Assembly (NCBI GenBank): GCA_902623785.1
Contig: CACNVG010000001.1
Span: forward strand, 200,714-264,713
DNA: 64,000 nucleotides
Direction of reading: 5' to 3'
Source: an uncultured Pelagibacteraceae bacterium
Lineage (GTDB): Bacteria; Pseudomonadota; Alphaproteobacteria; Pelagibacterales; Pelagibacteraceae
The notes beneath the pieces were generated by a model. It ran no database searches, had not been told where the DNA came from, and worked only from the letters and a program-made list of their open reading frames with translations. A program made the position numbers and the translations under genes. Below, piece after piece: positions 1 through 64,000 of this stretch. How positions within the stretch are numbered: position 1 is the first letter of the stretch; each line of letters starts with the position of its first letter.

Positions 1-1599
1 AGATGCACCAGCTCGTGCAGAGATAATCATAATTGATAATGAGACCATAAATAACAAGAATACTTTTCCAGTATTATCGATACCTAAAACTGAAATGATT
101 AAAGGAGCCCATGCTAATGGTGGTACAGGTCTGTAAAGTTCAATTAAAGGATCAAAGAAGCCTTTAGCAAATCTATTTAAACCCATAAATAATCCAAGCG
201 GAACTCCAATTAAAATTCCAAAGATAAGTCCTAGAAATACTCTTAAAAATGAATCCCAAATATGTCCGTAAGGAACTGGAATTTTAAATAATTTAAAATC
301 TCCTGTAACAACTTTGAGAACTCTTCCTTTAAAGTTTTGCTCAACTACACCATCTTTAGTGTGAATAGGGTATTCCCCTGGAAGAATATCGGCAATCCAA
401 TCTGGTAAAATAAATCCAATTATTTTACTTACATCCATCATATCAATCCAAAGTAAAGGTATATTTTTGTAACCGACACTTGGTTTTGACATTAAGATAA
501 ATTTATTAAGTGTATCTGATGGTTTAGGCAACCATCTTCCAGAACCTTGCTCAGAGCAACTCGTACCACTAGATACAATTGTTCCCGCAGGAAATAAAAA
601 CATATCTACAAACCTTAATCCACCCTGTTCAGATTTTTGAACATTATCGAATTCAACAATTGCATTTTGCATTTCATTTAATGCATTTGGCGGATAAATA
701 CTTGCAAATTCTATTCTTCTTGCAATCTTTACAATATTTTTTGCAAAGGTAGACGCTACTTCTTCTGTATCATCTAAGCCACCTCTATATTCTTTAATTT
801 TATCCTTTAAAGCTTTAATAGAATTTTTAAATTGTGGATTATGATTTCTTAACTTAAAGAATTTATCGTTAATTATTTCAAGCTCTTTTGCGGCAGCATC
901 AAATTTAAGACCTTTATTAGTAGCTGGAACTAAAGGGACTTCAATTGTGTTTTCTATTGAACCTGTACCAGATTGAACTTTTGTAATACCCCAACCACCT
1001 TCTTCAGCTACCGCTCTAAGTCTCTCATTTTTTTGTTCATCAGTTTCAAATGGGTAATCGTTTTTTTTAAAGTTTGAAGTTAAAAGCCTTATTTCTTCAG
1101 TCATCTCTTTAATCTGAATTTTTGTATCTGTTTCCATTAAATTTTCATTTGTTAATAATGGAATTAACTGTCTTGTCTCGTTTATAAATCCAACTAAAGT
1201 TGTTTTCTGTGGACTACTTAAGTCTGTAGAGCTTTGTATTTCGTTAGTGATTATTTGAAGGTTTTTATTTTCAATTTTTATTATTGAAGTACTTTTAAAT
1301 TCTCTTTCTTCTATTGGAAACTGATACTTTAAACCTAAAAGAGATTCATTAACTTTTGCAACCTGGCACAATTCATTAGCAGATTTAGGGTAAAATCCTT
1401 TAGCTATATCCCAAGAATAATATAACCAAATTAATAGTATCGCACTGCTTCCAACAATAATCCAATGCGTTCCACCTTTAGCTCTTTCAGGGTTTCCAAA
1501 TACAGCATCAACTTTTTCTGTACGAATTAATCTTCTTCCGTAAAGAATACATCCAACAATCGATACTAGTATTAATATTGTAATAAATTGGGTAAACAT
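1..1599 (-). CDS. tauC: TauC-like ABC transporter permease, long N-terminal extension, partial
   Basis: Inner-membrane permease of a taurine/sulfonate-type ABC importer; it starts directly after the tauB stop and runs off the left edge (533 codons visible, 3' end missing). The permease fold begins only near residue 444 (GHIWDSFLRVFLG, then a Gly-rich TM and RPVPPLAWAPL), typical of the TauC/SsuC family. Before it lie two predicted membrane segments (about residues 3-20 and 46-64) and roughly 300 mostly hydrophilic residues, probably periplasmic. Family members are usually about 260-280 aa, so the extension is unusual. The reading frame stays open throughout. Family assignment is confident; the substrate rests on the neighbouring tauA and tauB. 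Confidence 0.85.
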   Translation of the reverse strand, partial: MFTQFITILILVSIVGCILYGRRLIRTEKVDAVFGNPERAKGGTHWIIVGSSAILLIWLYYSWDIAKGFYPKSANELCQVAKVNESLLGLKYQFPIEEREFKSTSIIKIENKNLQIITNEIQSSTDLSSPQKTTLVGFINETRQLIPLLTNENLMETDTKIQIKEMTEEIRLLTSNFKKNDYPFETDEQKNERLRAVAEEGGWGITKVQSGTGSIENTIEVPLVPATNKGLKFDAAAKELEIINDKFFKLRNHNPQFKNSIKALKDKIKEYRGGLDDTEEVASTFAKNIVKIARRIEFASIYPPNALNEMQNAIVEFDNVQKSEQGGLRFVDMFLFPAGTIVSSGTSCSEQGSGRWLPKPSDTLNKFILMSKPSVGYKNIPLLWIDMMDVSKIIGFILPDWIADILPGEYPIHTKDGVVEQNFKGRVLKVVTGDFKLFKIPVPYGHIWDSFLRVFLGLIFGILIGVPLGLFMGLNRFAKGFFDPLIELYRPVPPLAWAPLIISVLGIDNTGKVFLLFMVSLSIMIISARAGAS

Positions 1600-2397
1600 T
1601 TAATTATCTTTCCCCATTATTTCTTCTTCCATGTTCCATATCATGGATAGTATTTCTTCTCGTTTTGATGAAAATTCTTTATTTTTTTTAATTTCTCTTA
1701 AGTCTTCTTTTAAACCCATTTCTGCAAATGGAAGTTTATATTCTTTATGAATTCTGCCTGGCCTTGGTGCCATCACATATAATCTTTCACCCAATAACAA
1801 AGCTTCTTCAACCGAGTGAGTAATTAAGATAATTGTTTTTCCAGTTTCTTTCCAAATTTTTAAAACAAGTGATTGCATCTTTTCTCTAGTTAAAGCATCT
1901 AATGCACCTAAAGGCTCATCCATTAAAATTAAATCAGGATCATTAATTAAACATCTTGCAAGCGCTACTCTTTGCTGCATACCACCTGATAATTGATAAG
2001 TAGGAGTATTTCCAAAACCTTTTAGACCAACTATTTCTAACCACTCATCAACTTTTTTTTGAGTTTCACCTGGATCTTTTTTCTTCATTCTTAATCCAAA
2101 GTTGACATTTTCAGATACAGTTAACCATTCAAACAAAGCACCTTGTTGGAATACCATCCCTCTATCAACCCCAGGACCGTTAATTTCATTTGATCCTAAA
2201 GTAATTGTTCCTGATGTAGGTCGAATAAAACCAGCTGCAATATTTAATAAAGTTGTTTTTCCACATCCTGATGGACCAAGAACTGTTAATAGTTCACCTT
2301 TTTTGATTGTGAAATTTAAATCTTTTAATGCATGAACAGTTTCTCCTTTAGGAGATTTAAAGATCATATTTAGATTTTGAGAAACTAAATCACTCAT
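1600..2397 (-). CDS. tauB: Taurine-type ABC transporter ATP-binding protein
   Basis: Cytoplasmic ATPase that powers the importer formed with the adjacent permease and binding protein. Visible motifs: Walker A GPSGCGKTT at residues 41-49, Q-loop near 84, signature LSGGMQQR at 136-143, Walker B LILMDE at 156-161 with the GALD D-loop after it, and switch His194. Length 265 aa is normal for TauB/SsuB. The stop abuts the permease start at 1599, so the two are almost certainly co-translated. It lies 87 bp after tauA, with a hairpin in the gap that may reduce its expression relative to tauA. The substrate could be another sulfonate or related compound; the neighbouring aminotransferase favours taurine. 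Confidence 0.92.
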   Translation of the reverse strand: MSDLVSQNLNMIFKSPKGETVHALKDLNFTIKKGELLTVLGPSGCGKTTLLNIAAGFIRPTSGTITLGSNEINGPGVDRGMVFQQGALFEWLTVSENVNFGLRMKKKDPGETQKKVDEWLEIVGLKGFGNTPTYQLSGGMQQRVALARCLINDPDLILMDEPLGALDALTREKMQSLVLKIWKETGKTIILITHSVEEALLLGERLYVMAPRPGRIHKEYKLPFAEMGLKEDLREIKKNKEFSSKREEILSMIWNMEEEIMGKDN

Positions 2398-2430
2398 AAC
2401 AAGACCTTACATTAAAATTTGTATAAAAAA

Positions 2431-2463
2431 AATAGGCACCAATTAAAAAAATTGGCGCCTATT
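2431..2463 (-). terminator. Hairpin between tauA and tauB (attenuator or partial terminator)
   Basis: Arms 2431-2444 and 2450-2463 form a 14-bp stem with a five-base loop. In the minus-strand RNA the one non-Watson-Crick position is a G-U pair, and a run of seven U follows, as in an intrinsic terminator. It lies inside the tauA-tauB gap, so it likely stops or pauses part of the transcription after tauA, or protects the tauA mRNA 3' end. Partial read-through is inferred because tauB and tauC have no other evident promoter. Confidence 0.75.
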
Positions 2464-2484
2464 TAATTCTATTTAACCTTATGA

Positions 2485-3426
2485 TTATAAAGGTAAGAAA
2501 CTAGTGTCTACATTTCCTCTTGGTGTTCCCATTCCTTTTAAGAATGCATCAAGATTTCCTTTAGTCATAGATTGCTTAGTCTCTGCTGGTGTTAAAAATT
2601 TGAAACCGCTTAAAGTTTCTTTCATATCACCAACTTTCATTTCAGAAGCTTTAGACATTGAATTCATGTCACTTTTGCCAGCTCTGTATCTGTCATTAGC
2701 TTCATGAGTAACTTCAATAAAAGTTCTTAGCATTTCAGGATTTTCCTTCATGAACTTTGTAGTTACTGAAGTAATATCTATTCCTAAGATACCAGCATCT
2801 CTTGCTTCTTGAACTGTAAGTAATCTTGTTCCAACAGCTGTTGCAGCTTTAATTGAATTACCACCAAATAAACATGCCATTACAACATCACCACTTACTA
2901 ATGCAGCAGCACCTTCTTCAGGGTCCATTTGAATGATATCCATTTTTTTTCTGTCTGCACCAACAACTTTCATACTTTCATCAAAAACGTATTCAGCCAT
3001 TGTTCCTAGTGGTACAGCAACCTTTTTACCTTCAAGTTCAGATGCATTAGCTTTTGTAATGCCTGATTTGTTTGAAGTTACACAAGTTGTTCCACCCATT
3101 CCATATTCCATAGCTATATCTACAAGCTTGATAGGTGCTTTAGATTTAACTGCGTTAATGAAAGGTACTAAACCTTGTGAGTAAGAAATATCGATATCTC
3201 CCGCTAACATAGCGTCAGTCATTGCTCCACCGTTTGTGAAGTTAGTCCACTTAACTGGTACACCTAAAGCTTTAGCAAAATTTTTCTTCTGCATGTCCTC
3301 TAGGTTTGGACTAGGCCATTCTAAAAAGTAAGCAACTCTAACTTCTTTTGCAGCTGAATTAGCAACTGAAATAGTTAAGTTAAGAGCTAAGATACTTCCA
3401 AGAATAAAACTTAGTATTTTTCTCAT
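2485..3426 (-). CDS. tauA: Taurine-type ABC transporter periplasmic substrate-binding protein
   Basis: Periplasmic binding protein (NMT1/TauA-SsuA family, 313 aa) that captures taurine or a similar small solute. The N terminus is a signal peptide: MRKIL, a hydrophobic core, then NSA-A near residue 25. The mature part opens with VRVAYFLEWPSPN and contains the family segments GAMTDAMLAGDIDISYSQG and LDAFLKGMG. The start is supported by a clear AAGGAGAGG ribosome-binding site 6-7 bases upstream on the minus strand. It is first in the minus-strand tau operon, followed by the 2431-2463 hairpin. The divergent aminotransferase at 3606 supports a sulfonated-amine substrate, though polyamine-like or other substrates cannot be excluded. 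Confidence 0.9.
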   Translation of the reverse strand: MRKILSFILGSILALNLTISVANSAAKEVRVAYFLEWPSPNLEDMQKKNFAKALGVPVKWTNFTNGGAMTDAMLAGDIDISYSQGLVPFINAVKSKAPIKLVDIAMEYGMGGTTCVTSNKSGITKANASELEGKKVAVPLGTMAEYVFDESMKVVGADRKKMDIIQMDPEEGAAALVSGDVVMACLFGGNSIKAATAVGTRLLTVQEARDAGILGIDITSVTTKFMKENPEMLRTFIEVTHEANDRYRAGKSDMNSMSKASEMKVGDMKETLSGFKFLTPAETKQSMTKGNLDAFLKGMGTPRGNVDTSFLPL

Positions 3427-3546
3427 TTATTCCTCTCCTTATTTAAATTTATAACCAGCATTTAAGTTGAAAAAAGGAGCAATGTAAATGAAGTTGTTAA
3501 CAGGAATGGGTGTCAAAATAGACTATTCAATTTTTGGTTGTACTGC

Positions 3547-3552
3547 TATAAT
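3547..3552 (+). promoter_or_regulatory. Probable -10 element upstream of the aminotransferase gene
   Basis: A perfect TATAAT lies 53 bp upstream of the aminotransferase start in the 178-bp divergent spacer with tauA. No good -35 is seen at 17-bp spacing, so an activator may be needed. On the opposite strand TTGACA is present at 3516-3511 without a convincing -10. The rest of the spacer 3427-3605 shows no other clear structure. Confidence 0.4.
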
Positions 3553-3605
3553 AGATTTTTATAGTTAATTAATATTAATTAGTCTAAAGATTAGGAATAA
3601 AATAA

Positions 3606-4946
3606 ATGAGTCAAAAACCGTCAATACCAAATTCACTTAATGAACATTGGATGCCGTTTACATCCAATAAAGATTTTAAAGAAAGACCAAGATTAATTAC
3701 TGAAGCTAAAGGTGTTTATTTAAAAAATCATGAAGGCAATACCCAAATAGATGCAAGCTCAGGATTGTTCTGTAATCCTTTAGGTCACGGAAGACAAGAA
3801 ATTATAGATGCAATATCAAATCAATTAAAAACTTTAGACTATGCACAACCGTTCCAACAAGGTTTTGGGGGATCGTTTGAATTAGCTACAAGAATTGCAA
3901 AACACACGCCAGGAAATTTAAACAGAATTTTTTATACAATTTGCGGATCAACTGCAGTTGAAACAGCAATTAAAATTGCAATCGCTTATCATAAAGCAAG
4001 AGGTGAAGGACATAGATTTAGATTTGTTGGAAGAGAAAGAGCTTACCACGGAATGAATATTGGTGCCACTTCAGTTGGTGGAATGATTAACAACGTAAAA
4101 ACTTTTGCAAGTGTATTGATGCCAGGTGTTGTTCATATGAGACATACTCATTTACCAGAACATAAATTTGTTTCTGGACAACCAGATACTGGTGCAAATA
4201 GAGCAGAGGATTTAGAGAGAATTTGTACAAACTTTGGTGCAGAAAACATTGCGGCATGTATTGTTGAACCGATTGCTGGTTCTACTGGAACATTAGTTCC
4301 TCCTAAAGGATATTTACAAAAACTTAGAGAAATTTGTGACAAACATGGAATACTTTTAATTTTTGATGAAGTTATAACTGGGTGGGGAAGAACAGGTTCT
4401 GCTTTCGGTGCACAAGAGTTTGGTGTTACACCAGATATAATGACTATGGCAAAAGCTACAACAAATGGAATTGTTCCAATGGGTGTTGTTGCAAGTAAAG
4501 AAGAAATTTATGACACGATAATGGATGCATCTCCAAAAGGAACAATTGAATTGTTTCATGGTTATACTTATTCAGGTATTCCAATTTCAGTTGCAGCTGC
4601 ATTAGCAGTACAAGATATTTTTGAAAAAGAAGATATTTTTAAAAGAGTAAAAGAATTAGCACCGTACTTCCAAGAAGGTTTGATGTCTTTAAAAGATTTA
4701 GAGGCAGTAGAAAATATAAGAGGTTACGGAATGATGGGTGGAATTGATATGAAGATGGATCAAAAACCTGGAAGAGCTGGACTTACAACTTTCAAACATT
4801 GTTATGATGCTGGTGTAAACTTTAAAGCTACAGGCGACTGTTTAATTATTGCACCAATGTTTATATCTGAGAAAAAACATATTGATGAAATAATTGAAAA
4901 ATTAAGAACTGGTATTAGCAATTATTCTAAAAGTAAGAAAAATTAA
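3606..4946 (+). CDS. tpa: Class III aminotransferase, probable taurine (omega-amino acid):pyruvate aminotransferase
   Basis: PLP-dependent class III aminotransferase, 446 aa. In this family an omega-amine such as taurine is transaminated with pyruvate, giving sulfoacetaldehyde (or a semialdehyde) and L-alanine. Seen: the N-terminal NEHWMPFTSNKDFK typical of omega-amino-acid:pyruvate enzymes, GSTAVETAIK around 114-123 for phosphate binding, FDEVITGWGRTG with Asp254 facing the pyridine nitrogen, and Lys283 (AKATTNG) as Schiff-base lysine. It is divergent from tauABC and 8 bp upstream of alanine dehydrogenase. That context makes taurine the favoured substrate, but beta-alanine, GABA or hypotaurine are alternatives; the sequence alone does not decide. 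No sulfoacetaldehyde acetyltransferase (xsc) is in the window. Confidence 0.85.
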   Translation: MSQKPSIPNSLNEHWMPFTSNKDFKERPRLITEAKGVYLKNHEGNTQIDASSGLFCNPLGHGRQEIIDAISNQLKTLDYAQPFQQGFGGSFELATRIAKHTPGNLNRIFYTICGSTAVETAIKIAIAYHKARGEGHRFRFVGRERAYHGMNIGATSVGGMINNVKTFASVLMPGVVHMRHTHLPEHKFVSGQPDTGANRAEDLERICTNFGAENIAACIVEPIAGSTGTLVPPKGYLQKLREICDKHGILLIFDEVITGWGRTGSAFGAQEFGVTPDIMTMAKATTNGIVPMGVVASKEEIYDTIMDASPKGTIELFHGYTYSGIPISVAAALAVQDIFEKEDIFKRVKELAPYFQEGLMSLKDLEAVENIRGYGMMGGIDMKMDQKPGRAGLTTFKHCYDAGVNFKATGDCLIIAPMFISEKKHIDEIIEKLRTGISNYSKSKKN

Positions 4947-4954
4947 TTTTCTAA

Positions 4955-6073
4955 ATGAAAATTGGCGTTCCTAAAGAAATAAAACCACAAGAAAATAGAA
5001 TTGGATTAACCCCCGAAAGTGTAAAAACTTTAGTAGGTGAGGGTCATGAAGTTTTAGTTGAGAACAATGGTGGATTTGAAGCTGGTTTTGATAATGATCA
5101 ATATACTAAAGCTGGAGCAAAAATTACAAAGACAGCTGGTGATATTTTTAATGATGCAGACATAATAGTTAAGGTTAAAGAGCCTCAAAAAGTTGAAGTA
5201 GATATGTTAAGAGAAAACCAAATTCTTTATACCTATCTTCATTTAGCAGCTGCAAAAGAACTTACTGAAGGATTAATAAAATCTAAAAGCGTTAATATTG
5301 CTTATGAAACTGTAACAGATGATAATGGGAGACTTCCATTACTTGCACCAATGAGTGCAGTTGCTGGTCGTATGTCAGTTCAAGCTGGAGCACATTGTTT
5401 AGAAAAAAATCAAAAGGGCAGAGGTATTTTATTAGGCGGAGCACCAGGCGGTGAGCCAGCAAATGTATTAATTCTTGGTGGTGGAGTAGTAGGAGAAAAT
5501 GCTGCAATTATTGCAACAGGCATGAGAGCTAAAGTTCATATAGTTGATAAGTCTGAGGAAAGATTGAAACAATTAGTTAAAATGTTTGGTGATAAAATTA
5601 TTCCAGAGCAAAGTGATAAAGTTGATTTAAATGAATTAGTTTCTGAAGCTGATTTATTAGTTGGTGGTGTTTTAATACCTGGTGCAGAGGCACCAAAATT
5701 AGTTACCAAAGATATGCTAAAATTAATGAAAAGAGGGTCTGTAATAGTTGATGTTGCAATTGATCAAGGTGGATGCGTTGAAACAAGTAAACCAACTACT
5801 CACGGAGATCCAACATATATAGTAAATGATGTTGTTCATTATTGTGTTGCTAATATGCCGGGGGGAGTTCCTAGAACTTCTACATTTGCGCTTAATAAAG
5901 CAACTCTTCCATACTTAGTAAAATTAGCAAATAAGGGTTATCAAAAAGCTTTAGGAGAAGATAAGAACTTCTTAGCAGGGCTCAATGTTCATAAAGGACA
6001 TGTGACCTATAAAGCTGTTGCAGATGTTTTTGGTCACGAATATGTTAGCGCAGGAGAAGCAATCAAAAATTAG
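4955..6073 (+). CDS. ald: Alanine dehydrogenase
   Basis: NAD-dependent L-alanine dehydrogenase (372 aa, standard length) catalysing alanine + NAD+ to pyruvate + ammonium + NADH. The N-terminal catalytic lobe opens with MKIGVPKEIKPQENRIGLTP and has YTYLHLAA with the expected active-site His. The Rossmann lobe carries VLILGGGVVGENAA near 172-185, and DVAIDQGGCVETSKPTTH and NMPGGVPRTSTFALN follow as in Ald enzymes. It is 8 bp downstream of the aminotransferase, so the pair probably works together: alanine made by transamination is oxidised to regenerate pyruvate and release ammonium. Such Ald-Tpa pairing is known in taurine-dissimilating bacteria. Confidence 0.95.
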   Translation: MKIGVPKEIKPQENRIGLTPESVKTLVGEGHEVLVENNGGFEAGFDNDQYTKAGAKITKTAGDIFNDADIIVKVKEPQKVEVDMLRENQILYTYLHLAAAKELTEGLIKSKSVNIAYETVTDDNGRLPLLAPMSAVAGRMSVQAGAHCLEKNQKGRGILLGGAPGGEPANVLILGGGVVGENAAIIATGMRAKVHIVDKSEERLKQLVKMFGDKIIPEQSDKVDLNELVSEADLLVGGVLIPGAEAPKLVTKDMLKLMKRGSVIVDVAIDQGGCVETSKPTTHGDPTYIVNDVVHYCVANMPGGVPRTSTFALNKATLPYLVKLANKGYQKALGEDKNFLAGLNVHKGHVTYKAVADVFGHEYVSAGEAIKN

Positions 6074-6120
6074 TTGAATAGAATAAAGTTTTAAGTTTAC
6101 TCATTTTATTATATAATCAA

Positions 6121-6180
6121 TGTGTCCTGATTTAGAAAATAACTCTACTTGCTGGGACATTAAATACAACGCTAAAGGAG
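6121..6180 (+). promoter_or_regulatory. SAM-II/SAM-V-like riboswitch candidate
   Basis: P1 stem TGTCCT (6123-6128) pairs with GGGACA (6154-6159) with one G-U pair. The loop begins GATTTA (6129-6134) and ends TTGC (6149-6152); after P1 comes TTAAAT and then GCTAAAGGAG (6171-6180), which contains the ribosome-binding site. These elements, in this order, match the SAM-II crystal-structure RNA as I remember it (GAUUUA, UUGC, UAAAU, GCUAAA) and the marine SAM-V class, where pseudoknot formation hides the Shine-Dalgarno when SAM is bound. Loop length differs from SAM-II. The controlled gene is the 55-codon ORF starting at 6185. Not tested against an Rfam model. Confidence 0.62.
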
Positions 6181-6184
6181 AAAA

Positions 6185-6352
6185 ATGAAAATAATAATAC
6201 AATCAATTAAAAGCTATTTTAAATCAAAAAAGGATAAAGGGTTAGAACCAGTATTCTTTGAGAAAATAGGCGACCAAAAAACATCTAGAGACGAGATGCG
6301 TGATAATTTAATAAAAGCTTTGAAAAAGAATGGCTGGACTATAAAAAAATAA
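6185..6352 (+). CDS. Small 55-aa basic protein of unknown function, riboswitch-linked
   Basis: I do not recognise this protein. ATG at 6185 has an AAGGAG site 4 bases upstream, which is the last element of the putative SAM riboswitch. The 55-residue product is Lys-rich, begins MKIIIQSIKSYFKSKKDKG, has a middle EPVFFEKIGD and a charged, probably helical C-terminal half ending KNGWTIKK. No signal peptide, Cys or clear membrane span is seen. It sits between ald and a dimethylglycine dehydrogenase-like gene; the latter appears to have its own promoter. Coding status is supported by the RBS, the open frame and the controlled leader. A role in sulfur or methyl-group status is inference only. Confidence 0.65.
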   Translation: MKIIIQSIKSYFKSKKDKGLEPVFFEKIGDQKTSRDEMRDNLIKALKKNGWTIKK

Positions 6353-6355
6353 ATA

Positions 6356-6384
6356 TTGGTACAAAAATTGTCCGCTGTTATGAT
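6356..6384 (+). promoter_or_regulatory. Promoter giving a leaderless mRNA for the DMGDH-like gene
   Basis: TTGGTA at 6356-6361, a 17-bp spacer, and TATGAT at 6379-6384. The start codon at 6390 is only five bases after the -10, so transcription would begin at or beside the ATG. There is no Shine-Dalgarno sequence, which agrees with leaderless translation. Confidence 0.6.
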
Positions 6385-6389
6385 GAGTT

Positions 6390-8831
6390 ATGAAAAAGAT
6401 TCCTAGTTCAACTAAAGTTGTCGTTATTGGTGGTGGGGTTGTTGGATGTTCTTGTGCTTATCATTTAGCAAAATTCGGATGGAAGGACGTTATTCTTTTA
6501 GAAAGAGATAAACTTACATCAGGAACCACTTGGCACGCAGCAGGACTAGTCAGTCAATTAGGACCTTCTGCAACAATTACAAAAATTAGAAAATATTCTT
6601 TAGATCTTTATAAAGAACTTGAAAAGAAAGTAGATCATTCAGCAGGGCTTCGTTTAAATGGTGCAATGTCAATTGCTCAAGAAGAGGGTAGATGGCAAGA
6701 ATTAAAAAGACAAGCAACAACTGCTCAACTTTTTGATGTAGATGTGCAAATTTTAAATAAAGATCAAATTAAAGAAAAAGTTCCATTAATTAAAAATGAT
6801 GATTTGCTTGGTGGTATTTTAATGCCAGGTGATGGTTCAGGAGATCCATCAGGAATAACTCAATTACTTGCAAAAGCTGCAAGAGCAGAAGGTGCAAAAA
6901 TTTTTGAAGACTCACCTGTAGAAGATATTTTAGTTAAGAATAAAAGAATAGAAGGCGTAGTTGTTAATGGAGAAAAAATTGAATGTGAATATATTGTTTT
7001 AGCAACTGGAATGTGGTCAAGACAAATTGGAGAAAAATTAGGCGTAAGTATTCCATTATATCCAGCAGAACATTTTTATGTAATTACTGAACCAATCAAA
7101 GAAGTACCCAATGATTTACCAGTAATAAGAGATTTTGATAGTAGAACTTATTTTAAAGAGGATGCTGGAAAATTACTTTTAGGAATATTTGAAGGAAAAT
7201 CTATCCCTGCATTTGATAAAACAAATAAAGTTCCAGAAGATTTTTCTTTTGGTGAGTTTCCAGAAAATCTTGAACATTTTGAACCTTATTTAAATGCGTG
7301 TATGAAAAGGTTTCCTATTTTGGAAAAAACAGGAATTAGAAAGTTTTTTGCAGGACCTGAATCTTTTACACCAGACACAAATACTTTGTTGGGCGAAGTT
7401 CCTGAAGTTAAAAACTTTTTTGTTTGTTGTGGTTTAAATAGTATTGGAATAGCAAGTGCTGGCGGTGTTGGTAAAGTAACAGCAGAATGGATGATGAATG
7501 GTCATATTAATGAAGATATTTTTAGTTACGACATTAAAAGATTTCAAAAATTTCATTCTGGTATTAATTTTATTAAAGAAAGAGTGACGGAAACACTCGG
7601 TGATTTATATGGAATGCATTGGCCCTACAAACAACATAAAACTTCAAGAAATGTAATTACTGTTCCTTATCATGAAAGATTGAAAGATCATGGTGCATGT
7701 TTTGGTGTATCGGGCGGATATGAAAGACCAATGTGGTTCTCCAAAGATGAAAAAAATAAAGATTATGAATATAGTTATAATTATCAAAATTGGTATCCAA
7801 GTGCAGAATTTGAAACAAAAAATGCAAGAACAAATGTAGGCTTGTTTGAATTATCTCCATTTTCAAAATTTGATTTAAAAGGGGAAAAAGTACATGAAGA
7901 ATTACAAATTTTATGTACAGCAAATATTCCAACCGAACCTGGTAAAATCAAATATACGCAAATGTTAAATTCAGATGGAGGAATTGAAACTGACTTAACT
8001 GTTATTTGTATTGATAAGAATTATTTTAGAATTATTTCTTCTGCTGCAAATAGGGAACATGATAAATTTCATATTTTGAAGCATATTTCCAAAGATGTAG
8101 AATTAATTGATGTGACAGAGGATTATTGTTGTCTAGGTTTATTCGGTCCAAAAAGCAGAGATATGATTTCTTCAATAAGTTCTGATGATTTCTCTAATGA
8201 AAGCTTTAAATTTGCTACGGCTAAATTTGTTAAGATTGATGATGTAGAAGTTTGGGCTCAAAGAATTTCATATGTAGGGGAACTAGGCTTTGAACTCTAT
8301 GTAAAAAAAGAAAATGCTTTGAAACTTTTCGATATTTTAATGGATATAGGTAAATCTTATAAAATTTCTCTTTGTGGAATGCATGCAATGGATATTATGA
8401 GAATGGAAAGCGGTTATTTACATTGGGGCCATGATATTTCGCCTGAAGAAAATCAATTTGAGGCTGGTTTAAGATTTGCTGTTAGTTTTAAAAAGAATAT
8501 TAATTTTATTGGAAGAGCTGCTTTAGAAAAGAAGCGAGACAAAAAAGATCACAAGAAATTTAAAATGCTCATTTTGAACAATTCTAAAGAGGGAGCACCT
8601 TTGTTACTCCATGATGAACCTATTTACATAAAAGACAAGATTGTGGGACGTACAACTTCAGGATGCTATTCTTTTAATTACAATAAAAATTTAGCTTTTG
8701 GTTATATCAATTCAGGTCTAAGCAGCGACCAAATCGATAAACAAGCCTTTGAAATAGAGGTGGAGAAAAAAAAATACCCAGCATCAGTGATTACTAGACC
8801 TCTTAATGATAAAAAATTGAGCTCTCTTTAA
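6390..8831 (+). CDS. Dimethylglycine/sarcosine dehydrogenase-like FAD and folate-binding protein
   Basis: An 813-aa flavoenzyme of the DMGDH/sarcosine dehydrogenase family that oxidatively demethylates N-methylglycines and passes the one-carbon unit to tetrahydrofolate. The N-terminal DAO domain has the dinucleotide motif VVVIGGGVVGC at 10-20, and SGTTWHAAGL with His49 at the position that binds FAD covalently in rat DMGDH. From about residue 430 a GcvT-like aminomethyltransferase domain follows (RTNVGLFELSPFSKF, GCVT-C tail to 813). Length fits two-domain DMGDH/SARDH. SAR11 cells use glycine betaine-derived methyl groups, so dimethylglycine or sarcosine is a plausible substrate; which one cannot be told. 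Monocistronic, with its own close promoter. Confidence 0.88.
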   Translation: MKKIPSSTKVVVIGGGVVGCSCAYHLAKFGWKDVILLERDKLTSGTTWHAAGLVSQLGPSATITKIRKYSLDLYKELEKKVDHSAGLRLNGAMSIAQEEGRWQELKRQATTAQLFDVDVQILNKDQIKEKVPLIKNDDLLGGILMPGDGSGDPSGITQLLAKAARAEGAKIFEDSPVEDILVKNKRIEGVVVNGEKIECEYIVLATGMWSRQIGEKLGVSIPLYPAEHFYVITEPIKEVPNDLPVIRDFDSRTYFKEDAGKLLLGIFEGKSIPAFDKTNKVPEDFSFGEFPENLEHFEPYLNACMKRFPILEKTGIRKFFAGPESFTPDTNTLLGEVPEVKNFFVCCGLNSIGIASAGGVGKVTAEWMMNGHINEDIFSYDIKRFQKFHSGINFIKERVTETLGDLYGMHWPYKQHKTSRNVITVPYHERLKDHGACFGVSGGYERPMWFSKDEKNKDYEYSYNYQNWYPSAEFETKNARTNVGLFELSPFSKFDLKGEKVHEELQILCTANIPTEPGKIKYTQMLNSDGGIETDLTVICIDKNYFRIISSAANREHDKFHILKHISKDVELIDVTEDYCCLGLFGPKSRDMISSISSDDFSNESFKFATAKFVKIDDVEVWAQRISYVGELGFELYVKKENALKLFDILMDIGKSYKISLCGMHAMDIMRMESGYLHWGHDISPEENQFEAGLRFAVSFKKNINFIGRAALEKKRDKKDHKKFKMLILNNSKEGAPLLLHDEPIYIKDKIVGRTTSGCYSFNYNKNLAFGYINSGLSSDQIDKQAFEIEVEKKKYPASVITRPLNDKKLSSL

Positions 8832-8839
8832 GACCATTT

Positions 8840-8878
8840 TGGACAAGGGTCAAAAATCTACAACTCATTTTGAACAAA
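8840..8878 (+). promoter_or_regulatory. Possible paired operator, TGGACAAG and TGAACAAA
   Basis: TGGACAAG at 8840-8847 and TGAACAAA at 8871-8878 have starts 31 bp apart, about three helical turns. The second lies 15 bp upstream of the -35 at 8886. The same TGAACAAA occurs at 10165-10172, 14 bp upstream of a possible -35 (TTGAAT 10179-10184) before the BASS transporter. The two promoters flank a double-HTH regulator gene, which may be the binding protein. This is a pattern only; AT-rich DNA yields such matches by chance. Confidence 0.3.
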
Positions 8879-8885
8879 GATTTTC

Positions 8886-8914
8886 TTGAAAGAACGAATC
8901 AGTTGGTGTTAAAT
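8886..8914 (+). promoter_or_regulatory. Promoter of the 62-aa membrane protein gene
   Basis: TTGAAA at 8886-8891, a 17-bp spacer, TTAAAT at 8909-8914; the ATG follows seven bases later at 8922. No ribosome-binding site fits in the gap, so the transcript would be leaderless or nearly so. Confidence 0.5.
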
Positions 8915-8921
8915 ACATTCT

Positions 8922-9110
8922 ATGAGTGGGGAAACATCAAGTTACGATCAACAGGTAGAGTTAAAAAAAACGCCAAACATTAAAGTTGATATAAACGATT
9001 TACTTTCAAGAGTAAGAGACGAGAAGAAAAAAGAAAGAAAAGAAAATCTTTTATTCCTAGGTTTAATTGGTTCAGTAATAGTAATTACTGGTATTATTGC
9101 GTCTCTTTAA
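8922..9110 (+). CDS. Small tail-anchored membrane protein of unknown function
   Basis: A 62-aa protein not recognised as a named family. The first 40 or so residues are hydrophilic and strongly charged (VRDEKKKERKEN), and the C terminus is a single hydrophobic segment of about 18 residues (LLFLGLIGSVIVITGIIASL), so it should sit in the inner membrane with its N terminus in the cytoplasm. ATG has no Shine-Dalgarno but a promoter at 8886-8914 makes a leaderless start credible. The stop overlaps by four bases with the convergent regulator gene. Position between DMGDH and a transporter does not reveal a role. Confidence 0.65.
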   Translation: MSGETSSYDQQVELKKTPNIKVDINDLLSRVRDEKKKERKENLLFLGLIGSVIVITGIIASL

Positions 9111-10129
9111 TTAAATACTGTTAAATTTAACAATTTCGTTAACATTCTAATAAATCTTTCTTCATTAGTTTTATTAATATCACGAACTGCTTTTAAAGTT
9201 ACATCTCTTTCAATAGTATTTGTATCCAATTTTGGTAACCCGAATAAAAGATAAAGATTATTTTTATCTTTTTTAAGCAATTTTCTTTTAATCAAATAAT
9301 TTAATTTTCTAAGCGCTGTAGGCCTTGGTATTCCTGATAGCTCAGATATAGTCATAGCATTTAAACCTTTGTTTCCCCAATTATTAATTTTTTCAACGAA
9401 ATTATCTGATGTTAATTCTGGACTCATATTTTCTTTAAAACCTTTATTCATTACAAGATTTTGATTATAAGCGCACTGAGCCCAGATAGACCAGGTCTCT
9501 ATATCTCCAAAAAATTTTTTCCAGCCTACAATAGTTGGTATTTGAAATTCAAAAAAGATAGTCCAAATTTGTGTAAAATTATCTCTTATCTTTTTGTCAA
9601 GAATTGACCTATCAACCTTTTGATCTAAAAGATTCGCTTTAGATAAAAAATCTGTAAATCTTGAAAGCAATCTCGCCATAGATTGTATTGAATTAACAGG
9701 TTTTTGAAACTCTTGTCCTTTACGGTTTATCATTATTTTTTTCTTATCTTTTTTAATAACTCCATCTCGCTCTAACTCTAAAATTTTTCTTCGAGTAGTT
9801 TCTTTAGAAATCAATAAATCTCTCGATAAATCGATCACATTTATTTTTTGTATTTCGTAGGTTTCTTTTGCATAAAATTCATCAAATGAATTTTTGATTT
9901 GATAATCTTGATAGGCTTTAAAAGTTTTATTAATTAAATAAATGAGAATTATATATTTATCAAAATCCTTAAATCTTGAGTAAGCATTGTGTAGCCATTG
10001 TTGTTGGAAATAAAATCTTTCAGTAACGATATAATTAAAATTTTTGTGATAGACGGATTTAATTTGTTCTTCTTGGATCTGATTTGAAAATTTTAACTCT
10101 CTTAAAGACATTTTATATAGATTACGCAA
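9107..10129 (-). CDS. Putative transcriptional regulator with two winged-helix HTH segments
   Basis: A 340-aa protein with two HTH-like segments. The first, about residues 98-137 (VIDLSRDLLISKETTRRKI then ELERDGVIKKD), looks like a MarR/ArsR-type winged helix. The second, about 257-295 (AMTISELSGIPRPTALRKL then NYLIKRKLLKKD), has the same layout, so the protein may be an internal duplication. No ligand domain or response-regulator domain is seen. Orthologous family name not recognised. It is transcribed away from the BASS transporter at 10222 and converges on the 62-aa gene; TGAACAAA motifs flank it on both sides and could be its targets. DNA binding is inferred from the HTH pattern only. Confidence 0.65.
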   Translation of the reverse strand: MRNLYKMSLRELKFSNQIQEEQIKSVYHKNFNYIVTERFYFQQQWLHNAYSRFKDFDKYIILIYLINKTFKAYQDYQIKNSFDEFYAKETYEIQKINVIDLSRDLLISKETTRRKILELERDGVIKKDKKKIMINRKGQEFQKPVNSIQSMARLLSRFTDFLSKANLLDQKVDRSILDKKIRDNFTQIWTIFFEFQIPTIVGWKKFFGDIETWSIWAQCAYNQNLVMNKGFKENMSPELTSDNFVEKINNWGNKGLNAMTISELSGIPRPTALRKLNYLIKRKLLKKDKNNLYLLFGLPKLDTNTIERDVTLKAVRDINKTNEERFIRMLTKLLNLTVFN

Positions 10130-10221
10130 ATAATCTTAAATTTTATGATTTAGCAACCCCAAAATGAACAAAAATACCTTGAATTTTATTTTTTTTCCTT
10201 CATAAAGCTCATGAGGGAATT

Positions 10222-11076
10222 GTGGAATTTGTAAAAACCGTTGGACCACTTGGCATGATTTTTATCATGTTTTCATTGGGTCTTAATCTATCTTACAGAG
10301 ATTTCTTAGAGGTATTAAAAAAACCAAGAAATCTTATTGTTGCACTAATTTGTCAAATGGTAATGCTTCCATTTATTGGGATTATAATCATTTCCTTCTT
10401 TCCAATGCAGGCCGAGTTTCAACTTGGAGTATTCTTATTATTAATTCTACCCTCTGCAGTGATGTCAAATTACGCGACCAAACTTGTAAAAGGAAATGTA
10501 GCGTTGTCAATAACTATCACCTCGATATGTGGACTAGTATCATTCATAACAATTCCAATGTTTTTAAAGATTTATGCAGCCTTCTTTTCATCGGTTGAGT
10601 TTGATCTGAATCTTTTAAAATTTTCTGTAAGAATGTTTTTATTTATAGCTTTACCAACATTTGTTGGAATTTTAGTTAGGGGAAATTTCAAAAGATTTTC
10701 TGAGCAAAATAATTTAAAATTTGATAGAGCAGCCCTTGCTTTATTCATAATTATTTTATTAGTTGCTATATTTACTGAACAAGGAAATTTAGGTGGCTAT
10801 TTTGCAGATGCGGGAGCTATTGCCTTTGTGGTAATTATTTCAGTATTGACCACGGTTTACATTATTACAAGTTACACTTTAAGAGATGTAAAGGTTAAAA
10901 GAACTATCATGATTGAGGCAATGTTGCAAAATGGTGCAATGGGTTTTATTGTTGGCGCTCAATTATTCCATCAGATAGAGTATATTACACCTATAGCAAT
11001 TTATGCTTTAATTCAATATGTTGCCTTAATGTTTTATATAGGAAACATTAATATAAACAGAATTACAGCAAAATAA
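10222..11076 (+). CDS. Bile acid:sodium symporter (BASS) family transporter
   Basis: An integral membrane protein of 284 aa with eight or more hydrophobic segments, related to the BASS/SBF sodium symporters. Diagnostic text: the opening GPLGMIFIMFSLGLNLSYRDF, followed by QMVMLPFIGI, LPSAVMSNYATKLVKGNVALS and LQNGAMGFIVG in the later helices. The start is GTG at 10222 with GAGGG about 5 bases upstream; an earlier ATG at 10211 is in another frame and hits a stop. Members carry organic anions (pyruvate, pantothenate, bile acids) with sodium; the substrate here is unknown. Divergent from the double-HTH regulator, which may control it. Confidence 0.8.
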   Translation: MEFVKTVGPLGMIFIMFSLGLNLSYRDFLEVLKKPRNLIVALICQMVMLPFIGIIIISFFPMQAEFQLGVFLLLILPSAVMSNYATKLVKGNVALSITITSICGLVSFITIPMFLKIYAAFFSSVEFDLNLLKFSVRMFLFIALPTFVGILVRGNFKRFSEQNNLKFDRAALALFIIILLVAIFTEQGNLGGYFADAGAIAFVVIISVLTTVYIITSYTLRDVKVKRTIMIEAMLQNGAMGFIVGAQLFHQIEYITPIAIYALIQYVALMFYIGNININRITAK

Positions 11077-11100
11077 TTTTAAGTTTACTTAAAAATTTAA

Positions 11101-11150
11101 ACTAGACAAAATATTAAACTTTCTTAATTGATATAATATTTAAGTCTAGT
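11101..11150. terminator. Hairpin between convergent genes, possible bidirectional terminator
   Basis: ACTAGAC (11101-11107) pairs with GTCTAGT (11144-11150), and AATATTA (11110-11116) with TAATATT (11134-11140), giving 14 base pairs with a small asymmetric internal loop. It covers the 3' end of the FkbM gene and follows the BASS gene by 24 bp, so it could end both transcripts. T-runs beyond it are broken, hence moderate confidence. Confidence 0.4.
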
Positions 11151-11918
11151 GACTTCAATTTTTGGAGTTTTTTCAGGTAAAAAAACAACATTATTCGCGT
11201 TTGTATTTTTTTTTAAAAGAGATTTTTTCTTTGGATCTAATAAAACAAAATTTTTATCAAAAATATAAGGTTTATAACCAAATTTTTTCATCAGGTTTAA
11301 AATTTTATTAAAGTTATTATGATTATATTCAACAATTATAAGTGGTTTATTTTTTTTTATTGTTTTCTTGGAAGTGAGCAAAATTTCATATTCTGAACCC
11401 TCTGTATCAATCTTTATTATGTTTGGTTTTAAATTTAGACTGTCAATTTTTGTAGTTTTAACTTTGGTTTTCTTGAAAGAAAATTTAGTTAATTTAATAT
11501 TAAAAAAGAAACTAATCCTTTTTTTAAGAAGATCTAATGATGTAGAACTCATTTGAGATAATTCTTTACCAAGTAAAATAGGGGTATAAAAAATTTCTTG
11601 ACCTTTTTTTTGACTCACAATTTTGTTGAGACAACTGATCCTCTTATCTTTTTTATATTTATTTCTAATTAAATTAAAATTTTTAACATTCGGTTCAATA
11701 CTTATTATTTTGCAACTAGAATTATATTTTAGAAAATTATAAATACTCTCCCCATTGTGAGCACCCACATCGACGATAACTGGTTTACCAATTAATTTTA
11801 CAATTGAATATTCTTTTTCACTATAAAGGAAATGAAATCTTTCGATCAAATTATGAGCAATTACAGTAAGTAAAGAATTACTTTTAATTGCACTTTTAAA
11901 TTTATGTAAAAATATCAT
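11124..11918 (-). CDS. FkbM family SAM-dependent methyltransferase
   Basis: A 264-aa class I methyltransferase of the FkbM family, which commonly O-methylates sugars in surface glycans. Motif I is VIVDVGAHNGES near residues 47-60, with IISIEPN as the acidic end of the second strand, and the family hallmark KIDTEGSEYEIL lies near 170. The C-terminal third is Lys/Asn-rich and less conserved. It begins the glycan block and is divergent from a GT-C glycosyltransferase, so O-methylation of a surface sugar is the likely job. The acceptor is unknown. Confidence 0.85.
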   Translation of the reverse strand: MIFLHKFKSAIKSNSLLTVIAHNLIERFHFLYSEKEYSIVKLIGKPVIVDVGAHNGESIYNFLKYNSSCKIISIEPNVKNFNLIRNKYKKDKRISCLNKIVSQKKGQEIFYTPILLGKELSQMSSTSLDLLKKRISFFFNIKLTKFSFKKTKVKTTKIDSLNLKPNIIKIDTEGSEYEILLTSKKTIKKNKPLIIVEYNHNNFNKILNLMKKFGYKPYIFDKNFVLLDPKKKSLLKKNTNANNVVFLPEKTPKIEVTRLKYYIN

Positions 11919-11970
11919 TTTCTTCTCTTTATTTAAGTCAATTTTTTAGTAAAAGATATATTGAATTATA

Positions 11971-13629
11971 ATGACCAATAATTTTTTAACAAATTTTAGA
12001 ATAAATAACTTATTTATATTAATATTTTTTTTATCATATTTTATATTTGGAATTATCTTAATTCAAGATTATGGAATATCTTGGGATGAATCTGCAGAAA
12101 GAATGCATGGTTTTATATCTGGCAATTATGTTTTAGAAAAAATATTACCCGAAGAAACATACTTAAAATTATTCGAGGGTATAATAAACTCAAGTTTCAG
12201 TGATTTAAGCCATCTAGATGCTCCTAAATTAATGGAACATAAAGATAAAGCTTACGGGGTTTTCTTTGAATTACCAATGGCTTTGTTAGAAATCACAATT
12301 GGTTTCGATGAAATCAAAAATGTTTATTTATTTAGACATTACGTAACTTTCTCTATTTTTTTTATTGGAATTATTTATTTTTATAAATATCTAAATATAA
12401 TATTTAATAGTCCATCTTTAGCATTGCTTGGTTGTATTTTTTTAATTTCTAGTCCAAGAATTTTTGCAGAGTCTTTTTATAATTCAAAAGATATTATATT
12501 TTTATCTATCTTCAATGTATCAAATTATTACGGCATTAATTTATTGATGAAGAAAAATTTCAGTAACTCAATTTTATTTTCTTTATCAGTTGCAGCACTA
12601 ACTAGCTTTAGGGTAATAGGTCTTTTAGTACCAATACTGTATTTAATTTTAGCAATTAGAGAGTACTTTCTAACCAAAAATATCAACATAATAAAAATTT
12701 TTATTTTAACATTATTCTTATTTATATTTTTTTTAGTTCTTTTTTGGCCTTTTTTGTGGGAAGACCCCATCAGTAATTTAATTTACGTTATTTTTCATTT
12801 TGCCTCAAAACTTCAAAATCAAGAAATGTTATATTTAGGTGCGGAGGTGCTATCAAGTGATTTACCTTGGCACTACTTATTTGTATGGATAATAGTTTCC
12901 AATCCACTTCATATAACAATTTTTTCAATTATTGGAATAACAATATTTTTTGTTAATTTTTTTAAAAACAAATTTTTATACACTGATTATAATTTTTTAA
13001 AGTTATCAATTTTATTAATATATCTGATAATACCTTTTTCTACATTTATTCTACTTAGACCAGATATACAAAGTGGCTGGCGTCACTTCTTTTTTTTACT
13101 ACCATCGATTATAGTTTTTAGTTTAATTTGTATTAATTTTTTTACAAGAGAAGAAAACATAGGAATAATAAAGTACTTTATTTATTTAATCGTATCTTTA
13201 AGCTTGCTGCATACATTTGTGTGGAGTGTAAAAAACCATCCCCATCAGTACGTATATTTCAATAATTTAATATATAAAAAAAAATTGATTAATTTTTTTG
13301 ATAAAGATTATTGGGGCCTCTCTAATAAGCAGCTTATTGATTTTTTAGTTGAAAATTACGAATACGAAAAAATTTATTATGATCATAGTAATTCTTCAAA
13401 TATTTATTTAAGCTTAAATAATCTCAAAGAAATTGATAGAAAAAGATTTATTAAAAAAGAAAATATGCCAAAAGATACTAAATATTATTTTTATTTTTTT
13501 AATAATGCAAATAAGGCACCTTTTGAAAAACAGAAAAAAATTATGCTTTTAAATAATAAAAATGAAATTGTTAAAGATATTGTTGTGGACGGGAGCTCAA
13601 TTAATACTCTTTATAAAATTTATAATTAG
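11971..13629 (+). CDS. GT-C type membrane glycosyltransferase-like protein
   Basis: A 552-aa protein with about ten hydrophobic helices through residue 420 and a hydrophilic C-terminal tail of about 130 residues. The segment after the first helix, DYGISWDESAERMHG, fits the acidic first-loop motif of GT-C enzymes (PMT/ArnT-like), which use polyprenyl-phosphate sugars on the outer face of the inner membrane. WRHFFFLLPSIIVFS and the HPHQYVYFNN segment resemble uncharacterised bacterial members. A TATATT box ends eight bases before the ATG. The neighbours are glycan genes. Donor and acceptor are not predictable. Confidence 0.7.
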   Translation: MTNNFLTNFRINNLFILIFFLSYFIFGIILIQDYGISWDESAERMHGFISGNYVLEKILPEETYLKLFEGIINSSFSDLSHLDAPKLMEHKDKAYGVFFELPMALLEITIGFDEIKNVYLFRHYVTFSIFFIGIIYFYKYLNIIFNSPSLALLGCIFLISSPRIFAESFYNSKDIIFLSIFNVSNYYGINLLMKKNFSNSILFSLSVAALTSFRVIGLLVPILYLILAIREYFLTKNINIIKIFILTLFLFIFFLVLFWPFLWEDPISNLIYVIFHFASKLQNQEMLYLGAEVLSSDLPWHYLFVWIIVSNPLHITIFSIIGITIFFVNFFKNKFLYTDYNFLKLSILLIYLIIPFSTFILLRPDIQSGWRHFFFLLPSIIVFSLICINFFTREENIGIIKYFIYLIVSLSLLHTFVWSVKNHPHQYVYFNNLIYKKKLINFFDKDYWGLSNKQLIDFLVENYEYEKIYYDHSNSSNIYLSLNNLKEIDRKRFIKKENMPKDTKYYFYFFNNANKAPFEKQKKIMLLNNKNEIVKDIVVDGSSINTLYKIYN

Positions 13630-13654
13630 TAGTATAAATCAACAATAATTTAAT

Positions 13655-13731
13655 GGCGGGGTAGCTCAGTTGGTTAGAGCGCGGGACTCATAAGCCCGAG
13701 GTCAGTGGTTCGATCCCACTTCCCGCTACCA
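13655..13731 (+). tRNA. tRNA with CAU anticodon, probably elongator tRNA-Met
   Basis: A complete 77-nt cloverleaf with encoded CCA. The acceptor GGCGGGG pairs with TCCCGCT (G-U at both ends), D-arm GCTC/GAGC, anticodon loop CTCATAA, T-arm AGTGG/CCACT around TTCGATC. Position 31-39 is an A-G mismatch. The first pair is G-U rather than the initiator's C-A mismatch, and the three G-C pairs next to the loop typical of initiators are shifted, so an elongator Met is favoured; a lysidine-modified Ile2 tRNA is the alternative. It lies between two GT-C genes. Its last six bases are antisense to the end of the 13726-15105 gene. Confidence 0.93.
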
Positions 13732-15105
13732 CTTAACTAAAATTAAATCAACTCTGTTAAGTTTAGTACGTTTTAATATTTTTAAGCTGGTGTTACAGTT
13801 TTTATTAAGATCATAAATGCATATTACCCAAAAGGCTGAACTCATATTGTGCTCTTTTTTTATGTAATTAATTATCAATTTTTCTTCTTTAGCAATATAA
13901 TCAATATAATTCAAAACCGTCTTTCTTGCTGGAACTTCATTCGGCATTTTCTTAATTTTAATTTTGAAATCCTTAAATTCAGAGTCATTAATTATTTTTA
14001 AAGATTTTTTTATTTGTGGTTTTAAAATCCATCTTTCTTTATAAAATTGTTTAATAGCTTGTTCTGTAGTCATATTTCCAACCGTAAGTAAAATTATAAG
14101 AGTAATAATAATATTTCTTAATTTATCATGTAGTTTAAATGAAATATGAGTAATAATTATAACTATCGGGATTATAGCAAATATCAAATATCTAGCAATT
14201 AGCACTGGATCAAAAAATAAACTATAAATTATTGGGATAAAGTAAGATAAAAATAAATATATGAAAAAAAATATAATATTATGATCTTTAGTTTTAAATT
14301 TAATAAATTTAAAAACTAAATAAACTAGTATTATTAAATGAATTATTCCAACAATTCTTGATCCAAAAAATTTTGAAAAAAAGAAATTTGTAAAAAATTT
14401 AAGGTCAATTTCCTCTATCCAGCTCGGTTTTCCTGAACTTTCAATAGAGTATATAAGAAGATAGTAAAATACAAAAAATATAAAGATGATTATTAAAAAT
14501 AAATTTATTTTAGCTACTTTGATTTTATTTAGATATAAATATATAGAGAAAAAAAAATAGGAACAAATTAAAATAAATGTAAATGGGTGAAGTAAGACTG
14601 ATGTTAAAGTAAACCCAGAAAATAAAACTAGGCTGAAATTATTTTTATCTTTAAGATATTTAAAAAAAAACAAAATCGATAAACTAGTAAACAAAAATAA
14701 TACTGAATAAACCCTTAATTCTTGAGCATAGGAAATTAAAAAAACATTTAATCCTATTAAAAATCCAGATAACAAATATGCGTTTGATTTACTTAAGGTT
14801 CTTGATAAATCCATTATTACAAAAATTGAAAGTATTGAACTCACAGCTGGCAAATATCTTGCAATATTTTCATGATATCCGAATATTTGAAAATATATTT
14901 TTGTTATTAAATTAAAAAAAAGGGGGACCTGTTCAATATCTCTGTGATTATTTAAGCTTTCAGAAAATGAATATTCTGGATTAGCAACCCAGAAAGTAAT
15001 CATTTCATCAATCCAAAAGTCATCATAATTAATGTTATATAATCTGAAACAAATACTGCTTGAAACGATTAGAAAAAATATGGAGACTTTAATTCTTGTG
15101 GACAT
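13726..15105 (-). CDS. GT-C type membrane glycosyltransferase (PMT/ArnT-like)
   Basis: A 459-aa polytopic protein with about eleven hydrophobic helices. The first periplasmic loop has NYDDFWIDEMITFWVANP, the Asp-Glu motif of GT-C glycosyltransferases acting on polyprenyl-linked sugars, and LPAVSSILSIFVIMDLSR is typical of the PMT_2 domain. The last 100 residues are hydrophilic. The stop codon lies inside the tRNA gene's 3' end on the other strand, a six-base antisense overlap. It is downstream of the dTDP-sugar genes, 9 bp after the rmlD-like gene, so it may transfer the sugar those genes make. Confidence 0.78.
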   Translation of the reverse strand: MSTRIKVSIFFLIVSSSICFRLYNINYDDFWIDEMITFWVANPEYSFSESLNNHRDIEQVPLFFNLITKIYFQIFGYHENIARYLPAVSSILSIFVIMDLSRTLSKSNAYLLSGFLIGLNVFLISYAQELRVYSVLFLFTSLSILFFFKYLKDKNNFSLVLFSGFTLTSVLLHPFTFILICSYFFFSIYLYLNKIKVAKINLFLIIIFIFFVFYYLLIYSIESSGKPSWIEEIDLKFFTNFFFSKFFGSRIVGIIHLIILVYLVFKFIKFKTKDHNIIFFFIYLFLSYFIPIIYSLFFDPVLIARYLIFAIIPIVIIITHISFKLHDKLRNIIITLIILLTVGNMTTEQAIKQFYKERWILKPQIKKSLKIINDSEFKDFKIKIKKMPNEVPARKTVLNYIDYIAKEEKLIINYIKKEHNMSSAFWVICIYDLNKNCNTSLKILKRTKLNRVDLILVKW

Positions 15106-15114
15106 AACAAAAAC

Positions 15115-15828
15115 TTAATTTTTTTTAATAAATTTTTGAAATTTTGTTATATTCATCGTAGAATTTAATGGTAGGCTATTTCTCTTAGTTTTCATTAATT
15201 TTTTTTTTATTTTTTTGTTATCTTTTTTTGCAAAATTATAAACAGATTGCACAGGGCCACCAATATTTATTATTCCTCTTTGATTTATCAATTTAAAAAA
15301 AACTTTGGCTAAATTTTCATGAAACATGAAATTTGTTTTTAAGTTTGTATAAGCATATTTATACGCAAAAGGTTTTTCCGTCATACATATTCTTAAAATA
15401 AGTGAATTTTTTAACATTTGTACTGCACACTCTCCTCCTAGTTTAGACCAGGCATAGTTATTAAAAGGTAATAAGGGATGATGTTCTTTATAATTACCTT
15501 TTTTTGACGGGTATACGTAATTTGTTGAAAAATAAATTAGTTTTATTTTATATTTATGGCAAAGATTTACTATGTTTGACGTTCCAATAATGTTTGTATT
15601 TATACTTTTTTCAATTTTTCTCTCATGAAGTTCCATTGGCCTTGAAATCGCAGCAGAGTGTATAATAAATTTTGGTTTAATTTTTTTAATGAATTTTTCC
15701 ATTTTTTTTAAATTTGTTACATTAAAAGTAGTTGAAGATGGATAATAAATGTTTGTTCTGTCAAAATTGAATTTTTTAAATATTCTTCCGAATTTTCCAT
15801 TACCACCAGTGAATATAATTTTTTTCAT
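15115..15828 (-). CDS. rfbD: dTDP-4-dehydrorhamnose reductase-like NAD-dependent epimerase/reductase
   Basis: A short SDR-fold protein of 237 aa (RmlD is usually about 280-300). Seen: IIFTGGNGKFGRIF nucleotide motif at the start, HSAAISRPMELHE, NYVYPSKKGNYKEHHP, and the YAWSKLGGE catalytic Tyr-Lys pair. With rfbB, rfbA and rfbC directly upstream it should do the final 4-keto reduction of a dTDP-6-deoxyhexose with NAD(P)H. Its shorter and divergent C-terminal part leaves open a product other than L-rhamnose, such as a 6-deoxytalose. It overlaps rfbC by four bases. Confidence 0.7.
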   Translation of the reverse strand: MKKIIFTGGNGKFGRIFKKFNFDRTNIYYPSSTTFNVTNLKKMEKFIKKIKPKFIIHSAAISRPMELHERKIEKSINTNIIGTSNIVNLCHKYKIKLIYFSTNYVYPSKKGNYKEHHPLLPFNNYAWSKLGGECAVQMLKNSLILRICMTEKPFAYKYAYTNLKTNFMFHENLAKVFFKLINQRGIINIGGPVQSVYNFAKKDNKKIKKKLMKTKRNSLPLNSTMNITKFQKFIKKN

Positions 15829-16352
15829 CTTTTATTCCTTTGGAAATCTTTAAAGGAAAGGGCTAATTTATCTTTTTTGGATATGATAGGTTTTTTTACT
15901 CCCCAATTTATTTTTAAATCATTATCATTCCATTTAATTGACACTTCGCTTTTAGAATCTCTATAGTTAGAACAAGCATAATGAAGGATATTTTCTTTAT
16001 CTAATCCTAGAATACCGTGCGCAAACCCTTTTGGAACAAATAAGTGTTTACCATTTTTTTCACTAAGAATAATCTTAAAATGTTTCCCGTAAGTTTTTGA
16101 ATTTTTTCTTAAGTCTACTGCAACATCAAGTATTCTGCCTTTTAGCACTGATAAAAATTTGTCTTGAGGCTTTTTTGTTTGCATATGAAGGCCTCGTAAC
16201 ACATTCTTCTTTGAACTTGACACCAATGTAAAAACTAAATTTTTTTTAATGAAATTTTTTTTGAATTCTTCTTTTAACCAACCCCTATTGTCTTTAAAGA
16301 CCTTATTATTTACAACAAATAAGCCTTTAAAATTGGTTTTATTTTTTTTCAT
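15825..16352 (-). CDS. rfbC: dTDP-4-dehydrorhamnose 3,5-epimerase
   Basis: A 175-aa cupin-fold epimerase, the third step of the dTDP-L-rhamnose pathway (dTDP-4-keto-6-deoxyglucose to the L-lyxo form). Family features: RGLHMQTKKPQDK with the catalytic His, VLKGRILDVAVDLRKNSKTYGKH, LFVPKGFAHGILGL with the conserved Pro-Lys-Gly-Phe-Ala-His, and CSNYRDSKSEVSIKWND. Length is normal. It directly follows rfbA (stop of one adjoining the start of the other) and overlaps the reductase gene by four bases, indicating a tight operon. Confidence 0.92.
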   Translation of the reverse strand: MKKNKTNFKGLFVVNNKVFKDNRGWLKEEFKKNFIKKNLVFTLVSSSKKNVLRGLHMQTKKPQDKFLSVLKGRILDVAVDLRKNSKTYGKHFKIILSEKNGKHLFVPKGFAHGILGLDKENILHYACSNYRDSKSEVSIKWNDNDLKINWGVKKPIISKKDKLALSFKDFQRNKR

Positions 16353-17222
16353 TTATGAGATTAATTTTTTTAAATAATTTGTATAATCACACTTACCATA
16401 AAATTGAATTGCATCTATAATCTCTTTTTTTCCTATCCATTTATTATTAAAAGCAATTTCCTCAAGACAAGCAATTTTAAAGCCTTGCCTATTTTCTATT
16501 GCAGAAACAAAAGCACTTGTTTTATAAAAATCCTCTATTGAACCTGTATCTAACCATGCACCACCTCTACCTAAAATATCTGATGTTAATTTTTTCTTCT
16601 TTAAATAAAATTTTAATAAATCAGTAATTTCTAATTCATTTCTTGATGATGGTTTAAGTTTTTTTGCATATTCAACAACCTTTTTATCAAAAAAATATAA
16701 TCCAGTAATTGCTAAATCAGAAAAAAATTTTTTAGGCTTTTCTTTTAATGATAAAATTTTTCCACTTTTGGACGTCCTTGCCACACCAAATAGCTCAGGT
16801 TTGAGTACTTTATGCAAAATAACCCTTGCTCCGCTTTTAAGTTTAGTGCAACTGATCAGTTTAGAGGTTAAATTTTGCCCGTAGAAAAAATTATCTCCAA
16901 GAATTAAAGCAACGTTTTTATTATTTATAAATTTTTCTCCCAAAAGAAATGCATCTGGAAGACCTTTTGGATACTTCTGCTCTTTGTAAATTATATTAAT
17001 TCCTAAACGTTTTCCGTCTGGTAAAATTTTTTTATATTGATTTAATTGACCTTTGTTAACTACGATTAAAACATCTTTTATTTTAGCTAACATCAAAATC
17101 GACAGAGGATAAAAGATTAAAGGTTTATCATAAATAGGAAGAAGTTGTTTGTTGACTGCCTTGGTTAATGGACTCATTCGAGTTCCCATACCCCCTGCTA
17201 AAATTATTCCCTTATTTATCAT
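16353..17222 (-). CDS. rfbA: Glucose-1-phosphate thymidylyltransferase
   Basis: A 289-aa nucleotidyltransferase making dTDP-glucose from dTTP and glucose-1-phosphate, the entry step of dTDP-sugar synthesis. It shows the pyrophosphorylase signature GIILAGGMGTRMSP at 5-18, ALILGDNFFYG with the metal-binding Asp, and GRGGAWLDTGSIEDFY with the second Asp. Length matches RmlA. It overlaps rfbB by four bases and abuts rfbC. Operon order is rfbB-rfbA-rfbC-rfbD followed by a GT-C gene. Confidence 0.94.
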   Translation of the reverse strand: MINKGIILAGGMGTRMSPLTKAVNKQLLPIYDKPLIFYPLSILMLAKIKDVLIVVNKGQLNQYKKILPDGKRLGINIIYKEQKYPKGLPDAFLLGEKFINNKNVALILGDNFFYGQNLTSKLISCTKLKSGARVILHKVLKPELFGVARTSKSGKILSLKEKPKKFFSDLAITGLYFFDKKVVEYAKKLKPSSRNELEITDLLKFYLKKKKLTSDILGRGGAWLDTGSIEDFYKTSAFVSAIENRQGFKIACLEEIAFNNKWIGKKEIIDAIQFYGKCDYTNYLKKLIS

Positions 17223-18241
17223 TTAACTATCCCTAGTCTCTTTGTGATATCCTTTTTTTTTAAAGTTGTATAGTATTTCATATTTTCTAAATACCAGTTA
17301 AAGGTATTTTCTAAACCTTTTCTAAGATTTATCTTAGATTTCCATTTGAGTTTTCTTAAAACTTTTTTACTATCTAAAGCGTACCTAAAATCGTGTCCAG
17401 GTCTATCTGTTACAAATTTAATCTTGACGTTTTTGCCTAATCTTATTTTTTTCTTTGATATATGAATTAATAGTTTTGCAATATCTAAATTACTACTATT
17501 TATGTTAGATCCAATATTATAAAATTCTCCCTTGGTTCCATTTTTAAATATTTTAAACAAGGCTTCACAGTGGTCGTCTACGAATATCCATTCTCTAGAA
17601 TTTTTTCCTTTGCCATATAAAGGCAGTGGTTTATTATTAATTATATTATAAATTAATTTTGGAATTAGTTTTTCTGGATGTTGATGAGGTCCATAATTGT
17701 TTGAACAATTTGTTATCATTGCATTTATGTTAAAAGTTCTAACATAAGAGTACACTAAATGATCTGATGATGCTTTTGAGGCAGCATAAGGAGAGCTAGG
17801 TTTATAAGGGTCAGTTTCTTTGCTTCTACCTTTTAAAACATCTCCGTAAACTTCATCAGTAGAAATATGGATTAATTTAGCTTTTTTGTTTTTTTTCGTA
17901 AATTCTCTAAATTCCTCTAGTAAACTAAATACGCCAACTATATTGCTTTTTATGAACTCTGTAGGAGCATCAATTGATCTATCAACATGAGTTTCTGCTG
18001 CTAGATTAAAGATAGCTATAGGTTTATGTAAGTTTAAAATTTGTTTTAATTTAGATCTATTATTAATATCCAATCTTACAAATTTATAATTTTTTTTATT
18101 AAAAAAATCTTTTGTGTTATAAAAATTTGAAGCATAATTGACTTTATCAACATTAATTACAAAATAGTTTTTCTTTATTAATAGTTTAATCAGATTACTG
18201 CCAATAAATCCCAAACCACCAGTTACAATTATTTTTTTCAT
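17219..18241 (-). CDS. rfbB: dTDP-glucose 4,6-dehydratase
   Basis: A 340-aa extended SDR that converts dTDP-glucose to dTDP-4-keto-6-deoxyglucose using bound NAD. Seen: VTGGLGFIGSNLIK at 6-19, NLAAETHVDRSID, HISTDEVYGDV with the catalytic Thr-Asp-Glu triad, and YAASKASSDHLVYSY with Tyr-xxx-Lys, all diagnostic of RmlB. It starts the dTDP-sugar operon; its start is 49 bp from the divergent GT2 gene, so promoters for both directions share that spacer. Confidence 0.94.
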   Translation of the reverse strand: MKKIIVTGGLGFIGSNLIKLLIKKNYFVINVDKVNYASNFYNTKDFFNKKNYKFVRLDINNRSKLKQILNLHKPIAIFNLAAETHVDRSIDAPTEFIKSNIVGVFSLLEEFREFTKKNKKAKLIHISTDEVYGDVLKGRSKETDPYKPSSPYAASKASSDHLVYSYVRTFNINAMITNCSNNYGPHQHPEKLIPKLIYNIINNKPLPLYGKGKNSREWIFVDDHCEALFKIFKNGTKGEFYNIGSNINSSNLDIAKLLIHISKKKIRLGKNVKIKFVTDRPGHDFRYALDSKKVLRKLKWKSKINLRKGLENTFNWYLENMKYYTTLKKKDITKRLGIVK

Positions 18242-18251
18242 TACTTTTTTT

Positions 18252-18280
18252 TTTACAATAATAGTTATTTTAAGTATACT
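18252..18280 (+). promoter_or_regulatory. Promoter of the GT2 gene, near-leaderless
   Basis: TTTACA at 18252-18257, a 17-bp spacer, and TATACT at 18275-18280. The ATG at 18291 is ten bases after the -10, which leaves a leader of only about three or four bases and no room for a Shine-Dalgarno. Confidence 0.6.
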
Positions 18281-18290
18281 TCAATATCAC

Positions 18291-19157
18291 ATGGAATTTA
18301 CAAGCAATAATCTTACCTTTGTAATAGTCACATTTAACAGCAGAAAAGTAATCTACGATTGCTTAGACTCTCTACCGAAAGATTTTCACAAATTAATAAT
18401 TGAAAATTCATCTGATTTAGAACTAAAAAAAGAATTAGAGCAGAATTATGATAAAACTAAGGTGGTTTTGTCCGAGAATATAGGTATGGGGGCTGGCAAT
18501 AATCTTGGAATTACTAAATCCAATACACAGTTTGTATATGTCTTAAATCCAGATGTAGTGTTAAAACCAGACACTATGAGTAATATCAATAATTCAATTT
18601 CCGATCTGGATAATTTTGCTATCTTATCTCCAATATCAGATAATCCAGATTATCCAAATTATAGATTAAATTCTAGCAAATCACAAAATTATGATGGCAA
18701 TATAATAAGAGACGTTAAAGAGATTGATGGTTACTCAATGATTATTAACAAAAATTTTTTTATTAATAATTTTTTTTTCGATGAAAAATTCTTTATGTAC
18801 TTAGAAAATGTTGATTTATGTTTAAGAGCAAAAAAAAATAGCGGACGACTGTTAATCGTTACAAATTCTAAAATTCATCATCTAGGCGCACAAGCTGTAG
18901 ATGATCAATATAGTGAAGAAATAGAACTTTCAAGAAACTGGCATTGGATGTGGTCAAAATTGTATTTTAATAAAAAGCATAGAGGAATGTTCGTTTCATT
19001 GTTAATAGGATTAACAAGTTTAATTGGAAACTCTGTCAAATATTTTATTTACTTGATCACTTTTAATAATAAAAGAAATATTTATAAAATGAGAACGTCA
19101 GGTATTTTCAACTCTTTATTGGGAAGAAAATCTTGGCACAGACCAAAAATAAACTAA
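18291..19157 (+). CDS. Family 2 glycosyltransferase, rhamnosyltransferase-like
   Basis: A 288-aa GT-A fold glycosyltransferase of family 2. It shows FVIVTFNSRKVIYDCLDSL at the start, ENIGMGAGNNLGI, FVYVLNPDVVL with the DxD-like Asp-Val-Val metal site, and FFDEKFFMYLENVDLCLRAK as the ED acceptor motif. This pattern is seen in rhamnosyltransferases that use dTDP-L-rhamnose, which fits the divergent rfbBACD operon; the sugar is an inference. A weak hydrophobic stretch around 230-250 may touch the membrane. It overlaps apt by four bases, convergently. Confidence 0.85.
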   Translation: MEFTSNNLTFVIVTFNSRKVIYDCLDSLPKDFHKLIIENSSDLELKKELEQNYDKTKVVLSENIGMGAGNNLGITKSNTQFVYVLNPDVVLKPDTMSNINNSISDLDNFAILSPISDNPDYPNYRLNSSKSQNYDGNIIRDVKEIDGYSMIINKNFFINNFFFDEKFFMYLENVDLCLRAKKNSGRLLIVTNSKIHHLGAQAVDDQYSEEIELSRNWHWMWSKLYFNKKHRGMFVSLLIGLTSLIGNSVKYFIYLITFNNKRNIYKMRTSGIFNSLLGRKSWHRPKIN

Positions 19158-19681
19158 TGACCTGGAAATTCAATTAAATTTTCAACTTTAAAACCTTTTT
19201 CTGTCAATTTATCAGATCCACCAAGGTCAAATAAGTTTATAACAAAAATGAACGCTCCAACTTTTCCTTTTGAGATTTCAATCAATCTCGAAGCAGCTTC
19301 AGCAGTTCCGCCAGTGGCAATTAAATCATCAATAATTAAAACTGTATCGTTTTCATTAATGGAGTCCTTATGTACTTCTATAGTTGCAGTTCCGTACTCT
19401 AATTCAAAATCTATAGAGTGAGTCTCTGCAGGTAATTTGTTTTTTTTTCTCAACATTATAAAAGGCTTTTTTAGAATGTAGGAAACAGCGGATGCAAAGA
19501 CGAAACCTCTCGACTCAATTGCTGCAATCTTGTTAAATTTAAATTTTTTTGATCTTTCAACTATTTGATTAATTGTTTCCTCAAAAGCTTTCTCATCTTT
19601 AATTAAAGTTGTAATGTCTCTAAATAAAATACCCTTCTTTGGATAATCTGGGATAGATCTAATAAATTTTTTTAAGTCCAT
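19154..19681 (-). CDS. apt: Adenine phosphoribosyltransferase
   Basis: A 175-aa type I phosphoribosyltransferase converting adenine and PRPP to AMP. It has FRDITTLIKDEKAFEETI, IESRGFVFASAVSY and the PRPP loop VLIIDDLIATGGTAEAA near 118-134, with normal APT length. It is divergent from mtnP with a 40-bp gap; MtnP releases adenine from methylthioadenosine, so Apt is the natural next step. The 3' end overlaps the GT2 gene by four bases. Confidence 0.95.
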   Translation of the reverse strand: MDLKKFIRSIPDYPKKGILFRDITTLIKDEKAFEETINQIVERSKKFKFNKIAAIESRGFVFASAVSYILKKPFIMLRKKNKLPAETHSIDFELEYGTATIEVHKDSINENDTVLIIDDLIATGGTAEAASRLIEISKGKVGAFIFVINLFDLGGSDKLTEKGFKVENLIEFPGH

Positions 19682-19686
19682 TTAAT

Positions 19687-19715
19687 TTGCGTTATATTAT
19701 TAAATAAACTATCTT
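19687..19715 (+). promoter_or_regulatory. Promoter of the mtnP operon, near-leaderless
   Basis: TTGCGT at 19687-19692, 17-bp spacer, TATCTT at 19710-19715. mtnP starts six bases later at 19722, so the mRNA would begin at or next to the start codon. The -35 is weak in its second half. Confidence 0.42.
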
Positions 19716-19721
19716 TAAAAT

Positions 19722-20597
19722 ATGGCAAACAATAAATTAGCAATTATTGGTGGAAGTGGATTATATGATATTGAAGAATTCAAAGATAGAGAGTTATTAG
19801 ATATAAATACACCCTGGGGAAAACCTTCAGATAAAATTTTAAAAACTAAATATAAAAATAAAGAAGTTTATTTTTTACCAAGACACGGAAGAGGGCACTT
19901 TATAAACCCATCAAATATCAATTTCAGAGCAAATATCGATGCTCTTAAGCAACTTGGGGTTACCGATATTGTTTCTATCTCAGCTGTAGGGTCCCTTAAG
20001 GAAAATTTACCACCGGGCAAATTTGTTATTGTAGACCAATTTATTGATAGAACTTTTACAAGAAATAAAACTTTTTTTGAAGATGAAATTGTAGCTCATG
20101 TATCTATGGCACATCCAACCTCATCTGGACTAATGAATGCTTGTGAAGACTCAATTAAAAAAGAAAAAATCGATTATCAAAGAGGTGGAACCTATGTGGT
20201 AATGGAAGGGCCACAGTTTTCAACATTAGCAGAGTCAAATTTATATAGATCTTGGAAAGCAGACGTAATTGGAATGACTAACATGCCAGAGGCAAAATTA
20301 GCAAGGGAAGCCGAGATAAGATATGCATCTGTGTCTATGGTTACAGATTATGATTGTTGGCATCCAGATCACGAAAATGTTGATGTTCAGCAAGTAATAA
20401 AAGTTCTTTTAGGTAATGCTGCAAAGGCTAAGAATATGATTAAAAATCTAATTGAAAATTTTGAAAAGCATATTGATCCTAAAGATCCAACTAATAATTG
20501 TTTAGATGTAGCAATCATAACAGCACATGAAAAAATAACACAGAAAACAAAAGAAAAATTAAAAACAGTTGCGGGCAGAGTTTTAGATAATAAATGA
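19722..20597 (+). CDS. mtnP: S-methyl-5'-thioadenosine phosphorylase
   Basis: A 291-aa purine nucleoside phosphorylase of the MTAP branch, splitting methylthioadenosine with phosphate into adenine and methylthioribose-1-phosphate. Seen: IIGGSGLYDI at the N terminus, FLPRHGRGHFINPSNINFRAN, VVMEGPQFSTLAES, IGMTNMPEAKLAREAEIRYAS and MVTDYDCWHPDHENV, closely matching MTAP motifs and distinguishing it from inosine/guanosine enzymes. It starts a run of overlapping plus-strand genes with mtnA, a class II aldolase and the speDE fusion, which produces its substrate. Confidence 0.94.
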   Translation: MANNKLAIIGGSGLYDIEEFKDRELLDINTPWGKPSDKILKTKYKNKEVYFLPRHGRGHFINPSNINFRANIDALKQLGVTDIVSISAVGSLKENLPPGKFVIVDQFIDRTFTRNKTFFEDEIVAHVSMAHPTSSGLMNACEDSIKKEKIDYQRGGTYVVMEGPQFSTLAESNLYRSWKADVIGMTNMPEAKLAREAEIRYASVSMVTDYDCWHPDHENVDVQQVIKVLLGNAAKAKNMIKNLIENFEKHIDPKDPTNNCLDVAIITAHEKITQKTKEKLKTVAGRVLDNK

Positions 20598-21058
20598 AAA
20601 AAATTTCTATTTTAGTATTTATTTTTTTATATTCATGTGCCAAACCCACAGTGGTAGAAGTAATTCAACCAGGTGATGAACTTTTGAATTGCACAGAATT
20701 AAAGCAACAAATTGAAGAAACAAACAAAATTAAAGAAGAAGCTGAGTTTTCAAAAGGATCAGGTGGTAACTTCGCAAGAGCCCTTTTATTCTGGCCAGCA
20801 TGGGCACAATCTTTAAACAATGCCAATGACGCAATGATTGCTGCAAATAATAGGTCTTTTCATTTAATTAAATTAATGAGAAACAAAAACTGTCCTGGCG
20901 CGGATGACTTAAAAGCCAAGTTAATTGATAAGCCAATACAAGAAAATATAAGTGGGTCAAATTTAGCTGATCAACTTAAAACTTTGAAAGAATTATATGA
21001 AGATGGACATCTTTCAGATGAAGAATACGCCAAGGCTAAAAAAAAGATCATAGATTAA
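20594..21058 (+). CDS. Lipoprotein with C-terminal SHOCT domain
   Basis: A 154-aa protein with a short signal peptide ending in the lipobox FLYSC at about residues 11-15, so it is likely lipidated and membrane-anchored after cleavage. The middle is charged and helical; the last 30 residues (LADQLKTLKELYEDGHLSDEEYAKAKKKII) in two parts match the SHOCT domain, a short oligomerisation module. It overlaps mtnP by four bases and mtnA by one. Its role in the MTA gene cluster is unknown; it may simply share the transcript. Confidence 0.75.
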   Translation: MKKISILVFIFLYSCAKPTVVEVIQPGDELLNCTELKQQIEETNKIKEEAEFSKGSGGNFARALLFWPAWAQSLNNANDAMIAANNRSFHLIKLMRNKNCPGADDLKAKLIDKPIQENISGSNLADQLKTLKELYEDGHLSDEEYAKAKKKIID

Positions 21059-22128
21059 TGAAAATTGAAGGTAAAGAATATCGAACTATTTGGTTTGAAA
21101 ATGGTGTTGTTAAGATAATCGATCAAACTAAGCTTCCACATCAATTTACAATTAAAGATTTAAAAACAGTTAAGGATGCAGTAAACTCTATTAAGATTAT
21201 GGAAGTAAGAGGAGCTCCACTAATTGGCGCAACCGCTGCATATGGACTTGTGTTAGCGATACTAGAAAATAACGACCAATCTTTTTTAAAAAAATCAGCA
21301 GAAGATTTGATTAGTTCAAGACCAACTGCAATTAATTTAAAATGGGCAGTTGATAGAATGATGAATAAACTTTCAGGTGTGAATAGTGAAAAAATTTTAG
21401 ATATAGCATTAAATGAAGCAAAAGTAATTTGCGAAGAAGATATAAAGTTTTGTAAAAATATAGGATTGAACGGTTTAAAGTTAATTGAGGAAATCTATAA
21501 CAAAAAAAAAGATACGGTGAATATTTTAACTCATTGTAACGCAGGATGGCTCGCAACAATCAATTGGGGTACAGCTACATCACCAATTTATCATGCTCAC
21601 AAGAAAGGAATTCCAGTTCATGTTTGGGCAGATGAAACAAGACCTAGAAACCAAGGCGCAAACTTAACATCATATGAATTAAATGAAGAAGGGATAAAAA
21701 ATACAATCATTGCAGATAATACAGGTGGAATTTTAATGCAAAGGGGATTAGTTGATATGTGTATTGTTGGAACTGACCGCACATTATCTAATGGTGATGT
21801 ATGTAATAAAGTAGGAACCTACTTAAAAGCTCTGGCTGCAAAAGATAATAATGTACCGTTTTATGTAGCATTACCAAGTTCGACTATCGATTGGAAAATT
21901 AAAAATTCAAAAGATATTCCTATAGAAGAAAGAAGTTCAGATGAGTTGTCAAAAATTGAAGGCATTGACGAGGATGGAAAAGTAAAAAAAGTCCAGATAT
22001 ACCCAAACAAAAGTAAGGCTATGAATTTAGCATTTGATGTTACTCCAGCAAAATATATAACTGGATTAATAACAGAAAAAGGTGTTTGCGAAGCATCAGA
22101 AAAAGGTTTAAAAAATTTATTTAAATGA
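21058..22128 (+). CDS. mtnA: Methylthioribose-1-phosphate isomerase
   Basis: A 356-aa aldose-ketose isomerase of the eIF2B-like family converting 5-methylthioribose-1-phosphate to methylthioribulose-1-phosphate. Features: MEVRGAPLIGATAAYGL, ILTHCNAGWLAT with the active-site Cys, ADETRPRNQGANLTSYEL, and VGTDRTLSNGDVCNKVGTY with the catalytic Asp. Length agrees with MtnA. It overlaps the lipoprotein gene and the next small gene, and lies in the same unit as mtnP, so the two act in sequence. Confidence 0.95.
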   Translation: MKIEGKEYRTIWFENGVVKIIDQTKLPHQFTIKDLKTVKDAVNSIKIMEVRGAPLIGATAAYGLVLAILENNDQSFLKKSAEDLISSRPTAINLKWAVDRMMNKLSGVNSEKILDIALNEAKVICEEDIKFCKNIGLNGLKLIEEIYNKKKDTVNILTHCNAGWLATINWGTATSPIYHAHKKGIPVHVWADETRPRNQGANLTSYELNEEGIKNTIIADNTGGILMQRGLVDMCIVGTDRTLSNGDVCNKVGTYLKALAAKDNNVPFYVALPSSTIDWKIKNSKDIPIEERSSDELSKIEGIDEDGKVKKVQIYPNKSKAMNLAFDVTPAKYITGLITEKGVCEASEKGLKNLFK

Positions 22129-22448
22129 ACCCACTTATTTTATCACTTATTTGTCTCTTGTTAGTTGGAGTTTCAGCCAATTGGCTAAGTATTGTTAAAA
22201 ATAATAAGACATTAATTTATCTCTCTTTAGCTCCATGTATTTATATAGCAATTTACGGAATTTATTTAGTTATTGGACCTGTTGATTTGTATGAAGACGG
22301 TTCAAAAAACTTTTTTATGAAAAACCCTTATGAAAGTGAACTTCCACCACAGTTTTTATTATTAAAGCTTTACCAGTATATTCTAATCGGCGTAGGTGTA
22401 ATTTTTGGGTATTTATTTCTGAAATATTTGAAAAATTATGGACGTTAA
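22125..22448 (+). CDS. Small integral membrane protein of unknown function
   Basis: A 107-aa protein with about three hydrophobic segments (roughly 2-20, 28-50 and 83-102) separated by a short loop containing GPVDLYEDGSKNFFMKNP. Not recognised. It overlaps mtnA by four bases and the aldolase gene by eleven, so it is translated from the mtn transcript. It could be a small membrane partner of MTA recycling, or a passenger gene. Confidence 0.6.
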   Translation: MNPLILSLICLLLVGVSANWLSIVKNNKTLIYLSLAPCIYIAIYGIYLVIGPVDLYEDGSKNFFMKNPYESELPPQFLLLKLYQYILIGVGVIFGYLFLKYLKNYGR

Positions 22449-23085
22449 AAGTAAAGAAGAAATAATAAAATTTGCTAAAAAATTAAATAGTAAAAATTTG
22501 TCTCCGTTAAGATCAGGAAACATTTCTCTTAAAGCTCAAAATAATAATGAGGAGGGATTTTTAATTACTCCATCAGGCAAGAAGTATGACAGTTTAAAAG
22601 CTGATGATATCGTCTTTGTGTCATTAGATGGTAAATATGATGAAAAAGGTTTAAAACCATCATCTGAATGGAGATTTCATAAAGATATTTATTTAAAGAA
22701 GACTGATGCAAAAGCTGTTGTTCATGCACATTCACCACACGCAACGGCTGTATCAGCACATAACAAAGACATTCCAGCTTTTCATTACATGATAGCATTG
22801 GCTGGAGGAGACAATATAAAGTGTGCAAAGTATGCAACTTTTGGAACACAAGAATTATCTGACAATATTATTGAAGCTTTAGAAAATAGAAAAGCATGTT
22901 TGATGTCTAATCACGGTCAAGTTGCTTATGGGGATAACTTGAACTCAGCCTTCGAACTTGCAGAAGAAGTTGAAAATATTTGCCATCAATACATAAATAC
23001 AATAAAGTTAGGAGAACCTAAGATTCTTTCATCAAGTGAGATGGATGTAATATTAGAAAAAGTTAAAAACTATAAAAAAGGATAA
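22438..23085 (+). CDS. Class II aldolase, possible methylthioribulose/deoxyribulose-phosphate aldolase
   Basis: A 215-aa class II aldolase/adducin fold protein. It shows LRSGNISLKAQ for phosphate binding, SSEWRFHKDIY with the catalytic acid, AVVHAHSPHATAVSA with two zinc His, and SNHGQVAYG with the third. Relatives are fuculose-phosphate aldolase, the Ald2 aldolase of the DHAP shunt, and MtnB dehydratase. Because mtnP and mtnA precede it and no mtnC/mtnD/mtnB-mtnC fusion is seen, cleavage of methylthioribulose-1-phosphate to DHAP and methylthioacetaldehyde is favoured. Sequence motifs do not separate Ald2 from MtnB with certainty. Confidence 0.8.
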   Translation: MDVKSKEEIIKFAKKLNSKNLSPLRSGNISLKAQNNNEEGFLITPSGKKYDSLKADDIVFVSLDGKYDEKGLKPSSEWRFHKDIYLKKTDAKAVVHAHSPHATAVSAHNKDIPAFHYMIALAGGDNIKCAKYATFGTQELSDNIIEALENRKACLMSNHGQVAYGDNLNSAFELAEEVENICHQYINTIKLGEPKILSSSEMDVILEKVKNYKKG

Positions 23086-23091
23086 CTTTTT

Positions 23092-24132
23092 ATGACGAAG
23101 GTTGGGGAGCACGTCACTTTAGACATTATAGGTACTGAAAAAGAGTACGAACCGAAGTTTTTTGAAAAACTTGTTTATAAGATATCAAAAAAGGCAAAAG
23201 TTACAGTTTTAGAGATTTCAAAGTACAAATTCGAACCACAGGGCTTTACTATTGTAGCCTTATTAGCTGAAAGTCATATCAGTTTTCATACTTTTCCAGA
23301 AAGAGGAATTATAAGTTTTGATTTTTTTACGTGTGGGAAAGTAAATCCTAATGTTGCATACGATATTTTAAAAAAAGAAATTAAGCATAAGAGAATTGTT
23401 AAAAAAGAATTCAATAGAGACACAATAAGTTATTATGATGATATCTATAGCTCACCAGGTTTAAAAAAGCATTACATGGTCAAAGATGTTTTGGAAAACT
23501 TTACATCAAAAGTAGGTCAAAACATTGAAATTTTGGATCTTGTACAATTTGGCAAATCTCTTTTTATCGATGGTGAACTTCAAGTAGCAGAAAATGATGA
23601 ACATTTGTATAGTTCAACATTTGTTAACTCAGGATTAAAACTTAATCCATCAAATGATAAAACTGCAATAATTGGTGGAGGAGATGGAGGAGTTGCGAGA
23701 GAATGCATATCTAAAGGTTTTAAATTAATTGATTGGTACGAGTTAGATCCTGAAGTTGTAACAATGTGTGAGAAATATTTGTCTAAGGTAGGTAAGAAAG
23801 CAACTACAAAAAATCATGTGCAATGTGTATGGGGAGATGCATTTGAAAGTATTAAATCAGTTGAAGACAATAAGTATGATAAAATTTATGTAGATTTAAA
23901 CGATGATCAATATTGTATTGATTTAGCCGCAAAAAATATCAAATCTTTAAAAAGAATTCTTAAACCAAATGGAACTATAACTGCACAAGTTGGAAGCCAA
24001 GATAAAAAACCTAAGCAAGTTGATAAATGGTTAAATCTTTTTGAAAAAAGTTTTGGCAACACATCCTTAGACAGAGTTTATATTCCAAGCTTTGACTGTT
24101 CTTGGAATTTTGCATCTTCTCTAAATAAATAA
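23092..24132 (+). CDS. speDE: SpeD-SpeE fusion: S-adenosylmethionine decarboxylase / spermidine synthase
   Basis: A 346-aa fusion. Residues 1-110 are a class 1b AdoMet decarboxylase: GEHVTLDIIGT, then LLAESHISFHTFPE where self-cleavage between Glu60 and Ser61 creates the pyruvoyl group; His66 and Cys81 match the processing residues. Residues about 115-346 are an aminopropyltransferase with IIGGGDGGVARECI. So one chain makes decarboxylated SAM and transfers its aminopropyl group to a diamine, releasing methylthioadenosine for mtnP-mtnA upstream. AdoMetDC-aminopropyltransferase fusions are reported in Pelagibacter. Oddities: the usual YHE of SpeE is YSS here, and the PVGP after DxxD is missing. 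Confidence 0.9.
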   Translation: MTKVGEHVTLDIIGTEKEYEPKFFEKLVYKISKKAKVTVLEISKYKFEPQGFTIVALLAESHISFHTFPERGIISFDFFTCGKVNPNVAYDILKKEIKHKRIVKKEFNRDTISYYDDIYSSPGLKKHYMVKDVLENFTSKVGQNIEILDLVQFGKSLFIDGELQVAENDEHLYSSTFVNSGLKLNPSNDKTAIIGGGDGGVARECISKGFKLIDWYELDPEVVTMCEKYLSKVGKKATTKNHVQCVWGDAFESIKSVEDNKYDKIYVDLNDDQYCIDLAAKNIKSLKRILKPNGTITAQVGSQDKKPKQVDKWLNLFEKSFGNTSLDRVYIPSFDCSWNFASSLNK

Positions 24133-24522
24133 TTAATATTTAGTATACTGTTTAATTTCTTTGATTTTAGATCCGGTGTGATTATTTATTTCCAACTTAA
24201 TACTTGCTCGTTTGTCGTTTAAGAAATGGATTTCTCTTGATAATAAGATGAAATGTTCGTCGAATTTTGAATCTTTTTCACATTCTCTTTTATTATCTTC
24301 GATATCCCATAATTTAGTATTTATTTCTTTTAATTCAGAGAAAAGACTCTTAATCTTTTCATCAACTTTCACATTTTTATCACATTGTTCCTTTAAAGAA
24401 TCATATTCAAGATTTATGAATTTTAGTTTTTCTGCATCTTTGATTTTGTCTTTTTTGATTTCAAGGATAGTTAATTTATCTAATAACTCACCAACAGATA
24501 CTTCAACTAGTATTTTATTCAT
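24133..24522 (-). CDS. DUF6165-like coiled-coil protein
   Basis: A 129-aa, highly charged and mostly helical protein. It opens with ILVEVSVGELLDKLTILEIK, which I recognise as the DUF6165 family, found near glycosyltransferase genes in many proteobacteria; the rest (SLFSELKEINTKLWDIED) should form a coiled coil. No enzyme motif is visible. It is divergent from the GT9 gene at 24555 (32-bp gap), and another glycosyltransferase follows, so a role linked to glycan assembly is likely but unproven. A plus-strand frame at 24212-24550 is its antisense shadow. Confidence 0.72.
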   Translation of the reverse strand: MNKILVEVSVGELLDKLTILEIKKDKIKDAEKLKFINLEYDSLKEQCDKNVKVDEKIKSLFSELKEINTKLWDIEDNKRECEKDSKFDEHFILLSREIHFLNDKRASIKLEINNHTGSKIKEIKQYTKY

Positions 24523-24554
24523 AAAATTTTATAGTGTGATAAATTGTTAAAAAT

Positions 24555-25484
24555 ATGTCTAATATATTAATCATAAAGCACGGATCACTAGGAGATATAG
24601 CTCAAGCGAGTGGGGCAATTCAAGATATTTATGACAATCATAAAGATGATTTTATTTATTTATTAACATCTCACACATATTCAGATCTTTTAAAAAAAAA
24701 TCCCAATATAAAGGACGTAATTATCGATAAAAGATTATCTAGATTTAATTTGATCTATCTTTTTTCCTTAATGAAAAAAATTAAACAACATAAGTTTTCA
24801 AAGGTCTACGATCTACAGAATTCCTCAAGGACTTCATTTTATAAAAGAATTCTATTTCCTAACTCAGGATCTTATAAATGGTCCTCTTCAGAGACCACTT
24901 TACCAGCAAATGAAACTAAAAAAGAATTCGATAAAAAACCTGTTTTAGAAAGATTTGATCATCAATTAAAGATATCTGGTTTAAAAACATCCCACACCTT
25001 AATACCAGATTTTTCTTGGGGTTGTTCTAATATCGAAAAACTTATTTCTAAATATAATTTAACTGACTATATATTGTTATTCCCTTTTTGCTCTGAGCAC
25101 CTACAACAAAAGAAATGGCCATATTACGATCAACTCATTAAAATGATAAAACAAAATCATCCTAATCTAAAAATAGTGATAGCACCTGGTCCTGGTGAAA
25201 TAGAAAAAGCCAAAAAGTTAGATGCTGTTTCTATTCTAAGTGAAGACAGACCAATTTCAATTTCAGAACTGGCAGGTTTAATAAAGAGAAGCAAATTTGT
25301 TGTTGCAAATGATACAGGTCCTGCACATATGGCAGCACATTTGAATGTTAAAGGTCTGTCTTTGTTTGGAAGTCATACGACAGCTCATAAGGTGAGTATT
25401 GAAAGAGAAAACTTTAAAGCAATACAAGTGAGCGATTTAAAAAACTTAAGTGCAGAGAAAGTTTTCGAAAGATTAGTTCTTTAA
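24555..25484 (+). CDS. Family 9 glycosyltransferase (heptosyltransferase-like)
   Basis: A 309-aa GT-B fold protein of family 9, the family of LPS heptosyltransferases. It begins ILIIKHGSLGDIAQASGAI, has VYDLQNSSRTSFYKR, the nucleotide-site segment LLFPFCSEHLQQKKWP, and VVANDTGPAHMAAHLN near the C terminus, all standard for WaaC/F. It probably adds a heptose or similar sugar to the lipopolysaccharide core, in the cytoplasm. The 3' end overlaps the convergent GT4 gene by twelve bases. Confidence 0.88.
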   Translation: MSNILIIKHGSLGDIAQASGAIQDIYDNHKDDFIYLLTSHTYSDLLKKNPNIKDVIIDKRLSRFNLIYLFSLMKKIKQHKFSKVYDLQNSSRTSFYKRILFPNSGSYKWSSSETTLPANETKKEFDKKPVLERFDHQLKISGLKTSHTLIPDFSWGCSNIEKLISKYNLTDYILLFPFCSEHLQQKKWPYYDQLIKMIKQNHPNLKIVIAPGPGEIEKAKKLDAVSILSEDRPISISELAGLIKRSKFVVANDTGPAHMAAHLNVKGLSLFGSHTTAHKVSIERENFKAIQVSDLKNLSAEKVFERLVL

Positions 25485-26561
25485 AATTTCTAAATATTTT
25501 TTTAAGATTTCTGACCAAAGAAATTTTTTTGCATTTTCTTCTGCATTTTTTCCTAAAACTTTAAATTTATTATTCTGTAATATTTCTACTAAACTTTGAT
25601 AGATTTCATCCATGTTATTTCCATCACAAATTAAACCAGTTTCATTATTGACAATAGCGTCGGATGCACCACCAATTTTTCCTCCGATAGATGGAACTCC
25701 ATATTGAGCAGCCTCAACATAAACAATTCCAAAACCTTCTACAGATTTTTTGTAAGAAATTGATGGCATGACAAAAACATTTGAATTTTTTAAGTAAGAG
25801 TTTTTTTCATCTTTTGATAAATTTTTTAAAAATAAAACATTACTTTCAAGTTTTAATTCTTTAATAAGTTTTTTCTGAGACTCCAAAGTATCGCCTTGAC
25901 CTATACAAATATAAATAATATTTGGGTAAATTTCTTTCAAATTTCTCAAAGACATAATTATTTTTTCATGATTTTTTCTTTTATCAAATCTAGCGACAGT
26001 AATTAGTCTTGGCTCTTTTCCCTCAAGTTTCTTCAATATTTTTTCCTCTGTTTTTGGATTTATTTCTTCTCTTGGAAATACACCTGGGTTTATAACTTTG
26101 ATTTTTTCCTCATTAATACCAATTTCAATACCTAGGTTTTTTGTGAAGTTTGAATTTGCAATGACATGATCACAGTCGTTTAACACTCTAACAACTCGTT
26201 TATTTAAAAAAGAATCTTTTTTATGATTTATCTCTTTAGAGTGAATAAGACATGTTTTTCTTATTTTAGTATTAATATTTTCTAAACTCTTCCAATGGTC
26301 AGAGATAATATTTTTTACTTTAGTATTTTTTTGTAGGTAATTATTAATTAATGAAGCTTTTCTGAATTTTCTAAAGATTTTTGGCCCACCGACCCTTTCT
26401 ATTGAAAATGATAAGTCTTCATCAAATTTATCTTGCTGATAGTGTTCATCTGCAAATACCTTGACCATCATGTGTTCTGACAGTGATTTGGTAAGGCCAA
26501 ACATAAGATTTTGCATACCTCCAACATCAGGTGGAAAATTTCTTGTGATAATTAAATTCAT
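25473..26561 (-). CDS. Family 4 glycosyltransferase
   Basis: A 362-aa GT-B glycosyltransferase of family 4. The N terminus shows ITRNFPPDVGGMQNLMFGL; the donor-binding half has LITVARFDKRKNHEKIIMSL, EGFGIVYVEAAQYGVPSIGG with the conserved EX7E pattern, and SDAIVNNETGLIC. It likely elongates a lipopolysaccharide or other glycan. It overlaps the redoxin gene upstream by one base, and the GT9 gene convergently by twelve. The sugar donor is not predictable. Confidence 0.9.
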   Translation of the reverse strand: MNLIITRNFPPDVGGMQNLMFGLTKSLSEHMMVKVFADEHYQQDKFDEDLSFSIERVGGPKIFRKFRKASLINNYLQKNTKVKNIISDHWKSLENINTKIRKTCLIHSKEINHKKDSFLNKRVVRVLNDCDHVIANSNFTKNLGIEIGINEEKIKVINPGVFPREEINPKTEEKILKKLEGKEPRLITVARFDKRKNHEKIIMSLRNLKEIYPNIIYICIGQGDTLESQKKLIKELKLESNVLFLKNLSKDEKNSYLKNSNVFVMPSISYKKSVEGFGIVYVEAAQYGVPSIGGKIGGASDAIVNNETGLICDGNNMDEIYQSLVEILQNNKFKVLGKNAEENAKKFLWSEILKKYLEILKN

Positions 26562-27115
26562 TATTTAAACCATTTAATACTGCATCCCATACTAGGATAT
26601 TGCTCTTTTGGACCTTGTTGAGTTTTAGCAATTAACTTCATTGATTTAAGCAACTCGCTGTCACCCGAACCTACAGGCTTTAAATCATTTAATTCTCTTA
26701 TTCTTCCTCTGTAATTTAGTTTTAGGTCTTTGTTATATCCAAAAAAGTCAGGTGTACACACGGCATTGTATTTTTTTGCGATTTCTTGTGTTTCATCAAT
26801 TAAATAAGGAAATGAAAAGTTATATCTATCAGAAAACTTTTTCATATTTTCAAAAGAATCTTCAGGGTAGTTTTTGGTATCATTTGACATTATCGCAACT
26901 GAGTTTATGCCATCTTCCTTAAGTTTAGAACAATCATTTGCAAGTTCTCTTATTATAGCTTTTACATAGGGGCAATGATTACAAATAAACATTATCAAAG
27001 TTCCATTATCGCCTTTGACATCATTCAATGTTAATAATTCCCCATTAATTGATTTTAGCTTAAAATCTATTGCATTCAGACCGAAATCACATATTGGAGT
27101 TTTTAAAAGTGCCAT
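26561..27115 (-). CDS. Thioredoxin-like (AhpC/TSA family) redoxin
   Basis: A 184-aa thioredoxin-fold protein of the redoxin/AhpC-TSA group. The active-site segment is LIMFICNHCPYVKAI, a Cys-Asn-His-Cys motif near residue 46; PDFFGYNKDLKLNYRGRI is the cis-Pro side. This subfamily (thioredoxin family protein with CNHCPYV) is widespread but its substrate is not defined. No signal peptide, so cytoplasmic. It overlaps the GT4 start by one base, and diverges from the gamma-carbonic anhydrase gene with only 17 bp between. Confidence 0.85.
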   Translation of the reverse strand: MALLKTPICDFGLNAIDFKLKSINGELLTLNDVKGDNGTLIMFICNHCPYVKAIIRELANDCSKLKEDGINSVAIMSNDTKNYPEDSFENMKKFSDRYNFSFPYLIDETQEIAKKYNAVCTPDFFGYNKDLKLNYRGRIRELNDLKPVGSGDSELLKSMKLIAKTQQGPKEQYPSMGCSIKWFK

Positions 27116-27132
27116 GTTAGAATATATAAATT

Positions 27133-27645
27133 ATGTTTTACGATTTGGAAAATAAAAAACCAAAAAACTCTGGCGAAAATTGGGTAGCTCCGAACGCTGT
27201 TATTATTGGAGATGTAACATTAGATAAGAATACAAGTGTTTGGTTTAATGCAACCTTAAGAGGTGACATTGAAAATATTCACATAGGTGAGGGCTCAAAC
27301 GTTCAGGATGGTTGTGTATTACACACTGATCCAGGTTGTCCTTTGAAAGTTGGAAAAAATGTAACCATTGGACATTTAGTGATGCTTCATGGATGCACTA
27401 TTGGTGACAACAGCTTAATTGGAATTGGTGCAGTGATCCTTAACAAAGCAAAGATCGGAAAAAATTGTATTATAGGCGCAAAGGCTTTGATTACAGAAAA
27501 TAAAGAGATACCAGATAACTCCTTAGTTGTTGGATCTCCAGGAAAAATTATTAGACAAGTAACAGAAGAGGAAAAAAAAGCAGTCTTTGAAAATACCAAA
27601 CATTATCAAGACAATTGGAAAAAATATTCTAAATCAATTTTTTAA
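27133..27645 (+). CDS. Gamma-carbonic anhydrase family protein
   Basis: A 170-aa left-handed beta-helix protein of the gamma-carbonic anhydrase/YrdA type. Hexapeptide repeats run through most of the chain; TLRGDIENIHIGEG, VLHTDPG and TIGHLVMLHGCTIGDNSLIG carry the three zinc-binding His. Many YrdA-type relatives lack proven carbonic anhydrase activity, so the function stays provisional. The 3' end overlaps the flavin oxidase gene by four bases. Confidence 0.88.
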   Translation: MFYDLENKKPKNSGENWVAPNAVIIGDVTLDKNTSVWFNATLRGDIENIHIGEGSNVQDGCVLHTDPGCPLKVGKNVTIGHLVMLHGCTIGDNSLIGIGAVILNKAKIGKNCIIGAKALITENKEIPDNSLVVGSPGKIIRQVTEEEKKAVFENTKHYQDNWKKYSKSIF

Positions 27646-28241
27646 GGAACTAACCAAGTATCTTTATTACTTTCCAGATCAAACTTTGCTCTTCGATGGC
27701 CTTTAGCCGCAAGATATAACCACTCAATAGATTTTATTTTACACTGAATGACAGTGAAATTTTTATAACCTTCTTCACTTTGCTCTTTTGTATAATCAAA
27801 ATTATCTAACTCAGGTTTAAGTCCTGATGTTGGAACATCAGACTCTGTTCCTGGACCATTATCAACCAAATAACATTTACGGCTTATATGTTGAGTTTTT
27901 TCCCAAGAATTCTTTGTAATGTCGTTTTTATGATTAATAATACAGTTTACTTTAAGTCGAACCTGAATTTTTTCATCCTTATCATAAAATAAAAGAGCAG
28001 CATTGGGATTACTTTTAAGTAATTCTATTTTATCTGATCTTATGTCACTGTGAAATTGAACTAAGTTATTTTGTTGATCTGCCTTTCTTAAAACAACAAT
28101 TCTTCCATCTATATCGTTGTTATGACCACATATGAAAGTTGGAATTCTAAATTGAGAACTTCTATTAGTCACTGCATCATCCAGCATTGACCATATTTTC
28201 TTTTTTATTTCATTGAAATCTTCATAGTACGCAGGCTGCAT
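27642..28241 (-). CDS. Pyridoxamine 5'-phosphate oxidase family FMN-binding protein
   Basis: A 199-aa split-barrel protein resembling the Alr4036-type subgroup of the PNPOx family. Seen: FRIPTFICGHNNDIDGRIVVLRK, HSDIRSDKIELLKSNP, the FMN-binding NAALLFYDKDEKIQVRL, and a C-terminal IEWLYLAAKGHRRAKF typical of the PNPOx tail. It may bind FMN and act as an oxidase, but vitamin B6 synthesis is not certain from sequence. It lies five bases before the hydroxyacid dehydrogenase, in the same direction. Confidence 0.82.
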   Translation of the reverse strand: MQPAYYEDFNEIKKKIWSMLDDAVTNRSSQFRIPTFICGHNNDIDGRIVVLRKADQQNNLVQFHSDIRSDKIELLKSNPNAALLFYDKDEKIQVRLKVNCIINHKNDITKNSWEKTQHISRKCYLVDNGPGTESDVPTSGLKPELDNFDYTKEQSEEGYKNFTVIQCKIKSIEWLYLAAKGHRRAKFDLESNKDTWLVP

Positions 28242-28245
28242 ACTT

Positions 28246-29115
28246 TTACTTTCTAAATCTTTTTATTAAGCTTGAAGTATCCCATCTTTTACCACCCATG
28301 TCCTGAACCTCAGCATAATACTTGTCAATTATTTCTGTGATAGGTAACAGTGATCCATTATTCTTTGCTTCTTCCATTGCAATTTTAAGATCTTTTCTCA
28401 TCCAATCCACAGCAAATCCAAAATCAAATTTATCTTCTAGCATTGTTTTATATCTGTTCTCCATTTGCCAAGATTGAGCAGCGCCTTTTGAAATAACTTC
28501 AATAACATCTTCCATATTTAATCCTGCTTTTTGACCAAAGTTTATTGCTTCAGATAATCCTTGTACTAATCCTGCAATACAAATTTGATTAACCATCTTT
28601 GCTAATTGACCTGAACCAGATTTACCTAACAACTTTACTTTTTTGCTGTAGCAATCAATTTTATCTAATGCCTTATCAAAATCTCCTTGATCTCCACCTA
28701 CCATTACAGTAAGCGCACCATTCTCAGCACCTGCTTGACCACCAGATACGGGTGCATCTAAAAAACCAAATCCATTTTTTTTTGCGTGAGAATAAATTTC
28801 TCTTGCTATTGTTGCTGAAGCAGTTGTGTTATCAATATAGACTGCACCTTTCTTAATTGACTTGAATATTCCATTTTCTCCAAATGTAACTTCTCTTAAA
28901 TCGTTGTCGTTTCCTACACATGTAAAAACATAATCAGCGTCTTTTGCAGCTTCTTTAGGGGTGTCAGCTTTTTTTCCTTTGAATTCTTTTATCCATTTAT
29001 CAGCTTTAGCTCCTGTTCTATTATAAACAGTTACATTGTGCCCACCTTTTGATATATAACCAGCCATGGGATATCCCATTACACCAAGACCAATAAAAGC
29101 AACGTTACAAGACAT
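28246..29115 (-). CDS. NAD(P)-dependent beta-hydroxyacid dehydrogenase (HIBADH/GarR family)
   Basis: A 289-aa enzyme of the 3-hydroxyisobutyrate/tartronate-semialdehyde dehydrogenase family, reducing or oxidising a short beta-hydroxyacid. It shows IGLGVMGYPMAGYISKGGHN for NAD, DAPVSGGQAGAENGALTVMVGG for substrate, and GQLAKMVNQICIAG with the catalytic Lys near 170. Length is standard. The substrate (3-hydroxyisobutyrate, tartronate semialdehyde, succinic semialdehyde) is undecided. Its start is six bases from the divergent MFS gene, so the promoters must extend into coding DNA. Confidence 0.88.
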   Translation of the reverse strand: MSCNVAFIGLGVMGYPMAGYISKGGHNVTVYNRTGAKADKWIKEFKGKKADTPKEAAKDADYVFTCVGNDNDLREVTFGENGIFKSIKKGAVYIDNTTASATIAREIYSHAKKNGFGFLDAPVSGGQAGAENGALTVMVGGDQGDFDKALDKIDCYSKKVKLLGKSGSGQLAKMVNQICIAGLVQGLSEAINFGQKAGLNMEDVIEVISKGAAQSWQMENRYKTMLEDKFDFGFAVDWMRKDLKIAMEEAKNNGSLLPITEIIDKYYAEVQDMGGKRWDTSSLIKRFRK

Positions 29116-29121
29116 AATTTA

Positions 29122-30324
29122 ATGTTAAAAAATTTAAGTATTAAAGTAATTATTTTCGGATTTATATTTACATTTTTTTCAAGTTTTGGACAGAGTTTTT
29201 TTCTAGGATTGTTCAACGAAAGTATAAGAAATGAATTAAATATTACTCATGGACAATTTGGCTCAATCTATGCATCAGCAACTTTATTAAGTAGTATAAT
29301 TTTAATTTGGGTTGGAAAGAAAATAGATGACTTTGACGTCTTAAAATTTTCTTTTTTTGTAATATCATTGCTTGCAATATCAACATTTACTTTCTCAAAG
29401 ATTAATTCAATAGCATTTCTTTTTGTAGCAATATTGCTAATGAGATTTTCCGGTCAAGGAATGATGTCTCACACTGCTTCTACAACAATATCCAGATACT
29501 TCACTAACACACGGGGTAAGGCCCTTAGTACTGGATGGTTTGGCTTATCTACCGCAGAATTTTTAATGCCAGTTACAATAATTTATGCACTTACTATAAT
29601 GGATTGGAGAAATATATGGATCATTATTTCAGTCGCCATAATTTTATTTCTCCCTTTGATATCTTACTTTTTAGTTAAAGAGGTTAAACTTTCATCAAGA
29701 GAGAATGATAATGAAGTTGCCAAAGAAAACATAAAACAATGGAAAAGATCTGAAGTTATTAAAGATTATAGATTTATTATTATAGCATTAAACATGTTAG
29801 CGATGCCCTGGATAGCTACTGGTATATTTGTTTATCAATCATTTATCTTGTCTGCCAAAAACTGGGGGGAATATACTATCGCTCAATCATTTATGGTTTA
29901 TTCAATTGCATCAGTGTTAACTTTATTCGTAGCAGGATATTTAATTGATAAATTTACAAGTAGAAAACTACTTATATATATGAATATCCCTTTTTTGATT
30001 TCTTTATTAATTTTAATTTACTTTCAATCACCAGTTTCCTCATTCTTCTTCCTTGGATTAATTGGAGTATCAAATGGTTTTGCTAACGTTTTAGGCTCAT
30101 CAACATGGGCTGAGTTATATGGGGTTAAGTTTATAGGATCAATTAAAGCATTAACTACAGCTTTAATGGTATTTTCAACAGCATTTGGAACGGCTCTTTT
30201 TGGATTAATGATAGACTTTGACTTTTCTATAGAACAGATATCAATGATTTCTGGAGGCTATATTTTAATTTCTTTAGTTTTGCTGTTTTTAATTAAAAAC
30301 AAACTCAATCCAACGATTTTATAA
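29122..30324 (+). CDS. MFS transporter
   Basis: A 400-aa major facilitator superfamily protein with about twelve hydrophobic helices in two halves. The N-terminal half has GQFGSIYASATLLSSI and the loop 2-3 motif IWVGKKIDDFDVL, a variant of the MFS motif A, and GRGM-like motif near helix 4 (RFSGQGMMSH). The C half begins near residue 215. Related proteins carry nitrate, sugars or organic acids; substrate unknown. It is divergent from the hydroxyacid dehydrogenase with a six-base gap. Confidence 0.85.
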   Translation: MLKNLSIKVIIFGFIFTFFSSFGQSFFLGLFNESIRNELNITHGQFGSIYASATLLSSIILIWVGKKIDDFDVLKFSFFVISLLAISTFTFSKINSIAFLFVAILLMRFSGQGMMSHTASTTISRYFTNTRGKALSTGWFGLSTAEFLMPVTIIYALTIMDWRNIWIIISVAIILFLPLISYFLVKEVKLSSRENDNEVAKENIKQWKRSEVIKDYRFIIIALNMLAMPWIATGIFVYQSFILSAKNWGEYTIAQSFMVYSIASVLTLFVAGYLIDKFTSRKLLIYMNIPFLISLLILIYFQSPVSSFFFLGLIGVSNGFANVLGSSTWAELYGVKFIGSIKALTTALMVFSTAFGTALFGLMIDFDFSIEQISMISGGYILISLVLLFLIKNKLNPTIL

Positions 30325-30331
30325 AAACACC

Positions 30332-30360
30332 TTGATTTTATAGATCTCAGAGTATAAATA
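30332..30360 (+). promoter_or_regulatory. Promoter of rpoZ, leaderless
   Basis: TTGATT at 30332-30337 and TATAAATA at 30353-30360 (spacer 15 to 17 bp depending on register). The rpoZ ATG at 30367 lies seven to nine bases after the -10, so the transcript would start at or within a couple of bases of the start codon, and no Shine-Dalgarno is present. Confidence 0.6.
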
Positions 30361-30366
30361 CTCCGC

Positions 30367-30894
30367 ATGGCTAGAGTAACTGTAGAAGATTGTATCGATA
30401 AAGTAGACAGCCCTTACGAATTAGTTTTAGTTGCAAAGGAAAGAGCTACTCAATTAAATTCTGGAATTGAACCGAGTGTGGAAAAAGATAACGATAAAAA
30501 TACCGTTATCGCACTTAGAGAAATTGCAAATGAAAATGTTAAAACAAGTGAATTGACAGATAGTGCTGTTTACAAACTTAGAAAACATATTGAGCAAGTT
30601 GATGACTTAAGCGAGGAAGATGAAGATATAGGAGATGATTTTGAAAACTTGTATAAAGGCGAAATCTCAAAAAGCGGAACACCTATTTTACCATCTAAAA
30701 GAGCGAGAAAAGTTCCAGAAAAAATTCAAGTTTCAAAAGAAGATTTAGCTGAATTACAAAATGCTGATGCACCTCAAACAAATGATGCACCAGCTGAAGA
30801 GGGTGGAGAAGAGGAAAGTAACGAAGTTTCTCTTGATGAAATAGCAGAAAACGATCAGCAAGAAGCTGATAACTCAGAAAATTCAGAACAATAA
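30367..30894 (+). CDS. rpoZ: RNA polymerase omega subunit with long acidic C-terminal tail
   Basis: The omega subunit assembles and stabilises beta-prime in RNA polymerase. The first 75 residues match the family: [34 protein letters not shown] and VIALREIAN. The remaining 100 or so residues are rich in Glu, Asp, Asn and Gln ([19 protein letters not shown]) and look disordered; alphaproteobacterial omegas are often 100-140 aa, so 175 is long. The tail may be lineage-specific. cmk follows 47 bp downstream. Confidence 0.9.
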
Positions 30895-30941
30895 TATTTC
30901 AATCATAATCAAAATAAGTTATTTAATTAAACATAGTTTTA

Positions 30942-31583
30942 ATGAATAAGTCTTTAAGAATTGCATGTGATGGAGAAGCTGCTAGCGGTAAAAGCACAGG
31001 TGCAAAATTAGTTTCTAAAAAATATAAACTGTTCCTTATCAATTCTGGACTATTATACAGATATGCAAGTAAAATTATCATTAAACATAAGCCCAAAAAA
31101 ATAGTTCCTTTTTTAAAGAAGAAATTTAAAAATATCTCCTATAATAAAATAAAAAAACAATCTCTTCACTCACAGGAAATTAGTAACCATGTTGGTTATT
31201 TAGCTAAAAACAAAGGTGTTAGAGAAATAATGAAAAAATTTCAAAAAAGAATTATCAAAAAAAATAAAAGAATATGTGTTGAGGGAAGAGATATAGCTAG
31301 CACTATTTTGAAAAAAAATCCCCGTTATGACTTAGCTTTTTATTTTACTTGTAATTTGAATGAAGCTTCTATTAGAAGATGGAAAGATTTAAAGAAGAAA
31401 GTTCCACTTAAAGAGATTAAAAAAAGCTTAAGAATAAGAACTAGACTTGATAAAAAAAGAAAACATTCACCACTAAAAAAAATGAGAGATGCTATTTTAA
31501 TTAGAACAGATAAACTAAATAAAAAAAAAGTATTACTTAAAATGTCTCAGGAGATAGAAAAAATTAATTACAAAACTCTTTAA
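30942..31583 (+). CDS. cmk: Cytidylate kinase
   Basis: A 213-aa (d)CMP kinase. P-loop DGEAASGKSTGAKLVSKKY lies at 9-27, followed by NSGLLYRYASK, VEGRDIASTIL, and IRTDKLNKKK, as in Cmk. The middle is shorter and richer in Lys than E. coli Cmk (227 aa). It phosphorylates CMP and dCMP with ATP for nucleotide recycling. The 3' end overlaps the CoA-transferase gene by 20 bases, convergently. Confidence 0.9.
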   Translation: MNKSLRIACDGEAASGKSTGAKLVSKKYKLFLINSGLLYRYASKIIIKHKPKKIVPFLKKKFKNISYNKIKKQSLHSQEISNHVGYLAKNKGVREIMKKFQKRIIKKNKRICVEGRDIASTILKKNPRYDLAFYFTCNLNEASIRRWKDLKKKVPLKEIKKSLRIRTRLDKKRKHSPLKKMRDAILIRTDKLNKKKVLLKMSQEIEKINYKTL

Positions 31584-32709
31584 TAATTTTGTCTCTATGT
31601 TCATCTAAATCCGGTATATCTCCTCTTTTTTCTTCATCTTTATAGTTAGACATTTTAATTGGGTTACCAGCGGTTTTAAATTCACCAATTTTTTTATGAT
31701 ATGAATTTACAATCATATTTCTTGCTTTGATTTGAGGATTTTCAACAGCTTGTTTAATATTAAAGATTGGACCACAAGGAATTTTTTCTTTTTCCATCAA
31801 TGAAACCCAGTCACTTGTATTTTTACTTGAAAGCTCTTTTTCTAAAATTTTTTTTAGTTCATCCATATTTTGAGCTCTAGATGAATTTGTTTTAAATTTT
31901 TCATCTTTTAAAATATTGTTGATATTTAAAACTTGGCAGAGTTTTTCAAAAAGTTTGTCGTTACCAGCTGCTATTATAATGTGACTATCTTTTGTTTTAA
32001 AAGCTTCAAAAGGTGCTATTGATGGATGACGTGACCCCATTGGTTTAGGTATTTCATTTTTTGCTAAGTATCTTGCAATTGCGTTTTCCAAAATTGCAAT
32101 TTGACAATCAAGCATCGAAACGTCTATGTAAGTTCCTTTACCTGTTTTCTTCCTGTCATATAGTGCTGCATTAACACCTATCGCTGTAAACAAACCAGCA
32201 GTAATATCACCTATTGATGTTCCAACTCTTGTAGGTTCAGAATTTGGTTGACCAGTTACACTCATAAGTCCACCCATTCCTTGAACAACCATATCATACG
32301 CCGGTAATTCTCTTAATGGACCTGTTTGACCAAAACCTGATGCAGAAGCATAAATTAATTTTGGATATTTTTTACATAAATCTTTCCAACCAAATCCCCA
32401 TTTCTCTAATGTTCCAGGTTTAAAATTTTCAACTAACACATCTGCTTTTTTAAGTATTTGTTCAAAAATTTTCTTGTCTTCTGAATTTTTTAAATTTAGA
32501 GCTATACTTTCTTTTCCTCTATTAAGAGACATAAAGTATGCAGACTGATCATCAATAAAAGGTCCAAATTTTCTAGAGTCATCTCCAATTTCAGGTGCTT
32601 CAACTTTTATCACTCTAGCCCCTAGGTCTGACAAAATCATAGTGCAATAAGGACCAACCAGCACTCGAGTTAGGTCTAAAACTAATATATCTTTTAAAGG
32701 TCCATTCAT
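31564..32709 (-). CDS. CaiB/BaiF (class III) CoA-transferase
   Basis: A 381-aa family III CoA-transferase moving CoA between carboxylic acids. The N-terminal text LVLDLTRVLVGPYCTMILSDLG, KVEAPEIGDDSRKFGPF and YFMSLNRGKESIALNL are standard, and YDMVVQGMGGLMSVTG with GTSIGDITAGLFTAIG follows; family members use an Asp near residue 170. Length is normal (about 380-400). Substrate is unknown. Its start is divergent from the TRAP operon (90 bp). Confidence 0.88.
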   Translation of the reverse strand: MNGPLKDILVLDLTRVLVGPYCTMILSDLGARVIKVEAPEIGDDSRKFGPFIDDQSAYFMSLNRGKESIALNLKNSEDKKIFEQILKKADVLVENFKPGTLEKWGFGWKDLCKKYPKLIYASASGFGQTGPLRELPAYDMVVQGMGGLMSVTGQPNSEPTRVGTSIGDITAGLFTAIGVNAALYDRKKTGKGTYIDVSMLDCQIAILENAIARYLAKNEIPKPMGSRHPSIAPFEAFKTKDSHIIIAAGNDKLFEKLCQVLNINNILKDEKFKTNSSRAQNMDELKKILEKELSSKNTSDWVSLMEKEKIPCGPIFNIKQAVENPQIKARNMIVNSYHKKIGEFKTAGNPIKMSNYKDEEKRGDIPDLDEHRDKIIKEFCN

Positions 32710-32737
32710 AATAGCGACAATTGTATTTTAAAGCATA

Positions 32738-32766
32738 TTGACTCTTATCAAGAAGTTCCATTTAAT
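32738..32766 (+). promoter_or_regulatory. Promoter of the TRAP transporter operon
   Basis: TTGACT at 32738-32743, exactly 17 bp, TTTAAT at 32761-32766. A leader of about 27 bases follows and carries AGAGAGGAA just before the dctP ATG at 32800, so in contrast to other genes here this one has a normal ribosome-binding site. Confidence 0.65.
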
Positions 32767-32799
32767 ACATCAATAAAATAATAATAGAGAGGAATAATA

Positions 32800-33810
32800 A
32801 TGTTAAAAAAAATATCTTTATATTTTCTTTCATTAGTTTTCGTAACTACAACTATTGGATCAGCTTTTGCAGTAACTTTAAAAGCTAGTCACCAATGGCC
32901 AGGTACGCCGAGAGCTGACGGGTCTTTCGACGTAAGACACGAAATGGTTCAAATTATTGCTGATGAAATGAAAAAAGCTAATGTAGGAGTAGATATAAGA
33001 ATTTACCCTGCAAAATCACTTTACAAACCAAAAGAGCAATGGAAACCAATGACAACAGGTCAGCTGGATATTTCAGCTTTCCCATTAGCATATGCTGCTA
33101 AGTTCCATCCAGAGTTTGACATTACTTTAATGCCTGGAATGGTTAAAAACCATAAACATGCATTAAGAGTTAATGCGTCTCCAATGATGACAGAAATTAA
33201 AAAAATCATCAATGATGCTGGAGTAGTTGTTTTGTCTGATGCTTGGCTTGCAGGTGGATTTGTTTCAAAGAAAAATTGTATTTCAAATCCAGCATCTGTA
33301 AAAGGTCAAACGTTTAGAGCTGCAGGTAAAGCATTTAACCAAATGTTAGAAGCAGCAGGAGCAGGTATTCAATCAATGCCATCTTCTGAAATCTACAACG
33401 GTTTACAAACAGGTGTATTAGATGGTGCTAATACTAGTTCAGGAAGTTTTGTTTCATACAGAATTTATGAGCAAGTAAAATGCGCAACACCTCCAGGAAA
33501 ATTTGGTCTATGGTTTATGTATGAGCCAATTTTAATGTCAAAAAAATCTTTTGATGCCTTAGATAGCAAACAACAAAAAGCTTTAATGAAAGCTGGAAAA
33601 AAAGCAGAGAAGTTTATGACTAAAGAAGCTGCTGGTTTAGATACGACAATGGAAAAAGCTTACAAAAAAGCTGGAGTAGAATTGTCTTATATGAAACAAG
33701 AAGACTTTGATGCTTGGTTAGCTATTGCTAAAAAATCTTCATACAAAAACTTTGCAGAAAAAGTGCCAAACGGTCAAAAATTGATTGATATGGCTCTTGC
33801 TGTAAAATAA
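32800..33810 (+). CDS. dctP: TRAP transporter periplasmic substrate-binding protein
   Basis: A 336-aa DctP-family binding protein for a TRAP importer. Signal peptide: Lys-rich start, hydrophobic core, and AFA cleavage site near residue 24. The mature region has LKASHQWPGTP, IYPAKSLYKPKEQWKPM, the family segment SEIYNGLQTGVLDGANTS and LWFMYEPILMSKKSFD. Codon bias and the strong RBS suggest high expression. The conserved Arg expected to hold a carboxylate could be in GQTFRAAG. Substrate unknown. Confidence 0.92.
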   Translation: MLKKISLYFLSLVFVTTTIGSAFAVTLKASHQWPGTPRADGSFDVRHEMVQIIADEMKKANVGVDIRIYPAKSLYKPKEQWKPMTTGQLDISAFPLAYAAKFHPEFDITLMPGMVKNHKHALRVNASPMMTEIKKIINDAGVVVLSDAWLAGGFVSKKNCISNPASVKGQTFRAAGKAFNQMLEAAGAGIQSMPSSEIYNGLQTGVLDGANTSSGSFVSYRIYEQVKCATPPGKFGLWFMYEPILMSKKSFDALDSKQQKALMKAGKKAEKFMTKEAAGLDTTMEKAYKKAGVELSYMKQEDFDAWLAIAKKSSYKNFAEKVPNGQKLIDMALAVK

Positions 33811-33823
33811 TTAAATTAAAATT

Positions 33824-33855
33824 ATACCCCTGCTTTTTCGGCAGGGGTATTTTTC
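33824..33855 (+). terminator. Hairpin between dctP and dctQ that covers the dctQ ribosome-binding region
   Basis: A perfect 10-bp stem: ATACCCCTGC (33824-33833) with GCAGGGGTAT (33841-33850), seven-base loop, then TTTTC. The dctQ ATG is at 33856. AGGGG in the 3' arm (33843-33847) is the only Shine-Dalgarno-like sequence before dctQ, so the hairpin may both terminate part of the transcripts after dctP and hide the dctQ start. Either effect would give excess binding protein over permease. Confidence 0.85.
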
Positions 33856-34353
33856 ATGACTGATAAATTTATTAAATTGACAAACTGGTTAGCGAAAGCT
33901 TGTGGAATTTTTGCAGCTGGCTGTCTTTTTCTTTCCATCGTTATTATTACTGAATTAGTTTTCGAGAGATACTTATTTAAGAACGCAATTACATGGCAAA
34001 CAGAACTTGTTACAATGTTATTAGTTGCTTCTACATTTATTGGCGCTGCCTATGTTTTAAGTGAAAAAGGTCACGTTAATATGGAGTATCTATATACTTT
34101 TTTAAGTGAAAAGAATGTTACTAAACTTAAAATTTTTACTGACAGTCTTTGTTTAATTTTTTTCCTAATTTTATTTTACGTAAGTTATGAAATTACTTAC
34201 GAGGCATTTATAAAGAATTACAATACTGGAACAGTATGGGGTCCTCCACTCTGGATACCCTATTCATCAATGCTTATCGGCGCAATACTTATGACAATGT
34301 CATATATATCTGAATTAATTTTACATATAAGAAAATTAAAGGAGTTTAATTAA
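33856..34353 (+). CDS. dctQ: TRAP transporter small permease subunit
   Basis: A 165-aa DctQ-type protein with four hydrophobic helices (about 15-38, 48-68, 90-112, 127-150). It pairs with the large permease DctM in the inner membrane. Seen: WQTELVTMLLVASTFIGAAYVL and ALEKGHVNM-like SEKGHVNMEYLY, typical of the family. It starts right after a hairpin with its RBS in the stem, so its translation is probably limited. It overlaps dctM by one base. Confidence 0.9.
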   Translation: MTDKFIKLTNWLAKACGIFAAGCLFLSIVIITELVFERYLFKNAITWQTELVTMLLVASTFIGAAYVLSEKGHVNMEYLYTFLSEKNVTKLKIFTDSLCLIFFLILFYVSYEITYEAFIKNYNTGTVWGPPLWIPYSSMLIGAILMTMSYISELILHIRKLKEFN

Positions 34354-35684
34354 TGGATCCTTTATTATTAGGTTTAGTAGTTGGAGTAGCAACCGTAGTG
34401 ATGTTATTCTCGGGAATACCAATAGCTTTTGGTTTATGTTTTATTTCAGTAATCTTTTTAGTTATCGCTGAAGGTTTCTCAATTTTAAATGTTTTTGCTG
34501 AAACGTTTTATGCAGGTTTAAATTCATTTGTTTTGTTGTCTATCCCAATGTTTATTTTGATGGGTATGGCTGTTGCAAATTCACCAGCTGGAAAAGATTT
34601 GTACACAGGTTTAGACAGATGGCTCTGGAGACTGCCTGGCGGTCTTGTTGTTTCTAATATTGGTGCTTGCTCTATTTTTGCAGCCCTAAGCGGATCAAGT
34701 CCTGCAACATGTGCAGCAATAGGAACAATGGGTATTCCAGAAATGAGAAAAAGAGGATACTCAGCGAGATTAGCAACTGGATGTATAGCAGCAGGCGGAA
34801 CTTTAGGTGTTTTAATACCACCCAGTATTGTTTTAATTGTTTATGGGTTAGCAACAGGGACTTCTATTGGAAGATTATTTTTATGTGGTGTCATACCCGG
34901 TTTACTACTAGCTGGATTATTTATGTTATGGGCTTACATCTATTCTTACTTTATTGACAAACAATCAGCAGAAATTTTAAGAAATAGAACACCCCCAACA
35001 CTCAAAGAAAAATTAGAGGTTATCCCAAGAGTACTTCCATTTTTATTAATAGTGGTTGGAGTTTTATATGTTTTATATGGTGGAGTAGCAACTCCTTCAG
35101 AAGCATCTGGGGTAGGTGCATTTCTTGTATTTGTCATGATTGCAATTGTTTACAAAATTTACCAACCGAAAAAAATATGGGATATCGTAAAAGTATCTAT
35201 GAAAGAAAGTGTAATGATAATGTTTATCATTGCAGGTTCTTACATATTCGCTTTTAGTTTATCTACCCTTTATGTAACACAATCAATTGCTCAAACTATT
35301 GTAGAGATGGGATTAAATAAATGGGTCTTATTTTTCTACATAAACATATTTTTATTGATTGCTGGTTTCTTTTTACCACCTGTTGCAGTTATCGTTATGA
35401 CTTCTGCAATATTACTTCCAATTATTACTCAATTTGGCTTTGATCCTTATTGGTTTGCGATAGTTTTTACTATCAATATGGAGATAGGATTAATTACACC
35501 ACCTGTTGGATTAAACTTATATATTATAAAAGGAATTACTCCCGATGTAAGTCTTTCTGAAATATTAAAAGGATCTATTCCTTTTATGGCAATGATGATC
35601 ATTTGTATAATAATATTGTGTATTTTCCCAGAAATAGTAACTTGGTTACCTGACAAATTAATGGGTAAACCAATTGGATTTTAA
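34353..35684 (+). CDS. dctM: TRAP transporter large permease subunit
   Basis: A 443-aa DctM protein with about twelve hydrophobic helices; it forms the sodium-driven transport channel. It contains FSGIPIAFGLCF, GGLVVSNIGACSIFAALSGSSPATCAAIG near 93-120 in two parts, IPPSIVLIVYGLATGTSIGRLF, and GLITPPVGLNLY, hallmark TRAP-M text. It overlaps dctQ by one base and ends eleven bases into dusA. Confidence 0.94.
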   Translation: MDPLLLGLVVGVATVVMLFSGIPIAFGLCFISVIFLVIAEGFSILNVFAETFYAGLNSFVLLSIPMFILMGMAVANSPAGKDLYTGLDRWLWRLPGGLVVSNIGACSIFAALSGSSPATCAAIGTMGIPEMRKRGYSARLATGCIAAGGTLGVLIPPSIVLIVYGLATGTSIGRLFLCGVIPGLLLAGLFMLWAYIYSYFIDKQSAEILRNRTPPTLKEKLEVIPRVLPFLLIVVGVLYVLYGGVATPSEASGVGAFLVFVMIAIVYKIYQPKKIWDIVKVSMKESVMIMFIIAGSYIFAFSLSTLYVTQSIAQTIVEMGLNKWVLFFYINIFLLIAGFFLPPVAVIVMTSAILLPIITQFGFDPYWFAIVFTINMEIGLITPPVGLNLYIIKGITPDVSLSEILKGSIPFMAMMIICIIILCIFPEIVTWLPDKLMGKPIGF

Positions 35685-36681
35685 TAACAAAAAAATCAAT
35701 AGAAAAATATCTGTTGCACCAATGATGGATTGCACTGATAGGCATGATAGATATTTTCTAAGACTTATTAGCAAAAATGTAATGTTGTACTCTGAGATGG
35801 TTGCAACGAAATCAGCAATTCATGGGGATAGAAAAAGAATACTTGGTTTTAGAGAGGAAGAGAAGCCTGTTGCTCTTCAAGTAGGGGGCTCAGATAAAAA
35901 CGAATTGGCAGAGGTTGCTAAACTAGCAGAACAATTTGGTTATGATGAAATAAATATTAATTTGGGTTGTCCGAGCAAAAAAGTGCAAAAAAATTCATTT
36001 GGAGCGTGTTTGATGAAAGAACCTGATTTAGTTGCAGAATGCATTAATAACATGGTCAACTCATGTAAAATACCTGTAACAGCTAAAACTAGGATAGGAG
36101 TTGATGAAATTGAGGACTTTGAATATTTAAATAGTTTCATTAACAAAATTAAACAATCTGGATGTAAAACAGTGATACTTCATGCAAGAAAGGCTTTATT
36201 AAAAGGCCTTACTCCTAAGCAAAATTTAAATATACCAAAGCTTAATTATGAAATGGTTTACGAAATTAAGAAAGCAAACCCAGAGCTTGAAATAATAATT
36301 AATGGAGGAGTCTCACAAACTGAACAAATTAAAAAACATTTAGAACATTGTGATGGTGTGATGATTGGAAGAGCAATTTATCAAAATCCTTACTTTTTAA
36401 CTGATATTGAGAAAGAAATATTTAATACAAATGAAATACCATCTAGAGAACAAATAGCAAAACAGATTATTAGTTATTTAGAGGAAGAGGTTAAGCTTGG
36501 TACAAAAGTGAATCATATAATGAGACACACAGTTGGACTGTACCACGGTCAACCTGGTTCTAAAGATTGGAAAAGATATTTAAGTGATAATATGATGGCC
36601 AGAGACTCAGATTTTCAAAAAGCAAAACATATAATGACTATTGTACAAAACAATGAGAAAGCAAATCAATTAAATTCTTAA
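35674..36681 (+). CDS. dusA: tRNA-dihydrouridine synthase A
   Basis: A 335-aa FMN-dependent enzyme that reduces uridines in the tRNA D-loop. Features: ISVAPMMDCTDRHDRYFLR, SEMVATKSAIHGDRK, INLGCPSKKVQKNSFGACLM with the catalytic Cys, INGGVSQTEQIKKHLEHCDGVMIGRA, and the DusA-specific MRHTVGLYHGQPGSKDW. The start is TTG at 35674 inside dctM; the next ATG is within the conserved APMMDC, so it cannot be later. Translation is probably coupled to dctM. Not part of transport. Confidence 0.92.
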   Translation: MDFNNKKINRKISVAPMMDCTDRHDRYFLRLISKNVMLYSEMVATKSAIHGDRKRILGFREEEKPVALQVGGSDKNELAEVAKLAEQFGYDEININLGCPSKKVQKNSFGACLMKEPDLVAECINNMVNSCKIPVTAKTRIGVDEIEDFEYLNSFINKIKQSGCKTVILHARKALLKGLTPKQNLNIPKLNYEMVYEIKKANPELEIIINGGVSQTEQIKKHLEHCDGVMIGRAIYQNPYFLTDIEKEIFNTNEIPSREQIAKQIISYLEEEVKLGTKVNHIMRHTVGLYHGQPGSKDWKRYLSDNMMARDSDFQKAKHIMTIVQNNEKANQLNS

Positions 36682-37517
36682 TGGAAAATTTAAATATCAA
36701 CGAAATTTTTTATCTTCTAACTGTTTTAGCTATTGCTGCAGCAGTTGCAGGATTTATGGCTGGTTTACTTGGAGTAGGTGGGGGCATAATTATGGTTCCC
36801 GCTCTTTATTACGCATTTACAGTTTTAGAATTTGACATTGTAACAAGGATGCATTTAGCAGTTGGTACATCTTTAGCAATAATAATTCCAACCTCAATTA
36901 TATCTACTTTAACTCATAGAGAACATGATGCAGTGGATTTTAAAATGGTAAAATCTTTTGGAATTTTTATTTTAATCGGAGTTTTTTTTGGAACTTTCTT
37001 AGCAGTTAATTTGAAAACTCCTGCGCTTGTGTTATTTTTTTCTATATTTGCATTTATGGTTGGGCTTTTTTTTATTTTTTTGAGAGAAAAATTAGTTGAT
37101 AATCCAAAACAAATATCAAACTTTATAAAAAATATTTCTGGTATATTAATCGGATTTATTTCTATTCCTTTAGGAATTGGAGGCGGATCATTAATGGTTC
37201 CTTTCATGAGAACATTTGGTTACGATATTAGAAAATCAATTGGAACAGCTGCAGCAGTAGGTTTCCTTATCGCTGTTACTGGAACAGTTACAATGATCAC
37301 TGGTGGAAAAATTATTGATAATGTTAATACACCGTTCAGTTTGGGGTATATAAATTTACTCGGCTTCATTGTGTTTGTCCCAGTTACTATGATTATGGCT
37401 AGGTTAGGTGCAAAAGCAGTCTATAAAATAGATAAAAAAATCCTGAGCAAAATATTTGGAACTTTTTTAATTTTGGTATCAATTAGATCATTTTTAGAAT
37501 ATCTAAGTATCAATTAA
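36681..37517 (+). CDS. TauE/SafE (TSUP) family membrane transporter, first copy
   Basis: A 278-aa protein with about eight hydrophobic helices, in two homologous halves. Each half has the Gly-rich motif: GFMAGLLGVGGGIIMVP near residue 25-41 and LIGFISIPLGIGGGSLMVP near 160. The family exports or imports sulfite, sulfoacetate and related anions, but many members are unassigned. It overlaps dusA by one base and has a paralogue directly downstream. With a taurine route elsewhere in the window, sulfite export is tempting but not shown. Confidence 0.88.
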   Translation: MENLNINEIFYLLTVLAIAAAVAGFMAGLLGVGGGIIMVPALYYAFTVLEFDIVTRMHLAVGTSLAIIIPTSIISTLTHREHDAVDFKMVKSFGIFILIGVFFGTFLAVNLKTPALVLFFSIFAFMVGLFFIFLREKLVDNPKQISNFIKNISGILIGFISIPLGIGGGSLMVPFMRTFGYDIRKSIGTAAAVGFLIAVTGTVTMITGGKIIDNVNTPFSLGYINLLGFIVFVPVTMIMARLGAKAVYKIDKKILSKIFGTFLILVSIRSFLEYLSIN

Positions 37518-37526
37518 ATTAAAATT

Positions 37527-38357
37527 GTGGATCAAATTTTTTTCAACCAATATATATTTTTCATTTTATTGATGATAGCTGCAGCTATCCCTGTTGGTTT
37601 TTTTGCAGGATTGTTTGGTATTGGCGGTGGGTTAATTTCTGTACCATTTCTTTTCTTTATTTTCGAAACTTTTGGAATAGATAAAGATTATCTAATGCAT
37701 CTTACAGTTGGGACTGCATTTACAATAACAATATTAACTTCATTCTCATCAGTATTAGCTCACAGAAAACATGGTGCTGTTGATTTAAGTATAATAAAAA
37801 CTTTTGGAATATTTGTTATTTTTGGCGTGATAACAGGAACTATTATTGCTTCTATGATGAATACTAAATCATTAGTTCTTTTCTTTTCAATCATGGTCTA
37901 TTTTTTAGGCGCATATCTACTCCTAGCAAAAAATAAAAGTAAAAAAGTTTATCCTTCATTTAATTTACTGCCTCGTCTTTCATTTGGATTTGTCTCTGGC
38001 TTAATTTCAGCTCCAATGGGGATTACTGGAGCAATGATTAATGTTCCTGTTTTAAGATACTTTGGCTACTCAATAAATAGAGCAATAGGAAGTGCTGCTG
38101 CAATTGGATTTATAATTTCATTGTTTGGAGCAATTGGTTTTTTCTTGTCAGGAATATATAAGAATGTTGACATCCCCTTAAGTATTGGTTTTGTTAATAT
38201 TCCTGCCTTTCTAATATTTGTTCCTATCACAACATTTATGGCTAGAATTGGGGCTAATACCGTACATAAGCTTGAGAGGGCGAAAGTCCAAGTACTTTTT
38301 GGAATTTTTTTGTATGTAGTTGCTACAATATTTCTCTACCGATACTTTAATATTTAA
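37527..38357 (+). CDS. TauE/SafE (TSUP) family membrane transporter, second copy
   Basis: A 276-aa paralogue of the preceding gene, alike along its length (GFFAGLFGIGGGLISVPFL, LTVGTAFTITILTS, LISAPMGITGAMINVPVL). The start is GTG at 37527, nine bases after the first copy's stop. The second Gly motif here is MGITGAMI in place of LGIGGGSL, so its conduction site may differ. Tandem TSUP genes could form a heterodimer or move different anions. Substrate unknown. Confidence 0.86.
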   Translation: MDQIFFNQYIFFILLMIAAAIPVGFFAGLFGIGGGLISVPFLFFIFETFGIDKDYLMHLTVGTAFTITILTSFSSVLAHRKHGAVDLSIIKTFGIFVIFGVITGTIIASMMNTKSLVLFFSIMVYFLGAYLLLAKNKSKKVYPSFNLLPRLSFGFVSGLISAPMGITGAMINVPVLRYFGYSINRAIGSAAAIGFIISLFGAIGFFLSGIYKNVDIPLSIGFVNIPAFLIFVPITTFMARIGANTVHKLERAKVQVLFGIFLYVVATIFLYRYFNI

Positions 38358-38416
38358 TGGTGATAATTCAAAAACTTATCTTGAACTTAAGTATAATTTA
38401 TTTAAAGTTTTAATTG

Positions 38417-38818
38417 ATGATTGCTAAATTAAAAAACTTTCTACTAAACTTTGAAGCACTTGCCTCTCTTTTGTTAAGATTTGGTATCGGAATAGCTTTT
38501 ATCATTCACGGTTATGCTAAATTCCCTTTGCCACCAGCGGGTTTAGTTGAATACTTTGGTTTACCTCCAGCACTCGCATCATTTGTTGCATTAAGTGAAC
38601 TTTTGTCTGGAATTATTCTAATCGTTAGTGGTTTTTTAAAAAATCCTATAGGTGATACGCTTACAAGATTTGCTGGACTTGTAATTGTAATAATCATGAT
38701 AAATATTTTTATAATTGCCCATCCAGACTGGTTTATCACACAAAAATTATTTACAAGTGAACAAATTTTTCTTTTTATTGGTGGCTTTTATTTTTTGATT
38801 AAAGGAAATAAAGTTTAA
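38417..38818 (+). CDS. DoxX family membrane protein
   Basis: A protein of about 133 aa with four hydrophobic helices and the DoxX text LLRFGIGIAFIIHGYAKFP near 20-38. The start is chosen as ATG 38417; a TTG at 38414 is directly before it in frame and would add one residue. DoxX proteins are linked to thiosulfate or quinone redox in a few organisms but most are undefined. It follows the TSUP pair and converges on the phosphohexomutase gene. Confidence 0.85.
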   Translation: MIAKLKNFLLNFEALASLLLRFGIGIAFIIHGYAKFPLPPAGLVEYFGLPPALASFVALSELLSGIILIVSGFLKNPIGDTLTRFAGLVIVIIMINIFIIAHPDWFITQKLFTSEQIFLFIGGFYFLIKGNKV

Positions 38819-38820
38819 AG

Positions 38821-40266
38821 TTATATCTTTTGATCGTACTCTCCAATTTTTCCTGTTTTTTGAAGTAGATCATCTATAAATCTGAAGATATCAGTTTTAA
38901 TTTTATCTGATACAGGACTTTCTGTGACAACAACAAGTGAAGGTTTGTTCGAAGATGCTCTTACAAGACCCCAAGATCCATCAGCAAGAGCAAATCTTAC
39001 ACCATTGACTGTTAGAATGTCAGTAATTTCTTGATTGCATATTTTTTGTTTGTCAGTTTGAAGATTTTTTATTTTAGAAATAATTTCATCTATTACTTTA
39101 TATTTTTCCTCATCTTTACAAAAAGGTCCCATAGTTGGGCTTTGAAAAGTTTTAGGTAAATCATTTATTAAAGTATCTAACTTTTTATTTTGATTATCTA
39201 TTAAATGACAAATTTGAATTGCAGAATTAATTCCGTCATCAAAACCAAATCCTAAAGGTTTATTAAAAAAAAAGTGGCCACTTTTTTCAAATCCAGCAAT
39301 CGCATTATCTTCTTTTACTTTTCTCTTAATATATGAATGCCCTGTTTTCCAATATAAAGTTTTACAATTATTTTTTTTTAAAATTGCATCATTGCTGAAT
39401 AATCCCGTAGATTTTACATCTACAATAAATTTATTGTTAGGATGTAACTCTGAAATATTTCTTGCAATTAATAAACCAATTTTGTCTGCAAATATTTCAT
39501 TTCCTTTATTATCAATAACTCCAACTCTATCTCCATCTCCATCAAAGCCAAAACCAACGTCTGCATTGTTTTCTTTTACACATTTTGAAATTTCATGTAA
39601 CATTTTCATATCTTCTGGGTTTGGATTATATCTTGGAAAATTATAGTCTAGGTTACAGTCAAGCTCTATTACTTCACACCCAATATTTCTAAGAATTTCA
39701 GGCGCAAATATTCCAGCAGTACCATTACCACAAGCAGCTACAACTTTTAATTTTTTCTTAATTTTATTTTTTGATAGTTCATCAATATATACTTTATTAA
39801 AATCTTCTACTTTTTCATATTTACCTGAACCTTTTTTAAATGTTTCATTCATTACTATTGATTTAAGTTCTGACATTTCTTCTTTGCAGTGAGTAAGACC
39901 TTTTTCAATTCCCATCTTTATTCCTGTCCAACCATTTTCATTGTGGCTCGCTGTTATCATTGCTACAGCATTTGATTTAATCTTAAATTGAGAAAAATAA
40001 ACTGTGGGTGATAAACATAAACCGATATCTTTTACATTGCAGCCGGTAGATAAAAGTCCTTTTATGAAATTATTCTTAACTTCTTCGCTATAAGACCTGT
40101 AGTCATTTCCTACAATCACGGTAGGATTCTTTTCTGAACTTATTACCTGAGTTCCGAATCCTTTTCCCACTGCCTCGATTCCCTTCGAATTGATGCTTTT
40201 TGGGTATAACCACCTAGCGTCATATTCTCTAAATCCTAATGGGTCGATTTTTTTTTCCACTTCCAT
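38821..40266 (-). CDS. Phosphomannomutase/phosphoglucomutase
   Basis: An alpha-D-phosphohexomutase (ManB/AlgC type) converting mannose-6-P or glucose-6-P to the 1-phosphates for glycan precursors, including the glucose-1-P used by rfbA. Seen: PLGFREYDARWLYP, the phospho-Ser loop ITASHNENGWTGIKMG, metal loop FGFDGDGDRVGVID, and EKSGHFFF for sugar binding. The start is set at 40266 (481 aa): the frame remains open to 40380, but those 38 residues are not family-like and overlie a NrdR-box-like site of the divergent nrd promoter. No clear RBS for either start. Confidence 0.88.
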   Translation of the reverse strand: MEVEKKIDPLGFREYDARWLYPKSINSKGIEAVGKGFGTQVISSEKNPTVIVGNDYRSYSEEVKNNFIKGLLSTGCNVKDIGLCLSPTVYFSQFKIKSNAVAMITASHNENGWTGIKMGIEKGLTHCKEEMSELKSIVMNETFKKGSGKYEKVEDFNKVYIDELSKNKIKKKLKVVAACGNGTAGIFAPEILRNIGCEVIELDCNLDYNFPRYNPNPEDMKMLHEISKCVKENNADVGFGFDGDGDRVGVIDNKGNEIFADKIGLLIARNISELHPNNKFIVDVKSTGLFSNDAILKKNNCKTLYWKTGHSYIKRKVKEDNAIAGFEKSGHFFFNKPLGFGFDDGINSAIQICHLIDNQNKKLDTLINDLPKTFQSPTMGPFCKDEEKYKVIDEIISKIKNLQTDKQKICNQEITDILTVNGVRFALADGSWGLVRASSNKPSLVVVTESPVSDKIKTDIFRFIDDLLQKTGKIGEYDQKI

Positions 40267-40340
40267 GTTGATATATGTACATTTTTTTGATTTTTTTATT
40301 GAACTATTTTTTTTATGTTCTATAAATGTTCTGTTGATTT

Positions 40341-40356
40341 TTAATTTATATAGTGT
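40341..40356. promoter_or_regulatory. NrdR box 1 candidate upstream of nrdAB
   Basis: TTAATTTATATAGTGT agrees at 12 of 16 positions with the NrdR consensus ACACWATATATWGTGT, including the whole right half. It begins 31 bp before a second candidate, the three-turn spacing known for NrdR box pairs. NrdR represses ribonucleotide reductase genes when dATP/ATP are bound. Confidence 0.55.
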
Positions 40357-40371
40357 ATTAAAGAAATCTGC

Positions 40372-40387
40372 ACACAACATATAGTTG
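40372..40387. promoter_or_regulatory. NrdR box 2 candidate upstream of nrdAB
   Basis: ACACAACATATAGTTG agrees at 13 of 16 positions with the NrdR consensus, with the left half nearly perfect. It is 31 bp from box 1, in phase on the helix, and 35 bp before the nrdA ATG at 40422, so a bound repressor would block the nrd promoter. Confidence 0.6.
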
Positions 40388-40421
40388 TTTTACTAATAAA
40401 TAGTGTTAAAAAAGGAGTTTA

Positions 40422-42359
40422 ATGAACAAAGTCTTGTCTCAGGCAATAAAGAAAGCTGTCTCTGAATTTAAACCTCAGGTTGATCAGAAGACTAAGACCA
40501 AAGGTCCAGATTTATTCTCTTTAAACAACAACACAGAGCTATTTCAAAACTCTAGAGGTATCACAATAAAGATTGATAGAAGTAGAGATGAAAATCTAAC
40601 TGATTTCGGAAAAGCAACACTTAGCGATAGATATTTAGGAGAGAATGAATCTTTCCAAGACTTGTTTGCAAGAGTAGCAAGTCATTATGCTGATGATAAT
40701 TTACACGCACAAAGACTATATAATTATATTAGTAATCTTTGGTTCATGCCTGCAACACCAGTTCTGTCTAACGGAGGAACTACAAGAGGTTTACCAATAT
40801 CATGTTTCTTAAATGAAGCGAGTGATAGTTTAAATGGTATCTTGGGTCTCTGGAGTGAAAATGTTTGGTTAGCTGCTAGAGGTGGTGGTATTGGAAGTTA
40901 CTGGGGTAATCTAAGATCTATTGGTGAAAAAATTGGAAGAGTTGGGAAAACTTCAGGAATAATTCCTTTTATAAAAGTTATGGACTCTTTAACGATGGCA
41001 ATTAGCCAAGGTTCGTTAAGAAGAGGATCTGCTGCTTGTTATTTACCTATTGACCATCCAGAGATTGAAGAATTTATTGAAATGAGAAGACCTACTGGTG
41101 GAGATCCAAATAGAAAAGCTCTTAACCTGCATCATGGTGTTCTTGTTTCAGATGCTTTCATGAGAGCAGTTGAGCTTGATGAACAATGGGCGCTTAAGAG
41201 TCCAAAAAATGGAGCTATTCAATCAACTGTTTCAGCTAGAAATTTATGGATCAGATTATTAACTGCGAGAGTTGAAACTGGAGAACCTTATATAATTTTT
41301 ATTGATACAGTTAATAGACAGATACCTCAACATCATAAATTAGCTGGCTTAACAGTTAAGACATCTAATTTGTGTAGTGAGATTACTCTTCCAACAGGTA
41401 TTGATAAAGAGGGCAGAGATAGAACAGCTGTTTGTTGTTTATCCTCACTAAATATTGAAAAATATGATGAGTGGAAAGATGATGAAAATTTTGTCGATGA
41501 TGTAATGAGATTTTTAGATAATGTCTTAACTGATTTCATTAATAACGCTCCAGAAGAATTTAGTGATGCAACTTATTCAGCAGCAAAAGAAAGAAGTGTT
41601 GGTTTAGGTGTTATGGGTCTTCACTCATACTACCAGAAAAAAATGATACCTCTTGAGTCAGTAATGAGCAAAGTTTGGAACAAAAAGATTTTTGAAAATA
41701 TTCAAAAGAAAGTTGATAAATCTTCAAAAGATTTAGCTGAAGAGAGAGGTGCATGTCCTGATGCCGCTGAATATGGTTTTAAAGAGAGATTTTCAAATAA
41801 AACTGCGATTGCTCCTACTGCTTCAATTTCAATTATTTGCGGCGGAACCTCTCCTGGAGTTGAGCCGATTGCAGCAAATAGTTATACTCATAAAACTCTT
41901 TCAGGATCTTTTAATGTTAGAAATAAATACTTAAAAAAATTATTAGAAAAACATGGAAAGGATACAGATGAAACGTGGTCAACAATTACAACTAATCAAG
42001 GTTCTGTGTCTCATTTAGATTTTTTAACTCAAGAAGAAAAAGATGTTTTTAAAACAGCTTTTGAGTTGGATCAAAGATGGCTTGTTGATTTAAGTGCAGA
42101 TAGAACTCCACATATTTCACAAGCACAATCTATTAACTTATTTTTACCTGCAGACGTTCATAAAAGAGATCTTCATCAAATTCATTTCCAAGCTTGGAAA
42201 AAAGGATTGAAGAGTCTTTATTATTGTAGGTCTAAATCAATACAAAGAGCGGAAAATGTTAATGACGCAAAATCAACCGACATTACTGCGAATGTTTATA
42301 AATCAAAACAACAAGAAACCGACGAAAACAAATACGAGGAGTGTCTATCATGTCAGTAG
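40422..42359 (+). CDS. nrdA: Ribonucleoside-diphosphate reductase, large (catalytic) subunit
   Basis: A 645-aa class I ribonucleotide reductase alpha subunit making dNDPs. It has LPISCFLNEASD (substrate-pair Cys), KTSNLCSEITLP with the Asn-Cys-Glu catalytic set, TAVCCLSSLNI (partner Cys), LYYCRSKS with the radical-path Tyr pair, and the C-terminal redox pair ECLSC. The N terminus lacks the VVKRDG-type ATP cone, so overall-activity control by dATP is missing. AAGGAG lies 6 bases before ATG. nrdB follows with overlap, and NrdR-like boxes precede it. Confidence 0.93.
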   Translation: MNKVLSQAIKKAVSEFKPQVDQKTKTKGPDLFSLNNNTELFQNSRGITIKIDRSRDENLTDFGKATLSDRYLGENESFQDLFARVASHYADDNLHAQRLYNYISNLWFMPATPVLSNGGTTRGLPISCFLNEASDSLNGILGLWSENVWLAARGGGIGSYWGNLRSIGEKIGRVGKTSGIIPFIKVMDSLTMAISQGSLRRGSAACYLPIDHPEIEEFIEMRRPTGGDPNRKALNLHHGVLVSDAFMRAVELDEQWALKSPKNGAIQSTVSARNLWIRLLTARVETGEPYIIFIDTVNRQIPQHHKLAGLTVKTSNLCSEITLPTGIDKEGRDRTAVCCLSSLNIEKYDEWKDDENFVDDVMRFLDNVLTDFINNAPEEFSDATYSAAKERSVGLGVMGLHSYYQKKMIPLESVMSKVWNKKIFENIQKKVDKSSKDLAEERGACPDAAEYGFKERFSNKTAIAPTASISIICGGTSPGVEPIAANSYTHKTLSGSFNVRNKYLKKLLEKHGKDTDETWSTITTNQGSVSHLDFLTQEEKDVFKTAFELDQRWLVDLSADRTPHISQAQSINLFLPADVHKRDLHQIHFQAWKKGLKSLYYCRSKSIQRAENVNDAKSTDITANVYKSKQQETDENKYEECLSCQ

Positions 42360-43360
42360 TAAAAAAAGAGGAAAAAGGAAAAATTATTCAACCAAAAAAA
42401 ATGGGATTATTAGTAGAAAATCCTGTTTATAAACCATTCAGATATCCGTGGTGTTATGATGCTTGGTTAACTCAACAAAGAATACACTGGTTACCAGAAG
42501 AAGTGCCATTAGGAGATGATGTTAGAGATTGGCAGAAAAATTTATCAGAACCTGAAAAAAATTTAGTAACACAAATCTTTAGATTTTTTACTCAAGCAGA
42601 TGTTGAAGTTAATAACTGTTATTTAAGACACTACACAACAGTATTTAAACCAACAGAAGTTTTAATGATGATGACAGCTTTTGCTGCGATGGAAACAGTG
42701 CACGTAGCTGCTTACTCTCATTTATTAGATACAATTGGTATGCCCGAGTCCGAGTATTCAGCTTTCATGAAATATAAAGAAATGAAAGATAAGTACGATT
42801 ACATGCAAGGTTTTAATGTAAATTCAAAAGAAGATATCGCTAAAACTGTAGCAGTATTTAGTGCTTTTACTGAAGGACTACAATTATTTGCAAGTTTTGC
42901 AATTTTATTAAACTTCCCAAGACACAATAAACTTAAAGGTATGGGACAGATAGTTACTTGGTCAGTAAGAGATGAAACTCTTCACTGTAATTCAATGATT
43001 AGAATTTTCAAAGAATTTATAAAAGAAAATCCTGAAATCTGGACACCGAAACTTAAAAAAGAAATTTATGATGCATGTAGAACAATTGTGGAGCATGAAG
43101 ATGCATTTATAGATTTAGCTTTTGAAATGGGACCAATGAAAGGTCTTACAGCTCAGGAAGTTAAAGATTATATCAGGTTCATAGGAAATAGAAGACTGGT
43201 TCAGTTAGGTCTTGAGCCAATTTATGATGTAGAAAAAAATCCACTTACTTGGCTTGATACCATGTTGAATGCTGTTGAGCACATGAACTTCTTTGAAGGA
43301 AGAGCTACAGAGTATTCAAAAGCATCTACACAAGGAAATTGGACTGAAGCTTTTTCATAA
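42350..43360 (+). CDS. nrdB: Ribonucleoside-diphosphate reductase, small (radical) subunit
   Basis: A 336-aa class I beta subunit holding the dimetal-tyrosyl radical. Ligands are seen in TQADVEVNNCYLRHY, AAMETVHVAAYSHL (Glu, His and, four residues after the His, the radical Tyr), TEGLQLFASFA and SVRDETLHCNSM. The Tyr argues against a Tyr-less class Ic enzyme. The start is ATG 42350: AGGAG is eight bases upstream, better placed than the in-frame GTG at 42341, and it overlaps nrdA by ten bases. Confidence 0.94.
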   Translation: MSVVKKEEKGKIIQPKKMGLLVENPVYKPFRYPWCYDAWLTQQRIHWLPEEVPLGDDVRDWQKNLSEPEKNLVTQIFRFFTQADVEVNNCYLRHYTTVFKPTEVLMMMTAFAAMETVHVAAYSHLLDTIGMPESEYSAFMKYKEMKDKYDYMQGFNVNSKEDIAKTVAVFSAFTEGLQLFASFAILLNFPRHNKLKGMGQIVTWSVRDETLHCNSMIRIFKEFIKENPEIWTPKLKKEIYDACRTIVEHEDAFIDLAFEMGPMKGLTAQEVKDYIRFIGNRRLVQLGLEPIYDVEKNPLTWLDTMLNAVEHMNFFEGRATEYSKASTQGNWTEAFS

Positions 43361-43362
43361 AA

Positions 43363-43989
43363 TTGAAATATAAAAAATATTTTAGAAAAACAAGCCTTAA
43401 ACAGAAAAATATTGGGGATCTCTTCTTAGAAGAGATCCAAAAGACTAATCCTAAATCTTTTTTAGAAATCGGAGTATTCCATGGTGTTACAGCCAGGAAT
43501 GTTTGTGAACTAATGTACCAAAATCATGGGCAACATTTTAATTACACAGGTATAGATATTTTTGATGAAGGAGAACAATATAAGGATGAAGTTGCACCTG
43601 TAAAAACTTTTAACAATCCTCTTAAAAATTTTTATTTTAGATACATAAAAAAACAAAATCCTTACAGTTTAGAAGCTGTGGAAGACTTACTTTTTAAATT
43701 TAAAAAAAATGTAACTCTCTTAAGAGGGAACTCTAATGAAATACTAAAAAATATTGTGTTAGAAAAAGTTGATTTTATATTTATTGATGGGGGTCATAAA
43801 TACGAAACTGTAAAAAAAGATTTAATTTATAGTCACAAGTTATTAAATAAAAAAGGAACTATATTTTGCGATGATTACAACTTAAGCCAGGCATTAGGAG
43901 TAAGAAAGGCAATTGAAGAATTTTCTGATGAAAATAAGATAAAATATGAAATCATTCACGAGCGATTTGCAAAATTTAATTTTAATTAG
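43363..43989 (+). CDS. Class I SAM-dependent methyltransferase (Methyltransf_24 type)
   Basis: A 208-aa methyltransferase. Motif I is FLEIGVFHGVTARNV near 32-46; a later DFIFIDGGHKYETVKKDL (metal/substrate-side Asp) and GTIFCDDYN match the Methyltransf_24 fold also seen in glycan O-methyltransferases. The start is TTG at 43363, two bases after the nrdB stop; no ATG exists upstream of the motif. It may be coupled to nrdB but its substrate is unknown. Convergent with prpC with no gap. Confidence 0.78.
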   Translation: MKYKKYFRKTSLKQKNIGDLFLEEIQKTNPKSFLEIGVFHGVTARNVCELMYQNHGQHFNYTGIDIFDEGEQYKDEVAPVKTFNNPLKNFYFRYIKKQNPYSLEAVEDLLFKFKKNVTLLRGNSNEILKNIVLEKVDFIFIDGGHKYETVKKDLIYSHKLLNKKGTIFCDDYNLSQALGVRKAIEEFSDENKIKYEIIHERFAKFNFN

Positions 43990-45114
43990 TTATCTTTGGT
44001 TAAGAGGAACAACTTTACGATAACTACTTCCTTTGTAGCTAGCGAGTGGTCTTATGAGTTTGTTAGCTGCATGTTGCTCAAGAATGTGAGCAGACCAGCC
44101 AGTTATTCTAGAAATAACAAAAATTGGTGTAAAAAAGTCAGTGTCAAAACCCATTAAATGGTAAGTCGGTCCAGTAGGATAATCTACATTTGGATGAATA
44201 TTTTTTCTCTCAATCATCACCTTCTCAACAATGTCGTAAATTTTTTCAAACTTTTTATCTTTTTTTACTTTTGCAACTTTTGAAAAATATTCTCTCATTG
44301 TTGGTACTCTAGAGTCACCACTTTTATAAACTCTATGACCGAAACCCATAACAACAGCTTTTTGATCTAGTGCATTATTTATCCAATTTAAAGCATTTTC
44401 AGGCTTTTTAATTTTATTCATCATATGCATCACTTCTTCATTTGCGCCACCATGCAAAGGTCCTTTTAAACTTGCAATGGCACCAGTAATCGCACCATGA
44501 ATATCTGACAAGCTACTAGTGATTGTTCTTGCGGTAAATGTAGATACATTAAAACTGTGTTCAGCATACAATATAAGAGATACATCAAATGCTTTTACAA
44601 TTTCTTTTTCAGGAACTTTTCCAAAACACATATAAAAAAAGTTTTCTGAGAATGACAAATTTTTCTTTGGTTGAATGATTTTCTTTCCCTTTCTAATTCT
44701 ATAGAAGGCAGCTAATGCAACAGGTGTTTTTGCGAAAATTCTCATTACTTTTCTCAAGTTAGCATCTGGAGAATTATCTTTAGTCTCTTTATCCTCTAAA
44801 CCCATTATACTTACTGCTGTTCTAGCTACATCCATGGGATGAGATTTTTTTGGGAAATTTTTGATACTATCCAATAAAGTTTTTGATAAACTTCGTTCTT
44901 TTCTCTCAACTTTTTCAAAATTTTTTAACTGTTTTTCAGTAGGCAACTCTCCATTCAGAATAAGATATGCAACTTCTTCAAACTTACATTTTGCGCATAG
45001 GTCTTGCGCTGCATATCCTCTATAAGTAAGAGAATTTATTTCTGGCATCACCTTTGAAACTTCTGTCTCATCAACTACAATTCCAAGTAAACCTTTTTTA
45101 ATATCTTCAGTCAT
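43990..45114 (-). CDS. prpC: 2-Methylcitrate synthase (citrate synthase family)
   Basis: A 374-aa short citrate-synthase-family enzyme. It shows YAEHSFNVSTFTARTI, GPLHGGANEEVMHMM with the catalytic His, MGFGHRVYKSGD with the second His, and PTGPTYHLMGF-DTDFFTPIF with the catalytic Asp. Family length fits PrpC (about 370-390). Its position after prpD and prpB favours 2-methylcitrate from propionyl-CoA and oxaloacetate, rather than citrate. It overlaps prpB by one base. Confidence 0.9.
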   Translation of the reverse strand: MTEDIKKGLLGIVVDETEVSKVMPEINSLTYRGYAAQDLCAKCKFEEVAYLILNGELPTEKQLKNFEKVERKERSLSKTLLDSIKNFPKKSHPMDVARTAVSIMGLEDKETKDNSPDANLRKVMRIFAKTPVALAAFYRIRKGKKIIQPKKNLSFSENFFYMCFGKVPEKEIVKAFDVSLILYAEHSFNVSTFTARTITSSLSDIHGAITGAIASLKGPLHGGANEEVMHMMNKIKKPENALNWINNALDQKAVVMGFGHRVYKSGDSRVPTMREYFSKVAKVKKDKKFEKIYDIVEKVMIERKNIHPNVDYPTGPTYHLMGFDTDFFTPIFVISRITGWSAHILEQHAANKLIRPLASYKGSSYRKVVPLNQR

Positions 45115-46010
45115 TAATCGTGTCCATCTGTATTAAAATTATATATTTTTTTATCGAGGGCATTGTATTTTTCATAATCTACTAAATTATACAATCTACT
45201 TCTAGTTTGCATTTTATCAATAAGGTTTTTTTGATGTCCTTCTTCAAAAATTATCTTCAAACCTTCCTCCACACTTTTCATTGCTAATCTTTGAGTTGTA
45301 ACGGGATAAATAACAATATTATAACCCAAATTTTCCAACTCTTTATAATCTAAAAGATCTGATTTTCCAAACTCTGTCATGTTTGCAAGTAAATAAGAGT
45401 TTAGATTTTTTCTCACTTTTTCAAATTCACTTTTATCTTTTAAAGCCTCAGGAAAAACTATTTCGGCACCTGCGTCGATATATGCTTTACATCTATCAAT
45501 CATCTTATCAATTCCCTCTACACTTTTTGCGTCTGATCTAGCAATTATCTTGAAATTTTTATCTTTCCTAGCTTTTACACATTCTTCAATTTTTTTTACC
45601 ATTTTTTTTACGGAAATAAGTTCTTTGTTATCAAGGTGGCCACATCTTTTTCTTTCAATTTGGTCCTCTAAATGTACCGCTGTCACACCAAATTTTTCGA
45701 AAGTTTTAATAGTTTTCTTACAAGACTTAAAACCCGTATCAATATCTACAATCGTAGGTAAGTTTGTAACTCTTGCTATTTGTTTTGATCTATTACTTAC
45801 ATCTTCAAGTGTGGTAAGGCCTATATCTGGATAACCGAGGTCATTAGACATAACACCACCCGAAACATAAACAGCATCGTAGCCAATTTCTTCAATTACT
45901 TTAGCAGTTAATGGATTGTATGCACCAGGAACTCTTAAAATTTTTCCACTTTTTAATTTATCAACAAAATCTTTTCTTTTTTCTTTTATTTTCTTTTTAA
46001 TAAAGTGCAT
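45114..46010 (-). CDS. prpB: Methylisocitrate lyase
   Basis: A 298-aa PEP mutase/isocitrate lyase superfamily enzyme, splitting 2-methylisocitrate to succinate and pyruvate. Features: RVPGAYNPLTAKVIEEIGYDA, DIDTGFKS for magnesium, VHLEDQIERKRCGHLDNKE containing the catalytic KRCGH, and a C-terminal helix. Length is standard for PrpB. It starts at 46010, where the prpD stop ends, and overlaps prpC by one base. Confidence 0.93.
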   Translation of the reverse strand: MHFIKKKIKEKRKDFVDKLKSGKILRVPGAYNPLTAKVIEEIGYDAVYVSGGVMSNDLGYPDIGLTTLEDVSNRSKQIARVTNLPTIVDIDTGFKSCKKTIKTFEKFGVTAVHLEDQIERKRCGHLDNKELISVKKMVKKIEECVKARKDKNFKIIARSDAKSVEGIDKMIDRCKAYIDAGAEIVFPEALKDKSEFEKVRKNLNSYLLANMTEFGKSDLLDYKELENLGYNIVIYPVTTQRLAMKSVEEGLKIIFEEGHQKNLIDKMQTRSRLYNLVDYEKYNALDKKIYNFNTDGHD

Positions 46011-47512
46011 TAAAAAATACCAATTTTTTTATTTTTTTTAATATTTCTACTATTAATTTCAATATTTAATTTGTGTAACTGATTTGACTTTAATTTTCTT
46101 ACGTTTTGAACATCCCTAAGAAATCTATCTGACTCTCTTTTAGTTATAATATCTTTTGTTAGTGTTAAAAACTTTTTGATATAATTAGCCCTTTTAAATG
46201 GTCTTAAACCATGAGGATGTGCATCAGCTACACCTTGTTCTTCAACAATTCTTTTATTATTTTTTAAAGTTACTATAACTTTAGCACCAAAAGCTTTATT
46301 TTTGGGATTTGGATCATGATAACGTTTGGTCCACTTTTTATCCTCATGAGTTTTAATAGATCTCCATATTTTTATAGTGCTTTTTTTTCTTGCTCTTGAT
46401 TTGCTATATGACTTCACGTGGTGCCAGTCAGCATCCTCTAAAGCAACAGCAAATATATACATTATTGAGTGATCTAAAGTTTCTCTACTTGCATTAGGAT
46501 CCATTTTTTGTGGATCGTTTGCTCCTGTTCCAATTACATAATGAGTATGATGACTTGTATAAATATCTATTTTTTTAATTTCATTTAAGTTGTCTATTTT
46601 TCTATTTAATTTTTTCGCAAGATCTATAAGCGCTTGCGCTTGATATTCTGCTGAATATTCTTTTGTATAAGTTTCAAGAATAGCTTTTTTTTCCTGATTT
46701 TTTTTTGGAAGTGGAACTTTATATAATGCTTTTTTTCCATCGAGTATTCTTGCAATAACACTATCTTCACCTTCATAAATCGGACTTGGTGCTCCTTCAC
46801 CCCTCATTGCTCTATCGACAGCTTCTATACCGAGTTTTCCAGCATGCGCGGGTGCAAAAGCTTTCCAACTAGAAATTTCTCCTTTTCTAGATTGTCTTGT
46901 AGATACAGTAACATGTAATGCTTGTTGAATAGCCTGATAGATAGTTTCTGTTTTTAAATTAAGCATTGTTCCTATACCTGCTGCAACACTTGGACCTAAA
47001 TGAGCTATATGATCTACTTTATGTTTATGGAGACAGATTCCTTTAACAAGATTTACCTGCACCTCATATGCAGTAATAATTCCTTTAATAAGATTTAAAC
47101 CTGAGACTTTCTTTTGTTGTGCAACAGCCATTAATGCAGGAATATTATCTCCTGGATGACTATAGTCTGCTGCTAAAAAGGTATCGTGGAAATCTAATTC
47201 TCTAACAGCAGTTCCATTGGACCAGGCAGCCCATTCACAATCAAATTTCTTTTTTGAATTAATTCCGAATAAAGTAGCACCATTAGATCTTGGATGTTTC
47301 ATTGCCATTTCCCTTGAAGTAATTACAGCTTTTCTATTTAATGAAGCGATAGCTACAGATGCATTATCAATCATCCTGTTTATCACCATATCAACTGAAT
47401 CTTTATTTAGTTTAGCATTGTCACTTGCAATTTCTGCAATTTTCCATGCGAGTTGATTTTTTTTACTTAATTTATCTTTTGATGCGAAAACTTTTACTTT
47501 ATGTATTTTCAA
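46010..47512 (-). CDS. prpD: 2-Methylcitrate dehydratase
   Basis: A 500-aa MmgE/PrpD family protein that dehydrates 2-methylcitrate. It has SREMAMKHPRSNGATLFG, GTAVRELDFHDTF, the DYSHPGDNIPALMAVAQ segment, AHLGPSVAAGIGTML and AFAPAHAGKLGIEAVDRAMRG. The start is TTG at 47512, supported by AAAGGAA seven bases upstream on the minus strand. It leads prpD-prpB-prpC; gph is 34 bp upstream and might be in the same transcript. Confidence 0.92.
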   Translation of the reverse strand: MKIHKVKVFASKDKLSKKNQLAWKIAEIASDNAKLNKDSVDMVINRMIDNASVAIASLNRKAVITSREMAMKHPRSNGATLFGINSKKKFDCEWAAWSNGTAVRELDFHDTFLAADYSHPGDNIPALMAVAQQKKVSGLNLIKGIITAYEVQVNLVKGICLHKHKVDHIAHLGPSVAAGIGTMLNLKTETIYQAIQQALHVTVSTRQSRKGEISSWKAFAPAHAGKLGIEAVDRAMRGEGAPSPIYEGEDSVIARILDGKKALYKVPLPKKNQEKKAILETYTKEYSAEYQAQALIDLAKKLNRKIDNLNEIKKIDIYTSHHTHYVIGTGANDPQKMDPNASRETLDHSIMYIFAVALEDADWHHVKSYSKSRARKKSTIKIWRSIKTHEDKKWTKRYHDPNPKNKAFGAKVIVTLKNNKRIVEEQGVADAHPHGLRPFKRANYIKKFLTLTKDIITKRESDRFLRDVQNVRKLKSNQLHKLNIEINSRNIKKNKKIGIF

Positions 47513-47546
47513 TTTATTCCTTTTTGAGTTTAGTACTTCATTTATT

Positions 47547-48236
47547 TTAAGTATTCAAATATTTTGAAACTATTTTCTCAATACCCTGAAAGTTTGTTAC
47601 CAAGTGATCATGAGGTATTTCATTTACTTTTTTATCAGTATATCCGTCCTCGAGCAATATAAATGGTAAGTTTGCAGAGTTAGCTGCAGCAGAATCTGTT
47701 TCACTATCACCAATCATTAAAGATTTTTTAATATCCCCTTGAAGAATTTCAATCACAGAAGTTAAATGTCTAGGATCAGGTTTGCAATAATCAAAAGTAT
47801 TACTACCAGCAACATATTCAAAATAATCAAAAATTTTTATTTTTTTTAACAAATCAATTGCTAAATGCTCTTGTTTGTTTGTGCAAACTGCTAACGAAAT
47901 ACCGTTTTGTTTAGACCACCTCAAAAATTCTAAAACACCATCAATAATTTTACTTTCATTGACAATATTCTTTCCATAATAATCTATAAAATCCTTTACC
48001 ATTTCATCTTTAATTTTTTTATCTGATATTTTTCCAAACTCTTTTTTGGCTGTTCCCCAAATAGATCTTCCAATCAAAGCGCCAGCACCTTTACCAACAA
48101 GGTTTCTAATTTCTTCTGTTGTCTTTGTTTCGTACCCAAACTTTTTCATTACATAATTGTGTGCATTCATTAGATCTGGAGCTGTATCTACTATGGTTCC
48201 ATCTAAATCTACTAAAACTGTGAATTTTTGACTCAT
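47547..48236 (-). CDS. gph: Phosphoglycolate phosphatase-like HAD hydrolase
   Basis: A 229-aa HAD hydrolase of the Gph group. Motif I VDLDGTIVDTAPDLMNAHN at 8-26, motif II VCTNKQ, and motif III CKPDPRHL with GDSETDSAAANSANLP (acidic pair) are all intact. It probably removes phosphate from 2-phosphoglycolate; related HADs act on other sugar phosphates. It diverges from the GlmU-like gene with a 70-bp gap. Confidence 0.85.
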   Translation of the reverse strand: MSQKFTVLVDLDGTIVDTAPDLMNAHNYVMKKFGYETKTTEEIRNLVGKGAGALIGRSIWGTAKKEFGKISDKKIKDEMVKDFIDYYGKNIVNESKIIDGVLEFLRWSKQNGISLAVCTNKQEHLAIDLLKKIKIFDYFEYVAGSNTFDYCKPDPRHLTSVIEILQGDIKKSLMIGDSETDSAAANSANLPFILLEDGYTDKKVNEIPHDHLVTNFQGIEKIVSKYLNT

Positions 48237-48306
48237 TTTAAAAAGTATTATTAAGAAATATTTTGTGAATTCTTTATCATAAATACTTATCTATAAGAAA
48301 AAATCA

Positions 48307-48918
48307 ATGAAACAAACTGATATTCAAAATAAATTTAGAAAAAAATTTTTAAATCAGGGGGTAAAAATGACTGCACCTGAGACTGTTTTTTTTTCAAATG
48401 ATACTAAAATTGGAAAAAATGTAACAATCGAACCATACGTTGTTTTTGGATCGAAGGTAAAAATCAAAAACAATGTTAAGATATTAGCCTTTTCACACCT
48501 TGAAGGTGTAAGTGTTGATAATAATGTTTCAATTGGTCCATACGCACGTTTAAGACCAGGAACTGTCTTAGAAGAAGGTTCAAAAGTCGGTAACTTTGTT
48601 GAAATTAAAAAATCTCGATTAAAAAAGAATTCAAAAGCAAATCACCTTACTTATATTGGCGATGCAACAATAGGAAAAAAATCTAATATAGGCGCAGGTA
48701 CAATTACTTGCAACTACGATGGAGTTAAAAAAAGCAAAACAATAATTGAAGATGGTGCCTTTATAGGATCAAACACCTCATTAGTTGCCCCAGTTAAAAT
48801 TGGAAAAAAAGCGATTGTTGGCGCTAGTTCTGTAATAACTCAAAATGTTAAAAGTGGTTCTTTAGCACTTACAAGAGCAAAGCAAACTGAAGTAATAAAC
48901 TATAAAAGAAAAAAATAA
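48307..48918 (+). CDS. Stand-alone GlmU acetyltransferase domain (glucosamine-1-phosphate acetyltransferase)
   Basis: A 203-aa left-handed beta-helix protein equivalent to only the C-terminal half of GlmU, which acetylates glucosamine-1-phosphate. The text [17 protein letters not shown] marks the end of the GlmU linker helix and start of the helix coils; [36 protein letters not shown] and [11 protein letters not shown] hold the acetyl-CoA and substrate residues. The uridylyltransferase half is absent, and the upstream spacer is too short to hide it, so it must be encoded elsewhere or replaced. glmS follows three bases later. Confidence 0.88.
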
Positions 48919-48921
48919 AAT

Positions 48922-50742
48922 ATGTGTGGAATTATTGGAATAACAAGCAACAAATTGGTTTCATCACCAATTATAAATTCGCTTAAAAAATTAGAATATA
49001 GAGGTTATGACTCAGCAGGAATTGCTACGATTGACTCTGGCTTTATCAAGGAAGTTAAATGTGAAGGTAGAGTTGAAAGTTTGGAGGAAGCTGTTTCAAA
49101 ATCAAAGTTAACAGGAAATGTTGGAATTGGACATGTAAGATGGGCAACTCATGGTATTCCAAACACAATTAACGCTCATCCACATTCATCAGAAAATGTA
49201 TCTGTAGTTCATAATGGAATAATTGAAAACTCTACATTGTTAAAAAAGTTTTTAGTTAATAAAGGACATAAGTTTAAGTCCCAAACAGATACTGAAGTTA
49301 TTGTTCATCTTATTACTGAATATTTAAAAAAAAATAATCTTAAAGATGCAATTATTAAAGTTTTAAAAAAACTTCATGGAAGTTTTGCTTTAGGTATTAT
49401 TTTTAAAGATAATCCAAATTTAATAATTGGTGCAAGAAGAGGTTCACCTTTAGCTGTTGGCTATGGTCCTGGCGAAAATTATTTAGGATCAGACTCTTAC
49501 GCTTTAAAATCTATGACAAATAAAATTTCATATCTTAATGATGGTGAATTTTGCATTATTAAAAAAGACAATGTTGAATTTTTTAATCAGATAGGAAAAA
49601 AAATAAACAAAAAAATACTACTTCTATCTTCAGGGGAACAAAATTATGAAAAAGGTGATTATAAACATTTTATGGCAAAAGAAATTGATGAACAGCCAAA
49701 CACTATTAAAAATTGTGTAAACGAGTACATAGACAAAATAAATAAAGATATAAATATTTTTAATTTTCCATTTAAGGAAAAAGAAATTAACTCAATTACT
49801 TTGATAGGTTGTGGCACAGCTTATCACTCATGTCTTATTGCAAAATATTGGTTTGAACAATTAACCTCATTTGATGTTAATATCGATATAGCCTCAGAAT
49901 TCCGTTATAGAAAAAATAAATTTAAGAAAGATTGTCTTTATGTTTTTGTTTCCCAGTCAGGTGAAACAGCAGATACTTATGCAGCTTTAGATCTTTGTAA
50001 CAAAAATAAAATGAAAACATGTTCAGTTGTAAATGTTATCGAAAGCTCAATAGCAAGAGATTCCAAATTTGTTTTACCGATTCATTGTGGTCCAGAAATT
50101 GGTGTTGCATCTACTAAAGCTTTCCTAGGACAAATGTTAGTTTTATATATACTTTGCCTAAAATTAGCTCAAAAAAGAAAAGATATAAGTAAAAAGGATT
50201 ATTTAAAAAAAATTAAAAATTTATTCAATCTTGCAGAAAATGTTAAACATTCTTTAGCAACTGAAAACAAAATTCAATCTATATGCAGCTCATTTGTTGA
50301 TGCAAAAGGCTCAATGTTTTTAGGAAGAGGTTATTCGTTTCCAATAGCATTAGAAGGGGCACTTAAGTTAAAAGAATTAGCTTATGTGCATGCCGAAGGT
50401 TATCCTGCTGGCGAAATGAAGCATGGACCACTTGCACTCATTGAAGATGGTATGCCAGTTGTAGTGATTGCCCCAAGAGATCAACACTATAAAAAAACTA
50501 TTTCAAATATGCAGGAAGTTATAGCAAGGGGAGCGAAAGTTTTGCTTGTTACAAATAAAAGTAAAGATGAAGTTTATTCTGAAAATATTTGGGAGACTAT
50601 TGAAGTCGAGAATACAGAAGATGATTTATTTCCATTTTTGGTAACAATTCCATTACAAAAGCTTGCGTATTATTCTGCACTTAAAAAAGGTTACGATATA
50701 GATAAACCTAGAAACTTAGCTAAATCAGTAACAGTAGAATAA
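48922..50742 (+). CDS. glmS: Glucosamine-6-phosphate synthase (isomerizing)
   Basis: A 606-aa enzyme making glucosamine-6-phosphate from fructose-6-phosphate and glutamine for peptidoglycan and LPS. The N-terminal glutaminase has Cys2 after Met in MCGIIGITS, GIGHVRWATHG and NAHPHSS. The sugar-isomerase half contains SIS motifs LIGCGTAYHSCLIAKYW and VSQSGETADTYAALD, and LKELAYVHAEGYPAGEMKHGP near the C terminus, ending in SVTVE. Typical length. It follows the GlmU-like gene, giving steps of UDP-GlcNAc synthesis together. Confidence 0.97.
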   Translation: MCGIIGITSNKLVSSPIINSLKKLEYRGYDSAGIATIDSGFIKEVKCEGRVESLEEAVSKSKLTGNVGIGHVRWATHGIPNTINAHPHSSENVSVVHNGIIENSTLLKKFLVNKGHKFKSQTDTEVIVHLITEYLKKNNLKDAIIKVLKKLHGSFALGIIFKDNPNLIIGARRGSPLAVGYGPGENYLGSDSYALKSMTNKISYLNDGEFCIIKKDNVEFFNQIGKKINKKILLLSSGEQNYEKGDYKHFMAKEIDEQPNTIKNCVNEYIDKINKDINIFNFPFKEKEINSITLIGCGTAYHSCLIAKYWFEQLTSFDVNIDIASEFRYRKNKFKKDCLYVFVSQSGETADTYAALDLCNKNKMKTCSVVNVIESSIARDSKFVLPIHCGPEIGVASTKAFLGQMLVLYILCLKLAQKRKDISKKDYLKKIKNLFNLAENVKHSLATENKIQSICSSFVDAKGSMFLGRGYSFPIALEGALKLKELAYVHAEGYPAGEMKHGPLALIEDGMPVVVIAPRDQHYKKTISNMQEVIARGAKVLLVTNKSKDEVYSENIWETIEVENTEDDLFPFLVTIPLQKLAYYSALKKGYDIDKPRNLAKSVTVE

Positions 50743-50801
50743 TTAAAATAACTATTCTCTTTTGTCATAATTTCGTTATATATTCATCTTAAGGTTGAAT
50801 T

Positions 50802-52181
50802 ATGAAAAATTGGAAACCAAACAGTTGGAGAAAATATCCTGTCAAACATGTTCCTTCTTATGAAAGTGAAAAGGAACTTAACCAGGTATTGAGTAAAATA
50901 AAATCTTTTCCTCCACTAGTTTTCGCGGGTGAGACAAGACATCTTAAAGATCAACTTTCACAAGTTGTTGATGGAAAAGCTTTTCTTTTACAAGGTGGAG
51001 ACTGTGCAGAAAGTTTCGCTGAGTTTAATCCAGACAATATAAGAGATACATTTAAAGTTATTCTTCAGATGTCATTGGTACTTACATACTCAGCTTCGCT
51101 TCCAATTATAAAACTTGGAAGAATAGCTGGACAGTTTGCAAAACCTAGAAGTGCACCAACTGAAAAACAAGGTGATAAAGAATTACCAAGTTACTTAGGT
51201 GACAACGTAAATGGAATTGACTTTACCGAAAAATCTAGGAAACATGATCCTAAGAGATTATTTAAAGCATATTCTCAATCAGCTTCAACATTGAATCTTT
51301 TAAGAGCATTTTCTAACGGGGGTTTTGCCGATTTAAAAAACGTACACCTATGGAATTTAGGTTACATAAAAAAAAGTCCTCAAGCCAAAAAATTTAAAGA
51401 GCTTGAAGACAAGATTGCAGATGCTTTGGCATTTATGGATGCTTGTGGAATTAATTCTGATTTCAATAGAAGATTGAAAACAGTAAACTTCTGGACATCA
51501 CATGAAGCTTTACATTTACCTTTTGAAGAAAGCATGGCAAGAATAGACTCAACAACAGGCGAGTGTCACGCAACTTCAGCACACTTCGTCTGGATTGGTG
51601 ACAGAACAAGACAACTGGATGGTGGACACGTCGAATTTTGCAAAGGTATTGAAAACCCGATTGGTATTAAATGTGGACCAACATCTAAACCAGAAGAGAT
51701 TGCAAAAATTTGTGAGGCAATTAACCCAAAAAATGAAAAGGGAAAAATTACTTTAATTTCTAGATTTGGTCACGATCAAGTTGAAAAGTTCTTACCAAAG
51801 TTGATAAGACGAATTAAAAAAGAAGGTTTAAATGTAATTTGGTCATGTGATCCAATGCATGGAAATACAATTAAATCTACAACTGGTTTTAAAACTAGAC
51901 CATTTAACAAAGTATTAAATGAAGTTAAAAATGTTTTTGCAGTACATCAAAGCGAAAGTTCTTATGCTGGTGGATTGCATATAGAAATGACTGGCCAGAA
52001 TGTGACAGAATGTACTGGTGGTGCAAAAAATATATCTGAACAAGATTTATCAAGTAGATATCACACTCATTGTGATCCTAGATTGAATGCAGATCAAGCT
52101 TTAGAATTGGCTTTCTTAATCTCAGATGAGATAAAAAAGAATTCCAACTATGCAAGAAATGCAATTAAAGCGGCATCTTAG
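50802..52181 (+). CDS. Class II 3-deoxy-7-phosphoheptulonate (DAHP) synthase
   Basis: A 459-aa type II (plant-like) DAHP synthase, first step of the shikimate pathway, joining PEP and erythrose-4-phosphate. Seen: WKPNSWRKYPVKHVP at the start, FLLQGGDCAESFAEF with the metal Cys, KLGRIAGQFAKPRS, WIGDRTRQLDGGHVEF, and HTHCDPRLNADQALELAF near the end. Length matches the type II family. A TATATT box at 50779-50784 precedes the start without a clear -35. Confidence 0.95.
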   Translation: MKNWKPNSWRKYPVKHVPSYESEKELNQVLSKIKSFPPLVFAGETRHLKDQLSQVVDGKAFLLQGGDCAESFAEFNPDNIRDTFKVILQMSLVLTYSASLPIIKLGRIAGQFAKPRSAPTEKQGDKELPSYLGDNVNGIDFTEKSRKHDPKRLFKAYSQSASTLNLLRAFSNGGFADLKNVHLWNLGYIKKSPQAKKFKELEDKIADALAFMDACGINSDFNRRLKTVNFWTSHEALHLPFEESMARIDSTTGECHATSAHFVWIGDRTRQLDGGHVEFCKGIENPIGIKCGPTSKPEEIAKICEAINPKNEKGKITLISRFGHDQVEKFLPKLIRRIKKEGLNVIWSCDPMHGNTIKSTTGFKTRPFNKVLNEVKNVFAVHQSESSYAGGLHIEMTGQNVTECTGGAKNISEQDLSSRYHTHCDPRLNADQALELAFLISDEIKKNSNYARNAIKAAS

Positions 52182-52218
52182 ACATTTAAAAATTAGAATT
52201 TTGTCTTATATTTGAATT

Positions 52219-52956
52219 ATGGAACCTTCTAAAAAAGTAATATTTATCAAAGATTGGATTTTGAATTACGTAAATTCAATGCCAAAAAAAGCTAAATCAT
52301 TAGTGATTGGTATTTCAGGAGGTATCGACTCATCGGTATCAAGCACACTTAGTGCTATGACAGGATTAAAAACTATCGTTTTATCTATGCCAATAAAACA
52401 AAATGGTTCACAACATGATTTAAGCTTAAGTCACCAAGAATGGTTAAAGAAAAATTTTAAGAATGTCGAAGGGCATACAGTTGAATTAGACTCTTTATTT
52501 AAAACATTCGAAAGCACTCTGAAAGATTTTAGCAGTGAACATGGTATGGCTAATTCAAGAGCAAGACTGAGAATGTCAACACTTTATCAAGTTGCAGCGG
52601 CTAACAATGGAATAGTTGTTGGAACAGGAAATAAAGTTGAAGACTTTGGAGTGGGTTTTTATACAAAATATGGTGATGGTGGTGTAGATATATCTCCGAT
52701 AGCTGATTGTAATAAAACTGAAGTTTGGGAACTTGGAAGGGAACTAAAAATACTTGATGATATTATTAATGCAGCTCCAACAGATGGTCTTTGGGATGAT
52801 GGTAGAACTGATGAAGGTCAGTTAGGATTGTCATACAAAGAAATAGAAGAGGCTATGGATAACAAGAATTCAAAAAATCGAGATAAATATATTCAAATCA
52901 GAAAAGCAAATTTGCATAAAATGGAGCCAATTCCAATATGCAAGATTCCAAATTAA
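52219..52956 (+). CDS. nadE: NAD+ synthase, ammonia-dependent type
   Basis: A 245-aa synthetase amidating nicotinate adenine dinucleotide with ATP and ammonia. It has the N-type PPi-loop LVIGISGGIDSSVSSTL at 29-45, ARLRMSTLYQVAAAN, GTGNKVEDFGVGFYTKYGDGG, and ADCNKTEVWELGREL. It lacks an N-terminal nitrilase/glutaminase domain, so free ammonia must be the nitrogen source. A TATATT box at 52207-52212 ends six bases before the ATG, a further possible leaderless start. Confidence 0.95.
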   Translation: MEPSKKVIFIKDWILNYVNSMPKKAKSLVIGISGGIDSSVSSTLSAMTGLKTIVLSMPIKQNGSQHDLSLSHQEWLKKNFKNVEGHTVELDSLFKTFESTLKDFSSEHGMANSRARLRMSTLYQVAAANNGIVVGTGNKVEDFGVGFYTKYGDGGVDISPIADCNKTEVWELGRELKILDDIINAAPTDGLWDDGRTDEGQLGLSYKEIEEAMDNKNSKNRDKYIQIRKANLHKMEPIPICKIPN

Positions 52957-53001
52957 TCAAATAGATTCACAAATCTAAATTAAAGGTATATTCCTAATAT
53001 A

Positions 53002-54363
53002 ATGAACAAAGATATATATTTAACTAATAGTCTTGGCGGTAAAAAAGAAATATTTAAACCGATAGATCCGAAAAAAGTAAAAATGTATGTATGCGGACCA
53101 ACAGTCTACGATGATCCCCATATAGGTAATGCAAGACCTTTAGTGGTATTTGATATTTTGTTTAAAGTTTTAAAATGTAAGTATGGAAATAAATCAGTTA
53201 CTTACGTTAGAAACATAACTGATATAGATGATAAAATTATTGAAAGTGCAAAACAAAAAAAAGTATCAATAGATGATTTAACTAAAAATATTACCAATAG
53301 TTTTCATAATGATTGTGATTACCTAAATTGTGAAAAACCATCTTTCGAGCCTAAGGCGACAGAGAATATTTCTTTAATGGTTGAAATGATTAACGTTCTT
53401 CTTAAAAATAAAAATGCTTATGAAAAAAATTCTCATGTTTATTTTGATGTTTCTAGTTTTAAAGATTATGGAAAATTATCAAATAAAAATATAGATGAAT
53501 TAAAGGCAGGAGCTAGAGTTGAGGTTTCAGAAAATAAAAAAAATCCAGAAGATTTTGTGTTATGGAAGCCATCTAATAAAGATGAGCCAAGTTGGGACTC
53601 GCCCTGGGGTAAAGGAAGACCGGGCTGGCATTTAGAGTGTTCTGCAATGTCAAAAAAATATCTTGGTGATACTTTTGATATTCATGGTGGAGGAAGAGAT
53701 TTAATTTTTCCTCATCATGAAAATGAAATTGCTCAATCAAGATGTGCTAATAATGATAAATCTTTTTCAAACTATTGGATACATAATGGATTTATTACAA
53801 TAGCAAATGAAAAAATGGCAAAGTCACAAGGAAATATTTTTAAAATAAAAGATTTCTATCAAAAATATAATGGTCAAGTTTTAAGACTGGCTTTAATTTC
53901 AACTCACTACAAACAAGCAATGGATTGGAGTGAAGATTTATTAACCCAATCAAAAAAAACTTTGGATAAATGGTACGAATGTCAAAAAAAACCAGAAGGT
54001 AAAGTGTTAATACCAGATGATGATTTAGCTCCTCTCTATGATGATTTAAATACACCTGGGTATATAAGCAATATTCATAAATTATATGATAAAGCTGCCA
54101 AAGGATCTGACAAAGACAAAGAAATTTTTACAACAGCATGTAATTTTATTGGCCTGTTAACTGAGCCAAAATCAAAATGGCAAGAGTTTAAAAAGAATAT
54201 TCTAGAAATTTCAGAGGAAGAGATTTTACAAAAGATAAAAGATAGAAACACAGCGAGAGACAATAAAAATTACCAATTAGCTGATGAAATTAGAAATGAA
54301 CTTTTAGATAAAGGTATTTTAATTGAAGACAAAGATGATAAAACAACTTGGAAAATAAAATGA
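53002..54363 (+). CDS. cysS: Cysteinyl-tRNA synthetase
   Basis: A 453-aa class I tRNA synthetase. HIGH-type motif is DDPHIGNARP in VCGPTVYDDPHIGNARP near 30-46 with the zinc Cys before it; zinc site GWHLECSAM, FPHHENEIAQSRC, and the KMSKS loop as EKMAKSQGN near 270. Length is standard. The stop TGA overlaps the cimA ATG (ATGA). Confidence 0.97.
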   Translation: MNKDIYLTNSLGGKKEIFKPIDPKKVKMYVCGPTVYDDPHIGNARPLVVFDILFKVLKCKYGNKSVTYVRNITDIDDKIIESAKQKKVSIDDLTKNITNSFHNDCDYLNCEKPSFEPKATENISLMVEMINVLLKNKNAYEKNSHVYFDVSSFKDYGKLSNKNIDELKAGARVEVSENKKNPEDFVLWKPSNKDEPSWDSPWGKGRPGWHLECSAMSKKYLGDTFDIHGGGRDLIFPHHENEIAQSRCANNDKSFSNYWIHNGFITIANEKMAKSQGNIFKIKDFYQKYNGQVLRLALISTHYKQAMDWSEDLLTQSKKTLDKWYECQKKPEGKVLIPDDDLAPLYDDLNTPGYISNIHKLYDKAAKGSDKDKEIFTTACNFIGLLTEPKSKWQEFKKNILEISEEEILQKIKDRNTARDNKNYQLADEIRNELLDKGILIEDKDDKTTWKIK

Positions 54364-55961
54364 GTAAAGAACGATTATATATATTTGATACTACATTGAG
54401 AGATGGAGCTCAAACCCAGGGTGTGCATTTTTCAATTGATGAAAAAACAAAAATTGCGCATGCTTTAGATGATCTTGGTGTAGATTATATAGAAGGAGGT
54501 TGGCCAGGTGCCAATCCATCTGATACAGAATTTTTTCAGAAAGGTTTAGATTTAAAAAACTCTACCTTCACTGCTTTTGGAATGACAAAAAAAGCTGGAC
54601 GAAGTGCTGAAAATGATCCAGGTTTGTCAGCAATTTTAAATTCAAATACCAAATCCGTTTGTTTAGTAGGTAAGTCATGGGATTTCCATGTTGATGTTGC
54701 ATTAGGTATATCCAATGAAGAAAATTTAGAAAATATTAGGGAGACAACAAAACATTTTGTAAAAAACAATAAAGAGTTCATGTTTGATGCAGAACATTTC
54801 TTTGATGGTTATAAAGCAAATCCCAAATATGCTTTAGCTTGCATCAAAGCTGCGTATGATAATGGAGCTAAATGGATAGTTCTTTGTGATACTAACGGTG
54901 GAACACTTCCTCATGAAGTTACTAAAATTGTAAAAGAAGTTTCAGAACACATACCTGGTAAAAATTTAGGCATCCACGCACATAATGATACTGGTAACGC
55001 AGTTGCAAATTCAATAGCAGCTGTTTTATCAGGAGCAAGACAAATACAAGGTACTATAAACGGCTTAGGTGAAAGATGTGGTAATGCTAACTTAATGTCA
55101 ATTATCCCAACTTTTCATCTTAAAAAAGAATTATCAGACAAATTTGAAATAAGCATTAAAGAAAAAAATATTAAACACATTACACAATGTTCAAGATTAC
55201 TTGACGAGATACTAAATAGAAAACCCAATAAACATTTACCTTATGTAGGTGCTGCAGCATTTTCACATAAAGGTGGTTTACATGTATCTGCCGTTCAAAA
55301 AGATCCCAAAACTTATGAGCATATTAATCCAGAAGATGTTGGTAACAATAGAAATATAGTTGTTTCTGATCAATCAGGTAAATCAAATATTTTATCAAGA
55401 CTAAAAACAATTGGAATTGAAATCGAAGAAAACGATCCAAAAGTCAAAAAGCTTTTGGAAGAAGTGAAAGATAGGGAGTTCATAGGTTACAGTTATGACG
55501 GAGCTGACGCTTCATTTGAATTACTGGCAAGAAGAGTAATGGGAGAAATTCCAAGATATATCTCAATTAAAGAATATGATGTTTCAGTATCAAAAAATGA
55601 TCAAGATAAGATTGTTTCTAGAGCAAAAGCAAAATTAGAAGTTGATGGTGAACAAATAGTTTGTGAAGGTGAGGGAAATGGACCTGTTCATGCTCTAGAT
55701 AACGCTATAAGAAAAAATGTTGCTAAGTTAGAAAAATATTCTGAATATTTAAAAGATTTAAAACTAGTCGACTATAAGGTTAGAATTTTAAATACGGGAA
55801 CCGAAGCTACCACAAGAGTATCGATTGAAAGTACAGACTCTCAAGGAAAAAATTGGTTTACTATTGGTGTATCACCAAACATAATTGATGCATCGTTTAA
55901 AGCTTTAATCGATAGTTTAGATTTTAAATTATTTAAAGATAAAGCTCCTGCAAGCAAATAA
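54360..55961 (+). CDS. cimA: Citramalate synthase-type alpha-acyl transferase
   Basis: A 533-aa HMGL-like acyltransferase. It has FDTTLRDGAQTQGVHFS at 8-24, HAHNDTGNAVANSIAAV, NGLGERCGNANLMSI and a C-terminal LeuA allosteric domain (RILNTGTEATTRVSIES). The GAQTQG form and lack of isopropylmalate-specific text favour citramalate synthase (pyruvate + acetyl-CoA), an entry into isoleucine synthesis; 2-isopropylmalate or homocitrate synthase is less likely. The start is ATG 54360 (overlapping the cysS stop) rather than the in-frame TTG at 54348. Confidence 0.87.
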   Translation: MSKERLYIFDTTLRDGAQTQGVHFSIDEKTKIAHALDDLGVDYIEGGWPGANPSDTEFFQKGLDLKNSTFTAFGMTKKAGRSAENDPGLSAILNSNTKSVCLVGKSWDFHVDVALGISNEENLENIRETTKHFVKNNKEFMFDAEHFFDGYKANPKYALACIKAAYDNGAKWIVLCDTNGGTLPHEVTKIVKEVSEHIPGKNLGIHAHNDTGNAVANSIAAVLSGARQIQGTINGLGERCGNANLMSIIPTFHLKKELSDKFEISIKEKNIKHITQCSRLLDEILNRKPNKHLPYVGAAAFSHKGGLHVSAVQKDPKTYEHINPEDVGNNRNIVVSDQSGKSNILSRLKTIGIEIEENDPKVKKLLEEVKDREFIGYSYDGADASFELLARRVMGEIPRYISIKEYDVSVSKNDQDKIVSRAKAKLEVDGEQIVCEGEGNGPVHALDNAIRKNVAKLEKYSEYLKDLKLVDYKVRILNTGTEATTRVSIESTDSQGKNWFTIGVSPNIIDASFKALIDSLDFKLFKDKAPASK

Positions 55962-56822
55962 ATGAAAATTAAGAAGTTCTCTAAGAAACCTACCGATATC
56001 GAAAGCAGGGTAGGAGCAGATCCTGTAGTTTGTTACCCAAATGATAGCATAAATAATAATCTTGAAATATTACATGAAGCGAGAAAACACATTAATCAAG
56101 TCGATGAAATTATAATTCCACCAAGAGATGCTAAAACTTTTAATGTTAAATCAGGAAATTTCTTTAGAGTAGAAAGTATTGAAGGACCACAAGTTGGAGA
56201 TTTAAACTTATTTCAAGCTGATAATTTAGATGAAAAGTTTTATTCTGGGAAAACTAGAGCTCTATACGGAACACATATTTCGGTTGGAGATAAAATGTTT
56301 AGTAGCTTCCCGTATTTAAGATCATTAGCTACAATTACATGGGATACATTAGATTGGTATGGTTACGACAAAGATGGGGGCTCGGTCCACGATGTTATAG
56401 GTACCAGATGTGACCCTTACACATATAAACTAACATCAAACAACGATTATCATTATTGCTGTCATTCAAATTTGACTAGAGCTTTAGTTAATGAAAAAAA
56501 TGTTAAATTAGATAACGCAGAAAAAATTGTACACGATGTATTAAATGTATTTATGCTCACTGGTTTTACAAACGATACCAAACAATACTTTATGAAATCA
56601 AGTCCAGTAAGACCTGGTGATTATTTAGAATTTTTTGCAGAAACAGATTTATTAGGAGCTTTGTCCGCTTGTCCAGGTGGAGACTGTGGATCTGAACATT
56701 CATCTGATGTTGCAAAATGTTATCCATTAAAGGTTTCTGTATGGGACGTTGATCAAAAATTCCTTAAAGGAATAAAACCTTCAATAGTATCTAGCTATAA
56801 TAGAAATCATGGCATCAAATAA
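55962..56822 (+). CDS. DUF1989 (urea carboxylase-associated) family protein
   Basis: A 286-aa protein of the DUF1989 family, linked in many bacteria to urea or amine catabolism. Its conserved text is VDEIIIPPRDAKTFNVKSG, GPQVGDLNLFQADN, GKTRALYGTHISVGDKMFSS, GTRCDPYTY, YHYCCHSNLTRAL, and the Cys-rich PGGDCGSEHSSDVAKCYPL. Its Cys and His pattern suggests a metal site. The stop of cimA adjoins its start, and trmJ follows at once, so it belongs to the cysS-cimA operon. Function unknown. Confidence 0.82.
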   Translation: MKIKKFSKKPTDIESRVGADPVVCYPNDSINNNLEILHEARKHINQVDEIIIPPRDAKTFNVKSGNFFRVESIEGPQVGDLNLFQADNLDEKFYSGKTRALYGTHISVGDKMFSSFPYLRSLATITWDTLDWYGYDKDGGSVHDVIGTRCDPYTYKLTSNNDYHYCCHSNLTRALVNEKNVKLDNAEKIVHDVLNVFMLTGFTNDTKQYFMKSSPVRPGDYLEFFAETDLLGALSACPGGDCGSEHSSDVAKCYPLKVSVWDVDQKFLKGIKPSIVSSYNRNHGIK

Positions 56823-57536
56823 ATGAACAAGAATAAAGTTACATTTATTTTACACAAACCGCAGCTATCGGAAAACATCGGTGCTTGTGCAAGAGCAATT
56901 AAGAATTTTAATTTTCAAAAGTTATATCTAATTGATCCCAAACCTATTTTTCCCAATGATAAAATATTAGCAACATCTGTTGGAGCAAAAGATATCATAA
57001 AGAAAAGTAAGGTATTCAATAATCTAGAAAGTTCCCTAGGAAATATTGATATATTAATTGCAACGTCTGCAAGATTTAGAAATAAAAATGTAAAACATAT
57101 TAGTCTTCAGGGTTTAAAAAAAATAGATTTTAGAAAAAAAATTGGTTTTTTATTTGGTTCAGAGGCATCAGGGCTATCAAATAGAGAGATTAGTTATGCA
57201 AACTATACATTACAAATTCCAACAAATATTAATTTTAAATCTTTGAATTTATCACACAGCCTAATTATTATTGCTCAATTTATATCAAGTTTTTTAAACA
57301 CTCAATCAGACCAATTTAAAAAATCAAAAAAGGTAAAGAAAGCTTCTAAAAAAGAAATTCAAGCAATGATAAACTTATGTTTAAATAATCTAAATGAAAT
57401 TAATTTTTTCAAGCACAAAGAAAAAAAACCTATTATGCTCGAAAATCTAAGAAATATTTTTTATAGAATGGAACTTTCAGATAAAGAAACACGTATTTTA
57501 TCAAGTGTATTTGCAAGTTTAGGAAAAAAACGTTGA
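56823..57536 (+). CDS. trmJ: TrmJ-type tRNA 2'-O-methyltransferase
   Basis: A 237-aa SpoU-family knot methyltransferase acting on position 32 of tRNA. It opens TFILHKPQLSENIGACARAIKNF, with LYLIDPKP, IGFLFGSEASGLSNREISYA, and IPTNINFKSLNLSHSLIIIAQF as the knot loops. The N-terminal 160 residues are the SPOUT domain; the rest fits TrmJ rather than TrmL/TrmH. It starts directly after the DUF1989 stop. Confidence 0.88.
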   Translation: MNKNKVTFILHKPQLSENIGACARAIKNFNFQKLYLIDPKPIFPNDKILATSVGAKDIIKKSKVFNNLESSLGNIDILIATSARFRNKNVKHISLQGLKKIDFRKKIGFLFGSEASGLSNREISYANYTLQIPTNINFKSLNLSHSLIIIAQFISSFLNTQSDQFKKSKKVKKASKKEIQAMINLCLNNLNEINFFKHKEKKPIMLENLRNIFYRMELSDKETRILSSVFASLGKKR

Positions 57537-57564
57537 TTGACAAATAAAAAGTTAAGTTTATAAA
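57537..57564 (+). promoter_or_regulatory. Strong promoter of rpsD, short leader
   Basis: A consensus TTGACA at 57537-57542, 16-bp spacer, TATAAA at 57559-57564. The ATG at 57577 is 12 bases after the -10, leaving a leader near six bases. That is too short for the S4 binding leader used for autoregulation in E. coli. Confidence 0.72.
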
Positions 57565-57576
57565 CCATTTCACAAA

Positions 57577-58194
57577 ATGACTAAAAGATTAAATTCTAAA
57601 CATAAAATTGACAGACGACTAAAAGTAAATTTATGGGGTAGACCTAAAAGCCCTTTTAACAAAAGAGCTTATCCTCCAGGTCAACACGGTCAGTCAAAAA
57701 ATAGTAAAACATCTGACTACGGAACTCAACTTCAAGCCAAACAAAAACTTAAATCATATTATGGAAATATCAATGAGCGACAATTTAGGAATGTTTACAG
57801 AAAAGCAATTATGAAAAAAGGAGATACAGCTGAAAACTTAATTGGTCTTTTAGAGAGAAGACTGGATGCTGTAATTTACAGAGCAAAATTTTCAAGTACA
57901 ATTTTTTCTTCAAGACAATTCATCAACCACGGTCACGTAAAAGTAAATGGAAAGAAAGTAAATATATCGAGTTATCAGTTAAAAGAGGAAGATACTATTG
58001 AAATTAAAGACAAATCTAAACAACTTGCCATAATAGATATTGCTTTAGCAAATAAAGAAAGAGATATTCCAGAATACTTGCAAGTAGATGAGAAGAAAAG
58101 ATCCATTAAATTTGTAAGAACCCCAAAGTTTGAGGAAGTTCCTTATCCTGTTGTTATGGAGCCAAATCTAGTAATTGAATATTACTCTAGATAA
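57577..58194 (+). CDS. rpsD: 30S ribosomal protein S4
   Basis: A 205-aa primary rRNA-binding protein of the small subunit. It starts [18 protein letters not shown], with [17 protein letters not shown], the linker [19 protein letters not shown], and the S4-domain segment [14 protein letters not shown] followed by [20 protein letters not shown]. The N-terminal Cys zinc site is absent, as in many zinc-independent S4 proteins. It has its own strong promoter, is convergent with grxD, and the stop codons are two bases apart. Confidence 0.98.
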
Positions 58195-58196
58195 TA

Positions 58197-58529
58197 TTAC
58201 TTTTTATATTTGATACCCTTGCTGTCAAAAACTTTTTTTAATTCTCCGTTTTCGAACATTTCCTTAATGATATCACATCCACCTATGAATTCTTTTTTAA
58301 TATAAAGCTGAGGAATAGTTGGCCATTCAGAATATACTTTAATACCTTCACGAATTTTTTGATCTTTTAATACATCAACAGTTCCATATTTTACTTCTAA
58401 AATTTTTAAGATATTTGAAACAGCCATTGAGAAACCACATTGTGGAGCCTCCGGATTTCCCTTCATGAATAAACAAACTTCGTTATTATTTATTGAATTT
58501 TCTATTTGTTCTTTTACTTGTTGATCCAT
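58197..58529 (-). CDS. grxD: Monothiol glutaredoxin (Grx4 type)
   Basis: A 110-aa CGFS-type glutaredoxin that carries or delivers a [2Fe-2S] cluster, in complex with BolA. The motif PQCGFSMAVSNIL is near 30-42; VCLFMKGNPEAP, EWPTIPQLYIKKEFIGGCDI and MFENGEL follow as in Grx4. It directly follows the bolA gene and overlaps it by one base, a typical partner pair at the end of the pur operon. Confidence 0.95.
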   Translation of the reverse strand: MDQQVKEQIENSINNNEVCLFMKGNPEAPQCGFSMAVSNILKILEVKYGTVDVLKDQKIREGIKVYSEWPTIPQLYIKKEFIGGCDIIKEMFENGELKKVFDSKGIKYKK

Positions 58530-58759
58530 TAATTTTCCTTCGTCTTAAGCGCTAGAGCATGAAGCTCGTTTCCCATTTTTCCTTTAAGTGCATCATACAC
58601 CATTTTATGTTGTTGCACTTTATTTTTACCTTTAAATTGAGAAGAAGTCACTGTGGCGGAATAGTGATTCCCGTCACCAGCTAAGTCTTGAATATCAATA
58701 ACAGCATCTGGTAAAGCATCTTTAATCATTTTTTCAATTTCTTTTAAATCCATCGCCAT
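58529..58759 (-). CDS. BolA family protein
   Basis: A 76-aa BolA-like protein. It begins MAMDLKEIEKMIKDALPDA, then VDIQDLAGDGNHYSATVTSS, KNKVQQHKMVYDALKGKMG and ELHALALKTK, matching the IbaG/BolA2 branch. It binds the adjacent CGFS glutaredoxin and helps iron-sulfur transfer. It is placed two bases after purL and overlaps grxD. Confidence 0.92.
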   Translation of the reverse strand: MAMDLKEIEKMIKDALPDAVIDIQDLAGDGNHYSATVTSSQFKGKNKVQQHKMVYDALKGKMGNELHALALKTKEN

Positions 58760-58761
58760 AA

Positions 58762-60951
58762 TTAACTCATGTATTTATATAACCAACCTTTATAAAATTC
58801 TGTCACCTTGTCTACTGTAAAAGTTGGCTCATCATTTATGATAATCTCTTTATCTGTTGTTTCTCCCAGTAAATCAAAGTGTACAGAGTTTTTCTTTAAA
58901 ATACTCTCTACTTTGTTAAGATTATTTTTGTCTACTTCAATAATGTATCTTCCTTGATCCTCTGAAAAAAAATATTGATATATATTTGTTAAATTCTTGA
59001 ATTTATAAAATTTAATTCCTTTATTACCTGCTACACACATCTTTAAGGCACCAATCATTATTCCACCTAGAGATACATCATGGACTGACAAAGCTAATTT
59101 TTCTTTAATAATTTTAAGGATAGTCTCTCCATTATTCTTTTCGTTGAATAAGTTTATTTCAGGTGGTGGTCCTTTTCTTTCATCTAAAATTAAATTTGCA
59201 AAAATACTTTGATCTAAATTTCCTTCTGTTTTTCCAATAACTAAAACTAAGTTTTCTTTTGATTTAAACTTCATGGTCATTAAATTTTTATAGTCTTTTA
59301 TTAAACCAACACCTCCAATTGTTGGTGTGGGCTTAATACCTTTATCTTTCGTTTCATTGTAAAATGATACGTTTCCCGAAACGACAGGGAAATTTAAATA
59401 TTCACTTGCTTCATTAATGCCATCAATGCATTCAACAAATTCACCCATATTTTCTTTTTTTTCTGGGTTTCCAAAATTTAAACAATTCGTTATTGCTATA
59501 GGTTCTGCACCAACTGAAACAAGATTTCTCCAAGCCTCACAAACAACTTGTTTCCCTCCTGTGAATGGATGTGCATGACAATAAGATGCGGACGAGTCAA
59601 CTGATGAAGCTACAGCTTTTTTAGTACCGTGCACTCTTACAACTCCCGCATCACCACCAGGTTTTTGAATTGTATCTCCCATAACAGTATGATCATATTG
59701 CTCCCATATCCATTGCTTAGAACAAATATTTGGGTGAGAAATCATTTTTTTAATGACGTCATTAAACTTTAATTTTTTAAAATCATTATTTGAAAATTTA
59801 ATCTTTTGAGGAAGTTTAGTTTTTTTCCAAGGTCTATCATACATGGGAGCTTCATTTGCTAAAAATTTAATTGGTACATTTGCTACTTTTTCTTTTTCAA
59901 AATAGAGTTCAATATTTTTGGAATTAGTTGTTTTTCCTATTACTGCAAAATCTAGGTTCCATTTATCAAATATTTTTTTTGCACTATCTTCCTTCCCATT
60001 TTCTAAAACTATCAACATTCTTTCTTGGCTTTCTGACAACATAATTTCATAAGGTGTCATCTTTTCTTCTCTGCATGGTACTTTATCTAAATGTAATTCA
60101 ATTCCTAAATTTCCTTTTGATGCCATTTCAATACTTGAAGAAGTCAACCCTGCGGCACCCATATCTTGAATAGCAATAATAGATTTGTCAGACATTAATT
60201 CTAAGCAAGCTTCTAAAAGAAGTTTTTCAGTAAAAGGATCTCCAACTTGAACAGTTGGTTTTTTTTCCTCTATTTTGTCATCAAATATTGCTGATGCCAT
60301 ACTTGCCCCATGAATGCCATCTCTTCCAGTTTTTGAGCCAACATATATAACTGGTTTGTTTATCCCCGCAGCTTTTGAGTAGAAAATTTTATTTTTATTT
60401 ACCAAACCCAATGTCATTGCATTTACTAAAATATTTCCATTATAAGATTGATCAAAGCAAGTTTGGCCAGCAATAGTCGGTACCCCAATACAATTTCCAT
60501 ATCCTCCAATTCCTTTAACAACACCTCGTAACAAATTTTTAGTTTTTTTGTGTTGTGTTGAGCCAAAATGAATTGAATTTAAGTTTGCGATTGGTCTTGC
60601 ACCCATTGTGAAAACATCTCTCATTATTCCACCAACACCTGTTGCTGCACCTTGATATGGTTCTATGAATGAGGGATGGTTATGACTTTCAATTTTAAAA
60701 ACTATTGCATCATCATCTCCAATATCAATTACACCAGCATTTTCACCTGGACCTTGGATTACTTTTTTTCCTTTAGTATTTAATTTTTTTAAATGTAATC
60801 TTGAAGATTTATAGGAACAATGTTCATTCCACATTGCTGAAAAAATTCCAAGTTCTGTTAAATTTGGAACGCGCATTAACAAATCACAAATTTTTTTGTA
60901 TTCATCAGGCTTTAATCCATGATCTACAGCAATCTTTTCGTTTACTTCCAT
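58762..60951 (-). CDS. purL: Phosphoribosylformylglycinamidine synthase, large subunit
   Basis: A 729-aa ATP-dependent synthase of the small PurL type, which needs PurS and PurQ; it converts FGAR to FGAM. Seen: [65 protein letters not shown]-like [15 protein letters not shown], and [20 protein letters not shown]. It overlaps purQ by one base and precedes bolA and grxD. Length is typical of the small form (720-770). Confidence 0.97.
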
Positions 60952-61634
60952 TATTTTAAATTCCTTAGTAAATTTTCAAAAAATATTGAGCCATCTTCAC
61001 CAGACAAACTTTGATCTATCATTCGCTCTGGGTGAGGCATCATTCCTAGAATATTTTTCTTTTCATTGAATATTCCAGCAATATTTTTTGTTGCACCGTT
61101 TGGATTTGACTTATCATCTACTTTTCCATCAGAGCCACAATAGTAGGCTGCAATTTGATTGTTGTCTTCTAATGATTTTAATTCGCCTTCGCTACAAAAA
61201 TAGTTACCTTCATTATGAGCTATATGAAGCTCTAAAACATCTTTATCTATATTTTCAAAGAACTTATTTTCACTGTTGTTAATTTTTACAAATACGTTTT
61301 TACAAATAAATTCAATATTTTTATTTTGTTGAAGAACTCCTTTTAAGAGACCAGTTTCTGTTAAGATTTGAAATCCATTACAAATCCCTAAAACCAAACC
61401 TCCAGAATTTGCAAAATCTATAACTGATTGAATAATTTTAGATTTTCCTGCTATACTTCCACATCTGAGATAGTCCCCGTAAGAAAATCCACCTGGTAAG
61501 ACAATTAGGTCACTCTTAGGTAATTTATCATCGTCATGCCAGACCATTTTATTTTTAAAACCAAATTTTTTTAATGCAACATCCATATCCCTATCACAAT
61601 TAGATCCTGGGAATATAATTACCGATGAATTCAT
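60951..61634 (-). CDS. purQ: Phosphoribosylformylglycinamidine synthase, glutaminase subunit
   Basis: A 227-aa class I glutamine amidotransferase providing ammonia to PurL. It shows [37 protein letters not shown] with the nucleophilic Cys, HNEGNYF, and [10 protein letters not shown] with the catalytic His-Glu. It overlaps purL and purS by one base each, so the three subunits are translated in series. Confidence 0.97.
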
Positions 61635-61867
61635 TAAATAATTTTAAAATCCTCAATAACTTGATTTGCTAGAAGCTTTTTACAAATTTCCTCTGCAGAT
61701 TGTTTTGCTTTTTGTTCATCACTTTCGTTAATATCGATATCAAAATATTTTCCTTGTCTTACATCTTTGACGTTTACAAAGCCCATTCCATTTAACGTTT
61801 GTTGTATTGCTTTGCCCTGAGGATCAAGAACTCCAGATTTAAGAGTAACAATTACCTTTATTTTCAT
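61634..61867 (-). CDS. purS: Phosphoribosylformylglycinamidine synthase, PurS subunit
   Basis: A 77-aa PurS protein that holds PurL and PurQ together. The family text KVIVTLKSGVLDPQGKAIQQ and GFVNVKDVRQGKYFDI is complete and length is normal. The start adjoins the purC stop, and the end overlaps purQ by one base. Confidence 0.96.
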   Translation of the reverse strand: MKIKVIVTLKSGVLDPQGKAIQQTLNGMGFVNVKDVRQGKYFDIDINESDEQKAKQSAEEICKKLLANQVIEDFKII

Positions 61868-62650
61868 TTATTTTTTGTTTTTTACTGCTTTGGGTTTTTC
61901 AAAGTTTACAGTTCTTATATTGGATTGTTCGTGAAGAATGCCTAGTCTTTTTGCTACTTCTTGATACGCATCAATTAAATTGCCAAGGTTGTTTCTAAAT
62001 CTATCTTTATCTAATTTTTTTTCAGTTTTGTTGTCCCACAATCTACATGTGTCTGGACTTATTTCATCTGCTAGTAATACATCTGTTTTTCCATTATTTT
62101 TAATTCTTCCAAATTCAACTTTAAAATCTACAAGTTTAATACCAACGCCTCTAAACATTCCTACCATGAAGTCGTTTATCCTTAGTAGTTGTTTATCTAT
62201 TTTTTCTATTTCTTTTTTAGTTGCCCATTTAAAAGTATAGATATGTTCTTTAGATATAAGAGGATCTCCTAGTTCATCGTTTTTTAAACAATATTCAATT
62301 AACGGATCTTCTAAAATTGTACCATCTTCTATCCCAAGTCTTTTTGTAAGAGAACCAGTTGCAATATTTCTTACAATAAATTCAATCGGAATAATTTCGA
62401 CATGTTTGATGAGTTGTTCCCTCATGTTAAGTCTTTTTACTAAATGGTTTTTTATTCCTACCTGATCTAGGTTCATTAAAATATGTTCAGAAATTCTATT
62501 ATTTAGCACACCTTTGCCCTCAATTTTTGCTTTTTTCTGGTTATTAAAAGCAGTTGCATCATCTTTAAAATGCTGAATTACCAGGTCTTTATTGTCAGTA
62601 GCAAAAATAACTTTTGCCTTACCTTCGTATAATTTTTTCCCCTTTTTCAT
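61868..62650 (-). CDS. purC: SAICAR synthase
   Basis: A 260-aa ligase making SAICAR from CAIR and aspartate with ATP. Seen: KKLYEGKAKVIFAT, FKDDATAFNNQKKAKIEGK, LIPIEFIVRNIATGSLTKR-like segment at residues about 88-106, ADEISPDTCRLWD and KDRFRNNLGN. Its length is typical. It overlaps purB by one base at its start and meets purS at its end, midway through the pur run. Confidence 0.97.
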   Translation of the reverse strand: MKKGKKLYEGKAKVIFATDNKDLVIQHFKDDATAFNNQKKAKIEGKGVLNNRISEHILMNLDQVGIKNHLVKRLNMREQLIKHVEIIPIEFIVRNIATGSLTKRLGIEDGTILEDPLIEYCLKNDELGDPLISKEHIYTFKWATKKEIEKIDKQLLRINDFMVGMFRGVGIKLVDFKVEFGRIKNNGKTDVLLADEISPDTCRLWDNKTEKKLDKDRFRNNLGNLIDAYQEVAKRLGILHEQSNIRTVNFEKPKAVKNKK

Positions 62651-63942
62651 TACTTAAAAACTCTTCTAAAAATATAATTTACATTCTTTAAATGTTTCGA
62701 GTATGTAAACACCTTATCAATTTTTTTCTCAGAAATTAGAGATGTGATTGACTTATCCTTTTTAATCAGCTCAATTAGATTGGTACTCTTTTTGAAGCTA
62801 TTAATTGCATGGGTTTGAATTTTTTTATAAGCCTTCTCTCTTGAAAGACCAACTTTTGTAAGTTCTAACATCATCTCTTGTGAAAAAATTACTCCTTTTG
62901 TTATATTAAGATTTTTCATCATATTTTTTGGATAAATAATCATATTATCCACAAGATTTGTAAGTCTAAATAAAGCAAAATCTAAAGTAATATTAGCATC
63001 AGGACCTATATTTCTCTCTACGCTAGAGTGAGATATATCTCGTTCATGCCATAGAGCAATATTTTCTAGTGCAGGAATAACGCTACTTCTGACAAGTCTT
63101 GCAAGCCCTGTTAAATTTTCACTTAGTATCGGATTTTTTTTATGAGGCATTGCTGAAGATCCTTTTTGACCCTTTGAAAAAAATTCTTGTAACTCATAAA
63201 CTTCCGATCTTTGTAAATGCCTAATCTCTGTTGCAAATCTTTCAATTGATCCAGCTATAATTCCTAAAACTGAAAAATAATAAGCATGTCTATCTCTTGG
63301 AATAATTTGTGTTGATATTGGTTCAGGTTTTAGTTTTAATTTTTTTGACACAAAAATCTCAACTCTTGGGTCTATATTTGCAAAAGTTCCAACTGCTCCA
63401 GAAATTGCACATGTAGCTACCTCATCTATAGCATTCTCTAATCTTTTTTTATTTCTTTTAAATTCCTCATAATAAGTTGCAAGTTTTAAACCAAATGTTA
63501 TTGGCTCAGCGTGAATACCGTGACTTCTTCCGATACATGGGGTCATTTTATGCTTTAAAGCTTTTTTTTTTATTACAGATAATAATTTATCTATATCTTT
63601 CATTAAAATTTTACCTGATTGGACTAATTGAATATTGAAACTCGTATCAAGTACATCTGATGATGTCATTCCTTGGTGAAGGTATCTTGCTTTAATTCCT
63701 GCTTTTTCAGTTATTGAAGTTAGAAAAGCAATTATATCATGTTTTACTTTACCTTCGATTTGATGAATTCTTTTGACGTTAATTTTTCCTTTACGTTTAA
63801 CTACAGAGGCCACACCCTTAGGTATAATTCTTAATTTTTCCATTGCTTGAGCTGCAGCAATTTCAACATCAAGCCAAATTTTATATTTGTTTTCCTCTGA
63901 CCAAATTTCTGTAAGTTCTTTTCTTGAATATCTCGATATCAT
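62650..63942 (-). CDS. purB: Adenylosuccinate lyase
   Basis: A 430-aa fumarase-superfamily lyase acting twice in purine synthesis (SAICAR and adenylosuccinate). It contains ARYLHQGMTSSDVLDTS, GRSHGIHAEPITFG with a catalytic His, and the signature KGSSAMPHKKNPILSENL. It overlaps purC by one base downstream, and the upstream gene's stop by one base (TAATG), so it is inside a longer transcript. Confidence 0.97.
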   Translation of the reverse strand: MISRYSRKELTEIWSEENKYKIWLDVEIAAAQAMEKLRIIPKGVASVVKRKGKINVKRIHQIEGKVKHDIIAFLTSITEKAGIKARYLHQGMTSSDVLDTSFNIQLVQSGKILMKDIDKLLSVIKKKALKHKMTPCIGRSHGIHAEPITFGLKLATYYEEFKRNKKRLENAIDEVATCAISGAVGTFANIDPRVEIFVSKKLKLKPEPISTQIIPRDRHAYYFSVLGIIAGSIERFATEIRHLQRSEVYELQEFFSKGQKGSSAMPHKKNPILSENLTGLARLVRSSVIPALENIALWHERDISHSSVERNIGPDANITLDFALFRLTNLVDNMIIYPKNMMKNLNITKGVIFSQEMMLELTKVGLSREKAYKKIQTHAINSFKKSTNLIELIKKDKSITSLISEKKIDKVFTYSKHLKNVNYIFRRVFK

Positions 63943-64000
63943 TAATTGTAAGGAGGCTCCTTATAACCTTTAGCAGATTCTGTAAAAATTTCATAACCAT
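63942..64000 (-). CDS. C-terminal fragment of an unidentified gene upstream of purB, partial
   Basis: An open frame enters from the right edge on the minus strand and ends at 63942, sharing one base with the purB start. Only 18 residues are visible (ending ESAKGYKEPPYN), too few to identify a family. The one-base overlap matches the style of the pur operon and is the main reason to call it coding. Confidence 0.4.
   Translation of the reverse strand, partial: GYEIFTESAKGYKEPPYN

Follow-up and report, generated by a model that had tools for sequence, protein, structure and literature searches.

SAM riboswitches are regulators of methionine and SAM genes. Two classes, SAM-II and SAM-V, come closest to the element described here. 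In the available part of the account by Huang and Lilley (PMC6061858), SAM-II is mostly transcriptional, with the metX SAM-II as a rare translational case, and SAM-V is translational, with its Shine-Dalgarno sequence in P2a and a 3-bp P3. In the SAM-V crystal structure given there, U47 pairs with the adenine of SAM, the U9-A48-U20 triple faces the sulfonium, and A50 binds the aminoacyl end; A18 is the pairing partner of A50 and is not described in that part of the paper as touching SAM. A SAM-II/SAM-V tandem of bhmT occurs in the same bacterial group as our locus and, in the available parts of PMC5069961 and PMC2704228, has an arrangement comparable to that of the metY elements described below. 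The available part of another study (PMC6429828) lists, for SAR11 strain HIMB5, one SAM-II riboswitch that had not been annotated, with its gene not given, and part of the present finding may be recorded there. SAM-II is not mentioned in the available part of PMC2211319. No description of the cassette reported here was found among the top matches of the mostly open literature that we searched.

We analyzed a stretch of 64,000 nucleotides from an uncultured Pelagibacteraceae bacterium (contig CACNVG010000001.1, positions 200,714 to 264,713), referred to as the window. It carries a SAM-II-like aptamer directly upstream of a 55-codon open reading frame (ORF) (Table 1). P1, GATTTA, CTCT, TTGC, and GCTAAAGGAG stand in pseudoknot order at 6124-6180, followed by the ATG at 6185, and 4 bases separate GGAG from this ATG. 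The ordered pattern of elements had one match in the window and none in 100 dinucleotide shuffles. We read this RNA-ORF cassette, with a probability of roughly 0.7, as a translational SAM-II-like OFF switch by which a small accessory protein, probably acting by itself, would be made at low SAM. The comparisons below show a conserved aptamer, Shine-Dalgarno pairing, protein-level selection, RNA-ORF linkage, and a variable location. The cassette represents a SAM-II-like variant tied to uncharacterized accessory microproteins at shifting sites in abundant ocean bacteria, the same RNA serving unrelated ORFs, and it supplies a concrete set of small proteins as candidates for methyl-donor stress.

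Table 1. Coordinates of the aptamer, its elements, and the small ORF in the window
Feature	Position	Strand	Evidence
TATAAT, likely -10 box	6112..6117	+	majority sequence upstream of GTCC (-12 to -7) in 64 loci
SAM-II-like pseudoknot aptamer with built-in Shine-Dalgarno sequence	6124..6180	+	SAM_alpha 21.8 bits (subthreshold); aptamer in 64/64 loci
P1 5' strand, GTCCT	6124..6128	+	partner 6154-6158; P1 covaries in wider set
GATTTA, putative triplex third strand	6129..6134	+	comparison with SAM-V (available part of PMC6061858)
CTCT, P2b 5' strand, partner of Shine-Dalgarno GGAG	6143..6146	+	standard pairs in 39/39 distinct leaders
TTGC, P2 core 5' strand	6149..6152	+	invariant in 43 leaders
P1 3' strand, GGGAC	6154..6158	+	P1 pairing in leaders; covariation in wider set
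GCTAAA, P2 core 3' strand; matches SAM-V contacts U47, A48, A50	6171..6176	+	invariant in 43 leaders (contacts: available part of PMC6061858)
GGAG, Shine-Dalgarno sequence and P2b 3' strand	6177..6180	+	leader alignment, pairing, sequence
ORF, 55 codons, uncharacterized small Lys-rich protein (family a)	6185..6352	+	63 related loci; median dN/dS 0.11

We compared the aptamer with the Rfam models. At gathering thresholds, the whole window yielded tRNA only. Below them, SAM_alpha (SAM-II, RF00521) was the top match, at 6114-6196 (21.8 bits, E = 0.0042 for 201 bases against 4,227 families; gathering score, 36 bits), and SAM_V (RF01826) was absent at the aptamer up to an E value of 10. The aptamer was also the top SAM_alpha match of its own assembly (906 kb, 75% complete), where the runner-up reached 16.5 bits and SAM_V matches lay elsewhere, at no more than 20.2 bits. 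A lax scan of 10 further cassette loci listed SAM_alpha in 4, at 21.6 to 30.1 bits, and did not list it in 6. Five loci with methionine genes (L116, L117, L118, L121, and L122) likewise had no SAM_alpha match at the gathering score, and thus this cutoff separates little in these genomes. In one of them, a SAM-II-like element (L117:5001-5051) stands before a gene taken by eye to be metF. The first-pass annotation had called the element SAM-II/SAM-V-like; the SAM-II half of that claim stands, as a subthreshold match with the elements in order, and SAM-V identity was rejected for want of a model match.

The likeness to SAM-II lies in the P1/P2 pseudoknot and in the order of its conserved loop elements, UGAUUU, UUGC, UUAAA, and GCUAAA. 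The window element differs from SAM-II in its score, in a C, not A, before UUGC, in a P2b that carries the Shine-Dalgarno sequence, and in its target, an uncharacterized microprotein. The pseudoknot and SAM contacts resemble those of SAM-V, but the 12 bases between P1 and GCTAAA show no stem by eye where SAM-V has its P3 (available part of PMC6061858). Unlike the bhmT tandem, the window has a single aptamer. SAM_V matches follow both of the metY elements that we scanned (L118 and L122). As the first-pass annotation had proposed, the last element of the pseudoknot is the Shine-Dalgarno sequence of the small ORF: P2 contains GGAG, and its pairing with CTCT, seen in all 39 distinct leaders, places the ribosome binding site within an aptamer helix, as expected of a translational riboswitch.

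To describe the conservation of the RNA, we searched with the 55-amino-acid (aa) protein and obtained 63 loci, of which 62 bear the title Pelagibacteraceae or Pelagibacter and 1 that of a gammaproteobacterium. The aptamer lay directly 5' of the ORF in all 63, as in the window. Conservation across the 64 loci starts at GTCC, and because the TATAAT majority bases precede it at the spacing given in Table 1, transcription probably starts at the aptamer. An alignment of 43 leaders (39 distinct) had 97.4% of its P1 cells and 100% of its P2 cells paired. ATTTA of GATTTA was invariant, and the leading G was present in 41 of 43 leaders. Covariation among these close relatives did not exceed that of column shuffles, because the set is too similar; P2 hardly varies.

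A covariance model built solely from leaders of family-a genes, R1, was run over 297 Pelagibacteraceae genomes. R1 gave the window aptamer 87.5 bits. At an E value of 0.01, it matched in 48 of the 297 genomes, 38 of which exceeded 50 bits (40 strong matches). In the 10 genomes with weak matches only, the match preceded metF (1), metY (4), or metX (1), all genes read by eye, or was chance-like (4); a weak match before bhmT, also read by eye, occurred in a genome that holds a strong match as well. The matches at L120 and L124-L126, together with three others of low score, were taken as chance-like and not counted as cassettes. Over 54 R1 matches (46 distinct rows), P1 covaried, with two-sided changes in 29 cells and none of 500 shuffles reaching this, in an alignment that is fitted to P1 and retains the chance-like matches as rows. 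Among the 98 distinct Shine-Dalgarno-type sites alone, double changes were seen at three P1 pairs, in the variants GTCCT/GGGAC, GTCCG/CGGAC, GTCTG/CAGAC, GTCTT/GAGAC, GTCTT/AAGAC, and ATCCG/CGGAT, and some sites had a U-U mismatch at the last P1 pair. The compensatory changes to which the first-pass annotation had looked are thus clear for P1 over the wider set and not above shuffles in close relatives; its appeal to the Rfam models had the same divided outcome, with a subthreshold SAM-II match and none at the gathering score.

We then considered the ligand site, where SAM is the probable ligand. The bases aligned to the direct contacts and the U-A-U triple of SAM-V were invariant in the 43 leaders. 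The base equivalent to A18, for which SAM-II calls for A, was C in 97 of the 98 sites and A in 1. This C marks a subclass and makes the ligand somewhat less certain. A related adenosyl compound in place of SAM would agree with a C where SAM-V and the elements of the methionine genes have A, but the retention of the direct SAM-contact bases and of the sulfonium-facing triple, together with the description of A18 as the partner of A50 and not a SAM contact in the available part of PMC6061858, makes such a ligand unlikely.

The 55-codon ORF encodes 13 Lys and no Cys. Its relatives had a median dN/dS of 0.11 (1,917 usable of 2,013 pairs, first 50 codons), and pN/pS was 0.18 in frame compared to 1.10 and 2.18 in the shifted frames. 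These values indicate that the family-a ORF is under protein-level selection, and the protein conservation on which the first-pass annotation had staked its small gene proved strong. One homologue is shorter (L050, 50 aa). An AlphaFold2 model of the 55-aa protein predicted two helices (pLDDT 86.3, pTM 0.51), with no fold match in the PDB (best E value, 3.4). Searches of Pfam, PHROGs, and NCBIfam for a known family gave only weak matches. The best of these (E = 0.0025), found in 19 of 46 members, was an uncharacterized PHROG; DUF7028, HicA, XisH, and others matched more weakly. Six small proteins, four of them from the other kinds of ORF, had no Pfam match up to an E value of 1. The reading as a phage gene was rejected: none of 301 candidate stretches in viral_contigs encoded relatives, and a DNA pattern had no matches there.

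RNA and ORF were closely linked. A family-a protein profile matched in 38 of the 297 genomes. All 36 strong ORF matches (34 genomes) lay on the same strand as a strong R1 match and no more than 105 bases 3' of it; 6 further matches were weak. The strong-R1 genomes outside those 34 were G009, G023, and G063, in which an unrelated ORF of 57 to 66 aa (family b) stands behind the same RNA, and G048, in which the contig ends. Family b occurred in 3 of 197 genomes, always at this RNA. At the 98 distinct sites, the first ORF belonged to family a in 91, to family b in 3, to another short kind in 3, and to yet another in 1. Of the three sites with another short ORF first, L105 keeps an intact family-a ORF, which that short ORF overlaps; at L146, the family-a reading is divided over different frames; and L115 is cut. 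In a second copy in G351 (L157:2501-2557, minus strand), UUGC and GCUAAA are changed and the ORF is truncated, so that aptamer and ORF have decayed together.

The location of the cassette varied. The 64 loci had 51 combinations of nearest upstream and downstream ORFs (of at least 80 aa), a left neighbor recurring with differing right neighbors and vice versa, and the next ORF lay on the opposite strand in 43. In the window, a DMGDH-like gene starts 37 bases past the stop of the small ORF, and the first-pass annotation had read a metabolic context from it. This context was not borne out: a DMGDH-like gene lies behind the cassette in 4 of the 64 loci and before it in 1, and only in the window does alanine dehydrogenase stand nearest upstream. 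An operon with either gene was rejected, as the neighborhood is not conserved. No methionine gene recurred beside the cassette among the nearest-neighbor clusters that we read. Movement by an adjacent integrase was also rejected, since Phage_integrase was present in 23 of the 26 cassette genomes searched for it and within 10 kb of the cassette only in G063 (2.7 kb away, split); at L011, an integrase match at the cutoff (27.3 versus 27.1 bits) lies 458 bases downstream. No mechanism of movement was found, and in a search for empty sites before the DMGDH gene, matches started mostly near or inside the gene and set no cassette boundary. Among 56 loci scanned for tRNA genes, tRNA-Met lay 87 to 147 bases downstream of the ORF in 12 (L009-L012, L016, L020, L026, L028, L045, L055, L064, and L065), 10 of them with repeated GGTCCA motifs in between, and tmRNA lay about 40 bases downstream in 3. 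One cassette (L066:3940-4183) comes from a contig with the title uncultured gammaproteobacterium, where an AFG1-like ATPase gene lies on one side and genes with Schlafen/AlbA_2 and MutS-I domains form a cluster on the other; this reflects either transfer between classes or a mislabeled cell.

To describe the neighborhood further, we screened the 57 genomes known to us to carry a strong match (38 from the 297-genome sample and 19 more) for the C5 DNA methylase family. A C5 methyltransferase was present in 26, in 21 of these within 10 kb of the cassette and in 16 within 3 kb. In the closest cases, the gene is divergent from the cassette, at 50, 71, and 93 bases. In the 297-genome sample, the family occurred in 15 of 38 cassette genomes versus 35 of 259 others (odds ratio, 4.2; P = 0.0003), the P values of this association being overstated, as the genomes are related, their completeness is uneven, and both kinds of genes favor variable regions. 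The association was uneven: in the window's subtype (ORF ending in GWT..K, assigned by eye), 1 of 22 cassettes had a C5 methylase no more than 10 kb away, compared to 20 of 41 others. In 4 of the 64 unselected loci, a C5 methyltransferase lay within 4 kb per side (expected, about 0.1, calculated with 62 C5 methyltransferase genes from a gene list of 64 rows). The large flanking proteins that we examined were chosen by size and are not an unbiased sample. Among the 35 cassette-free genomes that have the C5 family, 19 supplied 20 methylase regions, and none of these held a convincing element (best E value, 0.043). N6 methylases turned up in 2 of 36 genomes, in one case at a distance of 1.5 kb from a cassette. 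A Z1 protein was encoded in 10 of 20 fetched cassette regions, and HATPase, DUF4420, or AIPR proteins were encoded in some. PADLOC identified MzaC, MzaD, and MzaE at L219, where an MZA system with a C5 methyltransferase adjoins a sister cassette; our own profiles for the MZA and C5 methyltransferase families gave no match in the window. To our knowledge, the MZA defense system as described contains no such microprotein. The link to C5 methyltransferases and defense holds for sister cassettes and islands and does not amount to a fixed partnership; the cassette was not a fixed part of a methyltransferase-nuclease locus.

According to our model, a single gene forms a transcription unit of some 230 bases, which would start at or just before the aptamer. 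When SAM is plentiful, the pseudoknot would fold and P2b (CTCT/GGAG) would hide the Shine-Dalgarno sequence, so that no 55-aa protein is made; when SAM falls, the pseudoknot would open and the protein would be translated. We infer for the protein a role in the response to methyl-donor shortage, outside the neighboring DMGDH or alanine dehydrogenase genes. Since the cassette is accessory and present at many SAR11 sites, the protein probably acts by itself and not with neighboring genes. It is possible, if doubtful, that it is instead, as the first-pass annotation had suggested in speaking of methionine or sulfur balance, a helper of methionine or sulfur metabolism induced at low SAM, such as a regulator of a methionine-cycle enzyme. 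SAM-II-like control, the R1 matches at methionine genes, the lack of Cys, and the rise of HTCC1062 genes behind SAM riboswitches under sulfur limitation (available part of PMC5069961) all agree with such a helper, but not its patchiness (strong matches in 38 of 297 family genomes), its variable site with no recurring methionine gene among the clusters read, or the unrelated ORFs that take the same place behind the RNA.

That exchange of ORFs behind a constant RNA, families a and b and others, would suit a guard, in which a constant sensor drives exchangeable effectors: loss of SAM, through starvation or through phage SAM destruction that blunts restriction, would release a small effector that halts growth or the phage. 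Phage T3 SAMase is described as a counter-defense against restriction in the available part of PMC7877911. The proximity of C5 methyltransferases in 21 of 26 genomes, their enrichment, and the Mza matches beside one cassette also favor this guard, but the window's subtype (1 of 22) and the unselected loci (4 of 64) seldom lie near a C5 gene, no cassette was found in viral_contigs and no toxin fold or family among the proteins, and the co-location may merely reflect shared variable regions. We consider it unlikely, and we say the same of the cassette as a riboswitch-gated defense unit of SAR11 islands with C5 methyltransferases and MZA-like systems, fired by phage- or starvation-induced SAM loss; the window copy would then be a settled, solitary member. 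If this defense link were true, an RNA metabolite sensor would guard the SAM pool that restriction systems need. Alternatively, at SAM levels too low for host methylation, the small protein could inhibit a linked nuclease and prevent self-cutting. The closely spaced divergent methyltransferase genes and the Z1 genes are in line with a brake of this type. It appears rather improbable, however, as 31 of the 57 cassette genomes (many incomplete), the window's assembly included, show no C5 methyltransferase, and the methyltransferase regions of cassette-free genomes lack a convincing element.

Two further proteins were noted. A 112-aa protein with no Pfam or PHROG match (L216:7765-8100) recurs beside cassettes, often divergently, and was present in 10 of 20 cassette regions versus 4 of 20 cassette-free methyltransferase regions. 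Next to HATPase/Z1 genes lies the gene of a protein of some 860 aa (L223:7597-10194 and L225:7529-10108), and its L223 copy has matches to RNA polymerase alpha C-terminal, helix-hairpin-helix, and sigma-70 region 4 domains.
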